From Paraburkholderia caffeinilytica (lineage in GTDB: Bacteria; Pseudomonadota; Gammaproteobacteria; Burkholderiales; Burkholderiaceae), in the NCBI RefSeq assembly GCF_003368325.1, contig NZ_CP031467.1:1178001-1242000 (forward strand): a stretch of 64,000 bases of DNA, written 5' to 3'. The notes below the pieces were generated by a model. It ran no database searches. It saw nothing but the letters and a program-made list of their open reading frames with translations, and was not told where the DNA came from. Within the stretch, counting starts at the first letter, position 1. Each line of letters opens with the position of its first letter. Of the stretch, positions 1-64,000 are shown in pieces. A program made the translations under genes and the position numbers.

Positions 1-300
1 TCCACGATTTGTGTCGCCGCGCACGATATCGAAGGCATGATGGATATCGACCGCGAGTTCCATCTGGCGATTTCGGCGGCGTCGCGCAATCCGGTGCTGG
101 CCGACATTCTGCGCGGGCTGCACGAACGCTCGCTGCGTTTCTGGTTCATTTCGCTGTCCGAGCCGCATCATCTCGAAGACGTCCATGAAGAACATCTGGA
201 GCTGTTTCGCCTGCTGCGCGAGCGCGATGCCGAAGGCGCCCGCCAATCGGTGCAAAAGCATATCGAAGCGTTCCGCGCGACGCTTTTCACCCGCATCTGA
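1..300 (+). CDS. GntR-family regulator, C-terminal FCD domain (5' truncated by window edge)
   Basis: The frame is open from the first base and ends in TGA at 298-300, so only the last 99 residues are seen. They read as the helical FCD ligand-binding domain of FadR-type GntR regulators: a DREFH segment (residues 16-20 of the fragment), an arginine-rich helix (ERSLRFWF), the HEEH pair and a final HI helix that normally supply metal or ligand contacts. The DNA-binding half lies outside the window. It probably controls a catabolic operon, and the amidase 100 bp downstream is the obvious candidate target, but that link is inferred from position only. Confidence 0.85.
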   Translation, partial: STICVAAHDIEGMMDIDREFHLAISAASRNPVLADILRGLHERSLRFWFISLSEPHHLEDVHEEHLELFRLLRERDAEGARQSVQKHIEAFRATLFTRI

Positions 301-402
301 CCGGGCGCTTCCGATCGACCGACTCTTTCGACCGATCTCAGCCACCACTCCCCATCCACCTCAACCGGCTTCGCCCGGTTCAACCGGATTCTTCCCGACA
401 CC

Positions 403-1782
403 ATGGCCACTGAATTCACGCCCTTCCCGCCGCTAGCCCAGCTTGCTGCCGATCTCGCCGCCGGCCGCACCACGAGCCGCACGCTCGTTGAAACCGCGCT
501 CGAACGGATCGCCGATCCGGCCGGCCAGGGTGCGATCGCCTTCATGCATGTCGATGCCGACAGCGCCCGCGCCGCCGCCGATGCGCACGACCGTCTGCGC
601 GCCGCCGGCACCGTCCTTTCGCCGCTCGCCGGGATTCCGGTGTCGGTCAAAGACCTGTTCGATATCGAAGGTCAAACGACGCGCGCAGGTTCCCTGGCGC
701 TGGCCGATGCGCCCGCCGCCAAAGCGGATGCGGTCGCCGTCGCGCGCCTGAAACGGGCGGGCGCGGTAATCGTCGGGCGCACCAATATGAGCGAGTTCGC
801 GTTTTCCGGCCTCGGCCTGAATCCGCACTACGGGCATCCGCTGTCGCCGTATCGGCGCGGCGTGAAGGGCGACGAGCGGATCTCCGGCGGTTCGTCGTCG
901 GGCGCGGCGGCGTCGGTCGCGGACGGCATGGCGGCGATCGCGCTCGGCACCGACACCGGCGGTTCCATCCGCATCCCGGCGGCGCTGTGCGGCCTGACCG
1001 GCTTCAAGCCGACTGCCGGGCGCATCCCGAAACAGGGCGGCGTGCCGCTCTCTCCGACGCTCGATTCGTTCGGGCCGATCGGCGTCTCGGTGGCGTGCTG
1101 CGCGTTGGTCGACCGGATGCTGGCCGGGCTGGAGCCGCGCATCCCGGCGGCCCGGCCGCTCGAAGGCGTGCGCCTCGGCGTGTTGACCCATTTCGTGACC
1201 GACGGCGTCGAACCGGCGGTGGCCGCCGCGATCGACACCGCCCTCAAGCATCTGGAAGCCGCCGGCGCGATCGTCACCGAAGTGCGCTTCGCGCCGCTCG
1301 ACCGTCTGCCCGAGATCAACCGCTTCGGTTTTTCGCCGATCGAAGCCTATGCCTGGCATCGTCCGCTGCTGGAAACGCACCGCGAGCAGTACGACCCGCG
1401 CGTGCTGGTGCGCATTCTGAAAGGCCAACCCGCCAGCGCCGCCGACTATCTGGATCTGCTCGCCGAGCGCCAGGCCATGCTCGACGAAGCCGCGCGCACG
1501 CTCTGGCAGCGTTTCGACGCGGTCGTCGCGCCGACCGTGCCGGTGGTGCCGCCGCGCGTGGCCGATCTGATCGACGACGACGACGCGTTCGGCCGCACTA
1601 ACGCGCTGATCCTGCGCAACCCGAGCGTGTTCAATTTCCTCGACGCCTGCGCGCTGTCGCTGCCTTGTCATCTGCGCGGCGACGCGCCGGTCGGCCTGAT
1701 GCTGGCAAGCGCGCCGCACGCCGACGACGCCTTGCTGGCCATCGGCCGCGGCGCCGAAGCGGTGCTCAACGCGATTCGCTGA
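403..1782 (+). CDS. Amidase-signature family hydrolase
   Basis: 459 residues. The Ser-cisSer-Lys triad of the amidase-signature family can be read: K83 in SVKDLFD, S164 in GGSSSG and S188 in GTDTGGSIRIP. The S164-S188 spacing of 24 equals that in fatty-acid amide hydrolase. The length fits stand-alone amidases and the N-terminal half of AtzF/allophanate hydrolase; the allophanate C-terminal domain is missing. It hydrolyses an amide or ureide of unknown identity. It follows the GntR regulator on the same strand, suggesting a small nitrogen-scavenging unit. It could also be annotated as a GatA-like protein, but no GatB or GatC is nearby. Confidence 0.88.
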   Translation: MATEFTPFPPLAQLAADLAAGRTTSRTLVETALERIADPAGQGAIAFMHVDADSARAAADAHDRLRAAGTVLSPLAGIPVSVKDLFDIEGQTTRAGSLALADAPAAKADAVAVARLKRAGAVIVGRTNMSEFAFSGLGLNPHYGHPLSPYRRGVKGDERISGGSSSGAAASVADGMAAIALGTDTGGSIRIPAALCGLTGFKPTAGRIPKQGGVPLSPTLDSFGPIGVSVACCALVDRMLAGLEPRIPAARPLEGVRLGVLTHFVTDGVEPAVAAAIDTALKHLEAAGAIVTEVRFAPLDRLPEINRFGFSPIEAYAWHRPLLETHREQYDPRVLVRILKGQPASAADYLDLLAERQAMLDEAARTLWQRFDAVVAPTVPVVPPRVADLIDDDDAFGRTNALILRNPSVFNFLDACALSLPCHLRGDAPVGLMLASAPHADDALLAIGRGAEAVLNAIR

Positions 1783-1814
1783 GCGGACTTGGACCGCACC
1801 TGAGCGTGACCTGA

Positions 1815-2456
<642 letters not shown>

Positions 2457-2457
2457 T

Positions 2458-2492
2458 CCGGCTATTCCGGCCGCTCCGATCGGAATAGCCGG
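2458..2492 (+). terminator. Hairpin after dsbB, probable terminator
   Basis: The 12-base arms CCGGCTATTCCG (2458-2469) and CGGAATAGCCGG (2481-2492) are perfectly complementary around an 11-nt loop. A second short stem (GCCGGC/GCCGGC) follows at once. There is no strong T run, so it may act as an attenuated or Rho-assisted terminator. Confidence 0.55.
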
Positions 2493-2868
2493 CCTCACGC
2501 CGGCCTTTGCCCCGCCTGCCAGGGCGGTTCGAAGGCCGGCGTTTTCACATCCGCTCCGGCCCCGTAAATTCGGCCAGTCCCTCTTTCCGGCCGCCCGCAA
2601 GTCAGCACCCGGCCTCCGTCATTCCCCGCGCTACCCCACCCTGCCTGGTTTTCCCCGATCCGCCACGCTTCAAGCAACTTCCCGCCGCAGCGCGAATCGT
2701 ATTAATTACATGACAGCTTCCGAATAAGCTTCATGCGAGTTGGGAAATCTTTTCGGGACAAGGTAATGCTATCTTCGGAACTGGATGGCGATCTACGTGC
2801 GCGAGGCCGGCTTCGGCGCGACCCCATGCGTAACGCGCGCCCGGTCCGCACTGTCTTTCGGATTCGCC
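2493..2868. other. Intergenic region, dsbB to xdhA
   Basis: About 375 bp without a convincing gene. The last 170 bp are AT-richer than their surroundings and should hold the promoter of the xanthine dehydrogenase operon. I see no clear -35/-10 pair and no obvious operator palindrome. Open frames run into xdhA from upstream, but the family N-terminus and spacing favour the ATG at 2869. Confidence 0.5.
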
Positions 2869-4416
2869 ATGACAACGCAAACCATCCGCTTTTATCACCA
2901 GGGGTCCGTCCGTGAGGTCGCGGGCGTTCCGGCGACGCGCACCGTGCTTCAGCACCTGCGCGAGGATTTGCATTGCACGGGCACCAAGGAAGGCTGCGCG
3001 GAAGGCGACTGCGGCGCCTGCACGGTCGTCGTCGGCGAACTGGATGCGCAAGGCGGCATCGCGCTGAAGGCCGTCAACGCCTGCATCCAGTTCCTGCCGA
3101 CGCTGGACGGCAAAGCCCTCTTCACCGTCGAAGACCTGCGCGGCGCCGACGGCGCCCTGCACCCCGTCCAGCAGGCCATGGTCGATTGCCACGGCTCGCA
3201 GTGCGGCTTCTGCACGCCCGGCTTCGTGATGTCGATGTGGGCGTTGTACGAAAACCAGCCGGCCGCCGCCGGCCTGCCCACTCGCGACGAAATCAACACC
3301 GCGCTGTCCGGCAATCTGTGCCGCTGCACCGGCTACCGGCCGATTGTCGACGCGTCGCAAAAGATGTTCGACTACCAGCAATACCCACGTGTGACGTTGG
3401 ACCGCAAAGCGATCGCCGATACACTGCGCGAAATCCAACGCCGCGACACCTTCGAATACAGCGCACCCGACACGCGCGGCGCCGGATTCGGTTCGCCCAC
3501 CTTCCATGCACCGGTTTCGCTCGACGCGTTCGCCAAACTGCGCGCGGCGCATCCTCAAGCGCGCCTGCTCGCCGGCAGCACCGACGTCGGCCTGTGGGTC
3601 ACCAAGCAGTTTCGCGATCTCGGCGACATCCTGTACATCGGCAACGTCGCGGAATTGAAGACGATCGAGCGCGATGCGCAGACGCTGACGATCGGCGCCG
3701 CCGTCACGCTCGAAGACGCCTATGCGGCGCTCGCCGCCGATTACCCCGAACTGGCCGAACTGTGGACGCGTTTCGCGTCGCTGCCGATCCGCAATGCCGG
3801 CACGCTCGGCGGCAATGTCGCGAACGGCTCGCCGATCGGCGATTCGATGCCGGCGCTGCTCGCGCTCGGCGCCGAAGTCGTGCTGCGCCACGGCGCCAGA
3901 ACCCGCACGCTGACGCTCGACGCCTTCTACCTCGGCTATCAGAAGACCGCGCTCGCGGCCGGCGAATTCGTCGCCGCGCTGCGTGTGCCGCGTCCAGCGC
4001 GCGATCTGCGCTTCCGCACGTACAAGGTGTCGAAGCGTTACGATCAGGATATCTCCGCGGTGTGCGCGGCATTTGCGCTGCACATCGGCGAAAACGGCGC
4101 GATCAGGGACGCCCGCATCGCGTTCGGCGGCATGGCCGCGACGCCGAATCGCGCCGCGCAAACCGAGGCCGCGCTGAACGGCGCGACATGGAACGAAAGC
4201 ACCGCGCGGCAAGCGATGAACGCACTCGTCGCCGATTACCAGCCGCTCACCGACATGCGCGCCTCGAGCGCCTATCGACTGAAGGTGGCGCGCAATCTGC
4301 TGTGGCGCTTCCACCTGGAAACGCGCGATGACGCGCCGCTCGCCCTCTTCGACGTGAATGCGTTCGCGTACGAAGCCGGCGCGCCGGACGCGGCCGTTGC
4401 GAAGGAGTCGTCGTGA
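2869..4416 (+). CDS. xdhA: Xanthine dehydrogenase small subunit (2Fe-2S and FAD)
   Basis: 515 residues from the ATG at 2869; a longer frame starts at 2785 but adds residues the family lacks. The N-terminal domain carries the plant-type [2Fe-2S] motif GCAEGDCGAC and the second cluster motif CGFC...CRCTGY. From about residue 190 comes the FAD-binding domain of molybdenum hydroxylases, with the LAGSTDVG and NVANGSPIGD signatures. It passes electrons from the molybdenum subunit to NAD+. Its stop overlaps the start of xdhB by one base, so the two subunits are translationally coupled. Confidence 0.96.
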   Translation: MTTQTIRFYHQGSVREVAGVPATRTVLQHLREDLHCTGTKEGCAEGDCGACTVVVGELDAQGGIALKAVNACIQFLPTLDGKALFTVEDLRGADGALHPVQQAMVDCHGSQCGFCTPGFVMSMWALYENQPAAAGLPTRDEINTALSGNLCRCTGYRPIVDASQKMFDYQQYPRVTLDRKAIADTLREIQRRDTFEYSAPDTRGAGFGSPTFHAPVSLDAFAKLRAAHPQARLLAGSTDVGLWVTKQFRDLGDILYIGNVAELKTIERDAQTLTIGAAVTLEDAYAALAADYPELAELWTRFASLPIRNAGTLGGNVANGSPIGDSMPALLALGAEVVLRHGARTRTLTLDAFYLGYQKTALAAGEFVAALRVPRPARDLRFRTYKVSKRYDQDISAVCAAFALHIGENGAIRDARIAFGGMAATPNRAAQTEAALNGATWNESTARQAMNALVADYQPLTDMRASSAYRLKVARNLLWRFHLETRDDAPLALFDVNAFAYEAGAPDAAVAKESS

Positions 4417-6863
4417 TGAACCGGACCGATGCTTTCGTCGAACCTGCTGCGCACCCGGCCGCCAGGCACGCCACCGCTCAGGAGAGCGAGGCGGCGATCG
4501 GCGCCTCCTTGCCGCATGAATCGGCCGCGCTGCACGTGAGCGGCGAAGCCACCTACACCGACGACGTCCCCGAATTGCAAGGCACGCTGCACGCGGCCCT
4601 TGGGCTGTCGCGGCACGCGCACGCGCGGATCGTGTCGCTCGATCTGGACGCGGTGAGAAAAGCACCTGGCGTAATCGCCGTGCTGACCGCGGAAGACATC
4701 CCCGGCGAGAACAACTGCGGCCCGGTGCTGCACGACGATCCGATTCTCGCTGTAGACGAAGTGCTGTATCTCGGCCAACCGGTGTTCGCGGTGATCGCCG
4801 AAAGTCATGACCTCGCGCGGCGTGCCGCGGCGCTGGCCAAAAGCGACGACGTCGTGCGATATGAACCGCTCGAGATCGTCCTCACGCCAGCCGAAGCAAA
4901 AGCCAACAAGCAGTTCGTCCTGCCGCCGCTGCATCTGAGGCGCGGCGAGCCGGACGCAAAGATAGCCGCCGCGCCGCATAAGATCCGCGGCACGTTCGAA
5001 GTCGGCGGGCAGGAACAGTTTTATCTCGAAGGCCAGATCGCGTACGCCGTGCCGAAGGAAATGGACGGCATGCTCGTCTACAGCTCGACGCAGCATCCGA
5101 GCGAAATGCAGCAGGTCGTCGCGCATATGCTCGGCTGGCCGGCGCACAACGTCGTGTGCGAATGCCGGCGAATGGGCGGCGGCTTCGGCGGCAAGGAATC
5201 GCAATCGGCGGTGTTCGCGTGCGTCGCATCGCTGGCGGCGAAACTGCTGCGCCGCCCGGTCAAACTGCGCGCCGACCGTGACGACGATTTCATGATCACC
5301 GGCAAGCGCCACGACGCGGTCTACGAGTACGAAGCGGGCTTCGACGATAGCGGCCGCATCCTCGGCGCGCGCGTCGAAATCGCCTTGAGAGCCGGCTATT
5401 CCGCCGACTTGTCCGGTGCGGTTGCGACACGCGCCGTCTGCCACTTCGACAACGCGTACTACCTGTCCGACGTCGACATCGTCGCGCTGTGCTGCAAGAC
5501 CAACACGCAATCGAACACCGCGTTCCGCGGCTTCGGCGGCCCGCAAGGCGCGCTGGTGATGGAGGTCATGCTCGACAGCATCGCGCGTCAATTGAACTGC
5601 GATCCGCTCGACGTGCGGCTCGCCAACTACTACGGCATCGGCGAACGCGACACGACACCCTATGGACAACGCGTCGAAGACAACATCATCGCGCCGCTAA
5701 CCGATGACTTGCTTGCAACCAGCGACTACCGCGCGCGCCGCGAAGCGATCGCCGCGTTCAATGCAAAAAGTCCGGTGCTCAAACGCGGCCTCGCATTTTC
5801 GCCGGTGAAGTTCGGCATTTCGTTCAACGTGCCGTTTCTGAATCAGGCCGGCGCGCTGGTGCATGTGTACAAAGACGGTTCGGTGCTCGTCAATCATGGC
5901 GGCACCGAAATGGGCCAGGGTCTGAATACGAAGGTCGCGCAAGTCGTCGCGAATCAGTTCGGCTTGCCGCTTTCGCGCGTGCGCGTGACGGCGACCGATA
6001 CGTCGAAGATCGCCAACACTTCGGCGACCGCCGCGTCCACCGGCAGCGATCTGAACGGCAAAGCCGCCGAAGCCGCCGCACGAACCATTCGCGACAGACT
6101 CGCCAGACTCGCGGCGAAGCAACTCGGCGGCACGGCCGACGCGGTGGAATTCGCCAACGGTGAAGTGTCGGTGAACGGCGGAGCGATGCCGTTCGAGCAA
6201 CTGGTCGGCGCCGCGTACCTGGCGCGCGTGCAGTTGTGGTCGGACGGTTTCTATACGACGCCGAAAGTGCACTGGGATGCGAAAACGCTGACCGGTCACC
6301 CGTTTTATTACTTTGCGTACGGCGCGGCAGTATCGGAAGTGGTGATCGACACGCTAACCGGCGAATGGAAACTGGTGCGCGCGGACGCGTTGCACGACGC
6401 CGGCCAGTCGATCAATCCGGCGATCGATCTCGGCCAGGTGGAAGGCGGCTTTATTCAAGGCATGGGCTGGCTCACCACCGAAGAATTGTGGTGGAACCGC
6501 GATGGCCGCCTGATGACGCACGCGCCCTCGACGTACAAGATTCCCGCCGTCAGCGATACGCCCGCGGCGTTCAATGTGCGGCTTTATCAGAACCACAACG
6601 TCGAGCCGACCGTGTTCCATTCGAAGGCAGTAGGCGAACCGCCTCTGCTGTTGCCCTTCTCGGTGTTCCTCGCGATTCGCGACGCGATCGCGGCTGCGGT
6701 GCCGGACGCGAAAAACGCGCCGCCGTTGCGCGCGCCGGCGACGCCCGAAGCGATTCTCGATGCGCTGGACGCGTTGCAATCGCCCGGGACGGCGACACAG
6801 CCCGCTACAGGACAACCCGCGCAAGCGGCAGTTACGCCGGCAACCGCCACCACGCCGGTTTAG
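4416..6863 (+). CDS. xdhB: Xanthine dehydrogenase molybdopterin-binding subunit
   Basis: 815 residues from ATG 4416 (TGATG overlap with xdhA; a GTG at 4413 is also possible). Motifs of the molybdenum hydroxylase family are present: GGGFGGKE for molybdopterin binding, RGFGGPQG, GGTEMGQG and the catalytic glutamate in KAVGEPP near the C-terminus. It oxidises hypoxanthine to xanthine and xanthine to urate. The last 35 residues are a Pro/Ala/Thr-rich tail that E. coli-type proteins lack. The upstream and downstream purine genes fix its role. Confidence 0.96.
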   Translation: MNRTDAFVEPAAHPAARHATAQESEAAIGASLPHESAALHVSGEATYTDDVPELQGTLHAALGLSRHAHARIVSLDLDAVRKAPGVIAVLTAEDIPGENNCGPVLHDDPILAVDEVLYLGQPVFAVIAESHDLARRAAALAKSDDVVRYEPLEIVLTPAEAKANKQFVLPPLHLRRGEPDAKIAAAPHKIRGTFEVGGQEQFYLEGQIAYAVPKEMDGMLVYSSTQHPSEMQQVVAHMLGWPAHNVVCECRRMGGGFGGKESQSAVFACVASLAAKLLRRPVKLRADRDDDFMITGKRHDAVYEYEAGFDDSGRILGARVEIALRAGYSADLSGAVATRAVCHFDNAYYLSDVDIVALCCKTNTQSNTAFRGFGGPQGALVMEVMLDSIARQLNCDPLDVRLANYYGIGERDTTPYGQRVEDNIIAPLTDDLLATSDYRARREAIAAFNAKSPVLKRGLAFSPVKFGISFNVPFLNQAGALVHVYKDGSVLVNHGGTEMGQGLNTKVAQVVANQFGLPLSRVRVTATDTSKIANTSATAASTGSDLNGKAAEAAARTIRDRLARLAAKQLGGTADAVEFANGEVSVNGGAMPFEQLVGAAYLARVQLWSDGFYTTPKVHWDAKTLTGHPFYYFAYGAAVSEVVIDTLTGEWKLVRADALHDAGQSINPAIDLGQVEGGFIQGMGWLTTEELWWNRDGRLMTHAPSTYKIPAVSDTPAAFNVRLYQNHNVEPTVFHSKAVGEPPLLLPFSVFLAIRDAIAAAVPDAKNAPPLRAPATPEAILDALDALQSPGTATQPATGQPAQAAVTPATATTPV

Positions 6864-6975
6864 CAATTAGACGAAACGTTGAACACCGTTAAGCAACTTT
6901 AGACAAGGGCCCGACGCGACACAAACGCGTCCCGCCACACTCAACCGGCCGCACGGACACCCCGCGCGGCCATGT

Positions 6976-8004
6976 ATGGAGAACCGCCGGATGCAAGCCT
7001 GGCTACCTGACCTGCAACAACTGCTCGCGCACGGCGACGCCGCCGTGCTGGTGACGGTCGCACGCGTCGAAGGTTCGGCGCCCCGCGAAGCCGGCACCAA
7101 GATGATCGTCACGCGCGATTCGGCCAGGCACACGATCGGCGGCGGACATCTCGAATGGAAAGCCATCGAGACCGCGCGCCAGGTGCTGCGCGACGGCATG
7201 CGCTCGCCGCATATGCGCCGCCTCGAACGTTTCGCGCTTGGACCCAGTCTCGGCCAATGCTGCGGCGGCGCCGTGATTCTCGCCTTCGAGCGCCTCGACA
7301 TCGGCGACCTCGGCTGGATCACCTCGCTCGCGAAACGCGTGGCCGCGGGCCAATCGACGGTGCGTAGCGTATCATTCGGCCCCGCACCGGATGCGGTGAT
7401 GCTGTCCGACCCCGAGCCGGGCGTCGACGCCTCGGACTGTCTGCTGTGGGACGGCGCCGGTTTCGACGACAGCGGCGCGCTGCTCACCGAAACCATTGCG
7501 CCAGGCGACTTCCAGGTCGTGCTGTTCGGCGCCGGTCACGTGGGCGCGGCACTGGTTCGCGTGCTGGCCACGCTGCCCTGCGTCGTGCGCTGGGTCGACG
7601 AGCGCGACGCGCAGTTTCCGCCGGCGGAAACGCTGCATGCGCCGAACGTGAAGATCGATCCGAACGACGCGCCCGACGAAGCCGTCGACCAGGCCGCGCC
7701 GCACACGTACTTCATCGTGATGACGCACAACCATGCGCTCGATCTCGAGTTGGCCGAGCGCATTCTGCGGCGCGGCGATTTCGCGTTCTTCGGCATGATC
7801 GGCTCGCACAGCAAGCGCAAGCAGTTCGAACATCGGCTGGCGGCGCGTGGCATCGATCCTTCGCAGATTGCGCGGATGAAGTGCCCACTAGGCGTCGACG
7901 GTATCGTCGACAAGTCGCCGGAGATCATCGCGATCTCGGCGGCAGCCCAGGTGTTGCAAGCCGTGGAGGCGAATGCGGGCGCGCATGCGGCGCAGACGGT
8001 CTGA
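6976..8004 (+). CDS. xdhC: Xanthine dehydrogenase accessory protein XdhC
   Basis: 342 residues. The N-terminal XdhC/CoxI domain begins near the start (VTVARVEGSAPREAGTKM) with the GQCCGG-type cysteine pair. The C-terminal half is a Rossmann fold (VLFGAGHVGAALVR, then WVDERDAQFP). XdhC binds and inserts sulfurated molybdenum cofactor into the large subunit. It lies 112 bp after xdhB on the same strand, the usual xdhABC order. A second ATG at 6991 is an alternative start. Confidence 0.94.
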   Translation: MENRRMQAWLPDLQQLLAHGDAAVLVTVARVEGSAPREAGTKMIVTRDSARHTIGGGHLEWKAIETARQVLRDGMRSPHMRRLERFALGPSLGQCCGGAVILAFERLDIGDLGWITSLAKRVAAGQSTVRSVSFGPAPDAVMLSDPEPGVDASDCLLWDGAGFDDSGALLTETIAPGDFQVVLFGAGHVGAALVRVLATLPCVVRWVDERDAQFPPAETLHAPNVKIDPNDAPDEAVDQAAPHTYFIVMTHNHALDLELAERILRRGDFAFFGMIGSHSKRKQFEHRLAARGIDPSQIARMKCPLGVDGIVDKSPEIIAISAAAQVLQAVEANAGAHAAQTV

Positions 8005-8094
8005 TTTACCGCACAATCGACCTGCCGCCCCAAAGCGATTGCATCCTGTCCCGCATCCCGCATCCGGCGCGAACCGACTCCAACGAACTCCTGA

Positions 8095-9153
<1,059 letters not shown>

Positions 9154-9254
9154 CGGGCCAATGAATGGCAGCCGGCGGCGGCACGGGTCCGTTTCGGAAC
9201 CTCAGGCCGTTGTCCGCGCTGTTTAGCTCCCCACAAATACGGAGACGGTTTTTC

Positions 9255-10601
9255 ATGACTCAATCGGCACAATCAGCATTCCGGGCGCAACTGCTGACCT
9301 TCAATGGCGATCCTGCGCAATCGTCCAACGCGGCGGTCTTCCACGAGGACGGTTTGCTGATCGTCGAAGACGGCCATGTCGCCGCAGCGGGCGCGTATGC
9401 CGCACTCGCGTCGCAACTCGCACCGGGCACCCAGGTGCAGGAGATGCGCGACAAGCTGATCGTGCCGGGTTTCATCGATACGCACATTCACTATCCGCAG
9501 ACCGACATGATCGCGTCGCCGGCGCCGGGCTTGCTGCCGTGGCTCGACACGTACACGTTCCCGACCGAGCGCCGCTTCACCGATCCGGCGTATGCGCGCG
9601 ACACGGCGAGCTTCTTCGTCGAAGAACTGCTGGCTTGCGGCACGACCACGGCGCTCGTGTATTGCACGGTCCACAAGGAATCGGCCGACGCCCTCTTCAC
9701 CGAGAGCGAGGCGCGCAATCTGCGCATGGTGGCCGGCAAGGTGCTGATGGATCGCAACTGCCCCGAATTCCTGCGCGACACCGCGCAATCCGGTTACGAC
9801 GACAGCGCCGAGTTGATCGGCCGCTGGCACAATCGCGGCCGTCAGATGTACGCGCTCACGCCGCGTTTCGCGCCGACCTCGACCGAGGCGCAACTCGAAG
9901 CGTGCGGCGTGCTGGCGGGCAAGCATCCGGACATCTTCATCCAGAGCCACGTCGCCGAGAATACCGACGAAGTGAAATGGGTCGCCGGTCTGTTCCCGGG
10001 CCACCGCAGCTATCTGGACATCTACGATCATTACGGCCTGCTGCGCCGCCGGGCCGTGTACGGCCATTGCATCTACCTCGACGAGGAGGACCGCAAGCGC
10101 ATGGCGCAAACCGGCACGGTCGCCTCGCACTGCCCGACCTCGAACCTGTTCCTCGGCAGCGGCCTGTTCGACTTCGACAAGGCCGACGAAGCCGGCATGC
10201 CGATCGCGCTGGCGACGGACGTCGGCGGCGGAACCTCGTTCTCCATGCTGCAAACCATGAACGAAGCGCACAAGGTCGCACGTCTGACGGGACATCATCT
10301 GACCGCCACGCGGATGTTCTATCTCGCCACTGCGGGCGCGGCCGAAGCACTCGATCTGGCCGACAAGGTCGGCACGTTGAAGCCGAAGTCGGAAGCCGAC
10401 TTCGTCGTGCTCGATCCGCAAGCCACGCCGCTGCTCGCGCGCCGCACCGCACGCACGGAATCGCTCGAAGAACTGCTGTTCGCGTTCGCGCTGCTCGGCG
10501 ACGACCGCGCGATCTACGAGACGTATGCCGCGGGCAAGCGCGTGCATCGTCGCGACGACGTGCGGCAACATGCGCCGCGCGTGGCGAAGATTGCGGCCTG
10601 A
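9255..10601 (+). CDS. guaD: Guanine deaminase
   Basis: 448 residues from the ATG at 9255, chosen because CGGAGAC lies just upstream; the frame is open further 5'. Amidohydrolase signatures are present: PGFIDTHIHYPQ with both zinc histidines, SHVAEN, YGHCIYLDEED and ATDVGGG. The overall pattern (TFPTERRF, LTPRFAPTS) is that of bacterial GuaD. It converts guanine to xanthine for XdhAB. It is the last gene of the purine block and is convergent, with a one-base gap, to the oxidoreductase that ends the pigment cluster. Confidence 0.95.
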   Translation: MTQSAQSAFRAQLLTFNGDPAQSSNAAVFHEDGLLIVEDGHVAAAGAYAALASQLAPGTQVQEMRDKLIVPGFIDTHIHYPQTDMIASPAPGLLPWLDTYTFPTERRFTDPAYARDTASFFVEELLACGTTTALVYCTVHKESADALFTESEARNLRMVAGKVLMDRNCPEFLRDTAQSGYDDSAELIGRWHNRGRQMYALTPRFAPTSTEAQLEACGVLAGKHPDIFIQSHVAENTDEVKWVAGLFPGHRSYLDIYDHYGLLRRRAVYGHCIYLDEEDRKRMAQTGTVASHCPTSNLFLGSGLFDFDKADEAGMPIALATDVGGGTSFSMLQTMNEAHKVARLTGHHLTATRMFYLATAGAAEALDLADKVGTLKPKSEADFVVLDPQATPLLARRTARTESLEELLFAFALLGDDRAIYETYAAGKRVHRRDDVRQHAPRVAKIAA

Positions 10602-10602
10602 T

Positions 10603-11901
10603 TCATCGGTAGGTACACACGTCGTGCAACGCATTCAGACGCCGCACCGGATCGGCGACATACGGGTTCGATTCGTCCCACGCGTAACCCGCCAGCACCG
10701 CGCTGATCATGCGACGGATCGACGGCGTCTGATCCGGGTAGAAAATGATGTCCTGCAACTCGCCCGTGTACCAGCGTTCGACAAACGCCCGGAACGTATC
10801 GATCCCCTTGCGCAACGGCACGTCGTAAGCCGCCGACCAGTCGACCTGCTCGCCATTTAGTTGCCGGTTCAACGTCTGCACCGCGAGATGCGCCGAGCGC
10901 AGCGCAATCGTCACGCCGGACGAGAACACCGGATCGAGAAATTCGCCCGCATTGCCGAGCAACGCATAGCCCGGTCCATGCAAGCGCTCGACATTCGCCG
11001 CGTAGCCGCCGATATGACGCACCGGCATCAGAAACGGCGCGTTGCCGATCAACGGGCCGAGTGTCGGCTCCTGCTGGATCAACTCGCGCAGTTTCGCGTC
11101 GCGCCCGGCTTCCGGCACATCGAGGAAACTGGCCTCGGCAACGCAACCCACCGACGACCGCCCGCCCGCCAGCGGAATCATCCAGAACCACACGTCGCGG
11201 CGCTCCGGATGCGTCGCCACGCAGATCTTGCTGCGGTCGGTCGCGCCGACCGGGATGCCATCGCGCACGTGCGTGAAGATCGCGGCGCGTGTCGGCATGC
11301 GCGTGGGCGCTTCGAGGTTCAGCAGGCGTGGCAGCACACGGCCGAAGCCGCTCGCGTCGAACACGAAGCGTGCCTCCACTTCATATGCGTTATCCCCATC
11401 GTCGATTACGTCGAGCACCGGATTGTTGCCGCTCTCGCCAGGATGCATCGCGCGGACCGCGTGGCCAAAGCGCACATCGGCGCCCTGTTCCGCCGCGCAG
11501 CGAATCAGAATATCGTCGAACACCGCGCGCTCCACCTGGTACGTGGTGCCCCACCCCGGCGAATGCTTGTCGCGGAAGTCAAACGCCGACGACTGGTCGC
11601 GGTAGACGAAATGCGCACCGTTCTTGTACTGGAAACCGGCTTCGACCACTGCTTGCAGCATGCCGGCCTCTTCGAGGTAAGCCATGCTTTGCGGCAGCAG
11701 ACTCTCACCGATCGAGAAACGCGGAAAATGCTGACGCTCCAGCACCAGCACCGAACGGCCTGACCGGCGCAAGAGCGCCGCTGCGACTGCGCCTGCAGGC
11801 CCCGCACCGATGATCGCTACGTCGACGGTGATGCGCTTTGACGAATGTGTACTCAAGGTTGCCTCAATCGTTTGCTTGCACGGAACAGCGTTACGCTGCA
11901 T
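10603..11901 (-). CDS. FAD-dependent oxidoreductase of the tryptophan-halogenase type
   Basis: 432 residues. It has an N-terminal dinucleotide-binding motif (IIGAGPAG, residues 30-37), the RFSIGESLLP segment (61-70) and the halogenase fingerprint WFWMIP (238-243). A lysine in QYKNGAHF (K93) lies where halogenases carry their catalytic lysine. A late FAD motif reads LLGNAGEFLDPVFSSG. It could halogenate or hydroxylate the aryl head of the pigment made by the adjacent cluster; xanthomonadin and flexirubin pigments are known to be halogenated. The reaction is inferred. A TTG 48 bp downstream is a possible alternative start. It diverges from the methyltransferase gene. Confidence 0.85.
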   Translation of the reverse strand: MQRNAVPCKQTIEATLSTHSSKRITVDVAIIGAGPAGAVAAALLRRSGRSVLVLERQHFPRFSIGESLLPQSMAYLEEAGMLQAVVEAGFQYKNGAHFVYRDQSSAFDFRDKHSPGWGTTYQVERAVFDDILIRCAAEQGADVRFGHAVRAMHPGESGNNPVLDVIDDGDNAYEVEARFVFDASGFGRVLPRLLNLEAPTRMPTRAAIFTHVRDGIPVGATDRSKICVATHPERRDVWFWMIPLAGGRSSVGCVAEASFLDVPEAGRDAKLRELIQQEPTLGPLIGNAPFLMPVRHIGGYAANVERLHGPGYALLGNAGEFLDPVFSSGVTIALRSAHLAVQTLNRQLNGEQVDWSAAYDVPLRKGIDTFRAFVERWYTGELQDIIFYPDQTPSIRRMISAVLAGYAWDESNPYVADPVRRLNALHDVCTYR

Positions 11902-11962
11902 CCTTACTTTTCGTTACAATTACGCTTCACAGCAAGAACAATATTTCGTCGCGGAGCCCAGC
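11902..11962. promoter_or_regulatory. Divergent promoter region, oxidoreductase and methyltransferase
   Basis: A 61-bp AT-rich gap between two divergent starts. TACAAT at 11915-11920 on + could be a -10 box, and GCGGAG at 11951-11956 is the ribosome-binding site that supports the GTG start at 11963. No operator repeat is evident. Confidence 0.4.
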
Positions 11963-12691
11963 GTGTCGCCATCCGAAACATCCAGCGTGCCTTTCGTGCC
12001 GGAAACGGCCTTCGGGATCTGGTTCCTGCGTACCTATACATGGGAACATCATGTGCTGCGGGTCGCGATCAACGACCTCAAACGCCTGATCGACGTACCC
12101 ATACCTGCTGCGCCGGTCATCGTCGACGTCGGCTGCGGGCAAGGCATTTCGTTCCGCCTGCTTGCCGACGCGTTCAAGCCGCGCCGCCTTGTGGGCGTCG
12201 ATTTTCACGAACCGTCGCTGACGCTTGCCGCCAATGCGGCCCACGCCTGTCGCGACAAGCTCGCCGATATCGAACTGCTGCACGGCGACTGCGCGCAATT
12301 GCCGCTGCCCGACGCCAGCGCCGATATCGTGTTCTGCCATCAAACCTTCCACCACCTCGTCGAGCAGGACCGCGCGCTCGCCGAATTCCGCCGCGTGCTC
12401 AAACCGGGCGGCATCCTGCTGTTCGCCGAATCCACCGACGCGTACATCAAGTCGTGGGTGATCCGGCTGCTGTTCCGCCATCCCATGCACGTGCAAAAAA
12501 GCGCCGACGGCTATCTCGACATGATCCGCCGCGGCGGTTTCCGCTTCGATCAGCGCAACGTCTCGCTGCCATACCTCTGGTGGAGCCGCGCGAAAGACTT
12601 CGGCCTGCTCGAGCGCCTTGGCCTGACCCGTCCGCAGCCTGGCAAGCGTCGCGAAACGCTGGTCAATGTCGCGGCGGTCAAGACAGATTGA
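11963..12691 (+). CDS. SAM-dependent class I methyltransferase
   Basis: 242 residues from a GTG at 11963 preceded by GCGGAG at good spacing; upstream ATGs in the same frame would overlap the divergent oxidoreductase. SAM-binding motif I reads VDVGCGQG (residues 54-61), followed by GVDF and the post-motif FCHQTFHHL and LKPGGILLFAE. It belongs to the ubiE/Methyltransf_11 type. It is the only + gene inside the pigment region. O-methylation of the aryl head group is plausible but unproven. Confidence 0.85.
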   Translation: MSPSETSSVPFVPETAFGIWFLRTYTWEHHVLRVAINDLKRLIDVPIPAAPVIVDVGCGQGISFRLLADAFKPRRLVGVDFHEPSLTLAANAAHACRDKLADIELLHGDCAQLPLPDASADIVFCHQTFHHLVEQDRALAEFRRVLKPGGILLFAESTDAYIKSWVIRLLFRHPMHVQKSADGYLDMIRRGGFRFDQRNVSLPYLWWSRAKDFGLLERLGLTRPQPGKRRETLVNVAAVKTD

Positions 12692-12697
12692 ATCTCG

Positions 12698-12725
12698 CCA
12701 GTGCGGCGGCGCGCCACCGCACTGG
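12698..12725. terminator. Hairpin between convergent methyltransferase and lipoprotein genes
   Basis: The perfect 9-bp arms CCAGTGCGG (12698-12706) and CCGCACTGG (12717-12725) surround a 10-nt GC-rich loop seven bases after the methyltransferase stop. There is no T run on +, so it may act as a weak terminator or an mRNA 3' end protector. Confidence 0.5.
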
Positions 12726-12796
12726 TAAGCATCACGGTGGGTCTATTTGCGTGCTTGATTGCGCGCTTATTTGCATCCTCGACACCACTTCGGTGA

Positions 12797-13240
12797 TCAT
12801 TTGCCGCGCAGCGTCACCACATCGCCCTTCAGCGCCACACCAGCAATTACCGCGCCCGCGCCACACGTGAACTCCGTTGCGCTCTCACGCACTTCGTTCT
12901 TGTAGTTGCTCTTGATGTTGATCACCGCATTACCGCCTTCCTTGCGCGCACGATCCTGCAACTCGATCACCGCCGACAGGAACACGTGCTGGCACGCCTC
13001 CAGGTCGCTCTTGCCGAAGGCGTTGGTCTTCTTGTTGGTCGCGAATTCGCCCATCGTCTTGACCACAGCCGGATGGCGCTGGCCCGCGAAATACAACGCG
13101 ATGTCGGTACCGACCTTGCCAGGTTCGCTCTGCAGCGCCGGTGCAACCGGATAGTTGTCAACCGTGTCGCGGGCAAAAGCCTGAGTCGCGCTCAACATGA
13201 CGAGCGATGCCAACAACGCAAACAGCACATTGCGTTTCAT
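12797..13240 (-). CDS. Small exported protein, paralogue of the next gene upstream
   Basis: 147 residues with a cleavable signal peptide (hydrophobic LLASLVMLSA, then AFA-R). It has no lipobox. The mature part ends in TEFTCG followed by an alanine-rich stretch, and contains GGNAVINIKS after a cysteine-bearing helix. The same layout occurs in the 143-residue lipoprotein 64 bp upstream, so the two are tandem paralogues. The fold resembles small alpha/beta envelope proteins with a GNAVI strand. The function is unknown; its place at the end of the pigment operon suggests an envelope role in export or anchoring. Confidence 0.75.
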   Translation of the reverse strand: MKRNVLFALLASLVMLSATQAFARDTVDNYPVAPALQSEPGKVGTDIALYFAGQRHPAVVKTMGEFATNKKTNAFGKSDLEACQHVFLSAVIELQDRARKEGGNAVINIKSNYKNEVRESATEFTCGAGAVIAGVALKGDVVTLRGK

Positions 13241-13303
13241 TGAAACCCCTTGGTGGTTCTTCTTGCTCTATCGAGATGTATTGAGTCGTATCGACGATCA
13301 GGC

Positions 13304-13735
13304 CTAGTTCGCTTCAAGCACGACAAGCTGGCCGCTCACGGCAATGGCGGCCGCGCTGGGGCTCACGCCGCACGTGAAGTCGGTCGACGACTTGCTTTCG
13401 GTGCTATGAAAGCGGGTCGATACGTCGATCACGGCGTTGGCGTTGCGTTCATGGGCCGCCGCGCGCAGCTTCCGCACGGCTTCGGCAAGCGCTTGATGGC
13501 AGGCGTCGTCGGGATTCGCCACCTTGCGCGCGATCCGCACCGAGTAGGACACGTCGCCCAACCTGGCCGTCACGGCCGGGTGGCTCTGCTGGCCGAAATA
13601 CACCGGCACGCCGTCGCGAGACTGAGCGCCGGCCGCCTCGAACGGCACCGACTTCACGTCCGTGGCACACCCCGCCTGCGTCAGCACCACCGCTGCCAGC
13701 GCACCCAGTACAAAAACTTTTTTCATTTTTATCAC
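13304..13735 (-). CDS. Small lipoprotein at the end of the pigment operon
   Basis: 143 residues. The signal peptide ends in a lipobox, LTQAGC, so the mature protein is an envelope lipoprotein. It has the motifs ERNANAVIDV and STDFTCG, which match GGNAVINI and TEFTCG of the neighbouring 147-residue protein. Its start lies 28 bp after the ketosynthase stop, close enough for cotranscription. The function is not recognised. Confidence 0.75.
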   Translation of the reverse strand: MIKMKKVFVLGALAAVVLTQAGCATDVKSVPFEAAGAQSRDGVPVYFGQQSHPAVTARLGDVSYSVRIARKVANPDDACHQALAEAVRKLRAAAHERNANAVIDVSTRFHSTESKSSTDFTCGVSPSAAAIAVSGQLVVLEAN

Positions 13736-13762
13736 CCTCGTTTTTTAAAAATCGCGGCCGGT

Positions 13763-15016
13763 TCAACCGCCTTGCCACGCTTCAAATATCAGGCTTGCGC
13801 AACTGCCGCCGAACCCGAATGAAATCGACATCGCCGAGCCGATGCGGGCGTCGCGCGTCGTGCGCACGAGCGGCATGCCGTCGACGCCCGGCTCCGGCGT
13901 CTCGATGCCCGCCGTACCCGCGATGAAACCGTCGCGCATCATCAGCAACGTGTAGATCGCCTCATGCGCGCCGCATGCGCCGAGCGGATGCCCGGTCATG
14001 CCTTTGGTCGACGAAAAGGCGGGAATCTCACCGCCGCCGATGCCGCCTGCCTGGTCGCCAAATACGTCGATCAAGGCACGCAATTCCTCGACGTCGCCAA
14101 GCGGTGTCGACGGAGCGTGTGTGTTGACATAGTCGGGGCGCTTGCCCGCTTCGCTCAACGCGCCGCGCATCGCCCGTGCGATGCCTGCCGCATGCGGCGT
14201 GACCATGCCCGCCGGGTCCGTGCAGTCGCCGAAACCGGTTAGCTCGGCGTAAATGCGAGCCCCACGCGCCAACGCGTGATCGAGCGCTTCGAGCACCAGC
14301 ACGCCGCCGCCCGAAGCGATCACAAAGCCGTCGCGCGCCGTGTCGTAGGGACGCGAAGCACGCTGCGGCGTGTCGTTGAAGCCGCGCGACAGCGCCCCCA
14401 TTGCGTCGAACATCAGCGTCATGTTGTCGTGCAACGACTCGCTGCCGCCGGCCAGCACGATGTGCTGGCGGCCGGTCTGGATCAGCTGCATCGCCTGGCC
14501 GATGGCGAGCGCCGACGTCGTGCAGGCCGACGACGGCGAATAGCTCACGCCCTCGAATCCGAATACCTGCGCGACGTTGGCCGACGCGGTGCTGCTCATT
14601 GCATGCGGAACCGTATACGGCGGCACTTTGTCCACGCCGCGCGTATTCGCGATCGACATCGACGCGTCGTAACTCGATATCGTGCCGACACCCGAGCCGA
14701 TCACCGTGCCGGCGCGCGGCGAACGCAGTGCGGCGGGATCGAGCCCGGCATCGTCGATCGCCTTGCGCGCGGCGTGGCACGCAAAGCGCGCGGTGTCGCC
14801 CATGAAGCGTTCGAACTTGCGCTCGAATGGCAGCTCCTGCGCGACCGATGCAACGCCCGCCACCTGCGAAGCGAAACCGCGCTCGCGCCACGCGTCGATC
14901 AGCTCGATGCGCGAACGGCCCGCGCGCAACGCGGCGGACACGTCGTCGAGCGTATTGCCGAGGCACGACACGATCCCCATGCCGGTGACAACCACGCGTT
15001 GCAGCGGCACGCTCAT
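13763..15016 (-). CDS. Beta-ketoacyl-ACP synthase (FabB/FabF-type) of the aryl polyene cluster
   Basis: 417 residues with a complete condensing-enzyme triad: C165 in SSACTTSA, H300 in NTHAPST and H343 in MTGHPLGACG. It would elongate an ACP-bound polyene chain with malonyl-ACP. Its GTG/ATG start overlaps the stop of the upstream ketosynthase by four bases. It is the third ketosynthase of the cluster in transcriptional order, and the one closest to FabB. Having three active KS genes plus a chain-length-factor homologue is typical of aryl polyene systems. Confidence 0.93.
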   Translation of the reverse strand: MSVPLQRVVVTGMGIVSCLGNTLDDVSAALRAGRSRIELIDAWRERGFASQVAGVASVAQELPFERKFERFMGDTARFACHAARKAIDDAGLDPAALRSPRAGTVIGSGVGTISSYDASMSIANTRGVDKVPPYTVPHAMSSTASANVAQVFGFEGVSYSPSSACTTSALAIGQAMQLIQTGRQHIVLAGGSESLHDNMTLMFDAMGALSRGFNDTPQRASRPYDTARDGFVIASGGGVLVLEALDHALARGARIYAELTGFGDCTDPAGMVTPHAAGIARAMRGALSEAGKRPDYVNTHAPSTPLGDVEELRALIDVFGDQAGGIGGGEIPAFSSTKGMTGHPLGACGAHEAIYTLLMMRDGFIAGTAGIETPEPGVDGMPLVRTTRDARIGSAMSISFGFGGSCASLIFEAWQGG

Positions 15017-16239
15017 CGAACGCGCCTGAAAATCAGCGACGTGTTGATGCCGCCGAATGCAAAGTTATTGCTCATCACATGTTCGGCGTCGATCTCACGG
15101 CCGGCGCCGACGATGTAATCGAGCGGCGCGCAAGCCGGATCGACGTTCTCCAGATTCAAGGTCGGGGCATACCAGTTGCGCTTCATCATCTCGATGGTCC
15201 ACCACGCCTCCAGCGCACCGCATGCACCGAGCGTATGACCGACATAGCTCTTGAGCGAACTGATCGGCATGCGCGCGCCGAAGGTCTGCTCGGTCGCCTG
15301 GCTTTCGGCGATGTCGCCACGGTCCGTGGAGGTGCCGTGCGCGTTCACATAAGCGATCGCCTCGGGCGGCAGTTGCGCGTCTTTCAAGGCGAGCTGCATG
15401 GCCAGCGCCATGGTTTCGGCGGTCGGCTGGGTCATGTGCGCGCCATCCGAATTGCAGCCGAAGCCGACGATCTCCGCATGAATCCGCGCGCCGCGCGCCA
15501 CTGCGTGTTCGTATTCCTCGAGCACCAGCGTTGCCGCGCCTTCGCCAACCACGAGGCCGTCACGCGCGGCATCGAACGGACGCGGCGTGAGATGCGGCTC
15601 GTCGTTGCGCGTGCTGGTGGCGTACAGCGTGTCGAATACCGCGACCGCCGGACCCGACATTTCTTCCGCGCCGCCCGCCAGCATCAGCGTCTGCTTGCCG
15701 GTCTGGATCGCTTCATACGCATAGCCGATCGCCTGACTGCCCGATGCGCACGCGCACGAGGTCGGAATGATCCGCCCTTTCAGATCCCAGAACAGGCTGA
15801 CGTTGACGGCCGTGGTGTGCGGCATCATCTGCACGTAGCTGTTCGACGTGACGTCGCTCATCGAGCCGGTTTCGAGCATCGTGCCGAACGCGCGAATCGG
15901 CTGCACCGAGCCCGACGACGAGCCGTAGGCGACGCCCATGCGGCCGTCCTTGATGGATACGTCGTCGGCGAGACCCGCGTCGGCGAGCGCCAGTTCGCTC
16001 GCGCGCACCGAGTACATCGACACCGGCCCCATCGAGCGGGTTTTCTTGCGCGGATAATGCGCAGGCACTGAGAAGCCCGGCAACGGACACGCGAGCCGCG
16101 TATGCAGCGACTCGAAGTAATCCCACTCGGGCATCCGGCGCACCGCGTTCACGCCGCTCTTCAGGCGCGCTTCGATGGCATCCCAGTCGTCGCCGAACGC
16201 CGTGACGCCCCCCATGCCGGTAATGACGACGCGTTTCAT
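15013..16239 (-). CDS. Beta-ketoacyl-ACP synthase (ApeR-like)
   Basis: 408 residues from the ATG at 16239; the frame stays open upstream through fabG, but the TAATG overlap with that gene fixes the start. The triad is complete: C164 in SCACASG, H301 in NAHGTST and H335 in YVGHTLGACG. It is more FabF-like than the next KS gene. The order dehydratase, reductase, KS corresponds to apeP-apeQ-apeR in described aryl polyene clusters; this assignment comes from position and family. Confidence 0.93.
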   Translation of the reverse strand: MKRVVITGMGGVTAFGDDWDAIEARLKSGVNAVRRMPEWDYFESLHTRLACPLPGFSVPAHYPRKKTRSMGPVSMYSVRASELALADAGLADDVSIKDGRMGVAYGSSSGSVQPIRAFGTMLETGSMSDVTSNSYVQMMPHTTAVNVSLFWDLKGRIIPTSCACASGSQAIGYAYEAIQTGKQTLMLAGGAEEMSGPAVAVFDTLYATSTRNDEPHLTPRPFDAARDGLVVGEGAATLVLEEYEHAVARGARIHAEIVGFGCNSDGAHMTQPTAETMALAMQLALKDAQLPPEAIAYVNAHGTSTDRGDIAESQATEQTFGARMPISSLKSYVGHTLGACGALEAWWTIEMMKRNWYAPTLNLENVDPACAPLDYIVGAGREIDAEHVMSNNFAFGGINTSLIFRRVR

Positions 16240-16964
16240 TACACCATCCCACCATTGACGCCGATCACCTGACGCGTGACATACGAAGCCGCATCCGACA
16301 TCAGGAAGCTGACCACGGACGCCACTTCGGCAGGCTGGCCGACGCGGTTCATCGGCACCGTCTTCAAGGCGTGCTCGAGCGGCACTTCGTCGAGCATGCC
16401 GGTGTCGATCAAACCCGGCGCGACGCAATTGACGGTGATGTTGCGCGTCGCCAGTTCGACGGCGAGCGCCTTGGTCGCGCCGATCAGGCCGGCCTTCGCC
16501 GCGCTGTAGTTGACCTGGCCGCGATTGCCCATCACGCCGGAGACCGAAGCGATCGTGACGATGCGCCCCCCCTTCTTCGCCCGCACCATCGGCATGGTCA
16601 GCGGATGGACGACGTTGTAGAACGAGTCGAGACCGGTCTCGATGACGATGTCCCAGTCCTCCTCGGTGAGCGCGGGGAATGCGGCGTCGCGCGTCACGCC
16701 CGCGCTGCATACGATGCCGTAGTAGGCGCCGTGCGTCACGGCATCCACTTCGAGTATTTCGCGGCACGCGGCGCGATCGCGCACGTCGAATTGCAGCACG
16801 CGCGCCGTACCGCCTTGCGCGGCAATGCCCGTTGCCACGGCTTCGGCTTCGGTGCGGCCCGTGCGGCAATGCACCGACACCGCGAAGCCGTCGGCGGCCA
16901 ACTTGTACGCAATCGCACGGCCGATGCCGCGGCTTGCGCCGGTAACGAGAACACGCCGGCTCAT
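16239..16964 (-). CDS. 3-oxoacyl-ACP reductase of the aryl polyene cluster (FabG-like)
   Basis: 241 residues, the size of FabG. It has the short-chain dehydrogenase cofactor motif TGASRGIG (8-15) and the catalytic S140, Y153 and K157 in YSAAK. It reduces the beta-keto group of the growing ACP-bound chain with NADPH. The ATGA overlap with the preceding dehydratase and the TAATG overlap with the following KS show tight coupling. It corresponds to ApeQ by position. Confidence 0.94.
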   Translation of the reverse strand: MSRRVLVTGASRGIGRAIAYKLAADGFAVSVHCRTGRTEAEAVATGIAAQGGTARVLQFDVRDRAACREILEVDAVTHGAYYGIVCSAGVTRDAAFPALTEEDWDIVIETGLDSFYNVVHPLTMPMVRAKKGGRIVTIASVSGVMGNRGQVNYSAAKAGLIGATKALAVELATRNITVNCVAPGLIDTGMLDEVPLEHALKTVPMNRVGQPAEVASVVSFLMSDAASYVTRQVIGVNGGMV

Positions 16965-17458
16965 GAACTGAAACTCCCTTCAATGAATGACTGAAAATCG
17001 CGCGGCTGAAAGACCTTGATGACCGCCTCGGCGCAACACACGTCGCCATGGTGGATCGTGCATTCGTAGGCGCCGTGGCCTTCTTCGCTGCGCAGCAATT
17101 CTGTTGCGCGGATCAGTAACCTGGAACCGCCGGCGAACGACGGTTGCAAGGCGCGATAGCTGCGCGAGCCGAGCAGCACACCGGGACGCGCCTGGCCACC
17201 GCCACGCATGGCCAGCAGCGCGACGTGCGCCGCAACGGCCTGCGCCATCAACTCGATGCCGATCCATGCGGGCATCGCGCCGTCGGCATCGGCATACCAG
17301 GCGTCGGCATGGACGGTGGCACGCGCACTCAGCGCGTCCTCGCTGAAGGTGTCGACGGCATCGATCAGCAGCATGGTGCCGCGATGCGGGATGATTGTTT
17401 CGATCGGTTGCAGGACGAGATCCTGAATGGAGAGCGTCTGGGTCATCGCGCGCGTCAC
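16961..17458 (-). CDS. Hotdog-fold dehydratase (ApeP-like)
   Basis: 165 residues from a GTG at 17458 that overlaps the previous stop (GTGA); an ATG at 17446 is the alternative. The IIPHRGTMLLID segment is the FabZ-type active-site helix region, and MPAWIGIELMAQAVAAH is the central helix. It would dehydrate beta-hydroxyacyl-ACP intermediates to leave the conjugated double bonds of the polyene. A second dehydratase domain is fused to the ligase gene of this cluster, as expected from the two dehydratases (ApeI and ApeP) of known systems. Confidence 0.88.
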   Translation of the reverse strand: MTRAMTQTLSIQDLVLQPIETIIPHRGTMLLIDAVDTFSEDALSARATVHADAWYADADGAMPAWIGIELMAQAVAAHVALLAMRGGGQARPGVLLGSRSYRALQPSFAGGSRLLIRATELLRSEEGHGAYECTIHHGDVCCAEAVIKVFQPRDFQSFIEGSFSS

Positions 17459-18639
17459 CGTTCAAGGATCAGGCTGACATTGCTGCCGCCGAACGCGAAA
17501 GAATTGCTCATCACGTACTGCGGTCCGGCGCCGCGCGGCAGAAAGCGCTCGCTTTCGACCAGATCCAGCACCGGCAAAGCAGGATCGGCGTCGCCGTCCC
17601 ACAGATGACGCGGCAGCGGCACGTCCTCTCGCGCCAGCGTGAGCCAAGCGAAAGCGAGCTCAGTCGCGCCCGCTGCGCCGAGTTGGTGGCCCGTCAGCGG
17701 CTTGGTGCCGCTCGTCGCCACGCCCTTGGGGAAGACACGCGCCATCAGCTTCGCTTCCATGTCGTCGTTCTTGCGGGTAGCGGTGGCATGCAGATTCACA
17801 TAGCCGATTGCCGACGGCGCGACGCCCGCATCGGCCAACGCCGCTCGCAGCGCGAGTTCGCCGCCCACACCGCGGGGGTCCGGCGAAGAAATATGATGTG
17901 CGTCGCTCGATTCGCCGACGCCCGCGAGTCTTACCGCGGCTTCGTCGCGGCTCATCAGGAACACGGCGGCGCCTTCGCCGACATTGATCCCGCAGCGATT
18001 GCGGCTCATCGGATTGGCGCGCACGCCGCTGGTCGATTCGAGCGAGGCGAAACCCTGCACGGTCAACTCGCACAGCGAATCGACGCCTCCGACCACCACC
18101 GCGTCGCACAGCCGTAATTGCAGCAAGCGGCGCGCGGACGCAAAGGCCTTCGCGCTCGACGTGCAAGCAGTCGAGATCGTGAACGCCGGGCCCTGCACGC
18201 CGAGCGCGGCGGCGGCAAATGGCGCGGCGGTACCGATCTCCATCTGCCGGTAATTGAAATTGGCGGGCAGGCCGCCCGCTTGCGCCTGATAGACGAACGC
18301 GGCTTCGGCCGCTTCGATACCCGACGTGCTGGTGCCGAGCACCACGCCGATCCGGTGCGCGCCGTAACGCTCGCGCGCCGCGTCGACCGTGGGTGCGATC
18401 TGCGTCAATGCGGCCAGCAGCAAGCGGTTATTGCGGCAGTCGTAACGCGCGAGCGCGGCCGGCGGCGCAAGATCGAGCGGCGCGAGCACGCTGCCGACAA
18501 AGGCTTCGCCGATGCCCGTATGTGCGTTCGCCATGCCGGGTGCGTGACCGGCGGCAAGCGCCGGGACGATTGCGTCGAGGTCGCCGCCGAGCGCATTGAT
18601 CATGCCGAGCGCGTGCAAATAAACTGATGGCGCCTTCAT
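17455..18639 (-). CDS. Beta-ketoacyl-ACP synthase (ApeO-like)
   Basis: 394 residues from the ATG at 18639 (ATGA overlap with the MMPL stop); the frame is open further upstream but only as antisense noise. C159 in STACTSS, H284 in NLHATAT and H318 in LTGHQLGAAG make up the triad. In known aryl polyene systems the ApeO ketosynthase pairs with the cysteine-less ApeC chain-length factor. The first gene of this operon is such a factor, so this is the best partner candidate. Confidence 0.92.
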   Translation of the reverse strand: MKAPSVYLHALGMINALGGDLDAIVPALAAGHAPGMANAHTGIGEAFVGSVLAPLDLAPPAALARYDCRNNRLLLAALTQIAPTVDAARERYGAHRIGVVLGTSTSGIEAAEAAFVYQAQAGGLPANFNYRQMEIGTAAPFAAAALGVQGPAFTISTACTSSAKAFASARRLLQLRLCDAVVVGGVDSLCELTVQGFASLESTSGVRANPMSRNRCGINVGEGAAVFLMSRDEAAVRLAGVGESSDAHHISSPDPRGVGGELALRAALADAGVAPSAIGYVNLHATATRKNDDMEAKLMARVFPKGVATSGTKPLTGHQLGAAGATELAFAWLTLAREDVPLPRHLWDGDADPALPVLDLVESERFLPRGAGPQYVMSNSFAFGGSNVSLILER

Positions 18640-21320
18640 GCGTCCCTCCTTGATTCCGATGGCATGCCGATCGGCGCGAGCAACACCGATACCGCAATGC
18701 CGAGCGCGAGCGTGGCGCCGAAACTCTTCAGCGCCGGCATCGCGCTCATGCCGAGCATGCCGAACGACAGCAGCGTGGTGGCCGCCGAGAGCAGCACGCC
18801 GGTCCACACCGCGCCGAGATCGGCGTCCGCGCGCAAGCAGCCTTCGCGCAGAAACACTGCATAGTTTGCGCCTACGCCGAGTACCAGCATCAGCGCAAGC
18901 CAGTTGAAAAGATTGAGCGGCACACGAGCGTAGCCGAACACGGCAAGCGTGACGCCGACCGCGAGCAGCACCGGCAGCGTCACGGCGATGCCGCCGCGCA
19001 CACGGCCTCCCAAGGAGACGTTCCGTGGGGCGCCCATCCATCCCCCGATCCTCCCGTCCCCCAATCTGCCGAGGGAACTTCCGTCGGGGTGGATGACTTC
19101 CTTCGAAGCAGGGGACTTCCTTTGGGGCGTGGGATTTCCTTCGGACCGAGGACCTTTATGGGAAGCGTAGCGCAGCATCAGCACGGCGAGCACGAGTGCA
19201 AGCGCACCGCTGAGCCACCAGCCGCTATCCACACGATACGCGCCAAACAGCTTCGAAACGCTCGCCGCCTTGTCGACGAATACGACGCCGGGCAGCGCCT
19301 GCGCGGTGGCGATGAGCGCGGGTTCGTTCTGTGGCGTCACGCCTTGTGGAATGACGACTGCCGCATACGCTTTGGCGGCCGAATCGACTTCGCCCAGCCA
19401 CAGATGCCTGTAGGGTTGCGACCACGGTGCGGCGAGCCAGGTGTCGACCGTGAGCAGCGGCTGCGGTTTCGCATACGCGGCGAGCCAGGCATCGGCGACT
19501 TCGTCTTTAAAGCCCGCCTGCAGCAGCGTCTCACGCAATGCTGCAGGATCGTTGAATACGTGCAGCGTGAGCAAGGCACGGTCTTCGTTTTGCTGTTTCG
19601 CGGACGGCACGAATTGCGCCACCGACTGATAGCTGCCGACCTTGTTCGCGGTACCGTTCAACCCGTCGAGTTTCACGCCCAGCGCTTCGGCGCGTTGCAG
19701 CACGATCTCCGGCGTCTCGCCACGCACCACAAAAAACTGTGCGCTGTTATCGACACCGACCGCCGCGCGCACCTTGTCTTCCTGCGCGACCAGCGAAGGA
19801 TCGCGCTGAATCAGCAGATGGATATCGTCGTCGCTCGTCAGACGCAACCAGCCGGGAATGGCCACGATCAGCAACAGCGCCGCAACCCGCCATGCACGCT
19901 TGCCGCCGATCGTGCGATGCCAGACCGTCAGCCCACGCGCGGCGCCGGCGAACAGGCGCTGCGGGCCGCGTTTCGGCGGGCGCGTAAGCAGCGCGGGCAA
20001 CAACCACAGCACGGAGGCATACGCCGTCACAATGCCCGCCATCGCGAAGCATGCAATCTGCTTGAGTGCGGGAAACGGCACCCACGTGAGGATCGCGTAG
20101 CCGAGCAGGCTGGTGGCAAGCGCAACCGTCAAGGCCGGGCGCACGGCGCGCGCGCCGCGGCGCGAATCCCAATCGCGCCCTGCGCCGAGATAGACCACGA
20201 AATACTGAATCGAATAGTCGACCGCTTCGCCGATCAGGCTTGCGCCGAACACCAGCGTCAACAGATGCAATTGACCGAACACCAGCATCGTCACCGCGAG
20301 CGCGCAGACGATGCCGAGCGCCGTCGAAACGAAACCGAGCAGCAACAGACGCGGCGAACGGAACACCCACATCATCAACAACGCAATCCCGCACAGCGAC
20401 GCGACGCCGATCAGATGCACCTCGTGTTCCGATGCGCTGCGTGCCGACTCCGCGTAGAACACCGCACCGGTTCTCGCCACCGACACGTCGGGGAACGCCT
20501 GCTTCAACGCGCTTTCGCCTTGCGTGAGCGCGGCGAGCACGGCGTGCTGCGTCTTCGATTCGTAGGCCGAGCCAGGCAGCGTGGCGACGATCAGCACGCT
20601 TGTCGCGGTGCCGCGATGCGACACCAGCATGTTGTCTTCGAGTTCGAGATTCGACGTGGCGAGCGGCAAGCCGCCGAGCCAGTGTTCGAGCCAGCCGAAC
20701 GGATCGTCGGCGAGCGGCGTGGTCAGGCCACCGCGCAACGGGCTGTAGATGCGCTGCGCGAGCGCGTCCCTCAATCCCCCAAGGGGACTTCCTTCCGGGC
20801 CGGCGACTTCATTCGCGGCGGGCGACTTCATTCGCGGCGGGCGACTTCCGTTGGAGCGGGCAACTTCCGTCGGGGCTTCGTGTACCGTAGGGTTTGCAGC
20901 ACTGCTCTGCGCGAGTGCCGCGCGGTCAACAGGCGTCAGCAAACCGAAGCGATACGGCATGTACAACGCCGCGATCTGCGACAGATCGAACGGCGGCAAT
21001 TCCGCCGTCACCGAGCCGAACGCCCCGCTCTTCTGCAACGATGCGCCCAATTGTTTCGCTGCCGCTTTCGCGTGCGCGTCGTCGTTGGCGGTCACCAGAA
21101 ACACCGTGCGATCGCCCAGCGCGCTCGCCAGTGTATCGACCGCCTTTTCGGCGACCGGATCCGCCTCGGTGGCAGGCAGCAACGCCAATAGATTGGTCTG
21201 CAACGGCGACGGTCCCGCGAAACGCCAGCCGCAATACAGCGCCGCGGCGAGCGCGAGCAGCAGCCACGCGGCGCGCATGCTCCACGCCTGTTTCGCAGAC
21301 CGCTGTTGCAGCACGTGCAT
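18636..21320 (-). CDS. MMPL/RND-family exporter with two repeat-encoded insertions
   Basis: 894 residues, an inner-membrane RND/MMPL transporter: one N-terminal helix, a periplasmic loop, then a block of helices including GEAVDYSIQYFVVY, repeated in the C-terminal half with GVGANYAVFL. It would move the finished aryl polyene lipid out of the inner membrane together with the LolA-like protein encoded just upstream. Residues of about 147-179 and 718-749 are encoded by 19-bp tandem repeats and read as Pro/Ser/Gly-rich inserts with a shared pattern (KSPA, EV, GS, LG, L, D). They make the protein longer than I expect for this family. Both tracts are in frame, so the gene looks functional. Confidence 0.9.
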   Translation of the reverse strand: MHVLQQRSAKQAWSMRAAWLLLALAAALYCGWRFAGPSPLQTNLLALLPATEADPVAEKAVDTLASALGDRTVFLVTANDDAHAKAAAKQLGASLQKSGAFGSVTAELPPFDLSQIAALYMPYRFGLLTPVDRAALAQSSAANPTVHEAPTEVARSNGSRPPRMKSPAANEVAGPEGSPLGGLRDALAQRIYSPLRGGLTTPLADDPFGWLEHWLGGLPLATSNLELEDNMLVSHRGTATSVLIVATLPGSAYESKTQHAVLAALTQGESALKQAFPDVSVARTGAVFYAESARSASEHEVHLIGVASLCGIALLMMWVFRSPRLLLLGFVSTALGIVCALAVTMLVFGQLHLLTLVFGASLIGEAVDYSIQYFVVYLGAGRDWDSRRGARAVRPALTVALATSLLGYAILTWVPFPALKQIACFAMAGIVTAYASVLWLLPALLTRPPKRGPQRLFAGAARGLTVWHRTIGGKRAWRVAALLLIVAIPGWLRLTSDDDIHLLIQRDPSLVAQEDKVRAAVGVDNSAQFFVVRGETPEIVLQRAEALGVKLDGLNGTANKVGSYQSVAQFVPSAKQQNEDRALLTLHVFNDPAALRETLLQAGFKDEVADAWLAAYAKPQPLLTVDTWLAAPWSQPYRHLWLGEVDSAAKAYAAVVIPQGVTPQNEPALIATAQALPGVVFVDKAASVSKLFGAYRVDSGWWLSGALALVLAVLMLRYASHKGPRSEGNPTPQRKSPASKEVIHPDGSSLGRLGDGRIGGWMGAPRNVSLGGRVRGGIAVTLPVLLAVGVTLAVFGYARVPLNLFNWLALMLVLGVGANYAVFLREGCLRADADLGAVWTGVLLSAATTLLSFGMLGMSAMPALKSFGATLALGIAVSVLLAPIGMPSESRRDA
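19077..19170. repeat. 19-bp tandem repeat tract A inside the MMPL exporter gene
   Basis: Five units begin at 19077, 19096, 19115, 19134 and 19152 (spacing 19, 19, 19, 18). Each starts with ACTTCC or a close variant, followed by TTCGGGGC-like sequence. The unit matches that of the second tract 1.6 kb away. The tract encodes residues of about 718-749, between two membrane helices of the C-terminal half. Because 19 is not a multiple of 3, each unit is read in a different frame, and only certain copy numbers keep the gene open. Confidence 0.85.
20787..20881. repeat. 19-bp tandem repeat tract B inside the MMPL exporter gene
   Basis: Exactly five 19-bp units begin at 20787, 20806, 20825, 20844 and 20863; units 2 and 3 are identical (ACTTCATTCGCGGCGGGCG). 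Both this tract and tract A are preceded by a CCCCCAA-containing flank. It encodes residues of about 147-179 in the first periplasmic loop. Confidence 0.88.
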
Positions 21321-22012
21321 TACGGCGCTCCGAGCAAGCTGCGCTCAGCCGGTGTCAGTTCGGTCACCGCCGCGCTTTTCGCAAATTCGAGCCTGGTGAC
21401 GTCGCCGTTCGCGAGCGTGATACGCAAGGTTTGGAGATAGTCGCCGCCATTCATCTGCAAACCTTTGATCGATTGTGCAATCTGCGGCTGGTTCGGCGTA
21501 AGTTGCATGCGCCACTGTGCGGCGCTGCCTTCTGCCTGCACGTCGAATTGCGAATACAGCGCCGACAGATCGCCGCCGAGCATCGCGCGCATCATCTTCG
21601 AAACCTGCGCGACACCGCGTGTGCCCTGGGCACTGTGAGCCGTCACGCGCCGGCCGTTGGCGTCGACTTCCGCGACACCCGCGTCGGTGATGACGTAGAT
21701 GGCTTTATACGGCGTGTCGATCTGCCAGATCACGCCACGCTCGCGGAAGAACAGCAGCGAACCCGTGCTGACGAGCGGCTGCTTCATCGCGGCGAGCGTT
21801 TGAGTCTGCGTGAATTGCGCGCGCACGCCCTTGGCCTGGGCGAGATGGGAGGCGATCTGCGAGACGAGTGCGGGGTTGCCGGCGGACTGCGTGGTTTCCG
21901 CCGCCGACGCCGGAGTCGGCCATGCCGCGAGGCCCGATACGCTCAATACGCTCAGCGTGCCTAGCGCGAGCAACCCGCCCGCCGCCGCACCGCGCAGGGT
22001 CATCGTCCCCAT
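21320..22012 (-). CDS. LolA-like outer-membrane lipoprotein carrier homologue
   Basis: 230 residues from the ATG at 22012, which overlaps the thioesterase stop; ATG 22003 is also possible. A long signal peptide ends near PASAAET. The mature part matches LolA: QIASHLAQAKGVRAQFTQ, a GSLLFFRERGVIWQI strand pair and VTRLEF at the end. In aryl polyene clusters this periplasmic protein is thought to receive the product from the MMPL pump. The stop overlaps the MMPL start (TAATG). Confidence 0.88.
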   Translation of the reverse strand: MGTMTLRGAAAGGLLALGTLSVLSVSGLAAWPTPASAAETTQSAGNPALVSQIASHLAQAKGVRAQFTQTQTLAAMKQPLVSTGSLLFFRERGVIWQIDTPYKAIYVITDAGVAEVDANGRRVTAHSAQGTRGVAQVSKMMRAMLGGDLSALYSQFDVQAEGSAAQWRMQLTPNQPQIAQSIKGLQMNGGDYLQTLRITLANGDVTRLEFAKSAAVTELTPAERSLLGAP

Positions 22013-22431
22013 ACTCGCTCCAGCTTTTCGAATACGACGGGCGGTGACACGAACTGCAATTCCTGCGTCGCGGCATCGACCGCGACCTGGATCGTGTAGC
22101 CTTTCGTCAATCGCGTGCCGGACGCGCAATCGACAATTTCATAGCCTATTTTCAGGCGGTTTTCGTGTTCGAGCAGTTGCGTGCGCACTTCGAGCGTCTG
22201 GCCGTAGGTGGCCGGGCGCACATACTTCAGATGCGCCTCGACGATCGGCCAGACGTAACCCGAGGCCTGCATCTCGCGGTAGTCGTAATCGAAGCTGCGC
22301 AGCAGCGCCGCGCGGCCGATCTCGAAGTACTTCAGATAGTGGCCATGCCAGCACACGTTCATCGCATCGACGTCGTGAAACGGCACTTCGACCATCGCGC
22401 TGGCGGTCAGCACTTTAGGGGAGCCGGTCAT
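22000..22431 (-). CDS. 4HBT-family acyl thioesterase (ApeK-like)
   Basis: 143 residues from the ATG at 22431 (ATGA overlap with the ammonia-lyase). Hotdog fold with the 4-hydroxybenzoyl-CoA thioesterase active-site segment FHDVDAMNVCWHGHYLKYFE, where the first aspartate is catalytic. It would release or edit acyl chains from ACP or CoA during polyene assembly. Confidence 0.88.
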   Translation of the reverse strand: MTGSPKVLTASAMVEVPFHDVDAMNVCWHGHYLKYFEIGRAALLRSFDYDYREMQASGYVWPIVEAHLKYVRPATYGQTLEVRTQLLEHENRLKIGYEIVDCASGTRLTKGYTIQVAVDAATQELQFVSPPVVFEKLERVWGR

Positions 22432-24035
22432 GCGTTCGGGCCTCCGCGATAGCCGCTCAGCAAATCGCACGCGGCGATGCGCGCGGTCAGTGCACGCAGA
22501 TCGCTTTCCAGCGCGCGGTCTTCGTCGACGAACGGCGACTGCGCCGTCACGCTATCCATGAAGGCTTGCAGCGGCGCGGGAACCGGCGTGGCGCTGTCGA
22601 TTCTCAAACGCAAACGCGCGGCTTGCACCGTCGCGAGCGTATGCGCGGCGGCAACCTGCTCGGTCAATTCCAGCACGCGCAAACAATCGCGCGCGGCGAT
22701 CGTGCCCATGCTGACCTTGTCCTGATTGTGCGCTTCGGTCGAACGCGAGAAGACGCTCGCGGGCATGGTGTTCTTCAGCGCTTCGGCCGTCCATGCGGAC
22801 GACGAAATCTGCACCGCCTTGAAACCATGATTGATCGCGGCACGCGCGGGGGCCGCCCCCGACAGATTACGCGGCAAGCCGTTGTTGAAATTCACGTCGA
22901 CCAGCAGCGCGAGCTGCCGGTCCATCAGATCGGCGAGATTGGCGACCGCGACTTTCAGCGAATCCATCGCAAAGGCGATATGGCCGCCGTAGAAGTTGCC
23001 GCCGTGCAGCACGCGCTCGTTGTCGGGATCGATCAACGGGTTGTCGTTCGCGCTGTTCAGTTCGTTCTCTACGTCGCGGCGCACCCACGACAAGGCATCG
23101 CGCGCCACGCCGATCACATGCGGCGCACAACGAATCGAATAGCGGTCCTGCAGACGATGCCCCGGCGTATCGTCGCGCCCGGTCAGATCGTCGCGAATCC
23201 ACGCTGCGGCTTCGGCCTGCCCTGCGTGCGGTTTCACTTCGAACAGCATGGCGTCGAAGTGCGCGGCGCGGCCGTCGAGTGCAATGGTGGAGAGCGCCGT
23301 GAGACGCGCGGTGAGGCGCGTCAGATGATCGGCACGCGCAAACGCGAGACAGGCAAGACCCGTCATGACCGCGGTGCCGTTCATCAGCGCGAGGCCTTCT
23401 TTTGGCGCGAGCGTCAATGGCTCGTGGCCCAGTTCGGTCCAGACCTCGCACACGTTGCGCAGACTGCCTTCGAACATCACATCGCGTTCGCCGGCAAGCG
23501 CGGCGGCTACATACGAGAGCGGCGTCAGATCGCCGCTTGCACCGACCGAGCCTTCCGACGGAATGCGCGGCAACACGCGGTGATTGATCAGATCGGCAAG
23601 GCGTGCGAGCAACACGGGGCGCACGCCGGAAAAACCGTAGGCCAGCGAATTGAGTCGCGCGGCGATCACCGCGAGCGTTTGCGCGTCGTCGAGATGCTGA
23701 CCCATCCCGCAGCCGTGGTAACGCGTCAATTGCAACGGCAAGGCTTCGACGAGTTCCATCGGCACGTCGACCACGCACGCATCGCCATAGCCGGTGTTGA
23801 CGCCATACACGGTCGCGCCCGATGCCAGATGCCGGCGCAGAAAATCCGCGCCGCGCTGAATCCGCGCATGCCATGCCGGATCGGCGCTCAGCGCGACCGG
23901 TGCGCGATGCTGCGCGATCGCGACGACCTCTTCGATCGTCAGCTTGCGCCCGCCGATCGTCACCGCCGCCGCGTTCGCGACCGCGTTCTCATGCGCGCTG
24001 GCGATCGGCGCCTCGATCAGATCATGTTCGGCCAT
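22428..24035 (-). CDS. Aromatic amino acid ammonia-lyase (HAL/TAL family)
   Basis: 535 residues from the ATG at 24035. The MIO cofactor triad is A166-S167-G168 in SVGASGDLTPL, and the catalytic tyrosine is Y77 in VYGVNTGYG. H107 in RYHGCGMG holds the selectivity position that is His in histidine and tyrosine lyases and Phe in phenylalanine lyases. In this context a tyrosine lyase is likelier: it would make 4-coumarate as the aryl starter, as in flexirubin clusters. Histidine lyase activity cannot be excluded from sequence, but no hut genes are nearby. Confidence 0.85.
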   Translation of the reverse strand: MAEHDLIEAPIASAHENAVANAAAVTIGGRKLTIEEVVAIAQHRAPVALSADPAWHARIQRGADFLRRHLASGATVYGVNTGYGDACVVDVPMELVEALPLQLTRYHGCGMGQHLDDAQTLAVIAARLNSLAYGFSGVRPVLLARLADLINHRVLPRIPSEGSVGASGDLTPLSYVAAALAGERDVMFEGSLRNVCEVWTELGHEPLTLAPKEGLALMNGTAVMTGLACLAFARADHLTRLTARLTALSTIALDGRAAHFDAMLFEVKPHAGQAEAAAWIRDDLTGRDDTPGHRLQDRYSIRCAPHVIGVARDALSWVRRDVENELNSANDNPLIDPDNERVLHGGNFYGGHIAFAMDSLKVAVANLADLMDRQLALLVDVNFNNGLPRNLSGAAPARAAINHGFKAVQISSSAWTAEALKNTMPASVFSRSTEAHNQDKVSMGTIAARDCLRVLELTEQVAAAHTLATVQAARLRLRIDSATPVPAPLQAFMDSVTAQSPFVDEDRALESDLRALTARIAACDLLSGYRGGPNA

Positions 24036-25839
24036 GTGTGCCTCGCTTGGGGCTGGCCCAGAAATCGAAGAAATTGAACCATTGATAAGGTGCCTTGCGG
24101 CAATAGTGTTCGAGGCGCGCGGCGTAACGCTGCGCCCACGCGGCAAGATGCTGCGCGCGTTCGCGGCGCGGCAACTCGATGCGCTCGGCGAACGGTTCGA
24201 AATAGAGACGGTAGCCGTCGCGCTCTTTCAGGCAGAAGAACAGATAGACAGGGCAGCCCAATGCGTGCGCCAGCACGTAGGGACCTTGCGCGAACGGCGC
24301 GGTCGAGCCGAGAAATTGCGCTTCGGTCGTGCGGCCCGCTTCGTGGGCCGGCACGCGGTCGCCGACGATCACCAGCAACTCGCCGGCATCGACGCGCTCC
24401 TGCATCATCACCGCGGTCTCGGGTCCGAAATCGCTGACTTCGAGCAGATGCCGCGCGAACTGGCTATTCGCCGACGCCAGCACGCTGTTGAAGCGCCGTG
24501 CATGCTCGGTGTAGACCACAGCGGTAACTTTGGCGTACGCGCCCTGCGCGGCGAGCGCGCGGGTCATTTCCAGATTGCCGAGATGCGCGCCGATCACGAG
24601 CGCGCCCTTGCCGCTCGCCACCAGTGCTTCGAATGCGGATGGGTCTTCGAATTTGACGTCGGCGTTGTTGACGCGGCCGGACCATGCCGCGAGCTTGTCG
24701 AAGCCCGATTGCGCGAATGCGAGCATGTGGCGATAGGCGGATAGCCAACCCGGACGCGGCGTATCGCCGTCCGGTGCGGCCTGGCCGAGACGCGTGAAGT
24801 AGTTGCTCGACGCCTCGCGCGCGGCGCGGCCCGTCAGCAGAAAATACGCGACGATCGGATGCAGCCAGAGCGCGGTGAAACGGCGGCCGAACAGCTTGCA
24901 ACTGAGCGCGAGCAACGACATGCCCAGATGACTGCCGCGTTCGGCGATGCGCCACCAGTCCTGCGAGCTCTGTTCGTGTCGTTCCGCGTGCTTGCCCGGT
25001 TCGCTCAGGCTGCTTGCCTCGCCCGGTTTGTCTTGCTTATCCTGGCTGTCCCGTTCGCCCTGGTTGAGCGCCTCGCTCGCGATGACCACGCGCCGTGGCA
25101 TCGCTTTGTGCGCGAGCAGCATCGGCAGACGCCACAGCATGCCGAACACGAGCCGCGTATGGCTGCGGCTGATGCGCACGTTGTCCCACAGCACGTCGAA
25201 ATGCGAGACGCCATCGGTTGCATAGGTGACGCGCGTCGGAATCGAGCGGAACGCGGCGCGGCGCCAGTAGAGACGCACGAGAATTTCGATGTCGAAGTCC
25301 ATGCGCGTCGGCAATGGCACGCTGTCGATCAGCCCGCAGGCGAGCGCAAGCGGATACAGACGGAAGCCGCACATCGAGTCGCGGATCGTCAATGAGAGCG
25401 TTTCGATCCACACCCACACGTGCGTCAGATAGCGGCCGTAGAGGCGCGATTTCGGCACGCTCTCGTCGTAGACCGGGCGGCCGAGAATCACCGCACCGGG
25501 TTCGGCACGCGCGGCTTCGATGAAGCGCGGCACGTCCGTCGCGTCGTGCTGGCCGTCGGCATCGATCTGCAGCGCGTGGGTGTAACCCGCGGCGCGCGCG
25601 GCGCGCAGTCCCGCCATCACCGCCGCGCCCTTGCCGCCGTTGACCGGCAAACGCAGCAGCGTGAGCTGCCCCGCGTACTGTTGCGCGAGCGAGGCGAGCA
25701 CCTGCTGGGTCGCCTCATCGCTGCCGTCGTCGACGACAAAGACCGGCAAGCCGTGCACCGCGAGATGGGCAACGGTCGCGCCAATCGCGTCCTTGTGGTT
25801 GTAAATCGGAATGACGATGCACGGAGCGAAACGCATCAT
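24022..25839 (-). CDS. Glycosyltransferase family 2 - LpxL-type acyltransferase fusion
   Basis: 605 residues from the ATG at 25839 (ATGA overlap; ATG 25836 also fits). The N-terminal 230 residues are a GT2 domain: IVIPIYNHKD, VVDDGSD and the metal motif LQIDADGQHD. After a Ser/Gln/Lys-rich linker (about 260-290) comes a lysophospholipid/LpxL-type acyltransferase with the active-site motif GAHLGNLE and LLVIVGDRVP. It probably attaches a sugar-like group and an acyl chain to the polyene to make a membrane lipid. In other clusters the two activities can be separate genes. Confidence 0.87.
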   Translation of the reverse strand: MMRFAPCIVIPIYNHKDAIGATVAHLAVHGLPVFVVDDGSDEATQQVLASLAQQYAGQLTLLRLPVNGGKGAAVMAGLRAARAAGYTHALQIDADGQHDATDVPRFIEAARAEPGAVILGRPVYDESVPKSRLYGRYLTHVWVWIETLSLTIRDSMCGFRLYPLALACGLIDSVPLPTRMDFDIEILVRLYWRRAAFRSIPTRVTYATDGVSHFDVLWDNVRISRSHTRLVFGMLWRLPMLLAHKAMPRRVVIASEALNQGERDSQDKQDKPGEASSLSEPGKHAERHEQSSQDWWRIAERGSHLGMSLLALSCKLFGRRFTALWLHPIVAYFLLTGRAAREASSNYFTRLGQAAPDGDTPRPGWLSAYRHMLAFAQSGFDKLAAWSGRVNNADVKFEDPSAFEALVASGKGALVIGAHLGNLEMTRALAAQGAYAKVTAVVYTEHARRFNSVLASANSQFARHLLEVSDFGPETAVMMQERVDAGELLVIVGDRVPAHEAGRTTEAQFLGSTAPFAQGPYVLAHALGCPVYLFFCLKERDGYRLYFEPFAERIELPRRERAQHLAAWAQRYAARLEHYCRKAPYQWFNFFDFWASPKRGTHGRT

Positions 25840-27542
25840 GCAGTCCCCCGATACACGATCACGCCCGATGCACATTCACGCCCGCTCAGCCGGTACGCGA
25901 ACTGCACGCGCCCACGCGCGGCGTCGTGTGCGAGCGTGAGATTCAGCACGGCTCCCGGCGGCACCGGCGCCATGAACTTGAGACGGTCGACCGATGCCAG
26001 CGCGCGCACGGCGGGCACGTGTTCGGCGGCCAGACGCATCGCCCAGTGCACCTGAACGACGCCCGGCAGAATCGGGAAGCCGGGGAAGTGGCCGGCGAAC
26101 TGCGCGAGCGTCGGCGGCACGCGCAGTTCGTAGTGCAACGTGTCGGCGCTGCGGGCTTCGGCGAGCACTTCCACACCGTCCGCTCGCGGCTCGAAAGCCG
26201 CCGCGACGGCGGCCACCGGCAGTTTGCCGCGCGCGTCGAACGGCAAGGTGAGGCGAAAACGCCAATGACGCGGCAGCACCACGACATCGAAATATTCGGC
26301 GAGATGCCGGCGCAGGGTTTTCGCGAGTTGCACGCGGCCTTCCTCGCGCAATGCCTCGCAGCCGGCTTCAGTCAGCGCCACGACGGCGCCGACACGCTCG
26401 CGCGACGCGCCTTCCAGCGGCACGATCGCGGCTTGCGCGACATACGGATGCAGCGCGAGACGCGCTTCGAGTTCCGGCAGCGACACGCGCTTGCCGTCCA
26501 GCTTGAGCACGCGATCGAGCCGGCCTTGCAGGCGGAAGCGGCCATCGGCGTCGAACGCGATCTGGTCGTCCGTGCGATGCCAGCCGGTGTGATCGAGATG
26601 CGGCGAGCGAACGTTCAGCGCGCCGTCCTCGTCGCGGCGCACTTCAATGCCGACAACCGGTTGCCATGCATCGCTCTGATCCTGACGGCACCACGCGATG
26701 CCGCCGGTCTCCGTACTGCCGTAAATTTCGAGCGGCGCAGCGCCGTAAGCGGCGGCGTATTCCCGCGCGGCTTCGAGAGCGAGCGGACCGCCCGAAGAAA
26801 AGAACGCGCGCGGCGCCGGCGTCAACGCGGCGAAGCCGGGCAACGCCGGCCAACGCGACAATTGCGCGGGTGTCGAGACGACGACCGTCGCGCCGCATTG
26901 CTCGATCTGCGTTTGCAGATGCAACGGCTCGATGCTGATCGCGCGGTTGAACGCGCGGCCCGCCGCGAGCGGCCACAGCACGCGAAACAGCAAACCGTAG
27001 ATATGATGATGCGGCACGCTTGCGAGCATCGTCGCATCGCCGATCAAGGCGCCCCATTGCTTTTCGAGCGTGTGCACTTCGGCGTTGAATTGCGCGAGGG
27101 TCTTGCGGATCGGCTTGGGGGTTCCGCTGCTGCCGGAGGTGTAGAGCGTCAACGGCGCTTGCGGATCGATCGTGTGCGAGGTGCCTGGCGTGTGCGTGGC
27201 ATCGACATCGGCGTCCGCCACGCCATGCGGCAGGCCCGCATCGGTCAGCACGGCGTCGTACGCATCGGCAAGATCGGCGAGATAGCCCGGCGTCGCGTTG
27301 GCCGGAATGACCGGTTCCTTGCCGCAGGCGAACAACGCAAACAGCGCGCAGGCGAAATCGAACGGGTCGTCGATGCATAACGCGTAGCGGCGCGCCTCTT
27401 GCGTTTGCATGAGCTCGACCAGAGTCGAGACGCGCGCGCGAAACGCAACGCGGTCGAGCACCGTAGCGCCGTCGCGGCATACCGGTGCATTCGCGACGGC
27501 GGCCTCATGGGCCGCCGACAACAGATCGTGCAGCGCAATCAT
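25836..27542 (-). CDS. AMP-forming acyl ligase fused to FabA/Z-type dehydratase
   Basis: 568 residues. The ANL-superfamily adenylation domain has the P-loop YTSGSSGTPKP (from residue 134), EIYGSTETGG and the hinge LDRVLKLDGKRVSL. From about residue 465 a hotdog domain follows, with the dehydratase motif HFPGFPILPG (H485) and FMAPVPPG. The ligase would activate the aryl acid and load it on ACP or CoA; the dehydratase corresponds to ApeI. It overlaps both neighbours by four bases. The fusion joins two activities that are separate ApeH- and ApeI-type proteins in the enterobacterial cluster. Confidence 0.88.
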   Translation of the reverse strand: MIALHDLLSAAHEAAVANAPVCRDGATVLDRVAFRARVSTLVELMQTQEARRYALCIDDPFDFACALFALFACGKEPVIPANATPGYLADLADAYDAVLTDAGLPHGVADADVDATHTPGTSHTIDPQAPLTLYTSGSSGTPKPIRKTLAQFNAEVHTLEKQWGALIGDATMLASVPHHHIYGLLFRVLWPLAAGRAFNRAISIEPLHLQTQIEQCGATVVVSTPAQLSRWPALPGFAALTPAPRAFFSSGGPLALEAAREYAAAYGAAPLEIYGSTETGGIAWCRQDQSDAWQPVVGIEVRRDEDGALNVRSPHLDHTGWHRTDDQIAFDADGRFRLQGRLDRVLKLDGKRVSLPELEARLALHPYVAQAAIVPLEGASRERVGAVVALTEAGCEALREEGRVQLAKTLRRHLAEYFDVVVLPRHWRFRLTLPFDARGKLPVAAVAAAFEPRADGVEVLAEARSADTLHYELRVPPTLAQFAGHFPGFPILPGVVQVHWAMRLAAEHVPAVRALASVDRLKFMAPVPPGAVLNLTLAHDAARGRVQFAYRLSGRECASGVIVYRGTA

Positions 27543-28201
27543 GCCGCCTCCGAACGCGCGGCTCGCGGCAGCACCACCAGATAACGCCAGACGACCTCGG
27601 CCACCAGCAGCACGCCGACCAATCCATAAGCGATCGCGCCGTTATAAAGCGACCAGCTTGCACGGCTCCAGTAGAGCGCCGTATAAGCGGAGAACGCGCC
27701 GTTCAGCGCGAAGAAGACGCACCATACCTGGGTCACGCGCCACGTATGGCGCACGGCGCCCGGCGGCAGATCCGGATTGCCCAGCCGCGCGAATTTCTCG
27801 ATCATCGACGGCCCGCGCACGAGCGTCGCGCCGAACGCGATCAATAGACCCAGATTGACGAGCGACGGATAGAGGCGCAACAGCAGCTCGCTATTGGTGA
27901 ACACGATTGCCGCCGAGGCGCAGCTCAGCAGGCCGACCACCGTCCAGTCGATCGTGGAGAGCCGGCGCAGCGAGGTCGCAACCGGACCGCTGCCCGCCCA
28001 GCGTTGCAGCCACAGAATCGCAAACAGCATGCAACCGACATAGCGCGGCGTGTCCCAGCGCCATGCACACAGAATCAACGCGGGATACGCGAGTTTCAGC
28101 AGGACCTGCACCACCGTCTTGGCCCAGTGGCGCCCAGTGCCGGGCGATGCCTCGGCGGGCTGGCTCGCCGCCGCTTGCATTCGCGAACGCACGGATGGCA
28201 T
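27539..28201 (-). CDS. COG4648-type membrane protein of aryl polyene clusters
   Basis: 220 residues with about five hydrophobic segments (for example LAYPALILCAW and AIAYGLVGVLLVAEVVWRYL). It is recognised mainly by its place between the ACP and the ligase, where aryl polyene clusters carry a membrane protein often mislabelled as gyrase-related. The role is unknown, perhaps as a membrane anchor for the assembly enzymes. It starts inside the ACP stop codon (ATGA). Confidence 0.75.
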   Translation of the reverse strand: MPSVRSRMQAAASQPAEASPGTGRHWAKTVVQVLLKLAYPALILCAWRWDTPRYVGCMLFAILWLQRWAGSGPVATSLRRLSTIDWTVVGLLSCASAAIVFTNSELLLRLYPSLVNLGLLIAFGATLVRGPSMIEKFARLGNPDLPPGAVRHTWRVTQVWCVFFALNGAFSAYTALYWSRASWSLYNGAIAYGLVGVLLVAEVVWRYLVVLPRAARSEAA

Positions 28202-28452
28202 CAGCCTTGTGCCGCCAACAGGGATTCGACCGCACCGATCACATCGCCGACCGTGCGCACCGACTTGAATTCTTCCGGCTTGATGCGGCGGCCGGTCATT
28301 TCCTGCAGTTTGATCGCGAGGTCGACAGCGTCGATGCTGTCGAGATCGAGATCTTCGAAGAGATGTGCGTCGGGCGTCACGCGCTCCGGCTCGATCGCGA
28401 AGTTCTCTTTGAAGATGGCGCGGATGCGTTCAAGAATCTCTGCCTCGGACAC
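28201..28452 (-). CDS. Acyl carrier protein (second ACP)
   Basis: 83 residues with the phosphopantetheine site S39 in DLDLDSIDAVDL, strongly acidic like other ACPs. It lies two bases after the first ACP. Aryl polyene systems use two ACPs (ApeE, ApeF) for starter loading and elongation; which role this one takes cannot be read from sequence. Confidence 0.93.
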   Translation of the reverse strand: MSEAEILERIRAIFKENFAIEPERVTPDAHLFEDLDLDSIDAVDLAIKLQEMTGRRIKPEEFKSVRTVGDVIGAVESLLAAQG

Positions 28453-28454
28453 GA

Positions 28455-28754
28455 TTAATCCCCTTTTCTTGTGGTTTCGTTCACAGCATGCGCCGTTTCG
28501 CGCTGACTCGCGACCAGCGCGGCCAGCGTGCTGATCGAGCGGAAGTGCTCGCGGGTGCGTTCGTCGTTCGCTGCGATGGTCAGTTGGTATTGTTTGCGCA
28601 GCACGATGCCGATCTCGAGCGCGTCGATCGAGTCGAGACCGATGCCGTCGGTATCGAACAACGGGGCGTCGTCGTCGATATCGGCCGGGCTCAGGTCTTC
28701 CAGATCGAGGGCTTCGATCAGAAGCTGTTTAATTTCCAGTTTTAAAGAATCCAT
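28455..28754 (-). CDS. Acyl carrier protein (first ACP)
   Basis: 99 residues with attachment serine S42 in GIGLDSIDALE. It is longer than the second ACP by a basic C-terminal tail (NETTRKGD). Its start overlaps the acyltransferase gene by 26 bases. Confidence 0.92.
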   Translation of the reverse strand: MDSLKLEIKQLLIEALDLEDLSPADIDDDAPLFDTDGIGLDSIDALEIGIVLRKQYQLTIAANDERTREHFRSISTLAALVASQRETAHAVNETTRKGD

Positions 28755-29523
28755 AATCGAACAGGTGCTGAGTAATGTGGGCTTCGATGGCGCTGGTCAC
28801 GCTGCGCGCCGCGAGAGACGGTGATGCATCGTGGTCCGCGAGTTGCTCGACGCCAAGCGGCTCAAGCACGTTCACGCGCATCCGGAAGGCGCGCGCCGGC
28901 ACGTCGTACCAGCGCATCTGCTTGGTGAACGCCGGCGGATCGCAGTCCATCAGCACCGGCACGATCGGCGCGCCGACCTTCAACGCCATGTGCGCGAACC
29001 CGCGTGAGAACGCATGCAGCCGGTTCGGCGCGGGGCTGCGCGTGCCCTCGGGAAAAATAATCATCGTGTAGCCCGCTGCCAGCTGCCGCGCGCCGGCTTC
29101 GACGAGCTCCGCGGGATCGGCGTTGCTCACGTATTCCGCCGCGCGCACGATCCCCCAGAAACACGGGTTGCCCCAATGCGCGTTTTTCACCACGCAACAG
29201 GCGCGCGGCGTGAGCGACAACAACACCATGACGTCCAGATACGTCGGGTGATTGGCGACCACGATCGCCGGGCCGCCGGCGCGCAATCCCTGTACGCCCG
29301 ACAGCTCGAGCTCCATCACGCCGATGCGCTGCAACACCGCGACCAGCGCGCGGAAAAACCAGTGAATCACGGTCGTCACCGCGCGCTGGCGCGACGCCCG
29401 ATGCGGCCACAGCCACGCGAGCGGGAACACCAGCACCGAAAACAGCACGCCGCAGACGCCGAACACCACGAAGGCCATGCCGGTCGCGCAGAACCGCCAG
29501 CCGTAGTCAAGCCGCGCTTTCAT
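28729..29523 (-). CDS. 1-acyl-glycerol-3-phosphate acyltransferase family protein
   Basis: 264 residues from the ATG at 29523, inside the end of the previous gene; a longer frame to 29706 exists but overlaps that gene more. An N-terminal membrane helix is followed by the LPLAT motif NHPTYLDVM (HX4D) and FPEGTRSPAP. It would acylate a polyene intermediate or its glycerol-like anchor (ApeD-like by position). Confidence 0.87.
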   Translation of the reverse strand: MKARLDYGWRFCATGMAFVVFGVCGVLFSVLVFPLAWLWPHRASRQRAVTTVIHWFFRALVAVLQRIGVMELELSGVQGLRAGGPAIVVANHPTYLDVMVLLSLTPRACCVVKNAHWGNPCFWGIVRAAEYVSNADPAELVEAGARQLAAGYTMIIFPEGTRSPAPNRLHAFSRGFAHMALKVGAPIVPVLMDCDPPAFTKQMRWYDVPARAFRMRVNVLEPLGVEQLADHDASPSLAARSVTSAIEAHITQHLFDYGFFKTGN

Positions 29524-30262
29524 GCCACCTCCAATGCCAGGCTGCGCCGGCGCCTTGCCAGACGGCGGGCCTGCCCGTTTCCAGGCAGTGTTGCAGCGCC
29601 TGGCTCTGGGTCGCGAAGCTTTCTTCCGTGCTTGCCTGGGCGCTTGCCACACTATCCGCGCCTGAGCGACGGGTCTCGTGCGCGACCTCCGCTGCCTCCA
29701 ACTCACCCGCGCCGGACAACGTGCAGACCAGCTGCCCCGCCTCCGCTTCGCCGTTCAGCAGGATCGCGATCGCGCCGCCCTGCACTTCGTCTTCAATCGT
29801 GCCGTACGCCGGATCGGCCGGTTCGTCGGCGTACACTAGCAACACCGGTGAGCCGGGCTGCGTTGCGTATTGCGCGTACGCTTCCAGCAGCGCATAGCCG
29901 AGCGTCTCCGCGCCAGCCGAAATCGCGCTGGCGGCGGATCGGTCGCCACGCGCGATGCCGAACACGCCGGTCATGGCGTTCAGCACCGACAGGCTGAAGG
30001 CGGTGGGCGAGACCGGTTCGCCCGCGCTGATGGTGCGCAGGATGTCCGTGGTGCGCCGCAATTCGCCGTGGCGCGATGCGAACACGACCCTGACCTCGTT
30101 TTGCGCAACGCAGTCGTGCGCGACCTTCAGTGCGACTCTGGACAGCGTGCTCAGGCGACGCCGCACGATCGGCTCGATAAAGCCGATGTCGGGTGCGGCA
30201 GATGCGGCAGCAGGCCAGCTAGACCAGCGAGCGACCGGAATGGTCCAGTGCAGATCGGGCAT
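29507..30262 (-). CDS. Ketosynthase-like chain-length factor (ApeC-like), first gene of the operon
   Basis: 251 residues, resembling the N-terminal domain of beta-ketoacyl synthases (LSVLNAMTGVFGIARG, AETLGYALLEA). The active-site cysteine is absent: the corresponding segment reads DRSAASAISAGAET. Chain-length factors of type II polyketide systems also lack it and pair with an active KS; ApeC does so with ApeO. It begins a fifteen-gene run in which nearly every start overlaps the previous stop. Confidence 0.85.
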   Translation of the reverse strand: MPDLHWTIPVARWSSWPAAASAAPDIGFIEPIVRRRLSTLSRVALKVAHDCVAQNEVRVVFASRHGELRRTTDILRTISAGEPVSPTAFSLSVLNAMTGVFGIARGDRSAASAISAGAETLGYALLEAYAQYATQPGSPVLLVYADEPADPAYGTIEDEVQGGAIAILLNGEAEAGQLVCTLSGAGELEAAEVAHETRRSGADSVASAQASTEESFATQSQALQHCLETGRPAVWQGAGAAWHWRWHESAA

Positions 30263-30880
30263 ATCGGTGTTCGCGCGTAGAAGCGAGGAGAGGCTGAGGG
30301 CGCCTGACGGAATACGCAGCCGTCACAGCGTATGCGCGCCGCGCGGAACGACAATCTTCAGCCGGGGGTCAATCCAATCGTCTTATATAGGGTTCAGCGA
30401 TTTAACGGCACTTGGCCCCGATTATTTAGGCGCCTTTGCCAATTTGTCTGATTGATTGACTCAGGCTCCCTATGGTCGCCGGAATCATACTGAATATTCT
30501 GGATTAAATCAGCCACAAAAGACGTATCCATCTGTATCCGTATCGCTGGTGCGACGGATGCCTGGACAATGTCAAAATCCAGGCGTGGCGGCCCTTGCGC
30601 TCACGTCAGCAGCCCGCAAAGCCGCTTGCGGCGAGCTTCGCGGCCCAGACGGGCATTGTCGCATCCACAAATAGACACAGAAACTTTCATTTAACTTTCT
30701 AAACGAGTGTTTCGTTTCGGAACACTTCAATGCCGCGGCCTCGATCTGCTGAGTCAGACGCCACGCATCGCTTAAATTTCGCGCGCGACTTACGGGCGCT
30801 TACCGCAGCGCCATTTTCGCCATATCGCGGTCGAGTCATCGGCTTTCGGCCAAAAGCATGCTTCGCGCAGGTTGCAAAGC
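30263..30880. other. Intergenic region upstream of the aryl polyene operon
   Basis: About 620 bp without a convincing gene; short frames here lack ribosome-binding sites and protein-like composition. The stretch 30370-30460 is AT-richer, and TATATA near 30391-30396 could serve as a -10 box for the leftward operon, but no good -35 box pairs with it. The region from 30470 to 30720 is also comparatively AT-rich. No regulator gene is nearby. Confidence 0.4.
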
Positions 30881-30916
30881 GAAACGGCCCGGCAGGATGA
30901 CCTGCCGGGCCGTTTC
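30881..30916 (-). terminator. Perfect 16-bp stem hairpin downstream of the DUF4136 lipoprotein gene
   Basis: GAAACGGCCCGGCAGG (30881-30896), loop ATGA, CCTGCCGGGCCGTTTC (30901-30916). The arms are fully complementary. It lies 67 bases past the stop of the minus-strand gene; the T run is weak (GCTTTGC). Confidence 0.7.
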
Positions 30917-30983
30917 TGTTGCGCCGCAGCGTATGCTGTTTGCCGCGCCGGTGCCGTGCTTGCTGCACTGCCTATTGCATTGC

Positions 30984-31688
30984 TTATTGCACGACCTTCG
31001 CGCCCGGCGCCGGAGCCGGAGCCGCCGCACCGGCGGGCGCGGCGCCCGTCGTCGCGACTTCGTTCGAGGCCCCGCCGTTCTTGTCGACGGGAATCCTCAC
31101 GGTGTGGACCACGCCGTTGCCGAGCGGGAAATCGGCCAGCGCGCTGCGCGCCAGATACGGCATGGCCCTCACCAGCGACGATTCTTCGTCCGAGTTGCGC
31201 GCCGTCACGTTATAGACCTCTTTGCCGCTGGCGCGCTCAGTGATCCGCACGCCGAGCAGGTGCGTGAAGATCGGGTAGCTCTGGTTCACATACGCGGTCG
31301 GAAACGCACCCCACGGGCCCCACGGATCGAACGGCCGGCCCCAGTACGGCGCCGGCCACGGGTTGTAATACACCGGCTGCGCGACCGTCACCATGTCCGA
31401 GCGAATCCCATACGACAGCCCGACCAGATAACGCGCCTGGGACGTGTCGACCTGCCGGAACGCGTGCGTGGCAAGTTCGTTGCCGACGAGGCGCTCGTAG
31501 GTGGTGAGCTCGAGATTGTTCTGCTGATCCGCCGCCCGCGTGAAGGCATAGGTACGGGTGGCGTCATTGCCGCTCCAGTCGGAAAACGCCGTGACCTGGG
31601 AGGTCACGTAGCTCGTGCAGCCGGACAGCAGCACCGTTAGCCCGGCCAGCAGCAGCGCGGCGCGGCGGGTCAATCGATCGAATTTCAT
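30984..31688 (-). CDS. DUF4136-type lipoprotein
   Basis: 234 residues. The signal peptide ends in the lipobox LLSGC, so it is an envelope lipoprotein. The YERLVGNELATHAF and ARYLVGLSYGI pattern and the late ITERASGKEVYNVTARN are typical of the DUF4136 domain. It has a Trp/Pro/Tyr-rich loop (YNPWPAPYWG) in the middle and a low-complexity Ala/Pro tail over the last 30 residues. The function is unknown. It diverges from pepN. Confidence 0.85.
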   Translation of the reverse strand: MKFDRLTRRAALLLAGLTVLLSGCTSYVTSQVTAFSDWSGNDATRTYAFTRAADQQNNLELTTYERLVGNELATHAFRQVDTSQARYLVGLSYGIRSDMVTVAQPVYYNPWPAPYWGRPFDPWGPWGAFPTAYVNQSYPIFTHLLGVRITERASGKEVYNVTARNSDEESSLVRAMPYLARSALADFPLGNGVVHTVRIPVDKNGGASNEVATTGAAPAGAAAPAPAPGAKVVQ

Positions 31689-31904
31689 GGTCTACCTCGT
31701 GATGCCTGTTGTCGCCATTCTCCAGCGGGTCGGCTCGTGCGCACGCTTTGCCGCGCAGAGCGGCCCCGATAATACGCTGACCAGCCGAATCGGTAAAAAG
31801 TTCGACCCGCACGATCCGCCGAGCCTTTGTACAATGGCTCGACAAGCCCGGCTCGCGCGCCATAAGCACGCGTGACGGCTCGAGTCCCATCACTACAGAA
31901 CGCC

Positions 31905-34601
31905 ATGGCCGATACCGCAACGCCCAATGTGATCCGCCGCGCCGATTACGCGCCGCCTGCCTTCCTGATCGACACCGTCGCACTGGAGTTCGATCTGATC
32001 CCCGAACGCACCGTCGTCAGGAACACGATGCGGGTGCGCCGCAACCCGGACGCGTCCCACGCCGCGAATCTCGAACTGATGGGCGAACAACTCGAGTTCG
32101 TCGGCGCCGCGATCGACGGCGCCCCGTTCGCCCACGCGCATGCGCACGAACACGGCCTCACGCTCGACAACGTGCCGGATCACTTCGAACTCACGCTCAC
32201 CAGCCTCTGCAATCCGGCGGAGAACACCACGCTGTCGGGCCTGTATGTGTCGGGCGGCAACTTCTTCACGCAGTGCGAGGCCGAGGGCTTTCGCCGCATC
32301 ACCTATTTCCTCGACCGCCCTGACGTGATGGCGACCTACACGGTTACGCTGCGCGCCAGCAAGGCCGACTATCCCGTGCTGCTGTCGAACGGCAATCTGC
32401 TCGAACAAGGCGATCTGCCGGACGGCCGCCATTTCGCCCGCTGGGAAGATCCGTTCAGGAAACCGAGCTATCTGTTCGCGCTGGTCGCGGGCAAGCTGGT
32501 CGCGCTCGAAGAGCGCGTGAAAAGCGGTTCGGGCAAGGAAAAGCTGCTGCAGGTATGGGTCGAACCGCACGATCTGGACAAGACCCGTCACGCCATGGAT
32601 TCGCTGATCAACTCGATCCGCTGGGACGAGTCGCGCTTCGGGCTGGAACTGGATCTGGACCGCTTCATGATCGTCGCGGTGAGCGACTTCAACATGGGCG
32701 CGATGGAGAACAAGGGGCTCAACATCTTCAACACGAAGTACGTGCTGGCGAACCCCGAAACAGCCACGGACACCGATTTCGCCAACATCGAGGCGGTGGT
32801 CGGCCACGAATACTTCCACAACTGGACCGGCAACCGCGTGACGTGCCGCGACTGGTTCCAGCTGAGCCTGAAAGAAGGCCTGACGGTGTTCCGCGATCAG
32901 GAATTCTCGGCCGACATGGCGGGCGGTGCGACCGATGAAGCCTCGCGCGCCACCAAACGCATCGAAGACGTGCGCGTGCTGCGCCAGATGCAATTCGCCG
33001 AAGATGCCGGTCCGATGGCGCACCCGGTGCGCCCGGAAAGCTATGTCGAGATCAACAACTTCTACACGATGACGGTCTACGAAAAAGGCTCCGAAGTCGT
33101 GCGGATGTATCAGACGCTGTTCGGCCGCGACGGCTTCCGCAAGGGCATGGACCTGTACTTCAAGCGTCATGACGGCCAGGCGGTGACCTGCGACGATTTC
33201 CGTCACGCGCTCGCCGATGCGAACGGCCGCGATCTCGCGCAATTCGAGCGCTGGTACAGCCAGGCCGGCACGCCGCGCGTCTCGGTACGCACCGCGTACG
33301 ACACCGCGCAACAGCGCTACAGCGTGACGCTCACACAAGGTTATGGCGATGCCGCACCGGCCGCGCGTGAAACGCAAAAAGGCCCGCTGCTGATCCCGTT
33401 CGCGATCGGTTTGATCGGCAAGGAGGGCCACGACCTGCCGCTGCAACTGGATGGCGAGACCCGGCCTTCGGACGCCACCACGCGCGTGCTGGAATTCACG
33501 CAGACCGAACAGACCTTCACCTTCGTCAACGTTGCGCAGGAACCGCTGCCCTCGCTGCTGCGCAATTTCTCGGCGCCGGTGGTCGTCGAATACGATTACT
33601 CGCCTGACGAGCTCGCGTTCCTGCTCGCGCACGACAGTGACCCGTTCAACCGCTGGGAAGCCGGCCAACGGCTCGCCACGCGCGAGCTGCTGACGCTCGC
33701 CGGGCGCGCCGCGACGGGCGTGCCGCTGCAACTCGACGACTCGGTCGTCGCCGCGTTCGCGCGCGTGCTGACCGACGAAACGCTCTCGCCTTCGTTCCGC
33801 GAACTGGCGTTGATGCTGCCGTCGGAAGCCTATCTGGCCGAGCAGATGGCCGAATCGAATCCGGCCGCCGTACACGCCGCGCGGCAGTTCGTGCGTAAGC
33901 GCCTCGCGAATGCGCTCAGGAAAGACTGGCTCGCCGTGTACGAAAAGCACCGCACGCCGGGGGCCTATGAAGCGACGCCGGAGGCTTCCGGCCATCGCGC
34001 GTTGAAGAATCTCGCGCTGTCGTATCTCGCGGAACTGGACGATCCGTCGGAAGCCGTGCGGCTCGCGTCCGCACAATACGACGCCGCCAACAACATGACC
34101 GACCGCTCAGCGGCGCTCTCGGCGTTGCTCAATGCAGCGGCGGCGAATGGCGGCAGCATTGAGGCACAGCAAGCGCTGGAAGACTTCTACCGGCGTTTCG
34201 AAAAGGAACCGCTTGTCATCGACAAATGGTTTGCCCTGCAAGCCACGCAACGTGGCAGCGCGCAGCGTCCGGTGATCGAGATCGTGCGCAAACTGATGGC
34301 GCACCCGGCGTTCAACCTGAAAAATCCGAACCGGGCGCGCTCGCTGATTTTCAGCTTCTGTGCGGCGAACCCCGCGCAGTTCCATGCCGAAGACGGTTCC
34401 GGCTATGCGTTCTGGGCCGACCAGGTGATCGCGCTCGATGCCATCAATCCGCAAGTGGCCGCCCGCCTCGCCCGCTCGCTGGAACTATGGCGCCGCTTTA
34501 CACCGACGCTGCGTGACGGTATGCGCGCGGCGCTGGAGAAAGTCGCGTCGCAGGTGAAATCGCGCGACGTGCGCGAGATCGTGGAGAAAGCGTTGGCGTG
34601 A
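31905..34601 (+). CDS. pepN: Aminopeptidase N
   Basis: 898 residues from the ATG at 31905 (a GTG at 31872 would add 11 residues). M1-family features are present: the substrate motif GAMEN, the zinc motif HEYFHNWTGN with the third ligand glutamate 18 residues on in SLKEGLTVF, and the proton-donor tyrosine region YEKGSEVVRMY. The long C-terminal helical domain is complete. It removes N-terminal residues from peptides in the cytoplasm. A strong terminator follows. Confidence 0.96.
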   Translation: MADTATPNVIRRADYAPPAFLIDTVALEFDLIPERTVVRNTMRVRRNPDASHAANLELMGEQLEFVGAAIDGAPFAHAHAHEHGLTLDNVPDHFELTLTSLCNPAENTTLSGLYVSGGNFFTQCEAEGFRRITYFLDRPDVMATYTVTLRASKADYPVLLSNGNLLEQGDLPDGRHFARWEDPFRKPSYLFALVAGKLVALEERVKSGSGKEKLLQVWVEPHDLDKTRHAMDSLINSIRWDESRFGLELDLDRFMIVAVSDFNMGAMENKGLNIFNTKYVLANPETATDTDFANIEAVVGHEYFHNWTGNRVTCRDWFQLSLKEGLTVFRDQEFSADMAGGATDEASRATKRIEDVRVLRQMQFAEDAGPMAHPVRPESYVEINNFYTMTVYEKGSEVVRMYQTLFGRDGFRKGMDLYFKRHDGQAVTCDDFRHALADANGRDLAQFERWYSQAGTPRVSVRTAYDTAQQRYSVTLTQGYGDAAPAARETQKGPLLIPFAIGLIGKEGHDLPLQLDGETRPSDATTRVLEFTQTEQTFTFVNVAQEPLPSLLRNFSAPVVVEYDYSPDELAFLLAHDSDPFNRWEAGQRLATRELLTLAGRAATGVPLQLDDSVVAAFARVLTDETLSPSFRELALMLPSEAYLAEQMAESNPAAVHAARQFVRKRLANALRKDWLAVYEKHRTPGAYEATPEASGHRALKNLALSYLAELDDPSEAVRLASAQYDAANNMTDRSAALSALLNAAAANGGSIEAQQALEDFYRRFEKEPLVIDKWFALQATQRGSAQRPVIEIVRKLMAHPAFNLKNPNRARSLIFSFCAANPAQFHAEDGSGYAFWADQVIALDAINPQVAARLARSLELWRRFTPTLRDGMRAALEKVASQVKSRDVREIVEKALA

Positions 34602-34629
34602 CGTTCGTCTGAAGGCGCTTCCTGCATCG

Positions 34630-34658
34630 AAAAGCCGGCACGTGCTGCCGGCTTTTTT
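34630..34658 (+). terminator. Rho-independent terminator of pepN
   Basis: AAAAGCCGGCA (34630-34640), loop CGTGC, TGCCGGCTTTT (34646-34656) with a T run of eight. It is 28 bases after the pepN stop. Confidence 0.9.
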
Positions 34659-34764
34659 TCGTCCTGGATTTCGCCATGGGCAGTGTGTGCGCCTCAACGT
34701 TAGCCATCTGGACGACTGTTCGTATCGGCTCGGCAGGGTGAAAGTAAACGCATTCATTTAACGG

Positions 34765-34791
34765 TTTACGTTTAACGCAATGCGTTATATC
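34765..34791 (+). promoter_or_regulatory. higBA promoter with overlapping operator palindrome
   Basis: TTTACG (34765-34770) and TATATC (34786-34791) form a weak -35/-10 pair. The inverted repeat TAACGC-AAT-GCGTTA (34773-34787) sits between them and overlaps the -10 box, immediately before the toxin start. It is placed as an autorepression operator for the HigA antitoxin would be. Confidence 0.55.
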
Positions 34792-34796
34792 ATCCC

Positions 34797-35078
34797 ATGA
34801 TCACGACATTCGGCGACAAGGCTACCGCGGCAATCTTTCAGGGCAAGTTCGTGCATTCACTGCCGCTTCACATGCAGGCGCTCGCACGCCGTAAGCTGCT
34901 CATGATCGATGCAGCCGCGTCCATCCGCAACCTGCATGCGCCACCGGGCAACCGGCTCGAAGCCTTGCAGGGCCGGCGCAGCGGGCAGTGGAGCATTCGC
35001 GTCAACGCGCAGTGGCGCATCTGTTTTTATTTTGTCGACGGGGAGGCGTTGAATGTCGAAATTGTCGACTATCACTGA
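34797..35078 (+). CDS. higB: HigB-type toxin (RelE superfamily)
   Basis: 93 residues. Typical HigB pattern: ITTFGDKAT at the start, KLLMIDAA, then NRLEALQGRRSGQWSIRVNAQWRICF and a final VEIVDYH. HigB toxins are ribosome-dependent mRNA endonucleases. Toxin before antitoxin is the normal higBA order. The antitoxin start is 16 bases downstream. Confidence 0.92.
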   Translation: MITTFGDKATAAIFQGKFVHSLPLHMQALARRKLLMIDAAASIRNLHAPPGNRLEALQGRRSGQWSIRVNAQWRICFYFVDGEALNVEIVDYH

Positions 35079-35094
35079 TTATTGGGAGACCGGC

Positions 35095-35550
35095 ATGGTC
35101 ATCAAACGCTCCGATCTGGGCAGCATCGATTTCTCCGACATCGCCACCGGCGACAGCATCCCGGAAATCCATCCCGGCGAGATTCTGCGGTGCGAGTTCC
35201 TCGAGCCGCTCGGTATGTCCGTCAATGCGCTCGCACTTGCGTTGCGCGTACCGGCACCGCGCATCAATGACATCGTGCGCGGCAAACGCGCCATCTCGGC
35301 TGACACCGCGCTGCGGCTCGAACGCTATTTCGGCGCGAGCGCGCAATTCTGGTTGAATCTGCAAATCGCCTATGATCTGCGCGTCGCCACCGCGGCGGCC
35401 GGCGAACAGATCGAACGCGAGATCGAGCCGATGCCCAAGGCGAACCGCCCCAAAATGCCGAAGATCCCGGCCGAACACGCCCGTGCCGCGGCGCTTGCCA
35501 CCCACCTGGCCGGCCATGTCACGGCCATCAAGGCTCGCCGCAAAGCCTGA
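35095..35550 (+). CDS. higA: HigA-type antitoxin, XRE-family DNA-binding protein
   Basis: 151 residues from the ATG at 35095, preceded by GGGAG; an ATG at 35053 would overlap the toxin gene. The helix-turn-helix reads [17 protein letters not shown]...[23 protein letters not shown] and is followed by [20 protein letters not shown], the HigA signature. The C-terminal 50 residues are basic ([12 protein letters not shown]) and longer than in most HigA proteins. It neutralises HigB and represses the operon. Confidence 0.92.
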
Positions 35551-35672
35551 GTTTCACGGGCCTTTGCAGCGCTCAGCAACACGAACGCACGCCCTCGCAT
35601 CTCAAAAGCACGGAACCGACACAGCGAGCGGTTAAAATCGAGACATTCCCCAAGCCTTCCCGGAGTACAGCA

Positions 35673-36689
<1,017 letters not shown>

Positions 36690-36699
36690 CCACAGGGGC

Positions 36700-36729
36700 T
36701 TGCCAAGTTCCTAAAGAAGTCCCTATAAT
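36700..36729 (+). promoter_or_regulatory. Sigma-70-type promoter of tRNA-Thr
   Basis: TTGCCA (36700-36705) and a perfect TATAAT (36724-36729) are 18 bases apart. Transcription would start about 8 bases before the tRNA. Confidence 0.75.
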
Positions 36730-36744
36730 CTCGTTTCTCCTGAT

Positions 36745-36820
36745 GCCGGAATAGCTCAGACGGTAGAGCAGCGCATTCGTAATGCGAAGGTCGGGGGTTC
36801 GATTCCTCTTTCCGGCACCA
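36745..36820 (+). tRNA. tRNA-Thr (anticodon CGT)
   Basis: 76 nt with encoded CCA. The acceptor GCCGGAA pairs with TTCCGGC. The D arm GCTC/GAGC, the anticodon loop TTCGTAA and the T loop TTCGATT are all in place. The anticodon CGT reads ACG codons. The first pair of the anticodon stem (G27-A43) is mismatched. Confidence 0.96.
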
Positions 36821-36832
36821 CAAGATTCAAGC

Positions 36833-36863
36833 AAAAAGCCCAGTCCTTGTGACTGGGCTTTTT
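36833..36863 (+). terminator. Terminator of tRNA-Thr
   Basis: AAAAAGCCCAGTC (36833-36845), loop CTTGT, GACTGGGCTTTTT (36851-36863). The 13-bp arms are perfectly complementary, with A and T runs on both sides, so it could work in either direction. Confidence 0.92.
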
Positions 36864-37007
36864 GCTTTCTGTTGCTGCCTGCTCCCGCTATTCCCCGCGC
36901 CTGCGTTTGAAATTCGAGACGGCGCGACTTACCCCCGTCACGGCCAGCGTCGACAGCGGTTAGTTAAACATCGTCTGCCCGCACCAACCGATCACGGCAG
37001 CTTCAAT

Positions 37008-37208
37008 TCAATCGCCAAAATTCAATCGATCGGATCGCGCGATCACGCCAAGATTGCGAACAACCGCAGCGTCTTCGACGATCGCGTTCTCGGCCGGTTT
37101 CATGCGGTACGCCAACACCGCTTCTTGCGGCGCTGACGAGAACCACAAGATCCTGCCGGCGCACTCGATTCCGACCTGGCGTCCTTTCCAGTAGACAGCG
37201 TTTTCCAT
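37008..37208 (-). CDS. Small hypothetical protein
   Basis: 66 residues with protein-like composition (ENAVYWKGRQVGIE, GRILWFSSAPQEAVLAYRM). It is soluble, with no signal peptide. The ribosome-binding site is weak (AGAG). I do not recognise a family. It lies alone between tRNA-Thr and a LysR gene, so it may be real but is unsupported by context. Confidence 0.45.
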   Translation of the reverse strand: MENAVYWKGRQVGIECAGRILWFSSAPQEAVLAYRMKPAENAIVEDAAVVRNLGVIARSDRLNFGD

Positions 37209-37520
37209 GGCGAACTCTCAGAAGGGCTAAGGCAGCCATCTTCCGCGGCAGACCTGGCGCGTCCGTTACCCACCACACCATTCGCCGCAGATAGCTTCCT
37301 CAATGATAGGCAGCGGTTCGCGCGTCGACCGGCTTGTCATCAGGTGGCGATGTTTTGGCGTGAAGAGATGACCCCACGATTCATCGACGTTGGCGCTGCC
37401 CACAAGCAACCGGCTATGACGCGTTCTCCGCAGGCTGACGTTGAGCGCACCAACGAGAGCCGCATAGCACCCCATCTGAAGAAACGGCGCGCGGCATGAA
37501 GTCAAAACAACACGCGAGGC
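37209..37520. other. Intergenic region without a convincing gene
   Basis: 312 bp. A 79-codon minus-strand frame (37266-37505) contains a plausible stretch (RLLVGSANVDESWGHLF) but ends in basic low-complexity sequence and lacks a clear start signal; it could be a remnant of a degraded gene. Nothing else is seen. Confidence 0.4.
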
Positions 37521-38432
37521 CTATCGGACTTGGCGCTTCTCCCGCAGGAAATCGATCAGCGCGCGCAACTTGAATGGCATTTGCGCGCGACTCGCGGTGT
37601 ACAGATAGAAACCCGGAAAGCTCGGACACCACGCGTCCAGCACGCGGATCAACCGGCCGTCTTCGAGTTGTTCGTTCACGTAGTCGTCGATCACGTGCAG
37701 GAGCCCCACGCCCTGCTCCGCCGCTTGCACCATCGTGTGCAGATCGTTGGTGACGAGACTCCCGCGGGTCTCGACTTCGAACACGCGCGATGGATCGTCG
37801 GGCGGCGCGAACTCCCATCGATAGATGCCGCCGCTCGTCGAGAAGCGGTAGCGCAGGCAATCGTGAGCGGCGAGATCGGCCGGCGTCGCCGGCGCTGGAT
37901 AGCGTTCGAAGTAGGCCGGTGAGCCGGCTACGACGATCCGGATCTCGCCGCCCAAAGGCACCGCCACCATGTCCTGCGCAACGCGTTCGCCGAGCCGGAT
38001 ACCGGCGTCGAAGCCTTCGCCGACCACATCGGCGAAACCATCGTCGAGCGTCAGGTCGAGACGGATCTGCGGATAGCGGCCCGTGAACTCGGCCAGATGC
38101 GGCAGCACCAGCAGTTCGCTCGCGACCCTCGGCAGATTGATGCGAAGCGTGCCCGCAGGCTGGTCACGGGTTTCCTCGAGCGCCTCGAAGGCCGCCTCCA
38201 GCTCGCCCAGCGCAGGCAGCACGCGCGCGAGAAACTGCGCGCCGGCCTCCGTCAGGGCGACACGCCGGGTGGTCCGGTTGAACAGGCGCACATTCAACTG
38301 AGTCTCCAGCGAACGAATGCTTTGCGACAACGCCGACGCCGTCACACCGGTCTCCGCAGCCGCATGCGTGAAGCTGCCGTGGCGCGCCACACATGCGAAC
38401 GCCACCAACGCCGGCAACTGGGCTGGGTCCAT
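37521..38432 (-). CDS. LysR-family transcriptional regulator
   Basis: 303 residues from ATG 38432 (ATG 38444 also fits). The N-terminal winged helix-turn-helix reads FACVARHGSFTHAAAETGVTASALSQSIRSLE, and the C-terminal part is the LysR substrate-binding domain. The pattern LTEAGAQFLARVLPAL is that of the PA0477/DmlR-like subgroup. It is divergent from the aldo/keto reductase gene 128 bp away, its likely target. Confidence 0.92.
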   Translation of the reverse strand: MDPAQLPALVAFACVARHGSFTHAAAETGVTASALSQSIRSLETQLNVRLFNRTTRRVALTEAGAQFLARVLPALGELEAAFEALEETRDQPAGTLRINLPRVASELLVLPHLAEFTGRYPQIRLDLTLDDGFADVVGEGFDAGIRLGERVAQDMVAVPLGGEIRIVVAGSPAYFERYPAPATPADLAAHDCLRYRFSTSGGIYRWEFAPPDDPSRVFEVETRGSLVTNDLHTMVQAAEQGVGLLHVIDDYVNEQLEDGRLIRVLDAWCPSFPGFYLYTASRAQMPFKLRALIDFLREKRQVR

Positions 38433-38560
38433 CGCGATCCCCATTATTAAGTCAGACTTCACAATCCTTGCAGATGAGCAGCATTTTTCCAAGTAAAGAA
38501 TCGGCGCACGATTGCACCATCGATTCAATTCTTCCCGCCAGACTGCTCAAGGAGACTGAC

Positions 38561-39676
38561 ATGACGATGGACCGCTACACCCTGCTCGGCCACTCGGGCC
38601 TTCGCGTGAGCCCGATCGCGCTCGGCACGATGACTTTCGGCACCGAATGGGGCTGGGGCGCCGACGAGCGATCGGCGCAACGCCTGTTCGACCTGTACGT
38701 GGATGCCGGCGGCAACTTCATCGATACCGCCGACCTGTACACCGAAGGCACCAGCGAGAAATGGCTCGGCAAATTCGTCGCGGCGCGCGGTCTGCGCGAC
38801 CGGCTCGTGATCGCCACCAAGTACGGCTACAACGCCGAGACCGGCAACCCGAACGCGGGCGGCAACCATCGCAAGAATCTGCTGCGCGCGCTCGACGGCT
38901 CGCTCAAGCGCCTGGGCACCGACTACATCGACCTGTATTACCTGCACACTTGGGATCGCGTCACCCCAGTGGACGAAGTGATGCGCGCGATGGACGACGC
39001 CGTGCGCGCCGGCAAGATCCGCTACGTCGGCCTGTCGGATACGCCTGCATGGTTCGCGGGGCGGGCGCAGACGCTCGCCGACTGGCGCGGCTTCGAACCC
39101 GTCGCGGCGATGCAGCTCGAATACTCGATGATCGAGCGCAACGCCGAAAATGAATTCGCCGATCTCGCCGCCAATCTGGGCATGGGGCTCGTCCCCTGGA
39201 GTCCGCTTGGCATGGGCGTGCTGTCGGGCAAATACCGTCCTTCGCAAGGCGGCGCGGCGCGTGCTGTTTCCGGCGACGGGCGCCTCGCGAGCATGGCCAG
39301 CGCGCCGCCGCCGGGATTCGACAAGCTGACCGAGCGCAACTTTCGCATCGTTGCGGAACTGGAGGCCGTTGCAAATCTGGCGGGGCGGCCAATGGCGCAA
39401 GTCGCGCTGAACTGGTTGCATCAGAAGCGCGGCGTGTCGAGCATCATTGTTGGCGCGACCCGGCCGGAGCAACTGCAGGAGTCGCTCGGCTCGCTCGATT
39501 TCACGCTCGCCCCGGAATTGATCGCGCGGCTCGACGCTGCCTCGGAACCTGCCCGCCCCTTCCCGTACTACATGTTTGCCGACGGTCATCAGGCGCGGAT
39601 TCATGGGCAGGTTGAAGTCGCCGACAAACCCGCGGCGTACTCCGCACCCGTGAAAATTCCGGCACCGAACGCATAA
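38561..39676 (+). CDS. Aldo/keto reductase
   Basis: 371 residues from the ATG at 38561, preceded by AAGGAGA; the frame is open into the divergent promoter region. AKR catalytic residues are visible: the aspartate and tyrosine in DTADLYTEGTSE, the lysine in VIATKYGYN and the histidine in YYLHTWD. The NADPH site near the C-terminus reads SSIIVGATRPEQL. The substrate is unknown; paired with LysR it is likely induced by an aldehyde or ketone stress. Confidence 0.92.
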   Translation: MTMDRYTLLGHSGLRVSPIALGTMTFGTEWGWGADERSAQRLFDLYVDAGGNFIDTADLYTEGTSEKWLGKFVAARGLRDRLVIATKYGYNAETGNPNAGGNHRKNLLRALDGSLKRLGTDYIDLYYLHTWDRVTPVDEVMRAMDDAVRAGKIRYVGLSDTPAWFAGRAQTLADWRGFEPVAAMQLEYSMIERNAENEFADLAANLGMGLVPWSPLGMGVLSGKYRPSQGGAARAVSGDGRLASMASAPPPGFDKLTERNFRIVAELEAVANLAGRPMAQVALNWLHQKRGVSSIIVGATRPEQLQESLGSLDFTLAPELIARLDAASEPARPFPYYMFADGHQARIHGQVEVADKPAAYSAPVKIPAPNA

Positions 39677-39693
39677 AGAATCGTCCACCTCGA

Positions 39694-39728
39694 GCGCCGC
39701 GCTTCGCCCAGAACGCGGCGCCTTTTTA
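39694..39728 (+). terminator. Rho-independent terminator of the aldo/keto reductase gene
   Basis: GCGCCGCG (39694-39701), 12-nt loop, CGCGGCGC (39714-39721), then CTTTTTATTT. Confidence 0.88.
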
Positions 39729-40189
39729 TTTGCAAAAAATATCCGGAAAAGTATTCCAGTTCGTCAACGAAGTCGCGCAATCGTTCGTTTACCAACAATT
39801 AGGGGGCTGAATGAACACACTGAACCAATCGGTAATTAACGAACGTTCGGCCTACCGCTGAGAAAATCCTTCCGATGCGGCAGCGCACAAAAATCGCCGT
39901 GATTTGTTCATATCAACAGCGATGAAAGCGCGATGCTGTGATGCAACAAAGATAATGCGCGGAAGGCGCGCTGAGCAAGGCTGGGAAGAAAACGGGGAAG
40001 ATATCGGACTGTTTTGATTGGCCGCGGAAAATTCAGTGGTGCGCAGTCAACCTATAAATTCTATTCAAACATTCCGTTCCAATGTTGGGCTGTACCGTTA
40101 AAGCAACACAGAACATGTGAGCCGCATCAGACACTGGTGCAAAACGGGGACCGAGGCAGATAATCGGTTTGTAATAAAGGAGAAAGATC
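39729..40189. other. AT-rich intergenic region with a possible leader ORF
   Basis: 460 bp, clearly richer in A and T than the genes around it. A 16-codon frame at 39811-39861 (MNTLNQSVINERSAYR) is preceded by AGGGGGCTGA. The last 150 bp should contain the promoter of the small gene at 40190. No repeat or hairpin stands out. Confidence 0.4.
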
Positions 40190-40339
40190 ATGGATGCCAA
40201 ACCACCGAAGATTCCGACCCCGGATAAAGTTTTTAGCCCGGATCCGGAACCCGCTGGCGTCGAGTTTCTGGGTGCCGAACTGCCCGAGCACGTTCGCGCA
40301 TTTTTCGACGAACAACGTAAGTCGTGCGACCAGAAGTAA
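40190..40339 (+). CDS. Small conserved-looking protein of unknown function
   Basis: 49 residues: Pro/Lys-rich start (DAKPPKIPTPDKVF), then an acidic amphipathic segment EFLGAELPEHVRAFFDEQRK and an end with one cysteine. The Shine-Dalgarno AAAGGAGA (40176-40183) lies 6 bases before the ATG, which strongly supports translation. There is no signal peptide or membrane segment. The family is not recognised. Confidence 0.72.
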   Translation: MDAKPPKIPTPDKVFSPDPEPAGVEFLGAELPEHVRAFFDEQRKSCDQK

Positions 40340-40624
40340 TTGTGCAGTGGCGCGATGCAGCATCGGCGTCCGCGCGTCCGGCGCGCGGCGAAGGTTGGTA
40401 CGCGCCCCTACGCTTGTCGTTTGCCGCTTTCGCTGCGCGGGTTACGCCTGCTCGAGTGCGGCGCCTGGCCCATATGGCCCGCATTGATGGCGCGCGTCGT
40501 TGACAGGCGTCTTTGAATATATCCCCGTAGTTCGCTTTTCCATCGTTTAGCGCGCCCGCTCGATCCGCGCATCGTCTATTCTTCTGGTTTTTCTTCTGCG
40601 GCCGACCGGCCACTTCAGCCTTCC

Positions 40625-41221
40625 ATGAATCGCTCATATCGCTTTGGAGCGTCATGCGCGCTCGCGTTGTTCACCGCGCTTGCACTCGCGCCCGCCCCTG
40701 CCGTCGCGGACGGCGACGACACCGCGCTCACCAATCTGATTGCACTGGCTTCGCAGCGCCTCGCCCTCGCGGAGCCCGTTGCGCGCTGGAAGTGGGCGAA
40801 CCATCAGGCGATTACGGATACGCCGCGCGAGAATGCGTTGCTTGCCGACGTCGAAAAGCGCGCCGCCGCTGCGAATGTCGATCCGGCCTTTGCGCACGCC
40901 TTCTTCCAGGATCAGATCGACGCCAGCAAGGAGGTGCAAAACGCGCTGTTTGCCACCTGGCGCAGCACGCGCCCGCCCGAAGGCCCCGCGCCCGACCTGG
41001 CCACCAGCACGAGGCCGCAGCTGGATCAGCTCACGCAATCGCTCATGGCTGGTCTCGCACGCGTACAACCGCTGCGCGCGGCGCAGGATTGTCCGTCGCG
41101 CGTGGCGCAATCGCTTGCTAACTGGAAATCGCTGACGCGCTATGACTCGACCCATTCGAGCGCGCTGACGCGCGCTCTCGGCCATGTGTGCGAAGCGGGT
41201 GGAGTGGGTGCGACCGGCTGA
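40625..41221 (+). CDS. aroQ: Secreted (periplasmic) chorismate mutase, AroQ-gamma type
   Basis: 198 residues. A signal peptide ends at APAVADGDD. The all-helical AroQ core follows: LIALASQRLALAEPVARWKW, TDTPREN and FFQDQIDASKEVQNALFATW, with the arginine, lysine and glutamine residues that bind the substrate. The C-terminal extension with two cysteines (DCPSR and HVCEA) is typical of the exported gamma subclass and could form a disulfide. It converts chorismate to prephenate outside the cytoplasm; its physiological role is unclear. Confidence 0.92.
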   Translation: MNRSYRFGASCALALFTALALAPAPAVADGDDTALTNLIALASQRLALAEPVARWKWANHQAITDTPRENALLADVEKRAAAANVDPAFAHAFFQDQIDASKEVQNALFATWRSTRPPEGPAPDLATSTRPQLDQLTQSLMAGLARVQPLRAAQDCPSRVAQSLANWKSLTRYDSTHSSALTRALGHVCEAGGVGATG

Positions 41222-41329
41222 TCGGTCTGCGCGGTCGAGCTTAGGGGCGTGGAGCCGCTCCATTGGTCCATCGCACCCAACTGGCGATTGAACCCGCCCT
41301 GACGAGCCGCTTGCAGCACAAAAACCGCG

Positions 41330-42484
41330 TCAAGCCAGGCTCGGCACAGGCGTGCCGCTCGAGATGCTCAAGGGCATGACGCGCAAGCCACGCGCAAGAT
41401 GGCTCTGCAGAAGACGGTAAGTGGACAGCTCGAACGGTCCGTCTGCGCTCGAAGCATGCAGCGCCGCCGCCTGTTCGAGCGAGAGCGCATGCCCAAGGTA
41501 ACGCCACCGGTCGACAACGTGAAAAGCGCGCGCGTGCGACGCTTCTTCGCGCTCCTCAAATACGATCGGACCTTCGAACGGCCAGGGCGCATCCACCGGA
41601 TCGCCCTTCATGACGCGGGGCACCCGGTTGTGACCGGGACGCAATGTCGCGATCCATTGCGCCTCCGCGAGCATGGCGCCCAACTCGCCGCCAGTGGCGC
41701 GCCACTCGACCCGCCGCACTTGTTGTGCGAGCCGCACGTCCTTCGACGAACGCCGCTCACCCGTCAGGTGCGAGCGCAGCCGCTGGCGCACACGCACGCT
41801 TCGCCCGACATACAGCGGCAGATCGCCTTCCCCATAAAACGCATAGACACCGCAACCGGCCGGTGCGGTGTCGAGCAGATCTTCAGTGATATCCCCGGCA
41901 AGCCGGTAGCGCCGCGTCGTGCGCTCGATCTGTGCCTGCAGAACGTCCGGCGGCACGAGACCGCTATGCAGACGTTGCCAGAACTGCCAGATCAGATCGG
42001 CGTCGGCGAGCGCGCGGTGGCGGTCGGATGGGACGAGGCCATGACGCTCCACCAATGCGTCGAGTCCATGACGCTTTTCCGCCGGAAACAAAGCGCGCGA
42101 CAGCCGCACGGTGCACAGCACATCCGGATCGAACGCGAGTCCGGCCCGGCGAAACTCCCCGCGCAGAAAACCGCGATCGAAACTGGCGTTGTGCGCGACG
42201 AACAGTTTGCCGTTCAGGCGCTCGAATAGTGCCGGCGCGATGACATCGAAAGTAGGCGCGCCTCGCACCATCGCGTTCGTGATGCCAGTGAGCTGCTGGA
42301 TGAAGGAAGGAATCGGTTGCTGAGGATCGACCAGACTGCTCCAACGCGACACGCCGGCCGGTCCTATTTCAACCACGCCGATTTCGGTGATGCGATGCTC
42401 GCTGGTCGAGCCGCCGGTGGTTTCAAGGTCGACGAAGACGATCGGCACATCTTGGGCCGGTTCCGGCAGAAACTGTTCAGACAT
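41330..42484 (-). CDS. DnaQ-type 3'-5' exonuclease fused to GIY-YIG nuclease
   Basis: 384 residues from ATG 42484 (a TTG at 42520 extends the frame). Residues of about 15-170 form a DEDDh exonuclease: VDLETTG, HNASFDRGF and HRALADAD. A GIY-YIG domain follows (CGVYAFYGEGDLPLYVGRSVRVRQRLRSHL), the UvrC/Cho nuclease fold. The last 120 residues are unassigned. Such proteins are annotated as epsilon-like exonucleases; the fusion points to DNA repair, perhaps UvrC-like incision with trimming. It is monocistronic. Confidence 0.9.
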   Translation of the reverse strand: MSEQFLPEPAQDVPIVFVDLETTGGSTSEHRITEIGVVEIGPAGVSRWSSLVDPQQPIPSFIQQLTGITNAMVRGAPTFDVIAPALFERLNGKLFVAHNASFDRGFLRGEFRRAGLAFDPDVLCTVRLSRALFPAEKRHGLDALVERHGLVPSDRHRALADADLIWQFWQRLHSGLVPPDVLQAQIERTTRRYRLAGDITEDLLDTAPAGCGVYAFYGEGDLPLYVGRSVRVRQRLRSHLTGERRSSKDVRLAQQVRRVEWRATGGELGAMLAEAQWIATLRPGHNRVPRVMKGDPVDAPWPFEGPIVFEEREEASHARAFHVVDRWRYLGHALSLEQAAALHASSADGPFELSTYRLLQSHLARGLRVMPLSISSGTPVPSLA

Positions 42485-42768
42485 GGAAAGGGATACTTTG
42501 GACGCGTGGCTTTGCGGCAAGTATGCACCAGTTAGCCGGCGGGCAACCAGCCACTACTGCTTTGCCCTGGTCGTCCGTCGTCGTGCGGGACAAAAACTGC
42601 CTTCCCGCGCGGCCCGGGATTCACCCATAAAGGTGTTAATCGTTATTATTTTTTATGATGCCGATTCTGGATTCCAGGGCGCAATTTACACCTCAATGTT
42701 TCCCGGATTAATCCGAACCAGATAGTTAACGACTTCCGTCGCGATGGTAATAACGAATTACCCATAAA
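42485..42768. other. Intergenic region between the exonuclease gene and the cspA terminator
   Basis: 284 bp. GC content falls sharply from about 42630 on. It holds the leftward promoter of the exonuclease gene, but no clear boxes. No gene seen. Confidence 0.4.
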
Positions 42769-42799
42769 AAAAAGCCTTCGCGTCTGGCGAAGGCTTTTT
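42769..42799 (-). terminator. Rho-independent terminator of the cold-shock gene
   Basis: AAAAAGCCTTCG (42769-42780), loop CGTCTGG, CGAAGGCTTTTT (42788-42799). On the minus strand it is followed by eight T residues. The reverse orientation would also work. Confidence 0.92.
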
Positions 42800-42847
42800 G
42801 GCGATCAGCGGCTGCGCGGCGATATACGCGGAGCAGCGCAGTGCGGC

Positions 42848-43051
42848 TTATAGCGGCTGGATGTTCGCCGCTTGCTTACCCTTCGGGCCGGCCTTGACCT
42901 CGAAGGAAACGCGCTGGCTTTCCTTCAGCGACTTGAAGCCTTCGGTGCGGATCTCCGAAAAGTGCGCGAACAGGTCTTCGCCGCCCGAATCCGATGTAAT
43001 GAAGCCAAAGCCCTTAGCATCGTTGAACCATTTGACGACACCAGTTTCCAT
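42848..43051 (-). CDS. cspA: Cold-shock domain protein (CspA family)
   Basis: 67 residues, a full single cold-shock domain with RNP1 KGFGFI and the RNP2-like DLFAHFS. It binds single-stranded RNA or DNA and melts mRNA structure. The upstream minus-strand leader (43052 to about 43400) is AT-rich and gene-free, consistent with the long 5' UTR of csp genes. Several paralogues are expected in the genome. Confidence 0.95.
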
Positions 43052-43495
43052 ATTCCAGTTTTCCTCGAGGATTTATCAAAATCGGGGCATTGCCCTCAAG
43101 CTGAATTTCATGGCCATTTCATCTGCGATCGGGCATTTGCAAAACCCTAAGCACTTGCAAATCTGGCAGTTGAAATCCAGCATCGCTGTTATACGGGGAA
43201 CGAAGAATCAACGTCAAGCGAATTTTTCACATTCACTTAGCGCGCGGTGCGATAAGTCAATGTCGGACCAATCGAAATATTCTGAAGGCATATTCAGCAA
43301 AAACAGAATAACGCTTCACGTCAATATTACCTATTCAATATCGAATACAGCTGTTATCGGAAATAATTTCAGGATGCCGACGAAAATATGTAACAAGACA
43401 TGTTTTTAGTAAGTGTTTGTCCGAGTTGTTGCGCCGCACTCATGCCAGCATGATGGAAATCAGTACTGGGAAGTCATGCGCGTCAGGAGATTGCC
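43052..43495. other. AT-rich region, csp leader and promoter
   Basis: 444 bp with the lowest GC content seen so far in the window (about 43180-43400). It probably contains the csp promoter and long leader on the minus strand, and the promoter of the small + gene at 43496. I could not identify a cold-box or a definite -10 box. Confidence 0.45.
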
Positions 43496-43744
43496 ATGCT
43501 GTTCAATGAATTCCGTCGCTTCGTCGCCTGGTTCACCCAATCGCACGCAAAGACAGTTGCTGCGCAATCCGGGCCGGTCGCCACGTCAGCTTCGGCCTTC
43601 GCGGTCGATCCCATGTGGCATGGGGACCACTGGCAAAATCTGCTTTCGTCACCCATGGATGCTCGCCACTATGTCATGGAAGACTGGAGCGTTTCGGCAG
43701 CGGCCGACTGGAGTGAAGCGGAAGGTGCTGCGCCAGCGCACTGA
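43496..43744 (+). CDS. Hypothetical protein
   Basis: 82 residues. The Shine-Dalgarno CAGGAGATT precedes the ATG. The sequence is hydrophobic-aromatic at the start (LFNEFRRFVAWFTQ) and has WHGDHWQNLLSSPMDARHYVMEDW in the middle. There is no signal peptide or known motif. Composition and start signal suggest a real gene. The terminator of the proposed minus-strand RNA follows 30 bases after its stop. Confidence 0.6.
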   Translation: MLFNEFRRFVAWFTQSHAKTVAAQSGPVATSASAFAVDPMWHGDHWQNLLSSPMDARHYVMEDWSVSAAADWSEAEGAAPAH

Positions 43745-43774
43745 CTAGCGTCCGCGAAACCGCAACCGGAAGGC

Positions 43775-43802
43775 AAAAAAAAGCGCGACTGGGAAGTCGC
43801 GC
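43775..43802 (-). terminator. Minus-strand Rho-independent terminator with no protein gene upstream
   Basis: On the minus strand: GCGCGACT, loop TCCC, AGTCGCGC, then TTTTTTTT. On the plus strand the stem is followed by CGACAAAGG, so it cannot serve the + gene that ends at 43744. Confidence 0.85.
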
Positions 43803-43873
43803 CGACAAAGGTTTGGAGATCTTTTTCGTCAACGAAAAAGTCTGCTTCGGAAAGCAGTGTCTCCAGTATAACT
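43775..43873 (-). ncRNA. Candidate small RNA: three-way junction plus intrinsic terminator
   Basis: Read on the minus strand, TGGAGA (43865-43860) pairs with TCTCCA (43819-43814) and encloses two hairpins: CTGCTT-TCCG-AAGCAG (43857-43842) and CTTTTTCG-TTGA-CGAAAAAG (43840-43821). An 11-nt linker then leads to a terminator hairpin with eight T residues. The linkers inside the junction are only 1-2 nt, as in real three-way junctions. A possible promoter is TTGCCG (43909-43904) and TATCGA (43886-43881), 17 bp apart, giving a start near 43873. No protein frame on this strand explains the terminator. Confidence 0.6.
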
Positions 43874-44273
43874 GGCTTAGTCGATATCGATTATTAACAC
43901 AATCGGCAACCATCTATTGCTATAACGACAACAATCTTTTTTACGATTTATCGCGTTGTTTTTTTGCATCGATTACTGTAGCAAATGAACAACGCGATTC
44001 AGTTGACTCGCCTCTCACTTTCACCGGAATAACGCTGCAAGCCTTTATCAGCAAGGCTTAAGCGGCATTCGTCTATCGTTTCATATCCCGTAATACTTTA
44101 TTGTGAAATTCGGAACATCCGTGTTGCGGGGCGCCTCTCTACACTCTGCCTAATCGGAAACCGGCGCGTGGCATATAGCGCGCTTCTCATGCGGATTTCG
44201 CCTCTCGCAGCGCCCGCGTGAAGGTCTCCTTAAGCCTGGGTTCAACGCCCACTCTAGCTCTCGGAGTTACAAG
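43874..44273. other. AT-rich porin upstream region
   Basis: 400 bp, AT-rich up to about 44120. It contains the palindrome TCGATATCGA (43881-43890). It should hold the porin promoter and leader; CGTAATACTTTATTG near 44090 is a possible -10 zone. No gene seen. Confidence 0.45.
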
Positions 44274-45404
44274 ATGAAGAAGACTCTCATGGTCGCCGCC
44301 CTCACGGGCGTTTTTGCAACGGCAGCACATGCCCAGAGCAGCGTCACGCTGTATGGCTTGATCGACGCCGGCATCACCTATACGAATAACCAGCACGGCC
44401 ACAGCAACTGGCAGGAAACGAGCGGCTCGGTGAACGGCAGCCGTTGGGGCTTGCGTGGTTCGGAAGATCTCGGTGGCGGCCTGAAGGCCATCTTCACGTT
44501 GGAAAACGGCTTCGGCATCAACAACGGCACGCTGAAGCAAGGTGGCCGTGAATTCGGCCGTCAAGCGTTCGTCGGCTTGTCGAGCGACCAGTTCGGCGCC
44601 GTGACCCTCGGCCGTCAATACGACAGCATGGTGGACTTCGTCGGCCCGCTGTCCCTGACGGGCACGCAGTACGGCGGCACGCAGTTCGCCCACCCGTTCG
44701 ATAACGACAACCTGAACAACTCGTTCCGCGTCAACAACTCGGTCAAGTACACCAGCGCGAACTACGGCGGCTTCAAGGGCGGCGCCATGTACGGCTTCTC
44801 GAACCAGGCTGGCGGATTTGCGAACAACCGCGCCTACAGCGTTGGTGGAACGTATAACTGGGGTGGCCTGAACGTCGCAGCGGCGTTCATGCAGTTGAAC
44901 GGCAGCGGCACGGCGAATACCGGCGGCGCAGTGTCGGACGACTTCACGTTCGCGTCAAAGCGTCAGCAAACCTGGGGAGCAGGCGCGAACTACACGTTCG
45001 GCCCGGCAACGGCCGGCGTCCTCTACACGCAGACCAACCTGACGGGCCTGACAGGCCTCAGCGCGGCCGCATCGGGCTTCTCCAACGGCGTCGCGTTGCC
45101 GAGCAACAGCGCCCACTTCCAGAACTTCGAAGTGAACGGCCGTTATGCCCTCACACCGGCATTGAGCCTGGCGGGTTCGTACACCTACACGCGCGCAAGC
45201 CTCAATGGCGTGCGTCCGAACTACAACCAGTTCAACCTGCAAACGGACTACGCGCTGTCGAAGCGCACGGACGTGTACCTGCAGGGCGTGTATCAGCGCG
45301 TCAACGAAGGCTCGGGCCTGGATGCAAACATCAATGGCCTGGGCGCGGCGTCGTCGACGAACAGCCAGGTCGCAGTGACCGCAGGTCTGCGTCACCGCTT
45401 CTAA
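44274..45404 (+). CDS. Gram-negative porin (Burkholderia OmpC-like)
   Basis: 376 residues with a signal peptide ending TAAHA-Q. The mature start SSVTLYGLIDAGITYTNNQ and the repeated beta-strand pattern (NGSRWGLRGSEDLGGGLKAIF, FGRQAFVGLSSDQFGAVTLGRQ) are those of 16-stranded trimeric porins of beta-proteobacteria. It ends in the outer-membrane signature VAVTAGLRHRF with terminal phenylalanine. It forms a general diffusion channel. GC content and codon use suggest high expression. Confidence 0.96.
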   Translation: MKKTLMVAALTGVFATAAHAQSSVTLYGLIDAGITYTNNQHGHSNWQETSGSVNGSRWGLRGSEDLGGGLKAIFTLENGFGINNGTLKQGGREFGRQAFVGLSSDQFGAVTLGRQYDSMVDFVGPLSLTGTQYGGTQFAHPFDNDNLNNSFRVNNSVKYTSANYGGFKGGAMYGFSNQAGGFANNRAYSVGGTYNWGGLNVAAAFMQLNGSGTANTGGAVSDDFTFASKRQQTWGAGANYTFGPATAGVLYTQTNLTGLTGLSAAASGFSNGVALPSNSAHFQNFEVNGRYALTPALSLAGSYTYTRASLNGVRPNYNQFNLQTDYALSKRTDVYLQGVYQRVNEGSGLDANINGLGAASSTNSQVAVTAGLRHRF

Positions 45405-45430
45405 AGCAGCTGGCAACACCTGCAGTATCG

Positions 45431-45457
45431 AAGGCGCCGTTCGCGGCGCCTTTTTTT
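45431..45457 (+). terminator. Terminator of the porin gene
   Basis: GGCGCCG (45433-45439), loop TTCG, CGGCGCC (45444-45450) and a seven-T run. A UUCG-capped stem. It lies right at the convergent greB stop. Confidence 0.92.
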
Positions 45458-46034
45458 ATGCCGCCTGGCCACCGGTATCAGGTAGCGGATACTTAACGTC
45501 CAGGATGTCGATCGGCTGGGGGCCGGCTGGCGTGTACAACGTCACCGTATCGCCGATCTTTGCCTTGAGCAACGCCCGCGCGATCGGCGAGATCCAGCTC
45601 ACATGGCCGACATCGAGGTCGACCTCGTCGACGCCGACAATTGTCAGCGTATGCACCTCGCCGTCTTCCGTTGCGTATTCGACGGTCGCGCCGAAGAAAA
45701 CCTGGTCGATGTTTTCCTGTTTGCTGCTGTCGACCACTTCCGCGATGTCGAGACGCTTGGTCAGAAAGCGAATCCGCCGGTCGATTTCTCGCAGGCGGCG
45801 TTTGCCATAGATGTAATCGCCGTTTTCCGAGCGGTCGCCGTTCGAGGCCGCCCACGACACGAGTCTGACCACCTCCGGCCGCTCGACATCGATGAGATGC
45901 AGCAGTTCATCGCGCATACGCCGATGACCGGCGGGCGTAATGTAGTTTTTCGTACCCGCGGGGATTTCGGGCTGGGCGACGTCGAGCTCGTCGTCATTCT
46001 CTTCGCTCGACTCTTTGACAAAGGCCTTGTTCAT
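45456..46034 (-). CDS. greB: Transcription elongation factor GreB
   Basis: 192 residues. The GreA/GreB coiled-coil finger carries the acidic tip ASNGDRSENGDYIYGKRRLREIDRRI, where the aspartate and glutamate reach the polymerase active site. The C-terminal FKBP-like domain (VEYATEDGEVHTLTIVGVDE) follows. The basic arrangement is GreB rather than GreA. It rescues backtracked RNA polymerase. Confidence 0.95.
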   Translation of the reverse strand: MNKAFVKESSEENDDELDVAQPEIPAGTKNYITPAGHRRMRDELLHLIDVERPEVVRLVSWAASNGDRSENGDYIYGKRRLREIDRRIRFLTKRLDIAEVVDSSKQENIDQVFFGATVEYATEDGEVHTLTIVGVDEVDLDVGHVSWISPIARALLKAKIGDTVTLYTPAGPQPIDILDVKYPLPDTGGQAA

Positions 46035-46154
46035 GATGGTCCATTAACTGCAGCAATCGACTGCCTATCAAGGGTACACGATCAGGGCAATGAGACAAAT
46101 CGCAGTTACATGCTTCCCTTTTTGAAAACCTTTGCTATAATCTCGTTTCTGCGT

Positions 46155-46231
46155 GCGGCTGTAGCTCAGTTGGATAGAGTACTTGGCTACGAACCAAGGG
46201 GTCGTGGGTTCGAATCCTGCCAGCCGCACCA
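46155..46231 (+). tRNA. tRNA-Arg (anticodon ACG), first copy
   Basis: 77 nt with encoded CCA. The acceptor GCGGCTG pairs with CAGCCGC. Anticodon stem CTTGG/CCAAG, loop CTACGAA. TATAAT at 46136-46141 is the likely -10 box. The A34 is expected to become inosine. Confidence 0.96.
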
Positions 46232-46240
46232 CTTATTCGA

Positions 46241-46262
46241 GGGCCTCCCTCCGGGGAGGCCC
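46241..46262 (+). terminator. Hairpin between the two tRNA-Arg genes
   Basis: GGGCCTCC (46241-46248), loop CTCCGG, GGAGGCCC (46255-46262), followed by a weak TTACGTTTT. It could be partial, letting some transcripts reach the second copy. Confidence 0.65.
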
Positions 46263-46320
46263 TTACGTTTTACCCGGCTTCATTGCAGTATCATCGTATT
46301 AAGCGTCACCTGTTTAGCGT

Positions 46321-46397
46321 GCGGCTGTAGCTCAGTTGGATAGAGTACTTGGCTACGAACCAAGGGGTCGTGGGTTCGAATCCTGCCAGCCGCACCA
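46321..46397 (+). tRNA. tRNA-Arg (anticodon ACG), second copy
   Basis: Identical over all 77 nt to the copy at 46155-46231. The identity extends a few bases outside (GCGT before, ACC after), and the spacing is 89 nt. Confidence 0.96.
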
Positions 46398-46403
46398 CCT
46401 ATG

Positions 46404-46436
46404 AAGGGCCTTCTGATCGGAAGGCCCTTTGTTTTT
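46404..46436 (+). terminator. Terminator after the second tRNA-Arg
   Basis: AAGGGCCTTC (46404-46413), loop TGATCG, GAAGGCCCTT (46420-46429), then TGTTTTT. Confidence 0.88.
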
Positions 46437-46519
46437 GCGTGACCGGTTCCTGCTTCAACCCGTTCCTGCTTCAACCGGCCCATCCCGCCAAACCCCTGGC
46501 CTTGACGGCGCCACCGCGG

Positions 46520-47008
46520 CTACCGCGGTATCGACTGAATGTCACCGATCTGCCCATCGGGACTCTGCACATCCTCGAACGAACCTTCCGCTGCTTCCTC
46601 GCCGATCAACATCGCCCGCTCGCCAGTCACAGCCTGCGCCTGCTGCAACACCTCGTCCACGCTCCGGCCGAAACGGCTTTCAACAAACGCCCGCAGCAGC
46701 GCGACCCGTAACGAGTCTCCACGCCCTTCCACGGTTCGATGGCTGCCTTCGAACTCCGCGATGCAATGTGCCGCGCCATGATCGGTGCGTTCACGCACCT
46801 CCAGCCGCTGCGCGCGCTCCAGCACCACAGCGGCCGCTTCCCATGACGTGGACGGCGTAAAACGCCCATCCCACGGGCGGCCGCGGTCGATGCCGCGGAT
46901 CGAGACGGTTTCGCCGCTGTCGGTAAAGTAGATTTCGCGTACGAAGTCGTGCAGGCTGCGCGCCACCCAGTAATCGAGCGCCACGCCGGCGAGGTCGGCT
47001 ACGTTCAT
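46520..47008 (-). CDS. DUF2591 (NinX-like) family protein
   Basis: 162 residues from the ATG at 47008, preceded by AGGGGGA. The start ADLAGVALDYWVARSL and the middle FTPSTSWEAAAVVLERAQRLEV match the DUF2591 pattern, a family first noted as phage NinX. The C-terminal part (FVESRFGRSVDEV) is also typical. The function is unknown. It follows spoT on the same strand with a 134-bp gap. No other phage gene is nearby. Confidence 0.75.
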   Translation of the reverse strand: MNVADLAGVALDYWVARSLHDFVREIYFTDSGETVSIRGIDRGRPWDGRFTPSTSWEAAAVVLERAQRLEVRERTDHGAAHCIAEFEGSHRTVEGRGDSLRVALLRAFVESRFGRSVDEVLQQAQAVTGERAMLIGEEAAEGSFEDVQSPDGQIGDIQSIPR

Positions 47009-47142
47009 AAGCGTTCCCCCTAAGGTTCCGGTGAGACTGGCTGACAGGCGGGTACGTTCAGATTCGAACGAAGGCCGCCTGGCGCCCTCCCGAGGCGAGC
47101 AGTCGTCCATCGCCGCCGAGCAGACCCGACCCAGCCGTCAGA

Positions 47143-49497
47143 TCAGTAATCCGCCCGCTCGCGGTCGATCCGCATCCCGCCGTCGTGACGGTGATGGCCC
47201 TCCTCGCTCGGCCGCTCACGCGCAATACGCATCACGTCCGGATTCGTACGCACGCGACGCATGACGTTGGCGAGATGGACGCGATCGCTCACCTGGATCA
47301 CGAAGCGCAGCACCGTAGACTCCTGCGACAGATCTTCGTCCATCGCGATGTGGACGATGTTCGCGTCCGCCGACGTGATGTCGGCCGCCACGCGGGCGAA
47401 TACGCCCTTGGTGTTCTTGACCAGCACCTTTACCGCGACGTCGAACAGACGTCCCGGCTGCGGCGCCCACGCCACGTCGATCCAGCGGCCCGGATCGCGG
47501 CGGTGAATACGCTGTGCGACGCGGCAGTCCGTGGTGTGGATCGCCATGCCGAGGCCAATACCGATGTAGCCCATGATGTCGTCGCCCGGAATCGGACGGC
47601 AGCATGCGGACAATTGCACCGACATGCCTTCGGTACCGGTGATGACGACCGGCGGCGCATGCGACGCCGTACCGTCGCGCGAGCCGTCGTCGTCGGCATC
47701 GCGGCCGCTCATCAGCACTTCGATGCGCTTGGCCATGACCGCGGCGACACGGCGGCCGAGACCGATATCCGCGAAAATTTCCTGACGGTTCTTGTTACCC
47801 GTCCACTGCACGAGCTTTTCCCACGCTTCCGGCGTGACGTCCGACAGCGCCAGCCCGTAGCCCTTCAGCGCCTGGTCGACGAGACGCTCGCCGAGCTGCA
47901 CGGATTCGTTCAGACGCATGGTCTTCAGATAGTGGCGGATCGCCGAACGCGCCTTGCCGGTCCGGACAAAACCCAGCCAAGCTGGATTCGGCTTCGAATA
48001 GGGCGCCGTAATGACTTCGACGATATCGCCGCTCTTCAACTCGGTACGCAGCGGCAGCAGTTCGTTATTGATCTTCACCGCGACGCACTGGTTGCCCAGA
48101 TCGCTGTGGATCGAATACGCGAAGTCGAGCGCGGTGGCGCCGCGCGGCAGCGCCATGATCTTCGACTTCGGCGTGAACACGTAGACCGCATCCGGGAACA
48201 GATCGATCTTGACGTGTTCCAGGAATTCGCTCGAGTCGCCCGCTTCGCTCTGAATGTCGAGCAGCGACTTGAGCCACTGGTGCGCGCGTTTCTGCACGTC
48301 GTTCAGATCCGCGCCGCCGTTCTTGTACAACCAGTGCGCAGCGACACCCGCTTCGGCGATTTCGTGCATCTTGCGCGTGCGCACCTGGAACTCGATCGGC
48401 GCGCCGAACGGGCCGACCAGCGTGGTGTGCAGCGACTGATAGCCGTTCACCTTCGGGATCGCGATGTAATCCTTGAACTTGCCCGGCACCGGCTTGTAGA
48501 GCGCATGCAGCGCGCCGATGCAGGTGTAGCACTCGAGCGCGCTTTCGACCACCACACGGAAGCCGTACACGTCGAGCACCTGCGAGAACGACAACTGCTT
48601 GTCGCGCATCTTCTTATAGATGCTGAAGATGGTTTTCTCGCGGCCGGTGACTTCGGCGTCGAGCTTCGCGTCGGCAATCGCGCGCTGCACCGATTCCAGA
48701 ATCTTGCCGACCACTTCCCGCCGGTTGCCGCGCGCGGCCTTGACGGCTTTTTCGAGCGTGGCGTAGCGATGCGGGTTGAAGTTCGCGAAGCTCAGATCCT
48801 GCAGTTCGCGATAGGTATTGTTCAGGCCAAGCCGGTGCGCGATCGGCGCGTAGATGTCCAGCGTCTCGCGCGCCACCCGGCGGCGCTTTTCATGCGGCAC
48901 CGCGCCCAGCGTGCGCATGTTGTGCAGCCGGTCGGCGAGTTTGACCAGAATCACGCGGACGTCGCGCGCCATCGCGAGCAGCATCTTGCGGAAGTTTTCC
49001 GCCTGCGCCTCTTCGCGATTGCGAAACTCCATCTTGTCCAGCTTCGACAACCCGTCGACCAGTTCCGCGACCTTCGCACCGAATCGCTCGGCGAGTTCGG
49101 CCTTGGTCACGCCCTGGTCTTCCATCACGTCATGCAGCAGCGCCGCCATGATCGACTGGTCGTCGAGATTCCAGCCGGCGCAGATTTCCGCGACGGCGAC
49201 AGGATGGGTGATGTAGGGCTCGCCGCTCTGGCGATACTGGCCAAGGTGGGCTTCGTCGCTGAAATGGAACGCCGCCTTGATGTCCTTGATCTCTTCCGGC
49301 TGCAGATAGCCGGACAGAACGGATGTCAGCTTGGCGATCGAAACGACGTCATGCCGGCGCGGCTGCTCCGGCGTGGCGGTCGGCCCGAACAGATGGCGAA
49401 ACGACTGTTCGAGGACCGCGTCGATGTACTTCCGTGCAGACGAGGGCGAATCGGCGTCGTGTTCCACTTCCGTGGCGGTGGGCGGGGTAGCACTCAT
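47143..49497 (-). CDS. spoT: Bifunctional (p)ppGpp synthetase/hydrolase (RelA/SpoT homologue)
   Basis: 784 residues from the ATG at 49497, preceded by GGAGG. The HD hydrolase domain is intact (H98 and HDVMED at 122-127), so it can degrade (p)ppGpp. The synthetase domain (VYGFRVVVESALECYTCIGALHALYKPVPGKFKDYIAIPK), the TGS domain (VYVFTPKSKIMALPRGATALDFAY) and a C-terminal ACT domain follow. The rpoZ-spoT order is conserved in beta- and gamma-proteobacteria. It controls the stringent response. Confidence 0.96.
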   Translation of the reverse strand: MSATPPTATEVEHDADSPSSARKYIDAVLEQSFRHLFGPTATPEQPRRHDVVSIAKLTSVLSGYLQPEEIKDIKAAFHFSDEAHLGQYRQSGEPYITHPVAVAEICAGWNLDDQSIMAALLHDVMEDQGVTKAELAERFGAKVAELVDGLSKLDKMEFRNREEAQAENFRKMLLAMARDVRVILVKLADRLHNMRTLGAVPHEKRRRVARETLDIYAPIAHRLGLNNTYRELQDLSFANFNPHRYATLEKAVKAARGNRREVVGKILESVQRAIADAKLDAEVTGREKTIFSIYKKMRDKQLSFSQVLDVYGFRVVVESALECYTCIGALHALYKPVPGKFKDYIAIPKVNGYQSLHTTLVGPFGAPIEFQVRTRKMHEIAEAGVAAHWLYKNGGADLNDVQKRAHQWLKSLLDIQSEAGDSSEFLEHVKIDLFPDAVYVFTPKSKIMALPRGATALDFAYSIHSDLGNQCVAVKINNELLPLRTELKSGDIVEVITAPYSKPNPAWLGFVRTGKARSAIRHYLKTMRLNESVQLGERLVDQALKGYGLALSDVTPEAWEKLVQWTGNKNRQEIFADIGLGRRVAAVMAKRIEVLMSGRDADDDGSRDGTASHAPPVVITGTEGMSVQLSACCRPIPGDDIMGYIGIGLGMAIHTTDCRVAQRIHRRDPGRWIDVAWAPQPGRLFDVAVKVLVKNTKGVFARVAADITSADANIVHIAMDEDLSQESTVLRFVIQVSDRVHLANVMRRVRTNPDVMRIARERPSEEGHHRHDGGMRIDRERADY

Positions 49498-49632
49498 TTT
49501 CGCCTCCGTAGCGGTTAGGGTTGGACGCCGGTCTGAACGTTGATGCAATTACGTGTGACAAACAAGACCGGACAAACGGGTCTGGCAAACTAGCCTGGCA
49601 AATACAGGCAATCGAAAACGGAACCGTGCGCC

Positions 49633-49836
49633 TTAAACCGGCACCTTCTTCAGCATTTCGACGCCAACCTGGCCGGCTGCGATTTCGCGCAGTGCGACGA
49701 CCGTGGGCTTGTCGCGGCTTTCGATCTTCGGCGTATGACCTTGCGCGAGTTGACGCGCACGATAGGTCGCGGCAAGCGCGAGTTCGAAACGGTTCGGGAT
49801 CTGTTTGAGGCAGTCTTCGACGGTAATGCGGGCCAT
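49633..49836 (-). CDS. rpoZ: RNA polymerase omega subunit
   Basis: 67 residues. [33 protein letters not shown] is the RpoZ signature, followed by [13 protein letters not shown]. It stabilises beta-prime folding and in proteobacteria helps form the ppGpp site 1, which fits its linkage to spoT. Confidence 0.97.
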
Positions 49837-49977
49837 GTTGGGTTCCTTCTTTCCAGAAAACGCTGGGCCGCCCCAAGTCTTCTTGTTGCCCTCGGGGGGC
49901 CTGGCGCAAAGCGACAGGTCTGGGGGCGTTAATTGATGTTGCTTATTCTACCTTATGTGCTCGATACACCGCCGCGT

Positions 49978-50658
49978 TCACGCGTGTGGCAGGTGGATGC
50001 CGAGCTGCACGAAAAGCTGCGTGTGGCGCGCGTATTGCGAGGCGAAGCGCGAACGCGTCGCCGCCACGAGGCAGCGCAGTTCGCCGAGCGCGCGATCGAA
50101 GTTGTCGTTGATCACGACGTACTCCGCTTCGGCCGCGTGCGCCATCTCGCTGCCGGCTGCCAGCAGACGGCGCGTAATCACGTTCGGCTCATCCTGGCCG
50201 CGCTTTTTCAAACGCTCTTCGAGCGCATCGAGGGACGGCGGCAAGATGAAGATTTCAACGGCGTTGTGAAACTGTTTCTTCACCTGCTGCGCGCCTTGCC
50301 AGTCGATTTCGAGCAGCACGTCATGGCCGCTTTTCATCTGCTCTTCGATCCACACGCGCGAGGTCGCGTAGTAGTTGCCGTGCACTTCCGCGCTTTCCAG
50401 AAACTCGCCGGCCGCGTGACGCGTCAGGAAATCGTCGACCGTCGTGAAGTGATAGTGCTCGCCGTCCTGCTCCTTCGGGCGCGGCGGGCGCGTCGTGTAC
50501 GAAATCGACAGACGGATCGCGTCGTCGCCGGCGAGCAGCGCGTTCACGAGCGTCGACTTGCCCGCGCCCGAAGGCGCGACCACCATGAACAGGTTGCCGG
50601 GATACGCACCGGCGTAAGGGTTGCGCGGTGCGCTGTGGTCGCGTGTGTGGTCGGTCAT
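49978..50658 (-). CDS. gmk: Guanylate kinase
   Basis: 226 residues. P-loop APSGAGKST (28-36), the GMP-binding [17 protein letters not shown] and the lid [10 protein letters not shown]. The first 20 residues are an extension compared with E. coli. It phosphorylates GMP to GDP and is coupled to rpoZ and spoT. Confidence 0.96.
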
Positions 50659-50676
50659 GTTCGTTGTGCTCCAGCT

Positions 50677-51600
50677 TTATTCCAGATTCTGTACTTGCTC
50701 GCGCATCTGTTCGATGAGCAGCTTCAGGGTCATCGACGAATCGGCCAGTTCCTTCGCGGCCGCCTTCGAGCCGAGCGTGTTCGCTTCGCGATTGAGTTCC
50801 TGCATCATGAAGTCGAGCCGCTTGCCGACCTTGCCGCCCTTCTCGATCACGTGACGCGTTTCGTTCAGGTGAGCCGTGAGGCGCGACAGTTCTTCGGCGA
50901 TGTCGATGCGGATGCCGTACATCGTCACTTCCTGGCGAATCCGCTCGTTGATTTCTTCACGCGAGACGATTGTCGCCGCCGTATCCGGCGCGGCGATGCC
51001 GAGCGCTTCCTGCAGACGTTCGACGATTTTCTGCTGATGTCTCGCGATCAGTTCCGGCACGAGCGGCGTGATCTTCGTGACGATCGCCTCCATCTCGGTG
51101 ACGTTGGCGAGCAGCATCGTCGCCAGTTGCGCGCCTTCGCGGCCACGCACGTCGATCAGATCGGCAATCGCCTGTTTGCCGCACGCGAGTACCGCATCGC
51201 GCAGCACGTCGGGCGCGACGCCGGTTTCGGCCAGCACGCCGGGCCAGCGCAGAATTTCGCCGGTGCGCAGACGCCCGGCTTCCGGGAACGTCGACAACAC
51301 CGTGCGCTCGAGCAGCGCCAGTTGCGTCAGCGCATCGCGATTGACCGATCCGGCGTTAGCCGACTGTTCGCTGCGTTGCAGGTTGATGCGAATGTCGACC
51401 TTGCCGCGCGAGAGCTTGTTCATCAGCATTTCGCGCAGCGTCGGTTCGCAAACGCGCACGTCTTCCGGCATCCGGAAGTTCAGATCGAGAAAGCGCGAGT
51501 TCACCGTGCGCAGTTCGACCGATACGCTCACGCCGCCCGTGCCTGAGGCCGGGACGAGTTCGCGCGTGGCGCTCGCATAGCCAGTCATGCTGTAGATCAT
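50677..51600 (-). CDS. yicC: YicC family endoribonuclease
   Basis: 307 residues from the ATG at 51600 (MIYSMTGYASA, the family N-terminus). The end EANTLGSKAAAKELADSSMTLKLLIEQMREQVQNLE is the conserved YicC C-terminal helix. YicC has been reported to cleave RNA. It is first in the minus-strand operon, 18 bp before gmk, and divergent from rph. Confidence 0.94.
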   Translation of the reverse strand: MIYSMTGYASATRELVPASGTGGVSVSVELRTVNSRFLDLNFRMPEDVRVCEPTLREMLMNKLSRGKVDIRINLQRSEQSANAGSVNRDALTQLALLERTVLSTFPEAGRLRTGEILRWPGVLAETGVAPDVLRDAVLACGKQAIADLIDVRGREGAQLATMLLANVTEMEAIVTKITPLVPELIARHQQKIVERLQEALGIAAPDTAATIVSREEINERIRQEVTMYGIRIDIAEELSRLTAHLNETRHVIEKGGKVGKRLDFMMQELNREANTLGSKAAAKELADSSMTLKLLIEQMREQVQNLE

Positions 51601-51869
51601 CGTATTTCTCGCGATTGTGGCCATGCGTTTGACGATGGCCGGAAAGTCGAATCGCCCGGCATGGTCGAGACGCGGGGCGGAGAATCCGCATTATCCCATT
51701 TTTACCGGCAAGGCCGCTTCATACGGGCGCCGCCGCATACGCGGGACCACCCCGCGCAAAGCCCCTGCGCATGCGGGCCGGCGTCCGCCGGACAGGCTGC
51801 CCCGCGCCCGGCGCGATCGGCGGTAAAATTGCGGTTTCCTTCCTGCTTTTCTTCCAGACCGATCCCAAC

Positions 51870-52610
51870 ATGACCGACAACACCCAACGCCCCAGCGGCC
51901 GCCAGGCCAATCAGCTGCGCGACGTGCGCATCACGCGCCACTACACGAAGCATGCGGAGGGCTCGGTGCTGGTCGAATTCGGCGACACCAAGGTCATCTG
52001 TACGGCGAGCATCGCCGAGAGCGTGCCGTCGTTCCTGCGCGACCGCGGCCAAGGCTGGCTGACCGCCGAGTACGGCATGCTGCCGCGCGCCACGCACACC
52101 CGCAGCGACCGCGAAGCCGCACGCGGCAAGCAAACCGGCCGCACCCAGGAAATCCAGCGTCTGATCGGCCGAGCGCTGCGCTCGGTGTTCGATCTCGAGA
52201 AGCTCGGCGCGCGCACGCTGCATATCGATTGCGACGTGATTCAGGCCGACGGCGGCACGCGCACGGCCAGCATCACCGGCGCGTTCGTCGCGGCGCATGA
52301 CGCGGTGACGAAACTGCTGGCCGCCGGCCGTATCGAAAGCTCGCCGATCACCGATTACGTCGCGGCGATTTCGGTCGGCGTGTACGACGGTTTGCCGGTG
52401 CTGGACCTCGACTACGACGAAGACTCGCAATGCGACACCGACATGAACGTCGTGATGACGGGCGCGGGCGGTTTCGTCGAAATTCAGGGCACGGCCGAAG
52501 GCGTGCCGTTCTCGCGCGATGAAATGAATTCACTGCTCGATCTGGCGAGCAACGGCATCAACACGCTGATCGCGAAGCAGAAAGAAGCGTTGGAGCAAAA
52601 GAGTGAGTGA
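51870..52610 (+). CDS. rph: Ribonuclease PH
   Basis: 246 residues from the ATG at 51870. Motifs of RNase [38 protein letters not shown] and [14 protein letters not shown]. It trims tRNA 3' ends phosphorolytically. The upstream frame extension is not homologous. It overlaps rdgB by eight bases. Confidence 0.97.
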
Positions 52611-53250
52611 GGTTCGTCAACGCAACGGCGTTGTGGCGTCCGACTCGCCGTTGAAGAAAGTCGTGCTGGCATCGAACAACGCGGGCAAGCTGCGTGAATT
52701 CGCGGCGCTGCTCGGCGCGGCCGGCATCGAGCTGATTCCGCAAGGCGAGTTGAACGTGCCGGAAGCGGACGAGCCGTATCCGACTTTCGTCGAAAACGCG
52801 CTGACCAAGGCGCGTCACGCGGCGAAGCTCACCGGCCTGCCCGCGCTCGCCGACGATTCCGGCTTGTGCGTGCGCGCGCTGCGTGGTGCACCCGGCGTTT
52901 ATTCGGCGCGTTACGCGCAACTCGCCGGCGGCGAGAAAAGCGACGCCGCGAACAATGCACAGCTCGTTTCAGCCTTGCAAGGCGAAACCGACCGCCGCGC
53001 GTATTACTACTGCGTGCTGGCGCTCGTGCGTCATGCGGACGACCCCGAACCGTTGATCGCCGAAGGCCGCTGGCACGGCGAGATGCTGGATGCGCCGCGC
53101 GGCGCGCATGGCTTCGGCTATGACCCGTACTTCTTCCTGCCGTCGCTGAATGCGAGCGCCGCCGAACTCGAGCCGGCGGTGAAGAACGCCAGCAGCCATC
53201 GTGCGATCGCGTTGCGCCACCTGCTCGCGCGTTTGACGGAGGAAGCGTGA
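52603..53250 (+). CDS. rdgB: dITP/XTP pyrophosphatase (RdgB/HAM1)
   Basis: 215 residues. [18 protein letters not shown] is the HAM1 nucleotide-binding start. [34 protein letters not shown] and [16 protein letters not shown] carry the metal and base-binding residues. It removes non-canonical purine triphosphates. Its first 15 residues are an extension. Confidence 0.96.
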
Positions 53251-54476
53251 TTCCGATCAAACCGGCGCCTGCCGATATCGGCAACGGCGTCATCCAGGCC
53301 TTCACGTCGCCCGGCAGCATTCGTCTGACGTCGCTGCCGCCGTTGGCCTTGTACGTGCACTTCCCGTGGTGCGTGCGCAAGTGTCCGTACTGCGATTTCA
53401 ACTCGCACGAATGGAAGGGCGACACGTTCCCGGAAACGGAATATCTCGACGCGCTGCGCGCCGATCTCGAGATGGCGCTGCCGCTCGTGTGGGGGCGCCA
53501 GGTGCATACGGTGTTCATCGGCGGCGGCACGCCCAGCTTGCTGTCGGCAGCCGGACTCGACCGGATGCTGTCCGACGTGCGCGCACTGCTGCCGCTCGAC
53601 GCCGATGCGGAAATCACGCTCGAAGCCAACCCGGGTACGTTCGAAGCCGCCAAGTTTGCGCAGTTTCGCGCGAGCGGCGTGAATCGCCTGTCGGTGGGCA
53701 TCCAGAGTTTCAATGAAGCGCATCTGAAGGCGCTCGGCCGGATTCACGATTCGACGCAGGCACGCCATGCAGTCGAAGTGGCCGCCACCACCTTCGACAA
53801 CTTCAACCTCGATCTGATGTTCGCGCTGCCGCAGCAGACGCTCGCGGAATGCCAGGCGGATGTGGAGACGGCGTTGTCGTTCGCGCCGCCGCATTTGTCG
53901 CTGTATCACCTCACGCTGGAACCGAACACGCTGTTTGCCAAATTCCCGCCTGCGCTTCCCGACGACGATGCGTCCGCCGACATGCAGGACTGGATTCACG
54001 AACGCACAACGGCAGCCGGTTATGAACGCTATGAGGTGTCCGCGTATGCGCAGCCGCATCGGCAGAGCAAGCACAACCTGAATTACTGGCGCTTCGGCGA
54101 CTATCTCGGCATCGGCGCGGGCGCGCATACCAAGCTGTCGTTTCCGAACCGCGTGCTGCGTCAGGTGCGCTACAAGCATCCGGCCACCTTCATCGAGCAG
54201 GCGTTGGCCGGCACGGCCGTGCAGGAAGAGAACGAAGTCGGGCCGCGCGATCTGCCGTTCGAGTTCATGCTGAACGCGCTGCGGCTGGTGGAAGGGTTTC
54301 CTGTGCATCGCTTTATCGAGCGTACGGGGCTCTCGATGACCTCGATCGAACCGGCTTTGCAGGAGGCGGAACGGCGCAAGCTGATTACGCGCGACCACGA
54401 AAAGATTGCACCGACGCCGCTCGGGCAGGCCTTCCTGAACGATCTGCAAGCGCTGTTTCTGAAAGATCCGCACTGA
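53247..54476 (+). CDS. hemW: Heme chaperone HemW (radical SAM)
   Basis: 409 residues from a GTG at 53247 that overlaps the rdgB stop (GTGA), preceded by GGAGGAA. The radical SAM motif is CVRKCPYC (C42, C46, C49). The fourth cysteine of true coproporphyrinogen dehydrogenase HemN is missing, which marks the HemW type. The HemW C-terminal domain (EFMLNALRLVEGF) is present. HemW delivers heme to respiratory proteins. Confidence 0.95.
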   Translation: MIPIKPAPADIGNGVIQAFTSPGSIRLTSLPPLALYVHFPWCVRKCPYCDFNSHEWKGDTFPETEYLDALRADLEMALPLVWGRQVHTVFIGGGTPSLLSAAGLDRMLSDVRALLPLDADAEITLEANPGTFEAAKFAQFRASGVNRLSVGIQSFNEAHLKALGRIHDSTQARHAVEVAATTFDNFNLDLMFALPQQTLAECQADVETALSFAPPHLSLYHLTLEPNTLFAKFPPALPDDDASADMQDWIHERTTAAGYERYEVSAYAQPHRQSKHNLNYWRFGDYLGIGAGAHTKLSFPNRVLRQVRYKHPATFIEQALAGTAVQEENEVGPRDLPFEFMLNALRLVEGFPVHRFIERTGLSMTSIEPALQEAERRKLITRDHEKIAPTPLGQAFLNDLQALFLKDPH

Positions 54477-54531
54477 TTGCAGCCCCGCGGGGTGTCGCAA
54501 CGAGGATTTTTCAGGTTACAATTTCGGGCTT

Positions 54532-54621
54532 GGAGGTGTGGCCGAGCGGTTTAAGGCACCGGTCTTGAAAACCGGCGAAGGAGTGATCCTTCCGTGAGTT
54601 CGAATCTCACCGCCTCCGCCA
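54532..54621 (+). tRNA. tRNA-Ser (anticodon TGA)
   Basis: 90 nt with encoded CCA and the long variable arm of serine tRNAs (GAAGGAGTGATCCTTCCG). The acceptor GGAGGTG pairs with CGCCTCC through one G-T pair. Anticodon loop CTTGAAA. Confidence 0.96.
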
Positions 54622-54635
54622 GACAATCAATGAAT

Positions 54636-54657
54636 ACGGGCCTATCGGCCCGTTTTT
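54636..54657 (+). terminator. Terminator of tRNA-Ser
   Basis: ACGGGCC (54636-54642), loop TATC, GGCCCGT (54647-54653), then TTTTC. Confidence 0.9.
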
Positions 54658-54824
54658 CATTTCTGACGATCAAAGAACCCGCCAATTGGCGAATGCAAAT
54701 CCGTCGAACGCGTAAGCAACTGTAAATGAAGCCCAATTAAACCGCGGTTTCGTAATTTGCCGTCACAAGGCAGGCCGAACGAATGCGGCGCGCAACTCCT
54801 CCAATGCATAAAGCGGGAGGAACG

Positions 54825-55004
54825 ATGCTCAAGTTACTGTTAGCGATAGGTTTCGCAGTAGGGCTTTCCGGATGTGTCGTCGCACCGCCATATGGCTACG
54901 CGCCGGCATATGGATATGGCTATGCGCCCGGCTACTACGCCGTCCCTAGCGTGAGCGTGGGTGTTGGCGTCGGCGGCTATTATGGCGGCCGCGGGAGATG
55001 GTAA
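54825..55004 (+). CDS. Small Tyr/Gly-rich lipoprotein
   Basis: 59 residues from the ATG at 54825, preceded by GGGAGGAACG. The signal peptide ends in the lipobox LSGC. The mature chain is low-complexity: PPYGYAPAYGYGYAPGYY then VSVGVGVGGYYGG. Such YGY-rich lipoproteins are common in Burkholderia and have no known function. Confidence 0.78.
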   Translation: MLKLLLAIGFAVGLSGCVVAPPYGYAPAYGYGYAPGYYAVPSVSVGVGVGGYYGGRGRW

Positions 55005-55149
55005 TTTCTGGCCGAACTTGTCGTGGACCAGGTTCGTATCGGTCAATTGTCCGGCACCGTCCGCATTAAGGGGAACCCCTCCCTCAACATCTCGCTCCCA
55101 TGGCCGATATCAAGACTATCTGTGCCGTCAGCACGCCAGGGAGTCGCTC

Positions 55150-55614
55150 ATGAAAGGCCATACCTTAGCCGTTGCACTAATTTGGGCTGCCGCGAGCGTG
55201 AGCGCCGGCGCATCGTCCGCGTTTGCAGGCACGTCGGCGGCGCTGTCCGACGATGACAGCGCGGCGGTGTTCGGCTCAGCTACATTATCCAATCTGCAGG
55301 ACGTCGGCGGCAGCGCGAAAGCCGGCACGTCCGCAGCCACGTTGGGCGCAAATACGTTGAGCGGCGCAAGCGGCAACATCGGCGCGAATCTCTCAGCCGG
55401 TGCGCTGAACGCGCAGGCCAACCAGATCGTCCTCATCACCACACCCCAAGCCGCAATCGTCTCGCAACAGAATCTGCATACCGTCGCGCAAGTGACGGGC
55501 AGCGCCACCGCAAAACTCGGTGCCGGTTCACTGGCGGCGGTAAGCGGCAACGTCGGCGTGAATATCGCGTCCGGCGTGGGCAATGCCCAGTTCAACGGGC
55601 TCATCATTCACTGA
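55150..55614 (+). CDS. Exported repeat protein, surface-adhesin-like
   Basis: 154 residues from the ATG at 55150; the frame is open upstream but the signal peptide starts here and is cleaved near SAFA-G. Two copies of a roughly 29-residue Gly/Ala/Asn motif are present, at about 66-94 (LSGASGNIGANLSAG...AQANQ) and 124-152 (LAAVSGNVGVNIASG...AQFNG). Such GN-x-G-x-N repeats suggest a small beta-solenoid or curli-like surface protein. The function is not known. It lies downstream of the small lipoprotein, perhaps coexpressed. Confidence 0.75.
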   Translation: MKGHTLAVALIWAAASVSAGASSAFAGTSAALSDDDSAAVFGSATLSNLQDVGGSAKAGTSAATLGANTLSGASGNIGANLSAGALNAQANQIVLITTPQAAIVSQQNLHTVAQVTGSATAKLGAGSLAAVSGNVGVNIASGVGNAQFNGLIIH

Positions 55615-55638
55615 GGCGCAACGCCTCGACACCGCAGC

Positions 55639-56043
55639 CTAAACCAGCGCGGTCGCCTCAACCTCGACCTTCAATCCATAGTGCAGGTGCGGAACCGGCA
55701 CGACGGCCCGCGCCGGCCGTGCCTCACCTGCCCAACGCGCGTAAATCTGATTGAAGCTCGCCCAGTATTCGACATCGGCGATATAGACGCGCACCTGCAC
55801 CAGTTGCGCAATGCTGCTGCCGGCGCCTTCAAGCGCAGCCTGAACATTCGCCAACACCTGCTCGGCCTGAACTTCGAACGAAGCGTCGGCAAGCTTCTCG
55901 CCCTGTGGGTTGATCGGCAACTGTCCCGAGACGAAAACAAAACCATTCGCAATCGCGACGTGACTGTAATGGCCGCCCGGCTTTGCCAACGCAGCGGGAT
56001 TGTCTAAATGCGGCAGATGCGGGTCGTGCTGGCTAACAGCCAT
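55639..56043 (-). CDS. RidA family protein
   Basis: 134 residues from the ATG at 56043. RidA/YjgF pattern: GHYSHVAIANGFVFVSGQLPINPQGE, EQVLANVQAALEGAGSSIAQLVQVRVYIAD and the end PARAVVPVPHLHYGLKVEVEATALV. The key arginine (PARAVV) and glutamate (EVEATA) are in place, so 2-aminoacrylate deaminase activity is possible. The subgroup is not the classical RidA. Confidence 0.9.
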   Translation of the reverse strand: MAVSQHDPHLPHLDNPAALAKPGGHYSHVAIANGFVFVSGQLPINPQGEKLADASFEVQAEQVLANVQAALEGAGSSIAQLVQVRVYIADVEYWASFNQIYARWAGEARPARAVVPVPHLHYGLKVEVEATALV

Positions 56044-56133
56044 GAATGCAACTCCAAAGGGGATGGCGCCTTCGCGGCGCATGGTTGTGCGCAGGACGAC
56101 GCTGCATGCCGCTCACCGCCCACGTCAGACGCG

Positions 56134-56364
56134 TCAAACGCTAAGCGCATCCAGCTTCTCACGCGCATCGGCGCAACGGCGATTCAGGTCGCGATGCATC
56201 AACTGGCTGTCGAGCAGCGCCGATACATCAGACAAACCGTAATCAAAGCGCAAGACGTATTCGATGTCTGTGTAATCGTGATAGGCGCCGCTGTCTGCCA
56301 GCTTCTGCGCTTCAGCGAAAGCGGCATGTTGCCGTTCGCCATTCATCAAGTCTCTGATCGCCAT
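56134..56364 (-). CDS. Hypothetical protein
   Basis: 76 residues from the ATG at 56364. It is helical and acidic, with no signal peptide or known motif (EAQKLADSGAYHDYTDIEYVLRFDYGLSDVSALLDSQL). Longer frames start further upstream but overlap poor sequence. It is probably a real small gene, conserved only in related species. Confidence 0.6.
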   Translation of the reverse strand: MAIRDLMNGERQHAAFAEAQKLADSGAYHDYTDIEYVLRFDYGLSDVSALLDSQLMHRDLNRRCADAREKLDALSV

Positions 56365-56563
56365 GATTGCCGCTCCGAGGAACAGTGACTCCATCATAGC
56401 AACGCAAATTGAAACGCACGGTAGCGCGCACGCAACACCTGGTGTTTTCCGTAGACACATTGGTCCGTGCGCGATGAAGACGCACGCTTGCCGCGCGTTT
56501 CGGCCAAGGAACAATGATCCGCCTTTAGCGACGCCCGCCCGCCTCGCACAGCTACACGCGATC

Positions 56564-57784
56564 TCAAACGACAGCGGCCGGCACCTTCATTCCGTGCCAC
56601 TTGATCACCAGAATCCGCCCTGCATAACAGAGCACGCCCGCGACGCCCACGACGATGCCCATCCCCTTGGGCGAGCCGTCTTGCCAAAGTCCGACGGCGA
56701 GGCTCGCCAACGCACCGAGCGCCAACTGCACTGCGCCGAACACGGCGGCCGCGGCGCCGGCGTTCACCGGATAGCGATGCATCAGATCCGTCGTGCAGTT
56801 GGCGGACAGCAGACCCACGACCCCGACCACGAAGAACAAACCGAAGACGATCGACCACAGCCCGCCCCACCCCGTCAGCGAGACGAGACAGACGAACAGG
56901 GACGCGATGCAGCTCACGGTCGCGGCAAACGAAATGATCGGCAGCGAACCGAGCCGGCCGACGAGACGCGTATTCATGAAATTGCCGAACATGATGCCGA
57001 CGATATTCAGCGCGAACAGAAAGCCGTAATGCTGCGCCGATACATGGAAATATTCGATGTACACGAACGGCGTCGCGGTGATGTAGGCGAACATCGACGC
57101 GAACGCCATGCCGCCGCACAGCATCAGCCCCCACGCGACCGGATCGCGCAGCAACTTGCCATAAGCGCCGAACGATTTCAGCAGCGCCGAGTGGGCGCGC
57201 TTTTCGGGCGGCCACGTTTCCGGCACCTTGAAGAACGCGGTCACCGCGCACACCGTACCGAACAGCGTCAGCGCGATAAAAACCACACGCCAGCCGCCGA
57301 GCAACAGCAACTGCCCGCCGAGCAGCGGCGCGAGCAACGGCCCGATCGACGTGACGATGGCGAGCATCGACAGCACGCGCGCGGCGTCGGTCGGTCCGTG
57401 CGCGTCGCGGGCGATCGCGCGCGCCAGCACCGAGGCCGCGCCCGCGCCGAGCGCCTGCACGAAACGGAATGTCACTAGGGAACCGATCGAAAACGATAGC
57501 GCACAAGCCACGCTTGCCAGCGCATACATGATGATGCCGCCGAGCAGCACGGGCCGGCGGCCATAGGTATCCGACAGCGGGCCATAGAGCAGCATGCCGA
57601 TCGAAAAACCAAACATGAAGCTGGTGAGCGTGGTTTGGGCGGCGCCGGTGCTGATGGTGAATGCCTGCGCGATGGTCGGCAGGCTCGGCAAATACATATC
57701 GATGGAAATCGGCCCACATGCGGCAAGCGCACCGAGCAACAGAATCAGCCGGCCATCGGGCCGGCTTCGGGTGACGTGAGACAT
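56564..57784 (-). CDS. Bcr/CflA family multidrug efflux MFS transporter
   Basis: 406 residues from the ATG at 57784, 12 membrane helices. The start LILLLGALAACGPISIDMYLPSLPTIA is the Bcr/CflA signature, and the loop GPLSDTYGRRPVLLGG is the MFS motif A. It would export drugs such as bicyclomycin or chloramphenicol; the substrate cannot be told from sequence. Confidence 0.93.
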   Translation of the reverse strand: MSHVTRSRPDGRLILLLGALAACGPISIDMYLPSLPTIAQAFTISTGAAQTTLTSFMFGFSIGMLLYGPLSDTYGRRPVLLGGIIMYALASVACALSFSIGSLVTFRFVQALGAGAASVLARAIARDAHGPTDAARVLSMLAIVTSIGPLLAPLLGGQLLLLGGWRVVFIALTLFGTVCAVTAFFKVPETWPPEKRAHSALLKSFGAYGKLLRDPVAWGLMLCGGMAFASMFAYITATPFVYIEYFHVSAQHYGFLFALNIVGIMFGNFMNTRLVGRLGSLPIISFAATVSCIASLFVCLVSLTGWGGLWSIVFGLFFVVGVVGLLSANCTTDLMHRYPVNAGAAAAVFGAVQLALGALASLAVGLWQDGSPKGMGIVVGVAGVLCYAGRILVIKWHGMKVPAAVV

Positions 57785-58031
57785 GGGAATCCAGATGAAG
57801 CGCCGCGCCCTCATTGGCAGCGAAACGCGGTGAAACAGGGAAAGCACCAGCTTGACGACCTCGATTGTACGCGACGGTTACGCCATCCACCGCGTCCAGA
57901 CTCGCGCGGCCGCGGGCCATTCATGCCTCGCGACAAGCGCGCCGTCGATCGGTTAAGCTGCCGCCAGAACGCTTCGGGCATGACACAAACCTGTCTGTCA
58001 CACCCTTCCACACCGTTTTCCCAACCCCGTT

Positions 58032-58523
58032 ATGACTGCCTTCCTGTTGATCTGGAGCCCCAAGAAATGGCCATGGCCCGAGTTGCCCGACGTGGCGAAG
58101 CGAGTCGCCGCGGGCGTGGCGGTGGCCGACGTATGGGGTTGCGGATTTGCCCGCAGCATCCTGCCGGGCGACCGCGTATTCCTGCACCGCGTTGCCCAGG
58201 AACCCAAGGGTATTTTCGGTTCGGGCTATGTGACGCGCGCACCGTACGAAGTCCCCGATCCGGCGACCAGGCGCGGTTATCGCTTGTGCATCGACTTCGT
58301 GTACGACTGGGTGGTCGACGCACACGAGGGTGTGGTGATTCCACGCGAGATGTTGCGCGCGCATCCTTTTTCGGTGCAAACATGGGACGCGCAGAGTTCG
58401 GGCACCGTGATCAAGCCGATGGCGGAAGGCGCATTGGAAAAGCGCTGGGCCGAGCTCACGGGCAGGCGTAAGCCGCCAAAGCTCGACACGTCCCCCGGCG
58501 TGGGCAAGCCCAAAACCTCTTGA
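58032..58523 (+). CDS. EVE/PUA-like domain protein of unknown function
   Basis: 163 residues. The start [25 protein letters not shown] and the segment [35 protein letters not shown] resemble the EVE-like N-terminal domain of predicted modified-base readers and restriction endonucleases. No nuclease domain follows. It could bind modified nucleic acid. It overlaps no neighbour and lies 98 bp before hemL. Confidence 0.7.
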
Positions 58524-58621
58524 CGCCGACTCCGGTACAATTTCCCCACCAACCTTCAGCGCCGCGCGGAGCGCAAGAAGCCGCACCCGCACCGCCGCGC
58601 AACCCAAATTCCAGCCACACC

Positions 58622-59905
58622 ATGTCCAAAAACCAGACCCTCTTCGATCGCGCGCAGCGCACCATCCCCGGCGGCGTGAACTCGCCGGTCCGCGCATTCC
58701 GTTCGGTAGGCGGCACGCCGCGCTTTATCGAGCGCGCCGACGGGCCGTACTTCTGGGACGCGGACGGCCAACGCTATATCGACTACATCGGCTCGTGGGG
58801 CCCGATGATTCTCGGCCACGTCCACCCGGAAGTGCTGGAAGCAGTCCAGCGCGTCCTGGCTAGAGGCTTTTCCTTCGGCGCCCCGACGGAATCCGAAATC
58901 GAAATCGCCGAAGAAATCTGCAAACTGGTCCCGTCGATCGAACAGGTTCGCATGGTCTCGAGCGGCACTGAAGCGACCATGAGCGCGCTGCGTCTCGCGC
59001 GTGGCTTCACGAATCGCAGCCGCATCGTCAAGTTCGAAGGCTGCTATCACGGCCACGCGGACAGCCTGCTGGTCAAGGCCGGCTCGGGCCTGCTCACGTT
59101 CGGCAATCCAACTTCGGCGGGCGTGCCGGCCGATATCGCCAAACACACCACGGTGCTCGAGTACAACAACGTCGCGGAACTCGAAGAAGCGTTCAAGGCG
59201 TTCGGCAACGAGATCGCCTCGGTGATCGTCGAGCCGGTGGCGGGCAACATGAACCTCGTGCGCGCCACGCCCGAGTTCCTGCAAGCCTTGCGGCGCCTGT
59301 GCACCGAGTACGGCTCGGTGCTGATTTTCGACGAAGTGATGTGCGGTTTCCGCGTCGCCCTGGGTGGTGCGCAAGAGGTCTACGGCATTACGCCGGATCT
59401 GACGTGTCTGGGCAAGGTGATCGGCGGCGGCATGCCGGCGGCGGCCTTCGGCGGCCGGCGCGACATCATGGCTCATCTCGCGCCGCTCGGCGGCGTCTAT
59501 CAGGCGGGCACGCTGTCGGGCAATCCGATCGCGGTCGCCGCGGGTCTGAAAACGCTGCAACTGATCCAGGCGCCGGGCTTCTACGACACGCTCGCCGCGC
59601 GCACCGCGCGTCTCGCGCAAGGTCTCGCGAAAGTCGCGCACGAAGCCAAGGTGCCGTTCGCGGCCGATTCGCTCGGCGGCATGTTCGGCCTCTACTTCAC
59701 CGAGTCGGTCCCGACCAGCTTCGCCGAAGTCACGAAGAGCGACGTGCCGCGCTTCAATGCGTTCTTCCACAAGATGCTCGACGCGGGCGTGTACTTCGCG
59801 CCGTCGGCCTATGAAGCGGGCTTCGTGTCGATCGTGCACGACGACGCGATCGTCGACGCAACGATCGACGCGGCGCGCGGCGCGTTCGCCTCGCTCGCGG
59901 CCTGA
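58622..59905 (+). CDS. hemL: Glutamate-1-semialdehyde 2,1-aminomutase
   Basis: 427 residues from the ATG at 58622. The PLP lysine K265 lies in [16 protein letters not shown], the same position as in E. coli. [20 protein letters not shown] and [16 protein letters not shown] are further signatures. It makes 5-aminolevulinate for heme synthesis. The frame is open upstream but without family homology. Confidence 0.97.
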
Positions 59906-59978
59906 AGCCCGGCGAGACACGCTAACCACCTGAACCCAGGCTCAATACTGCCTAGCCACCGTACCCGACCGGACACCG

Positions 59979-61148
59979 ATGTTCTCGCAAACCGACTTCG
60001 TCCATATGGAACGCGCGCTCGCTCTAGCCAGGCGCGGCATGTACACGACCGACCCGAATCCGCGCGTCGGGTGCGTGCTCGTCAAGAACGGCGAGGTAAT
60101 CGGCGAAGGCTTCACGCAACCGGCCGGCCAGGATCATGCCGAAGTTCGCGCGTTGAAGGACGCGCGTTCGCGCGGCCACGATCTGCGCGGCGCCACGGCC
60201 TATGTGACACTCGAACCGTGCAGCCATTTCGGTCGCACGCCGCCGTGCGCGAACGCACTGATCGAAGCGCAGGTCGAGCGCGTGGTCGCGGCGATGGAAG
60301 ACCCCAATCCGCAAGTCTCCGGGCGTGGCCTCAAGATGCTGCGCGACGCAGGCATCGAAGTGCGTTGCGGGCTGCTCGCCGCCGAAGCGCACGAGCTGAA
60401 CATCGGCTTTGTTTCGCGCATGACGCGCGGCCGCCCGTGGGTGCGCATGAAAGTGGCCGCGTCGCTGGACGGCCGCACCGGCTTGCCGTCGGGTGCCAGT
60501 CAATGGATTACCGGCGAAGCGGCGCGCGCGGATGGTCACGCGTGGCGCGCCCGCGCGTCGGCGATTCTGACGGGCATCGGCACCGTCAGGGAAGACAATC
60601 CGCGCATGACCGTGCGCGCCGTCGACACGCCGCGCCAGCCACACCGCGTGCTGATCGACAGCCAGCTCGACGTGCCGCCTGACGCACAGATTCTGGCCGG
60701 CGCACCCACGCTGATTTTCTGCGGCAATCTCGACGAGCGTCATACCGAGCGAGCCAGCGCACTGCGCGATCGCGGTGCGGAAATCGTGCAACTGGCGAAC
60801 GCAGCCGGCAAGGTCGATTTGCCCGCCGTGCTGAAAGTACTCGGCGAGCGCAGCGTCAACGAACTGCATGTCGAGGCGGGCTACAAGCTGAACGGCTCGC
60901 TGCTGCGCGAAGGCTGCGTCGACGAACTGCTGGTTTATCTCGCGCCCAGCCTGCTCGGCGTAGACTCGATGAGCATGTTCAATCTGAACGCGCCGGAAAC
61001 GCTCGACGGCCGCACACAACTGAACTTCCACGCGATCGACCGGATCGGCGACGATCTGCGGATTCTTGCGCGCTTTGTGCCCCGCGCCGTGCCGCATCCG
61101 GCACCCGAAACCGGGACTGAGCCCGCCCCCCAACCAACTTCGAATTGA
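59979..61148 (+). CDS. ribD: Bifunctional riboflavin deaminase/reductase
   Basis: 389 residues. N-terminal zinc deaminase: HAEV (H53, E55) and EPCSHFGRTPPC (C81, C90). C-terminal reductase from about residue 150: RPWVRMKVAASLDGRTGLPSGASQWITG. It performs two successive steps of riboflavin synthesis. A Pro-rich tail ends the protein. It is followed at 15 bp by the riboflavin synthase gene. Confidence 0.96.
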   Translation: MFSQTDFVHMERALALARRGMYTTDPNPRVGCVLVKNGEVIGEGFTQPAGQDHAEVRALKDARSRGHDLRGATAYVTLEPCSHFGRTPPCANALIEAQVERVVAAMEDPNPQVSGRGLKMLRDAGIEVRCGLLAAEAHELNIGFVSRMTRGRPWVRMKVAASLDGRTGLPSGASQWITGEAARADGHAWRARASAILTGIGTVREDNPRMTVRAVDTPRQPHRVLIDSQLDVPPDAQILAGAPTLIFCGNLDERHTERASALRDRGAEIVQLANAAGKVDLPAVLKVLGERSVNELHVEAGYKLNGSLLREGCVDELLVYLAPSLLGVDSMSMFNLNAPETLDGRTQLNFHAIDRIGDDLRILARFVPRAVPHPAPETGTEPAPQPTSN

Positions 61149-61163
61149 TCAAGGATTAGCACG

Positions 61164-61799
61164 ATGTTTACAGGAATCGTCGCGGCGGTGGGCCGCATCG
61201 AATCAGTCAAACCCCTCGGCACGGATGGCGACGCGGGCGTGCGCCTGAGCGTAGAAGCGGGCGGCCTCGATCTCGAGGACGTCCAGCTCGGCGACAGCAT
61301 CACGATTCAGGGCGCCTGCATGACGGTGGTGGAAAAAACCGCGCATTCGTTCGACGTGGACGTATCGCGCGAAAGCCTGAACTGCACGGTCGGCCTTGGC
61401 GAGCCGGGCGAAGTCAATCTCGAGAAGGCGCTGCGTGCGCACGACCGGCTCGGCGGCCATATCGTCTCCGGTCACGTGGACGGACTCGGCACGGTCACGC
61501 GTTTCGCGCCGGTCGGTGAGTCGCACGAACTGCGCGTGCTGGCGCCGCGCGAAATCGGCCGCTATCTGGCTTACAAAGGCTCGATCACGGTTAACGGCGT
61601 GAGCCTGACGGTCAACTCGGTTAAGGATCGCGACGACGGCTGCGAGTTCTCGATCAATCTGATTCCGCACACGGTGCAGGTGACGTCGCTAAGGAATTTG
61701 CGCGAGGGTTCGCAGGTGAATCTGGAGATCGACCTGATTGCGCGGTATGTGGAGCGGATGCTCAGCGCGCCTCAGGACGGCTACAAACCGTTGAAGTAG
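61164..61799 (+). CDS. ribE: Riboflavin synthase
   Basis: 211 residues. The start MFTGIVAAVGRIESVKPL is the family signature. Two lumazine-binding barrels follow, as shown by GDSITIQGACMTVVE and the repeated YKGSITVNGVSLTV. It dismutates two lumazines to riboflavin (called ribC in E. coli). No ribBA or ribH follows here, although these genes often continue the operon in related genomes. Confidence 0.96.
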   Translation: MFTGIVAAVGRIESVKPLGTDGDAGVRLSVEAGGLDLEDVQLGDSITIQGACMTVVEKTAHSFDVDVSRESLNCTVGLGEPGEVNLEKALRAHDRLGGHIVSGHVDGLGTVTRFAPVGESHELRVLAPREIGRYLAYKGSITVNGVSLTVNSVKDRDDGCEFSINLIPHTVQVTSLRNLREGSQVNLEIDLIARYVERMLSAPQDGYKPLK

Positions 61800-61862
61800 T
61801 TCCGTCATTGGCGAATCGACTGCCTACCGTCGCTTCGCCAAACCAGCTGAATCTCCGCTTTG

Positions 61863-61920
61863 GTGACGGTACACCGTTATTTTTTGCGGTTCGGGTTCGT
61901 TCGGGTTCGTATACCGTCAC
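61863..61920. repeat. Inverted repeat enclosing a tandem 10-bp duplication
   Basis: GTGACGGTA (61863-61871) and TACCGTCAC (61912-61920) are perfectly complementary. Between them TCGGGTTCGT occurs twice in tandem (61891-61910), after a T-rich stretch. It lies 63 bases past the riboflavin synthase stop, and may act as a terminator or be a remnant of a larger element. Confidence 0.55.
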
Positions 61921-62009
61921 GCCTCCAGAGTCGGGCCCGCGTCTCGCGCAGCCGACCATCCCGCATCCAGCTCAGTGACCTCCCTCGCCGCAACGGCCAC
62001 CCACAGACG

Positions 62010-62047
62010 TTGACATATCGGCACTTCTGTAATAGTGTATGTTACAC
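62010..62047 (+). promoter_or_regulatory. Promoter and operator of the Rrf2 regulator gene
   Basis: TTGACA (62010-62015) matches the -35 consensus exactly. The -10 region, 17 bp downstream (near 62033), is overlapped by the palindrome GTGTA-TGT-TACAC (62035-62047). The regulator start is at 62065. The layout suggests autorepression by the Rrf2 protein. Confidence 0.6.
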
Positions 62048-62064
62048 ACTTTCGCATCTAAACT

Positions 62065-62508
62065 ATGCCGACTAGCACCCGATTCGCCGTGGCCATCCAT
62101 ACGCTCGCAGCACTTGCTGTGAGCGCCGATAAGCCGTTGCGCTCAGAGGACCTGGCCAATTCGGCGAATACCGGGCCGGTCGTCATTCGCGGTTTGCTGT
62201 CGCGACTAAGCGAGGCGGGTCTTACGAAGTCACAACTGGGCGCAGGTGGAGGCGCGTTGCTCGCCAGGCCGGCCAATGAGATCCGGCTTCTCGACGTCTA
62301 TGAGGCGGTCGAGGACACAGAACTCTTTACGTTGCACCGCTCGCCGCCATGTGCGGAGTGCCCTGTCGGCGGCAACATCCAGGAGGCAATGCGCCCTGCA
62401 CTGGAGCAAGCCCGGAAGGCACTCGAGACCGAGCTATCCAGGTTCACGATCGCCGATATTGCCGTCGAAGTGTCGCGACTCGGAAAATTCACGCTTCCAC
62501 CCATGTGA
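62065..62508 (+). CDS. Rrf2-family transcriptional regulator
   Basis: 147 residues. The Rrf2 winged helix-turn-helix is visible: TRFAVAIHTLAALA, LRSEDLANSANTGPVVIRGLLSRLSEAGLTKSQLGAGGG. A CAECPVGG segment carries two of the cysteines that in some members bind iron-sulfur or sense thiol stress; the third is absent, so it resembles the NsrR-unlike YwnA subgroup. It probably controls the NAD(P)-binding protein gene downstream. Confidence 0.9.
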   Translation: MPTSTRFAVAIHTLAALAVSADKPLRSEDLANSANTGPVVIRGLLSRLSEAGLTKSQLGAGGGALLARPANEIRLLDVYEAVEDTELFTLHRSPPCAECPVGGNIQEAMRPALEQARKALETELSRFTIADIAVEVSRLGKFTLPPM

Positions 62509-62659
62509 TCGTTTTTTTATCTTTAAATGTCATCACGTCATCGACACATATACATTTTGACGCGGGATCGGTGCGTGCGCAGCAGTTTTTCGTCGGCCCA
62601 ACCACGGGACGGCGGTGGCCACGGCGGCCTGAGCCGAACCAACTGATATCGGAGTAAGG

Positions 62660-63307
62660 ATGAAGAGCATTGGCATCATCGGCGCAGGCGCGCTCGGGTC
62701 AAATCTGGCGCGGGCGTTCGCCGCGGCGGGCATATCGGCCACCATTTCGAACAGCCGGGGTCCGGAATCCCTCACGGAATTAGTCGAGGAACTCGGCCCG
62801 ACGATCAAGGCCGGTACGACGGAGGAAGCAGCCCACGCAGACATCGTATTCATCGCCATTCGCTGGGTGGACTTGAAGCGTGTTCTTGGCGGGCTGCCCG
62901 CATGGAACGGACGCGTTGTCGTCGACGGGACCAACCCGGTCGAATGGATCGATCCCAACTCGCCGCACGCCAATGATCCGGACAACCCGCTGGCCGCCTA
63001 CGGCATCAGGGCAGTCGATCTCGGCGGACGGCACTCGAGCAGCGTCGTCGGCGAACTCGTCTCGGGCGCGCACCTCGTCAAGGCATTCAACCATCTCGAC
63101 GCGAGCGCGCTGACTGAACCTGAGGTGTCCGGCGGCCGCCGCGCGATCTTCTACTCGGGCGACGACGTGGACGCCAAAACGACGGTTCGCTCGCTTATCG
63201 AACAGACCGGCTTTTTTGCAGTCGATCTCGGCGCGCTGGATGTGGGTGGCCCGCTGGCCTCGCTTCCATTCGGTACGCTGGCCGGAACCGGCTTCGTCCA
63301 GGTATGA
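62660..63307 (+). CDS. NAD(P)-binding oxidoreductase, F420-reductase-like (NPD/YrbF type)
   Basis: 215 residues. Rossmann motif GIIGAGALGSNLARAF, then SNSRGPESL. VDGTNPVEW and LVKAFNHLDASAL resemble the NADPH-dependent F420 reductase family. In Burkholderia such proteins act on unknown substrates, since F420 is not universal. The ribosome-binding site GGAGTAAGG precedes the ATG. It is 151 bp after the Rrf2 gene. Confidence 0.86.
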   Translation: MKSIGIIGAGALGSNLARAFAAAGISATISNSRGPESLTELVEELGPTIKAGTTEEAAHADIVFIAIRWVDLKRVLGGLPAWNGRVVVDGTNPVEWIDPNSPHANDPDNPLAAYGIRAVDLGGRHSSSVVGELVSGAHLVKAFNHLDASALTEPEVSGGRRAIFYSGDDVDAKTTVRSLIEQTGFFAVDLGALDVGGPLASLPFGTLAGTGFVQV

Positions 63308-63652
63308 GGCGATAACGGCATTCGGCGTGACGCACGGATGTTCAGGACCGGAAAGTGTCAACGTCATCCTCTGCGTAGCGAGAAATCAAGCGATCAGTAC
63401 GGCGTTTGCGATCGGCGCGGTGTATGCCGCGCTCACGTGGCGCAACCTTCGGAGTCAAATTGACGGCCAACTGGCGAAGCCGCGCTGCGCACGGTATGGT
63501 GGGCGTTGCAGCCGGTAGCCAATCCGCGTCGGGTCAAACGCTCACCTTCCAGCACAACCGGAAAGGGTTAGGTCCGCTCGACCACCGTTGCCCGGCGTCC
63601 GTTTTGGATACCATTGGCGCAGGGCTTACGACCAGAGACGGGGGATTGAACT
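63308..63652. other. Intergenic region
   Basis: 345 bp with no convincing gene. Frames in it lack start signals and protein-like composition. It should carry the promoter of the truncated membrane-protein gene at 63653. Nothing else is seen. Confidence 0.4.
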
Positions 63653-64000
63653 GTGAGCGACTTCGTTATCGCGTCGATCGTGTTTGTATGTGTATTCGGC
63701 AGCGCGCTGCTTGGCCTGTACCTGCGTACCATATTGCCGCAGCATCACCTTGGTGACGATTCAGTCGGCGTCGTAAAGCTGTCGACCGGCCTGATCGCAA
63801 CGATGGCCGCGTTGGTGCTTGGCTTGCTGATCTCGTCGGCGAAAAGCTCATTCGAAACAGTGAACAGTGAGCTTGTGCACAATGCCGCCGGCGTCGTTCG
63901 TCTGGATCGCGTGCTAGCCCAATATGGACCTGAAACGCAGGAGATCCGTGGCCTGGTTAAGCAGAGCTACGGCACGTGGATCCAGACACTCGCCTCCCGC
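63653..64000 (+). CDS. DUF4239-like membrane protein (3' truncated by window edge)
   Basis: The first 116 residues from a GTG at 63653, preceded by GGGGGA. There are two membrane helices (DFVIASIVFVCVFGSALLGLYL and TGLIATMAALVLGLLIS) linked by a loop LPQHHLGDDSVGVVK, then an amphipathic helical stretch (SSFETVNSELVHNAAGVVRLDRVLAQYG). This is the pattern of DUF4239/bestrophin-like channels. The rest is outside the window. Confidence 0.75.
   Translation, partial: MSDFVIASIVFVCVFGSALLGLYLRTILPQHHLGDDSVGVVKLSTGLIATMAALVLGLLISSAKSSFETVNSELVHNAAGVVRLDRVLAQYGPETQEIRGLVKQSYGTWIQTLASR

Follow-up and report, generated by a model that had tools for sequence, protein, structure and literature searches.

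Palindromic repeats found in frame in unrelated protein genes are known from rickettsiae, where the part of PMC10969869 drawn on here describes the RPE as repeats of about 150 bp. REP elements are palindromes of 20-40 bp present in many copies, according to excerpts of PMC3733652, and what we say below of REP and REPIN sequences, tagged by GTAG or CGTC, draws on excerpts of that report and of PMC3116915. The sequence described here is a palindrome of 27 bp from Burkholderiaceae (Burkholderiales). It resembles the RPE, as characterized in the excerpt used, in lying in frame in unrelated genes (the exporter of the window, i.e. of the whole 64-kb stretch of DNA analysed, purL, two IS6 transposases and one IS3 transposase), and differs from the roughly 150-bp rickettsial repeats in its length, in its host and in forming nests. 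By analogy, it works like a very short RPE, yet by length or host it is not one. With REP and REPIN sequences, within the compass of those excerpts, it shares the short palindrome and the many copies, and three inverted pairs of copies seen 65-66 bp apart resemble doublets. Unlike them, it carries no constant GTAG or CGTC tag (the left end of 42 solitary copies reads CGTC in nine, TGTC in seven and other tetramers in fewer, and the right end reads GTAG in four), and its copies lie in genes. Like MITEs, which are usually much longer, it would be a short nonautonomous element with inverted ends; unlike MITEs, it has neither a partner transposon nor a clear target duplication that we could find, and one transposase copy (L244) speaks against duplication. 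By description it may also be likened to the SDR5 of cyanobacteria (~24 nt), from another phylum, which are reportedly dispersed repeats of very small size, for which mobility has been proposed and which are present also inside other repeats. We propose that two repeat tracts in the window are probably the remains of this dispersed element, whose copies insert into genes as well as into older copies of the element and so form nests.

Both tracts lie in a gene for an MMPL-family exporter (Table 1; PF03176 match in Pfam, E 2.5e-15). Genes for a ketosynthase, a LolA-like protein, a thioesterase and an aromatic ammonia-lyase are its neighbours, a set that fits an aryl polyene pigment cluster. The initial annotation had reported an MMPL gene holding two tracts with a common 19-bp unit, and these observations stand: nine overlapping copies of the unit form two clusters with a spacing of 19 bp, and the 64-kb window contains five unit matches at three or fewer mismatches where 0.06 would be expected, the second tract accounting for four of the five. 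At a score of 30, Tandem Repeats Finder reports the second tract alone. Of the 19 consensus bases, 9-17 are matched by the units of the first tract and 14-16 by those of the second, and units compared between tracts have a mean of 12.1 of 19 bases in common; the second tract (site A) is less degenerate than the first (site B). The limits first assigned to the tracts, 19077-19170 and 20787-20881, proved too narrow; delimited against empty orthologues, the inserts are longer (Table 1). What had been delimited as the first tract corresponds to the right 19-bp pieces of site B with part of its inner 27-bp copy, and the second tract likewise to the right 19-bp pieces of site A with part of its 27-bp copy.

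Table 1. Exporter gene, inserts and their constituent pieces, in window coordinates
Feature	Position	Strand	Length	Remarks
MMPL-family exporter gene, host of both inserts	18636..21320	minus	894 aa	
Site B insert	19006..19167	+	162 bp	6 x 27; a hydrophobic segment on either side; limits against empty orthologues
Site B solitary 27-bp copy	19006..19032	+	27 bp	8/27 mismatches
Site B four left 8-bp pieces	19033..19064	+		mismatches to TCCCCCAA 4, 1, 3, 0 of 8, outermost first
Site B innermost 27-bp copy	19065..19091	+	27 bp	6/27 mismatches
Site B four right 19-bp pieces	19092..19167	+		5, 1, 4, 9 of 19 mismatched, innermost first
Site A insert	20767..20877	+	111 bp	length-variable protein stretch; limits against empty orthologues
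Site A left 8-bp piece, one	20767..20774	+	8 bp	1 mismatch
Site A 27-bp copy	20775..20801	+	27 bp	2/27 mismatches
Site A four right 19-bp pieces	20802..20877	+		3, 3, 4, 4 of 19 mismatched; first two identical

We compared the exporter with the best 80 of 96 loci encoding a relative, giving 81 genes with that of the window. Both flanks of both sites could be aligned in all 81, and reading is open through both sites in every one; the first stop follows 772-893 codons after the match start in the 80 orthologues, and the window gene has 894 codons. The proposed preservation of the reading frame across the inserts is borne out by the window gene and the alignment alike. An insert of fixed length throughout the genus, the outcome named beforehand as evidence against a mobile repeat, is absent: site B is empty in 57 genes and holds extra sequence in 24, with lengths of 15, 27 (five genes), 54 (nine), 63, 72, 81, 120, 135, 162 (the window), 216 (two) and 234 bp. 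Multiples of 27 account for 19 of these 24 filled genes against one in nine expected among multiples of 3, with a binomial probability of 1.8e-14 that assumes independence among genes that are in fact related. The copies at site B are often far from the consensus, the best 27-mer carrying 0-15 mismatches. The window gene, L014 and L016 carry element-like inserts at site A, where L022 and L039 match the element weakly. Neither site is filled in the sister group of the window gene (L017, L019, L020 and L059), a grouping with support 88 (not starred). A quick tree of the exporters, on which gain and loss are not separable, requires at least seven changes of filled state at site B and five at site A. 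All 81 genes are open although site B must have undergone at least 16 changes of length on this tree.

The orthologues and the genus genomes point to 27 bp, and not 19 bp, as the length of the underlying element, an imperfect palindrome that can be written T-CCCCCAAGGGGACTTCCTTCGGGGC-G. We surveyed 144 genomes of the genus, one per species, with the 25-bp body at two or fewer mismatches and with control sequences run alongside. The body was found in 76 of the 144 genomes and no control match in any row; the highest copy number is 77 (37 + 40, genome G120), and 17 genomes contain a tandem pair of 19-mers at one mismatch or none. Across the family, 94 of 398 genomes in 8 of 25 genera are positive, again with no control matches, and strong short matches were obtained in two further families of the order. 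When 229 genomes were drawn from the whole class and searched at one mismatch or none, the window's own genome alone was positive (0 of the 228 others, two of which are of the same order). The exact 25-mer occurs in no viral contig, and carriage by viruses was rejected on this result. Copies are not abundant in the window's own genome, with three bodies at two or fewer mismatches and 15 matches to a 21-mer at three or fewer; an exact body is located at C2:1046015 and diverged ones elsewhere, and a sequence at C2:3991209 looks, as judged by eye, like a nested copy. Thus, the earlier remark that the unit occurs nowhere else holds within the 64-kb window, for a search by unit pattern, but not for the genome, and the unit's absence from other loci, which had been offered as a ground for doubt, is contradicted by copies at many loci and by its presence in related genomes.

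Exact empty sites are available for several copies. The purL gene is filled in one genome (G120), and each of the 23 relatives aligned from within the genus has a gap of 27 bp there (purL was matched in 37 of 40 genomes, of which the 23 nearer ones were taken and the more distant left out). Two IS6 transposases differ by exactly 27 bp from plasmid-borne relatives (L224 from H14 and H15; L244 from H24), as does an IS3 transposase (L158 from H5 and H11), and in 7 of 9, 7 of 10 and 9 of 10 rows of the plasmid matches listed without the element, the match is shorter by exactly 27 bp. Judging from these comparisons, the step in length is usually 27 bp, or nine codons. Unrelated loci in many genomes, together with exact 27-bp empty sites, support the suggestion of a mobile repeat made in the initial annotation. 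There is no stop codon in any of the six frames of the element, of its head-to-tail tandem or of the 8+27+19 nest, so that a copy in a gene contributes nine codons whatever its orientation and frame; six open frames are common by chance, occurring in 33% of shuffled 27-mers. Around copies in G120, eight of ten open frames have Pfam families, namely OEP, GATase_5 with AIRS_C, sigma-54 activator, TssG, A2M, IS240-type DDE, ABC transporter and NAD_binding_2. For the sigma-54 regulator and TssG frames, the result covers openness around the copies alone. Because the longest stop-free frame was taken, in some cases (L216, for example) the gene may actually start downstream of the copy. One variant makes up 31 of the 81 G120 matches at three or fewer mismatches, and since all 12 of its copies that were listed sit inside a longer repeated palindrome, it may have spread with that repeat. 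Pairs of copies also occur inside a longer palindrome.

In the T-25-G notation, the tandem 19-mers make up the right-hand portion of the 27-mer and the CCCCCAAT leader the left-hand portion (8 + 19 = 27). The two kinds of piece are coupled: 8-mers are present in 33 of 40 tracts with 19-mers against 1 of 73 without (36 of 42 against 4 of 75 under a looser 8-mer rule). We counted both kinds, as (n8, n19), over 113 distinct tracts, merging tracts whose flanks differ at up to 7 of 30 bases and excluding cores with more than three mismatches, so that site B of the window is not in the table; site A is, as L001. The counts are (0,0) in 72 tracts, (1,1) in 22 and (2,2) in three, and are equal in 97. 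Tracts with any piece have equal counts in 25 of 41 cases and unequal counts in 16; the 25 compare with a mean of 7.5 and a maximum of 16 in 10,000 shuffles. Many tracts were fetched for their 19-mers and none for 8-mers, and all 11 nests found without a 19-mer search contain both pieces. The designation as a minisatellite is mostly not upheld, in that 19-mers and 8-mers pair as the halves of a split 27-mer.

The nests likely result from insertion of one copy into another. A new copy would add exactly 27 bp, mostly between a purine and a pyrimidine and commonly at G|T. Older copies would themselves be targets, in which a new copy placed between CCCCCAA and GGGG would leave 8-bp and 19-bp halves, and repeated rounds would build the nest in which the initial annotation perceived a minisatellite of 19-bp units flanked by CCCCCAA. 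Selection presumably retains copies in tolerant loops. Site B parses as 27 + 4x8 + 27 + 4x19 with 121 of its 162 bases fitting, against scores of 99 for a (5,5) parse, 64 for six tandem 27-mers and 71 for the best of 5000 shuffles; its outermost pieces are poor matches, mismatched at 4/8 and 9/19. By its sequence, site B fits four rounds of nesting centred on a single inner copy, with one further copy standing alone. Site A parses as 8 + 27 + 4x19, and with counts of (1,4) it has three 19-mers in excess (57 bp, in frame), which must have arisen otherwise, for example by duplication or through 8-mer loss.

The rule n8 = n19 modulo 3 is obeyed by 28 of the 41 tracts with pieces, including those with (1,4) (site A of the window), (4,1) and (0,3), counts left unexplained by plain nesting. 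Selection acting on the frame and nothing else would favour this rule, which would be expected if the 8-bp and 19-bp parts had been tandemly duplicated independently of each other and were paired since 8 + 19 = 27 restores the frame, and some 19-bp duplication or 8-bp loss is indeed required at site A. However, 13 of the 41 tracts break the rule, and the pairing is seen also before terminator-like, presumably noncoding sequence ((1,1) in four of seven tracts, some of them possibly orthologous). The inner and outermost 19-mers are identical in just 4 of 36 nests, which also speaks against duplicated parts, and we consider this origin unlikely. The prevalence of (1,1), the commonest composite (22 of 41), would also follow if a 54-bp dimer (8+27+19), nested once, spread as a unit with these tracts as its copies, and a recurrent T>G at one position in the outer pieces (outermost 19-mers of 15 of 36 nests, inner cores of three) fits such a dimer. 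In the 11 nests from other searches, this change is in four outermost and two inner units. Because most of the 36 nests came from a search that asked for T in the inner unit, T>G is not evidence of different ages, and the occurrence of different variants in inner and outer pieces was dropped as evidence. A younger age of inner copies was likewise rejected, as their 7-mer divergence relative to outer ones (12 lower, 8 higher and 14 equal of 34) is not significant. The (2,2) tracts, and (4,4) at site B, need more nesting than the dimer gives, and its spread as the general explanation appears rather improbable.

The initial annotation held that the pump could be phase variable, and slippage of a 19-bp minisatellite, with units gained or lost by slipped pairing, would switch the exporter on and off. 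Two adjacent 19-mers of site A are identical, the period of 19 is perfect there over 28 positions, and a one-unit (19-bp) change there would shift the frame, with a stop at the tract end or about 341 codons on; off-frame reading after site B would stop about nine codons on in one frame and nowhere within the gene in the other (stops computed from tract ends that differ by a few bases from those finally adopted). At site B, however, adjacent units have 8-14 of 19 bases in common and the longest perfect run is 9. The argument loses its main basis because the step is usually 27 bp and all 81 genes are open, and phase variation was rejected as the main reading, leaving slippage very improbable, with the period-19 run at site A still standing in its favour. 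If copies had spread not by insertion but together with their flanking DNA, through homologous recombination or horizontal transfer, this would account for the filling of the same two exporter sites in several lineages and for copies carried in a longer palindrome, but such spread is disfavoured, indeed most unlikely, given the unrelated loci and the host-like flanks on both sides of the copies in purL and the transposases.

Returning to insertion of the 27-bp element, its register can be seen in 42 solitary copies, a set that excludes copies in the CTTTCTTTG palindrome, before GAAAA or adjoining another copy. The last base is G in 41 and the first base T in 33. The left|right junction is GT in 19, GC in eight, AT in six and others in nine, i.e. 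purine|pyrimidine in 33 of the 42, and the two-base flanks are equal in 17 against 13 expected. A G before T is already present in the empty relatives for purL and IS3, and a 2-bp GT duplication at insertion is possible; L244, with A|T in its empty relative, fits better if the terminal T and G belong to the element itself. The inverted ends match over 8/9 bp by eye. The hairpin is not exceptionally stable (z of -0.85 and -1.60), and exceptional stability was rejected as a feature of the element. No genome of the 144 in the genus exceeds the cut-off of the RAYT model NF047646 (weaker matches occur in 143), Y1-like genes are present in 143 of the 144 irrespective of how many copies a genome has, and 38 Y1 loci (the 30 best-scoring and eight chosen) are free of copies to a distance of ~1 kb. 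A RAYT as the mover is thus unsupported by near-universal Y1-like genes and loci devoid of copies, a further difference from REP and REPIN as the excerpts portray them. Neither a mobilising enzyme nor movement was observed in the genomes compared, and a hairpin-based single-strand route is our guess.

Strings of the element were absent from the literature searched, whose coverage leaves out most subscription journals, and among the matches listed for Burkholderia repeats, no title or opening of an abstract concerns it. Tentatively, this 27-bp hairpin may rank among the shortest mobile elements known, frame-neutral in any gene, orientation and phase, and targeting itself to form nests from which new low-complexity loops arise. 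If our reading is correct, a unit length not divisible by three is no ground for inferring phase variation, and a class of apparent coding minisatellites would consist of nested insertions. A 27-bp element would then spread through genes, even purL and those of transposases, without breaking them, and its filled and empty sites and depths of nesting would offer a countable system for the movement of short sequences and the gain of protein loops.

The variant CCACCAAGTGG of the 27-bp element accounts for 31 of 81 among the matches listed in G120, the genome of the genus richest in copies (for example, loci L227-L240), and its first stem is altered on both sides, from CCCC/GGGG to CCAC/GTGG.

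At site A of the exporter, the loop is expanded in two other species (L021 and L046) by unrelated Ser-Gly and Pro-Thr repeats.

RNA genes within the window (positions of the window)
Feature	Start	End
Burkholderia sRNA ncS025 (RF02869)	43774	43858
tRNA gene	36745	
tRNA gene	46155	
tRNA gene	46321	
tRNA gene	54532	

In genomes G038 and G041 (L185-L189), a longer palindrome, for example CCTACTTTTCTTTG...CAAAGAAAAGTAGG, carries copies of the element in its loop, and two such units face each other with ~430-590 bp between them; these facing pairs resemble a larger intergenic repeat. A head-to-tail run of at least six 27-bp copies is present at L341 (G419). In another genus, the element occurs as inverted pairs spaced 65-66 bp apart (L338, L339 and L340), an arrangement that is similar to REP doublets.
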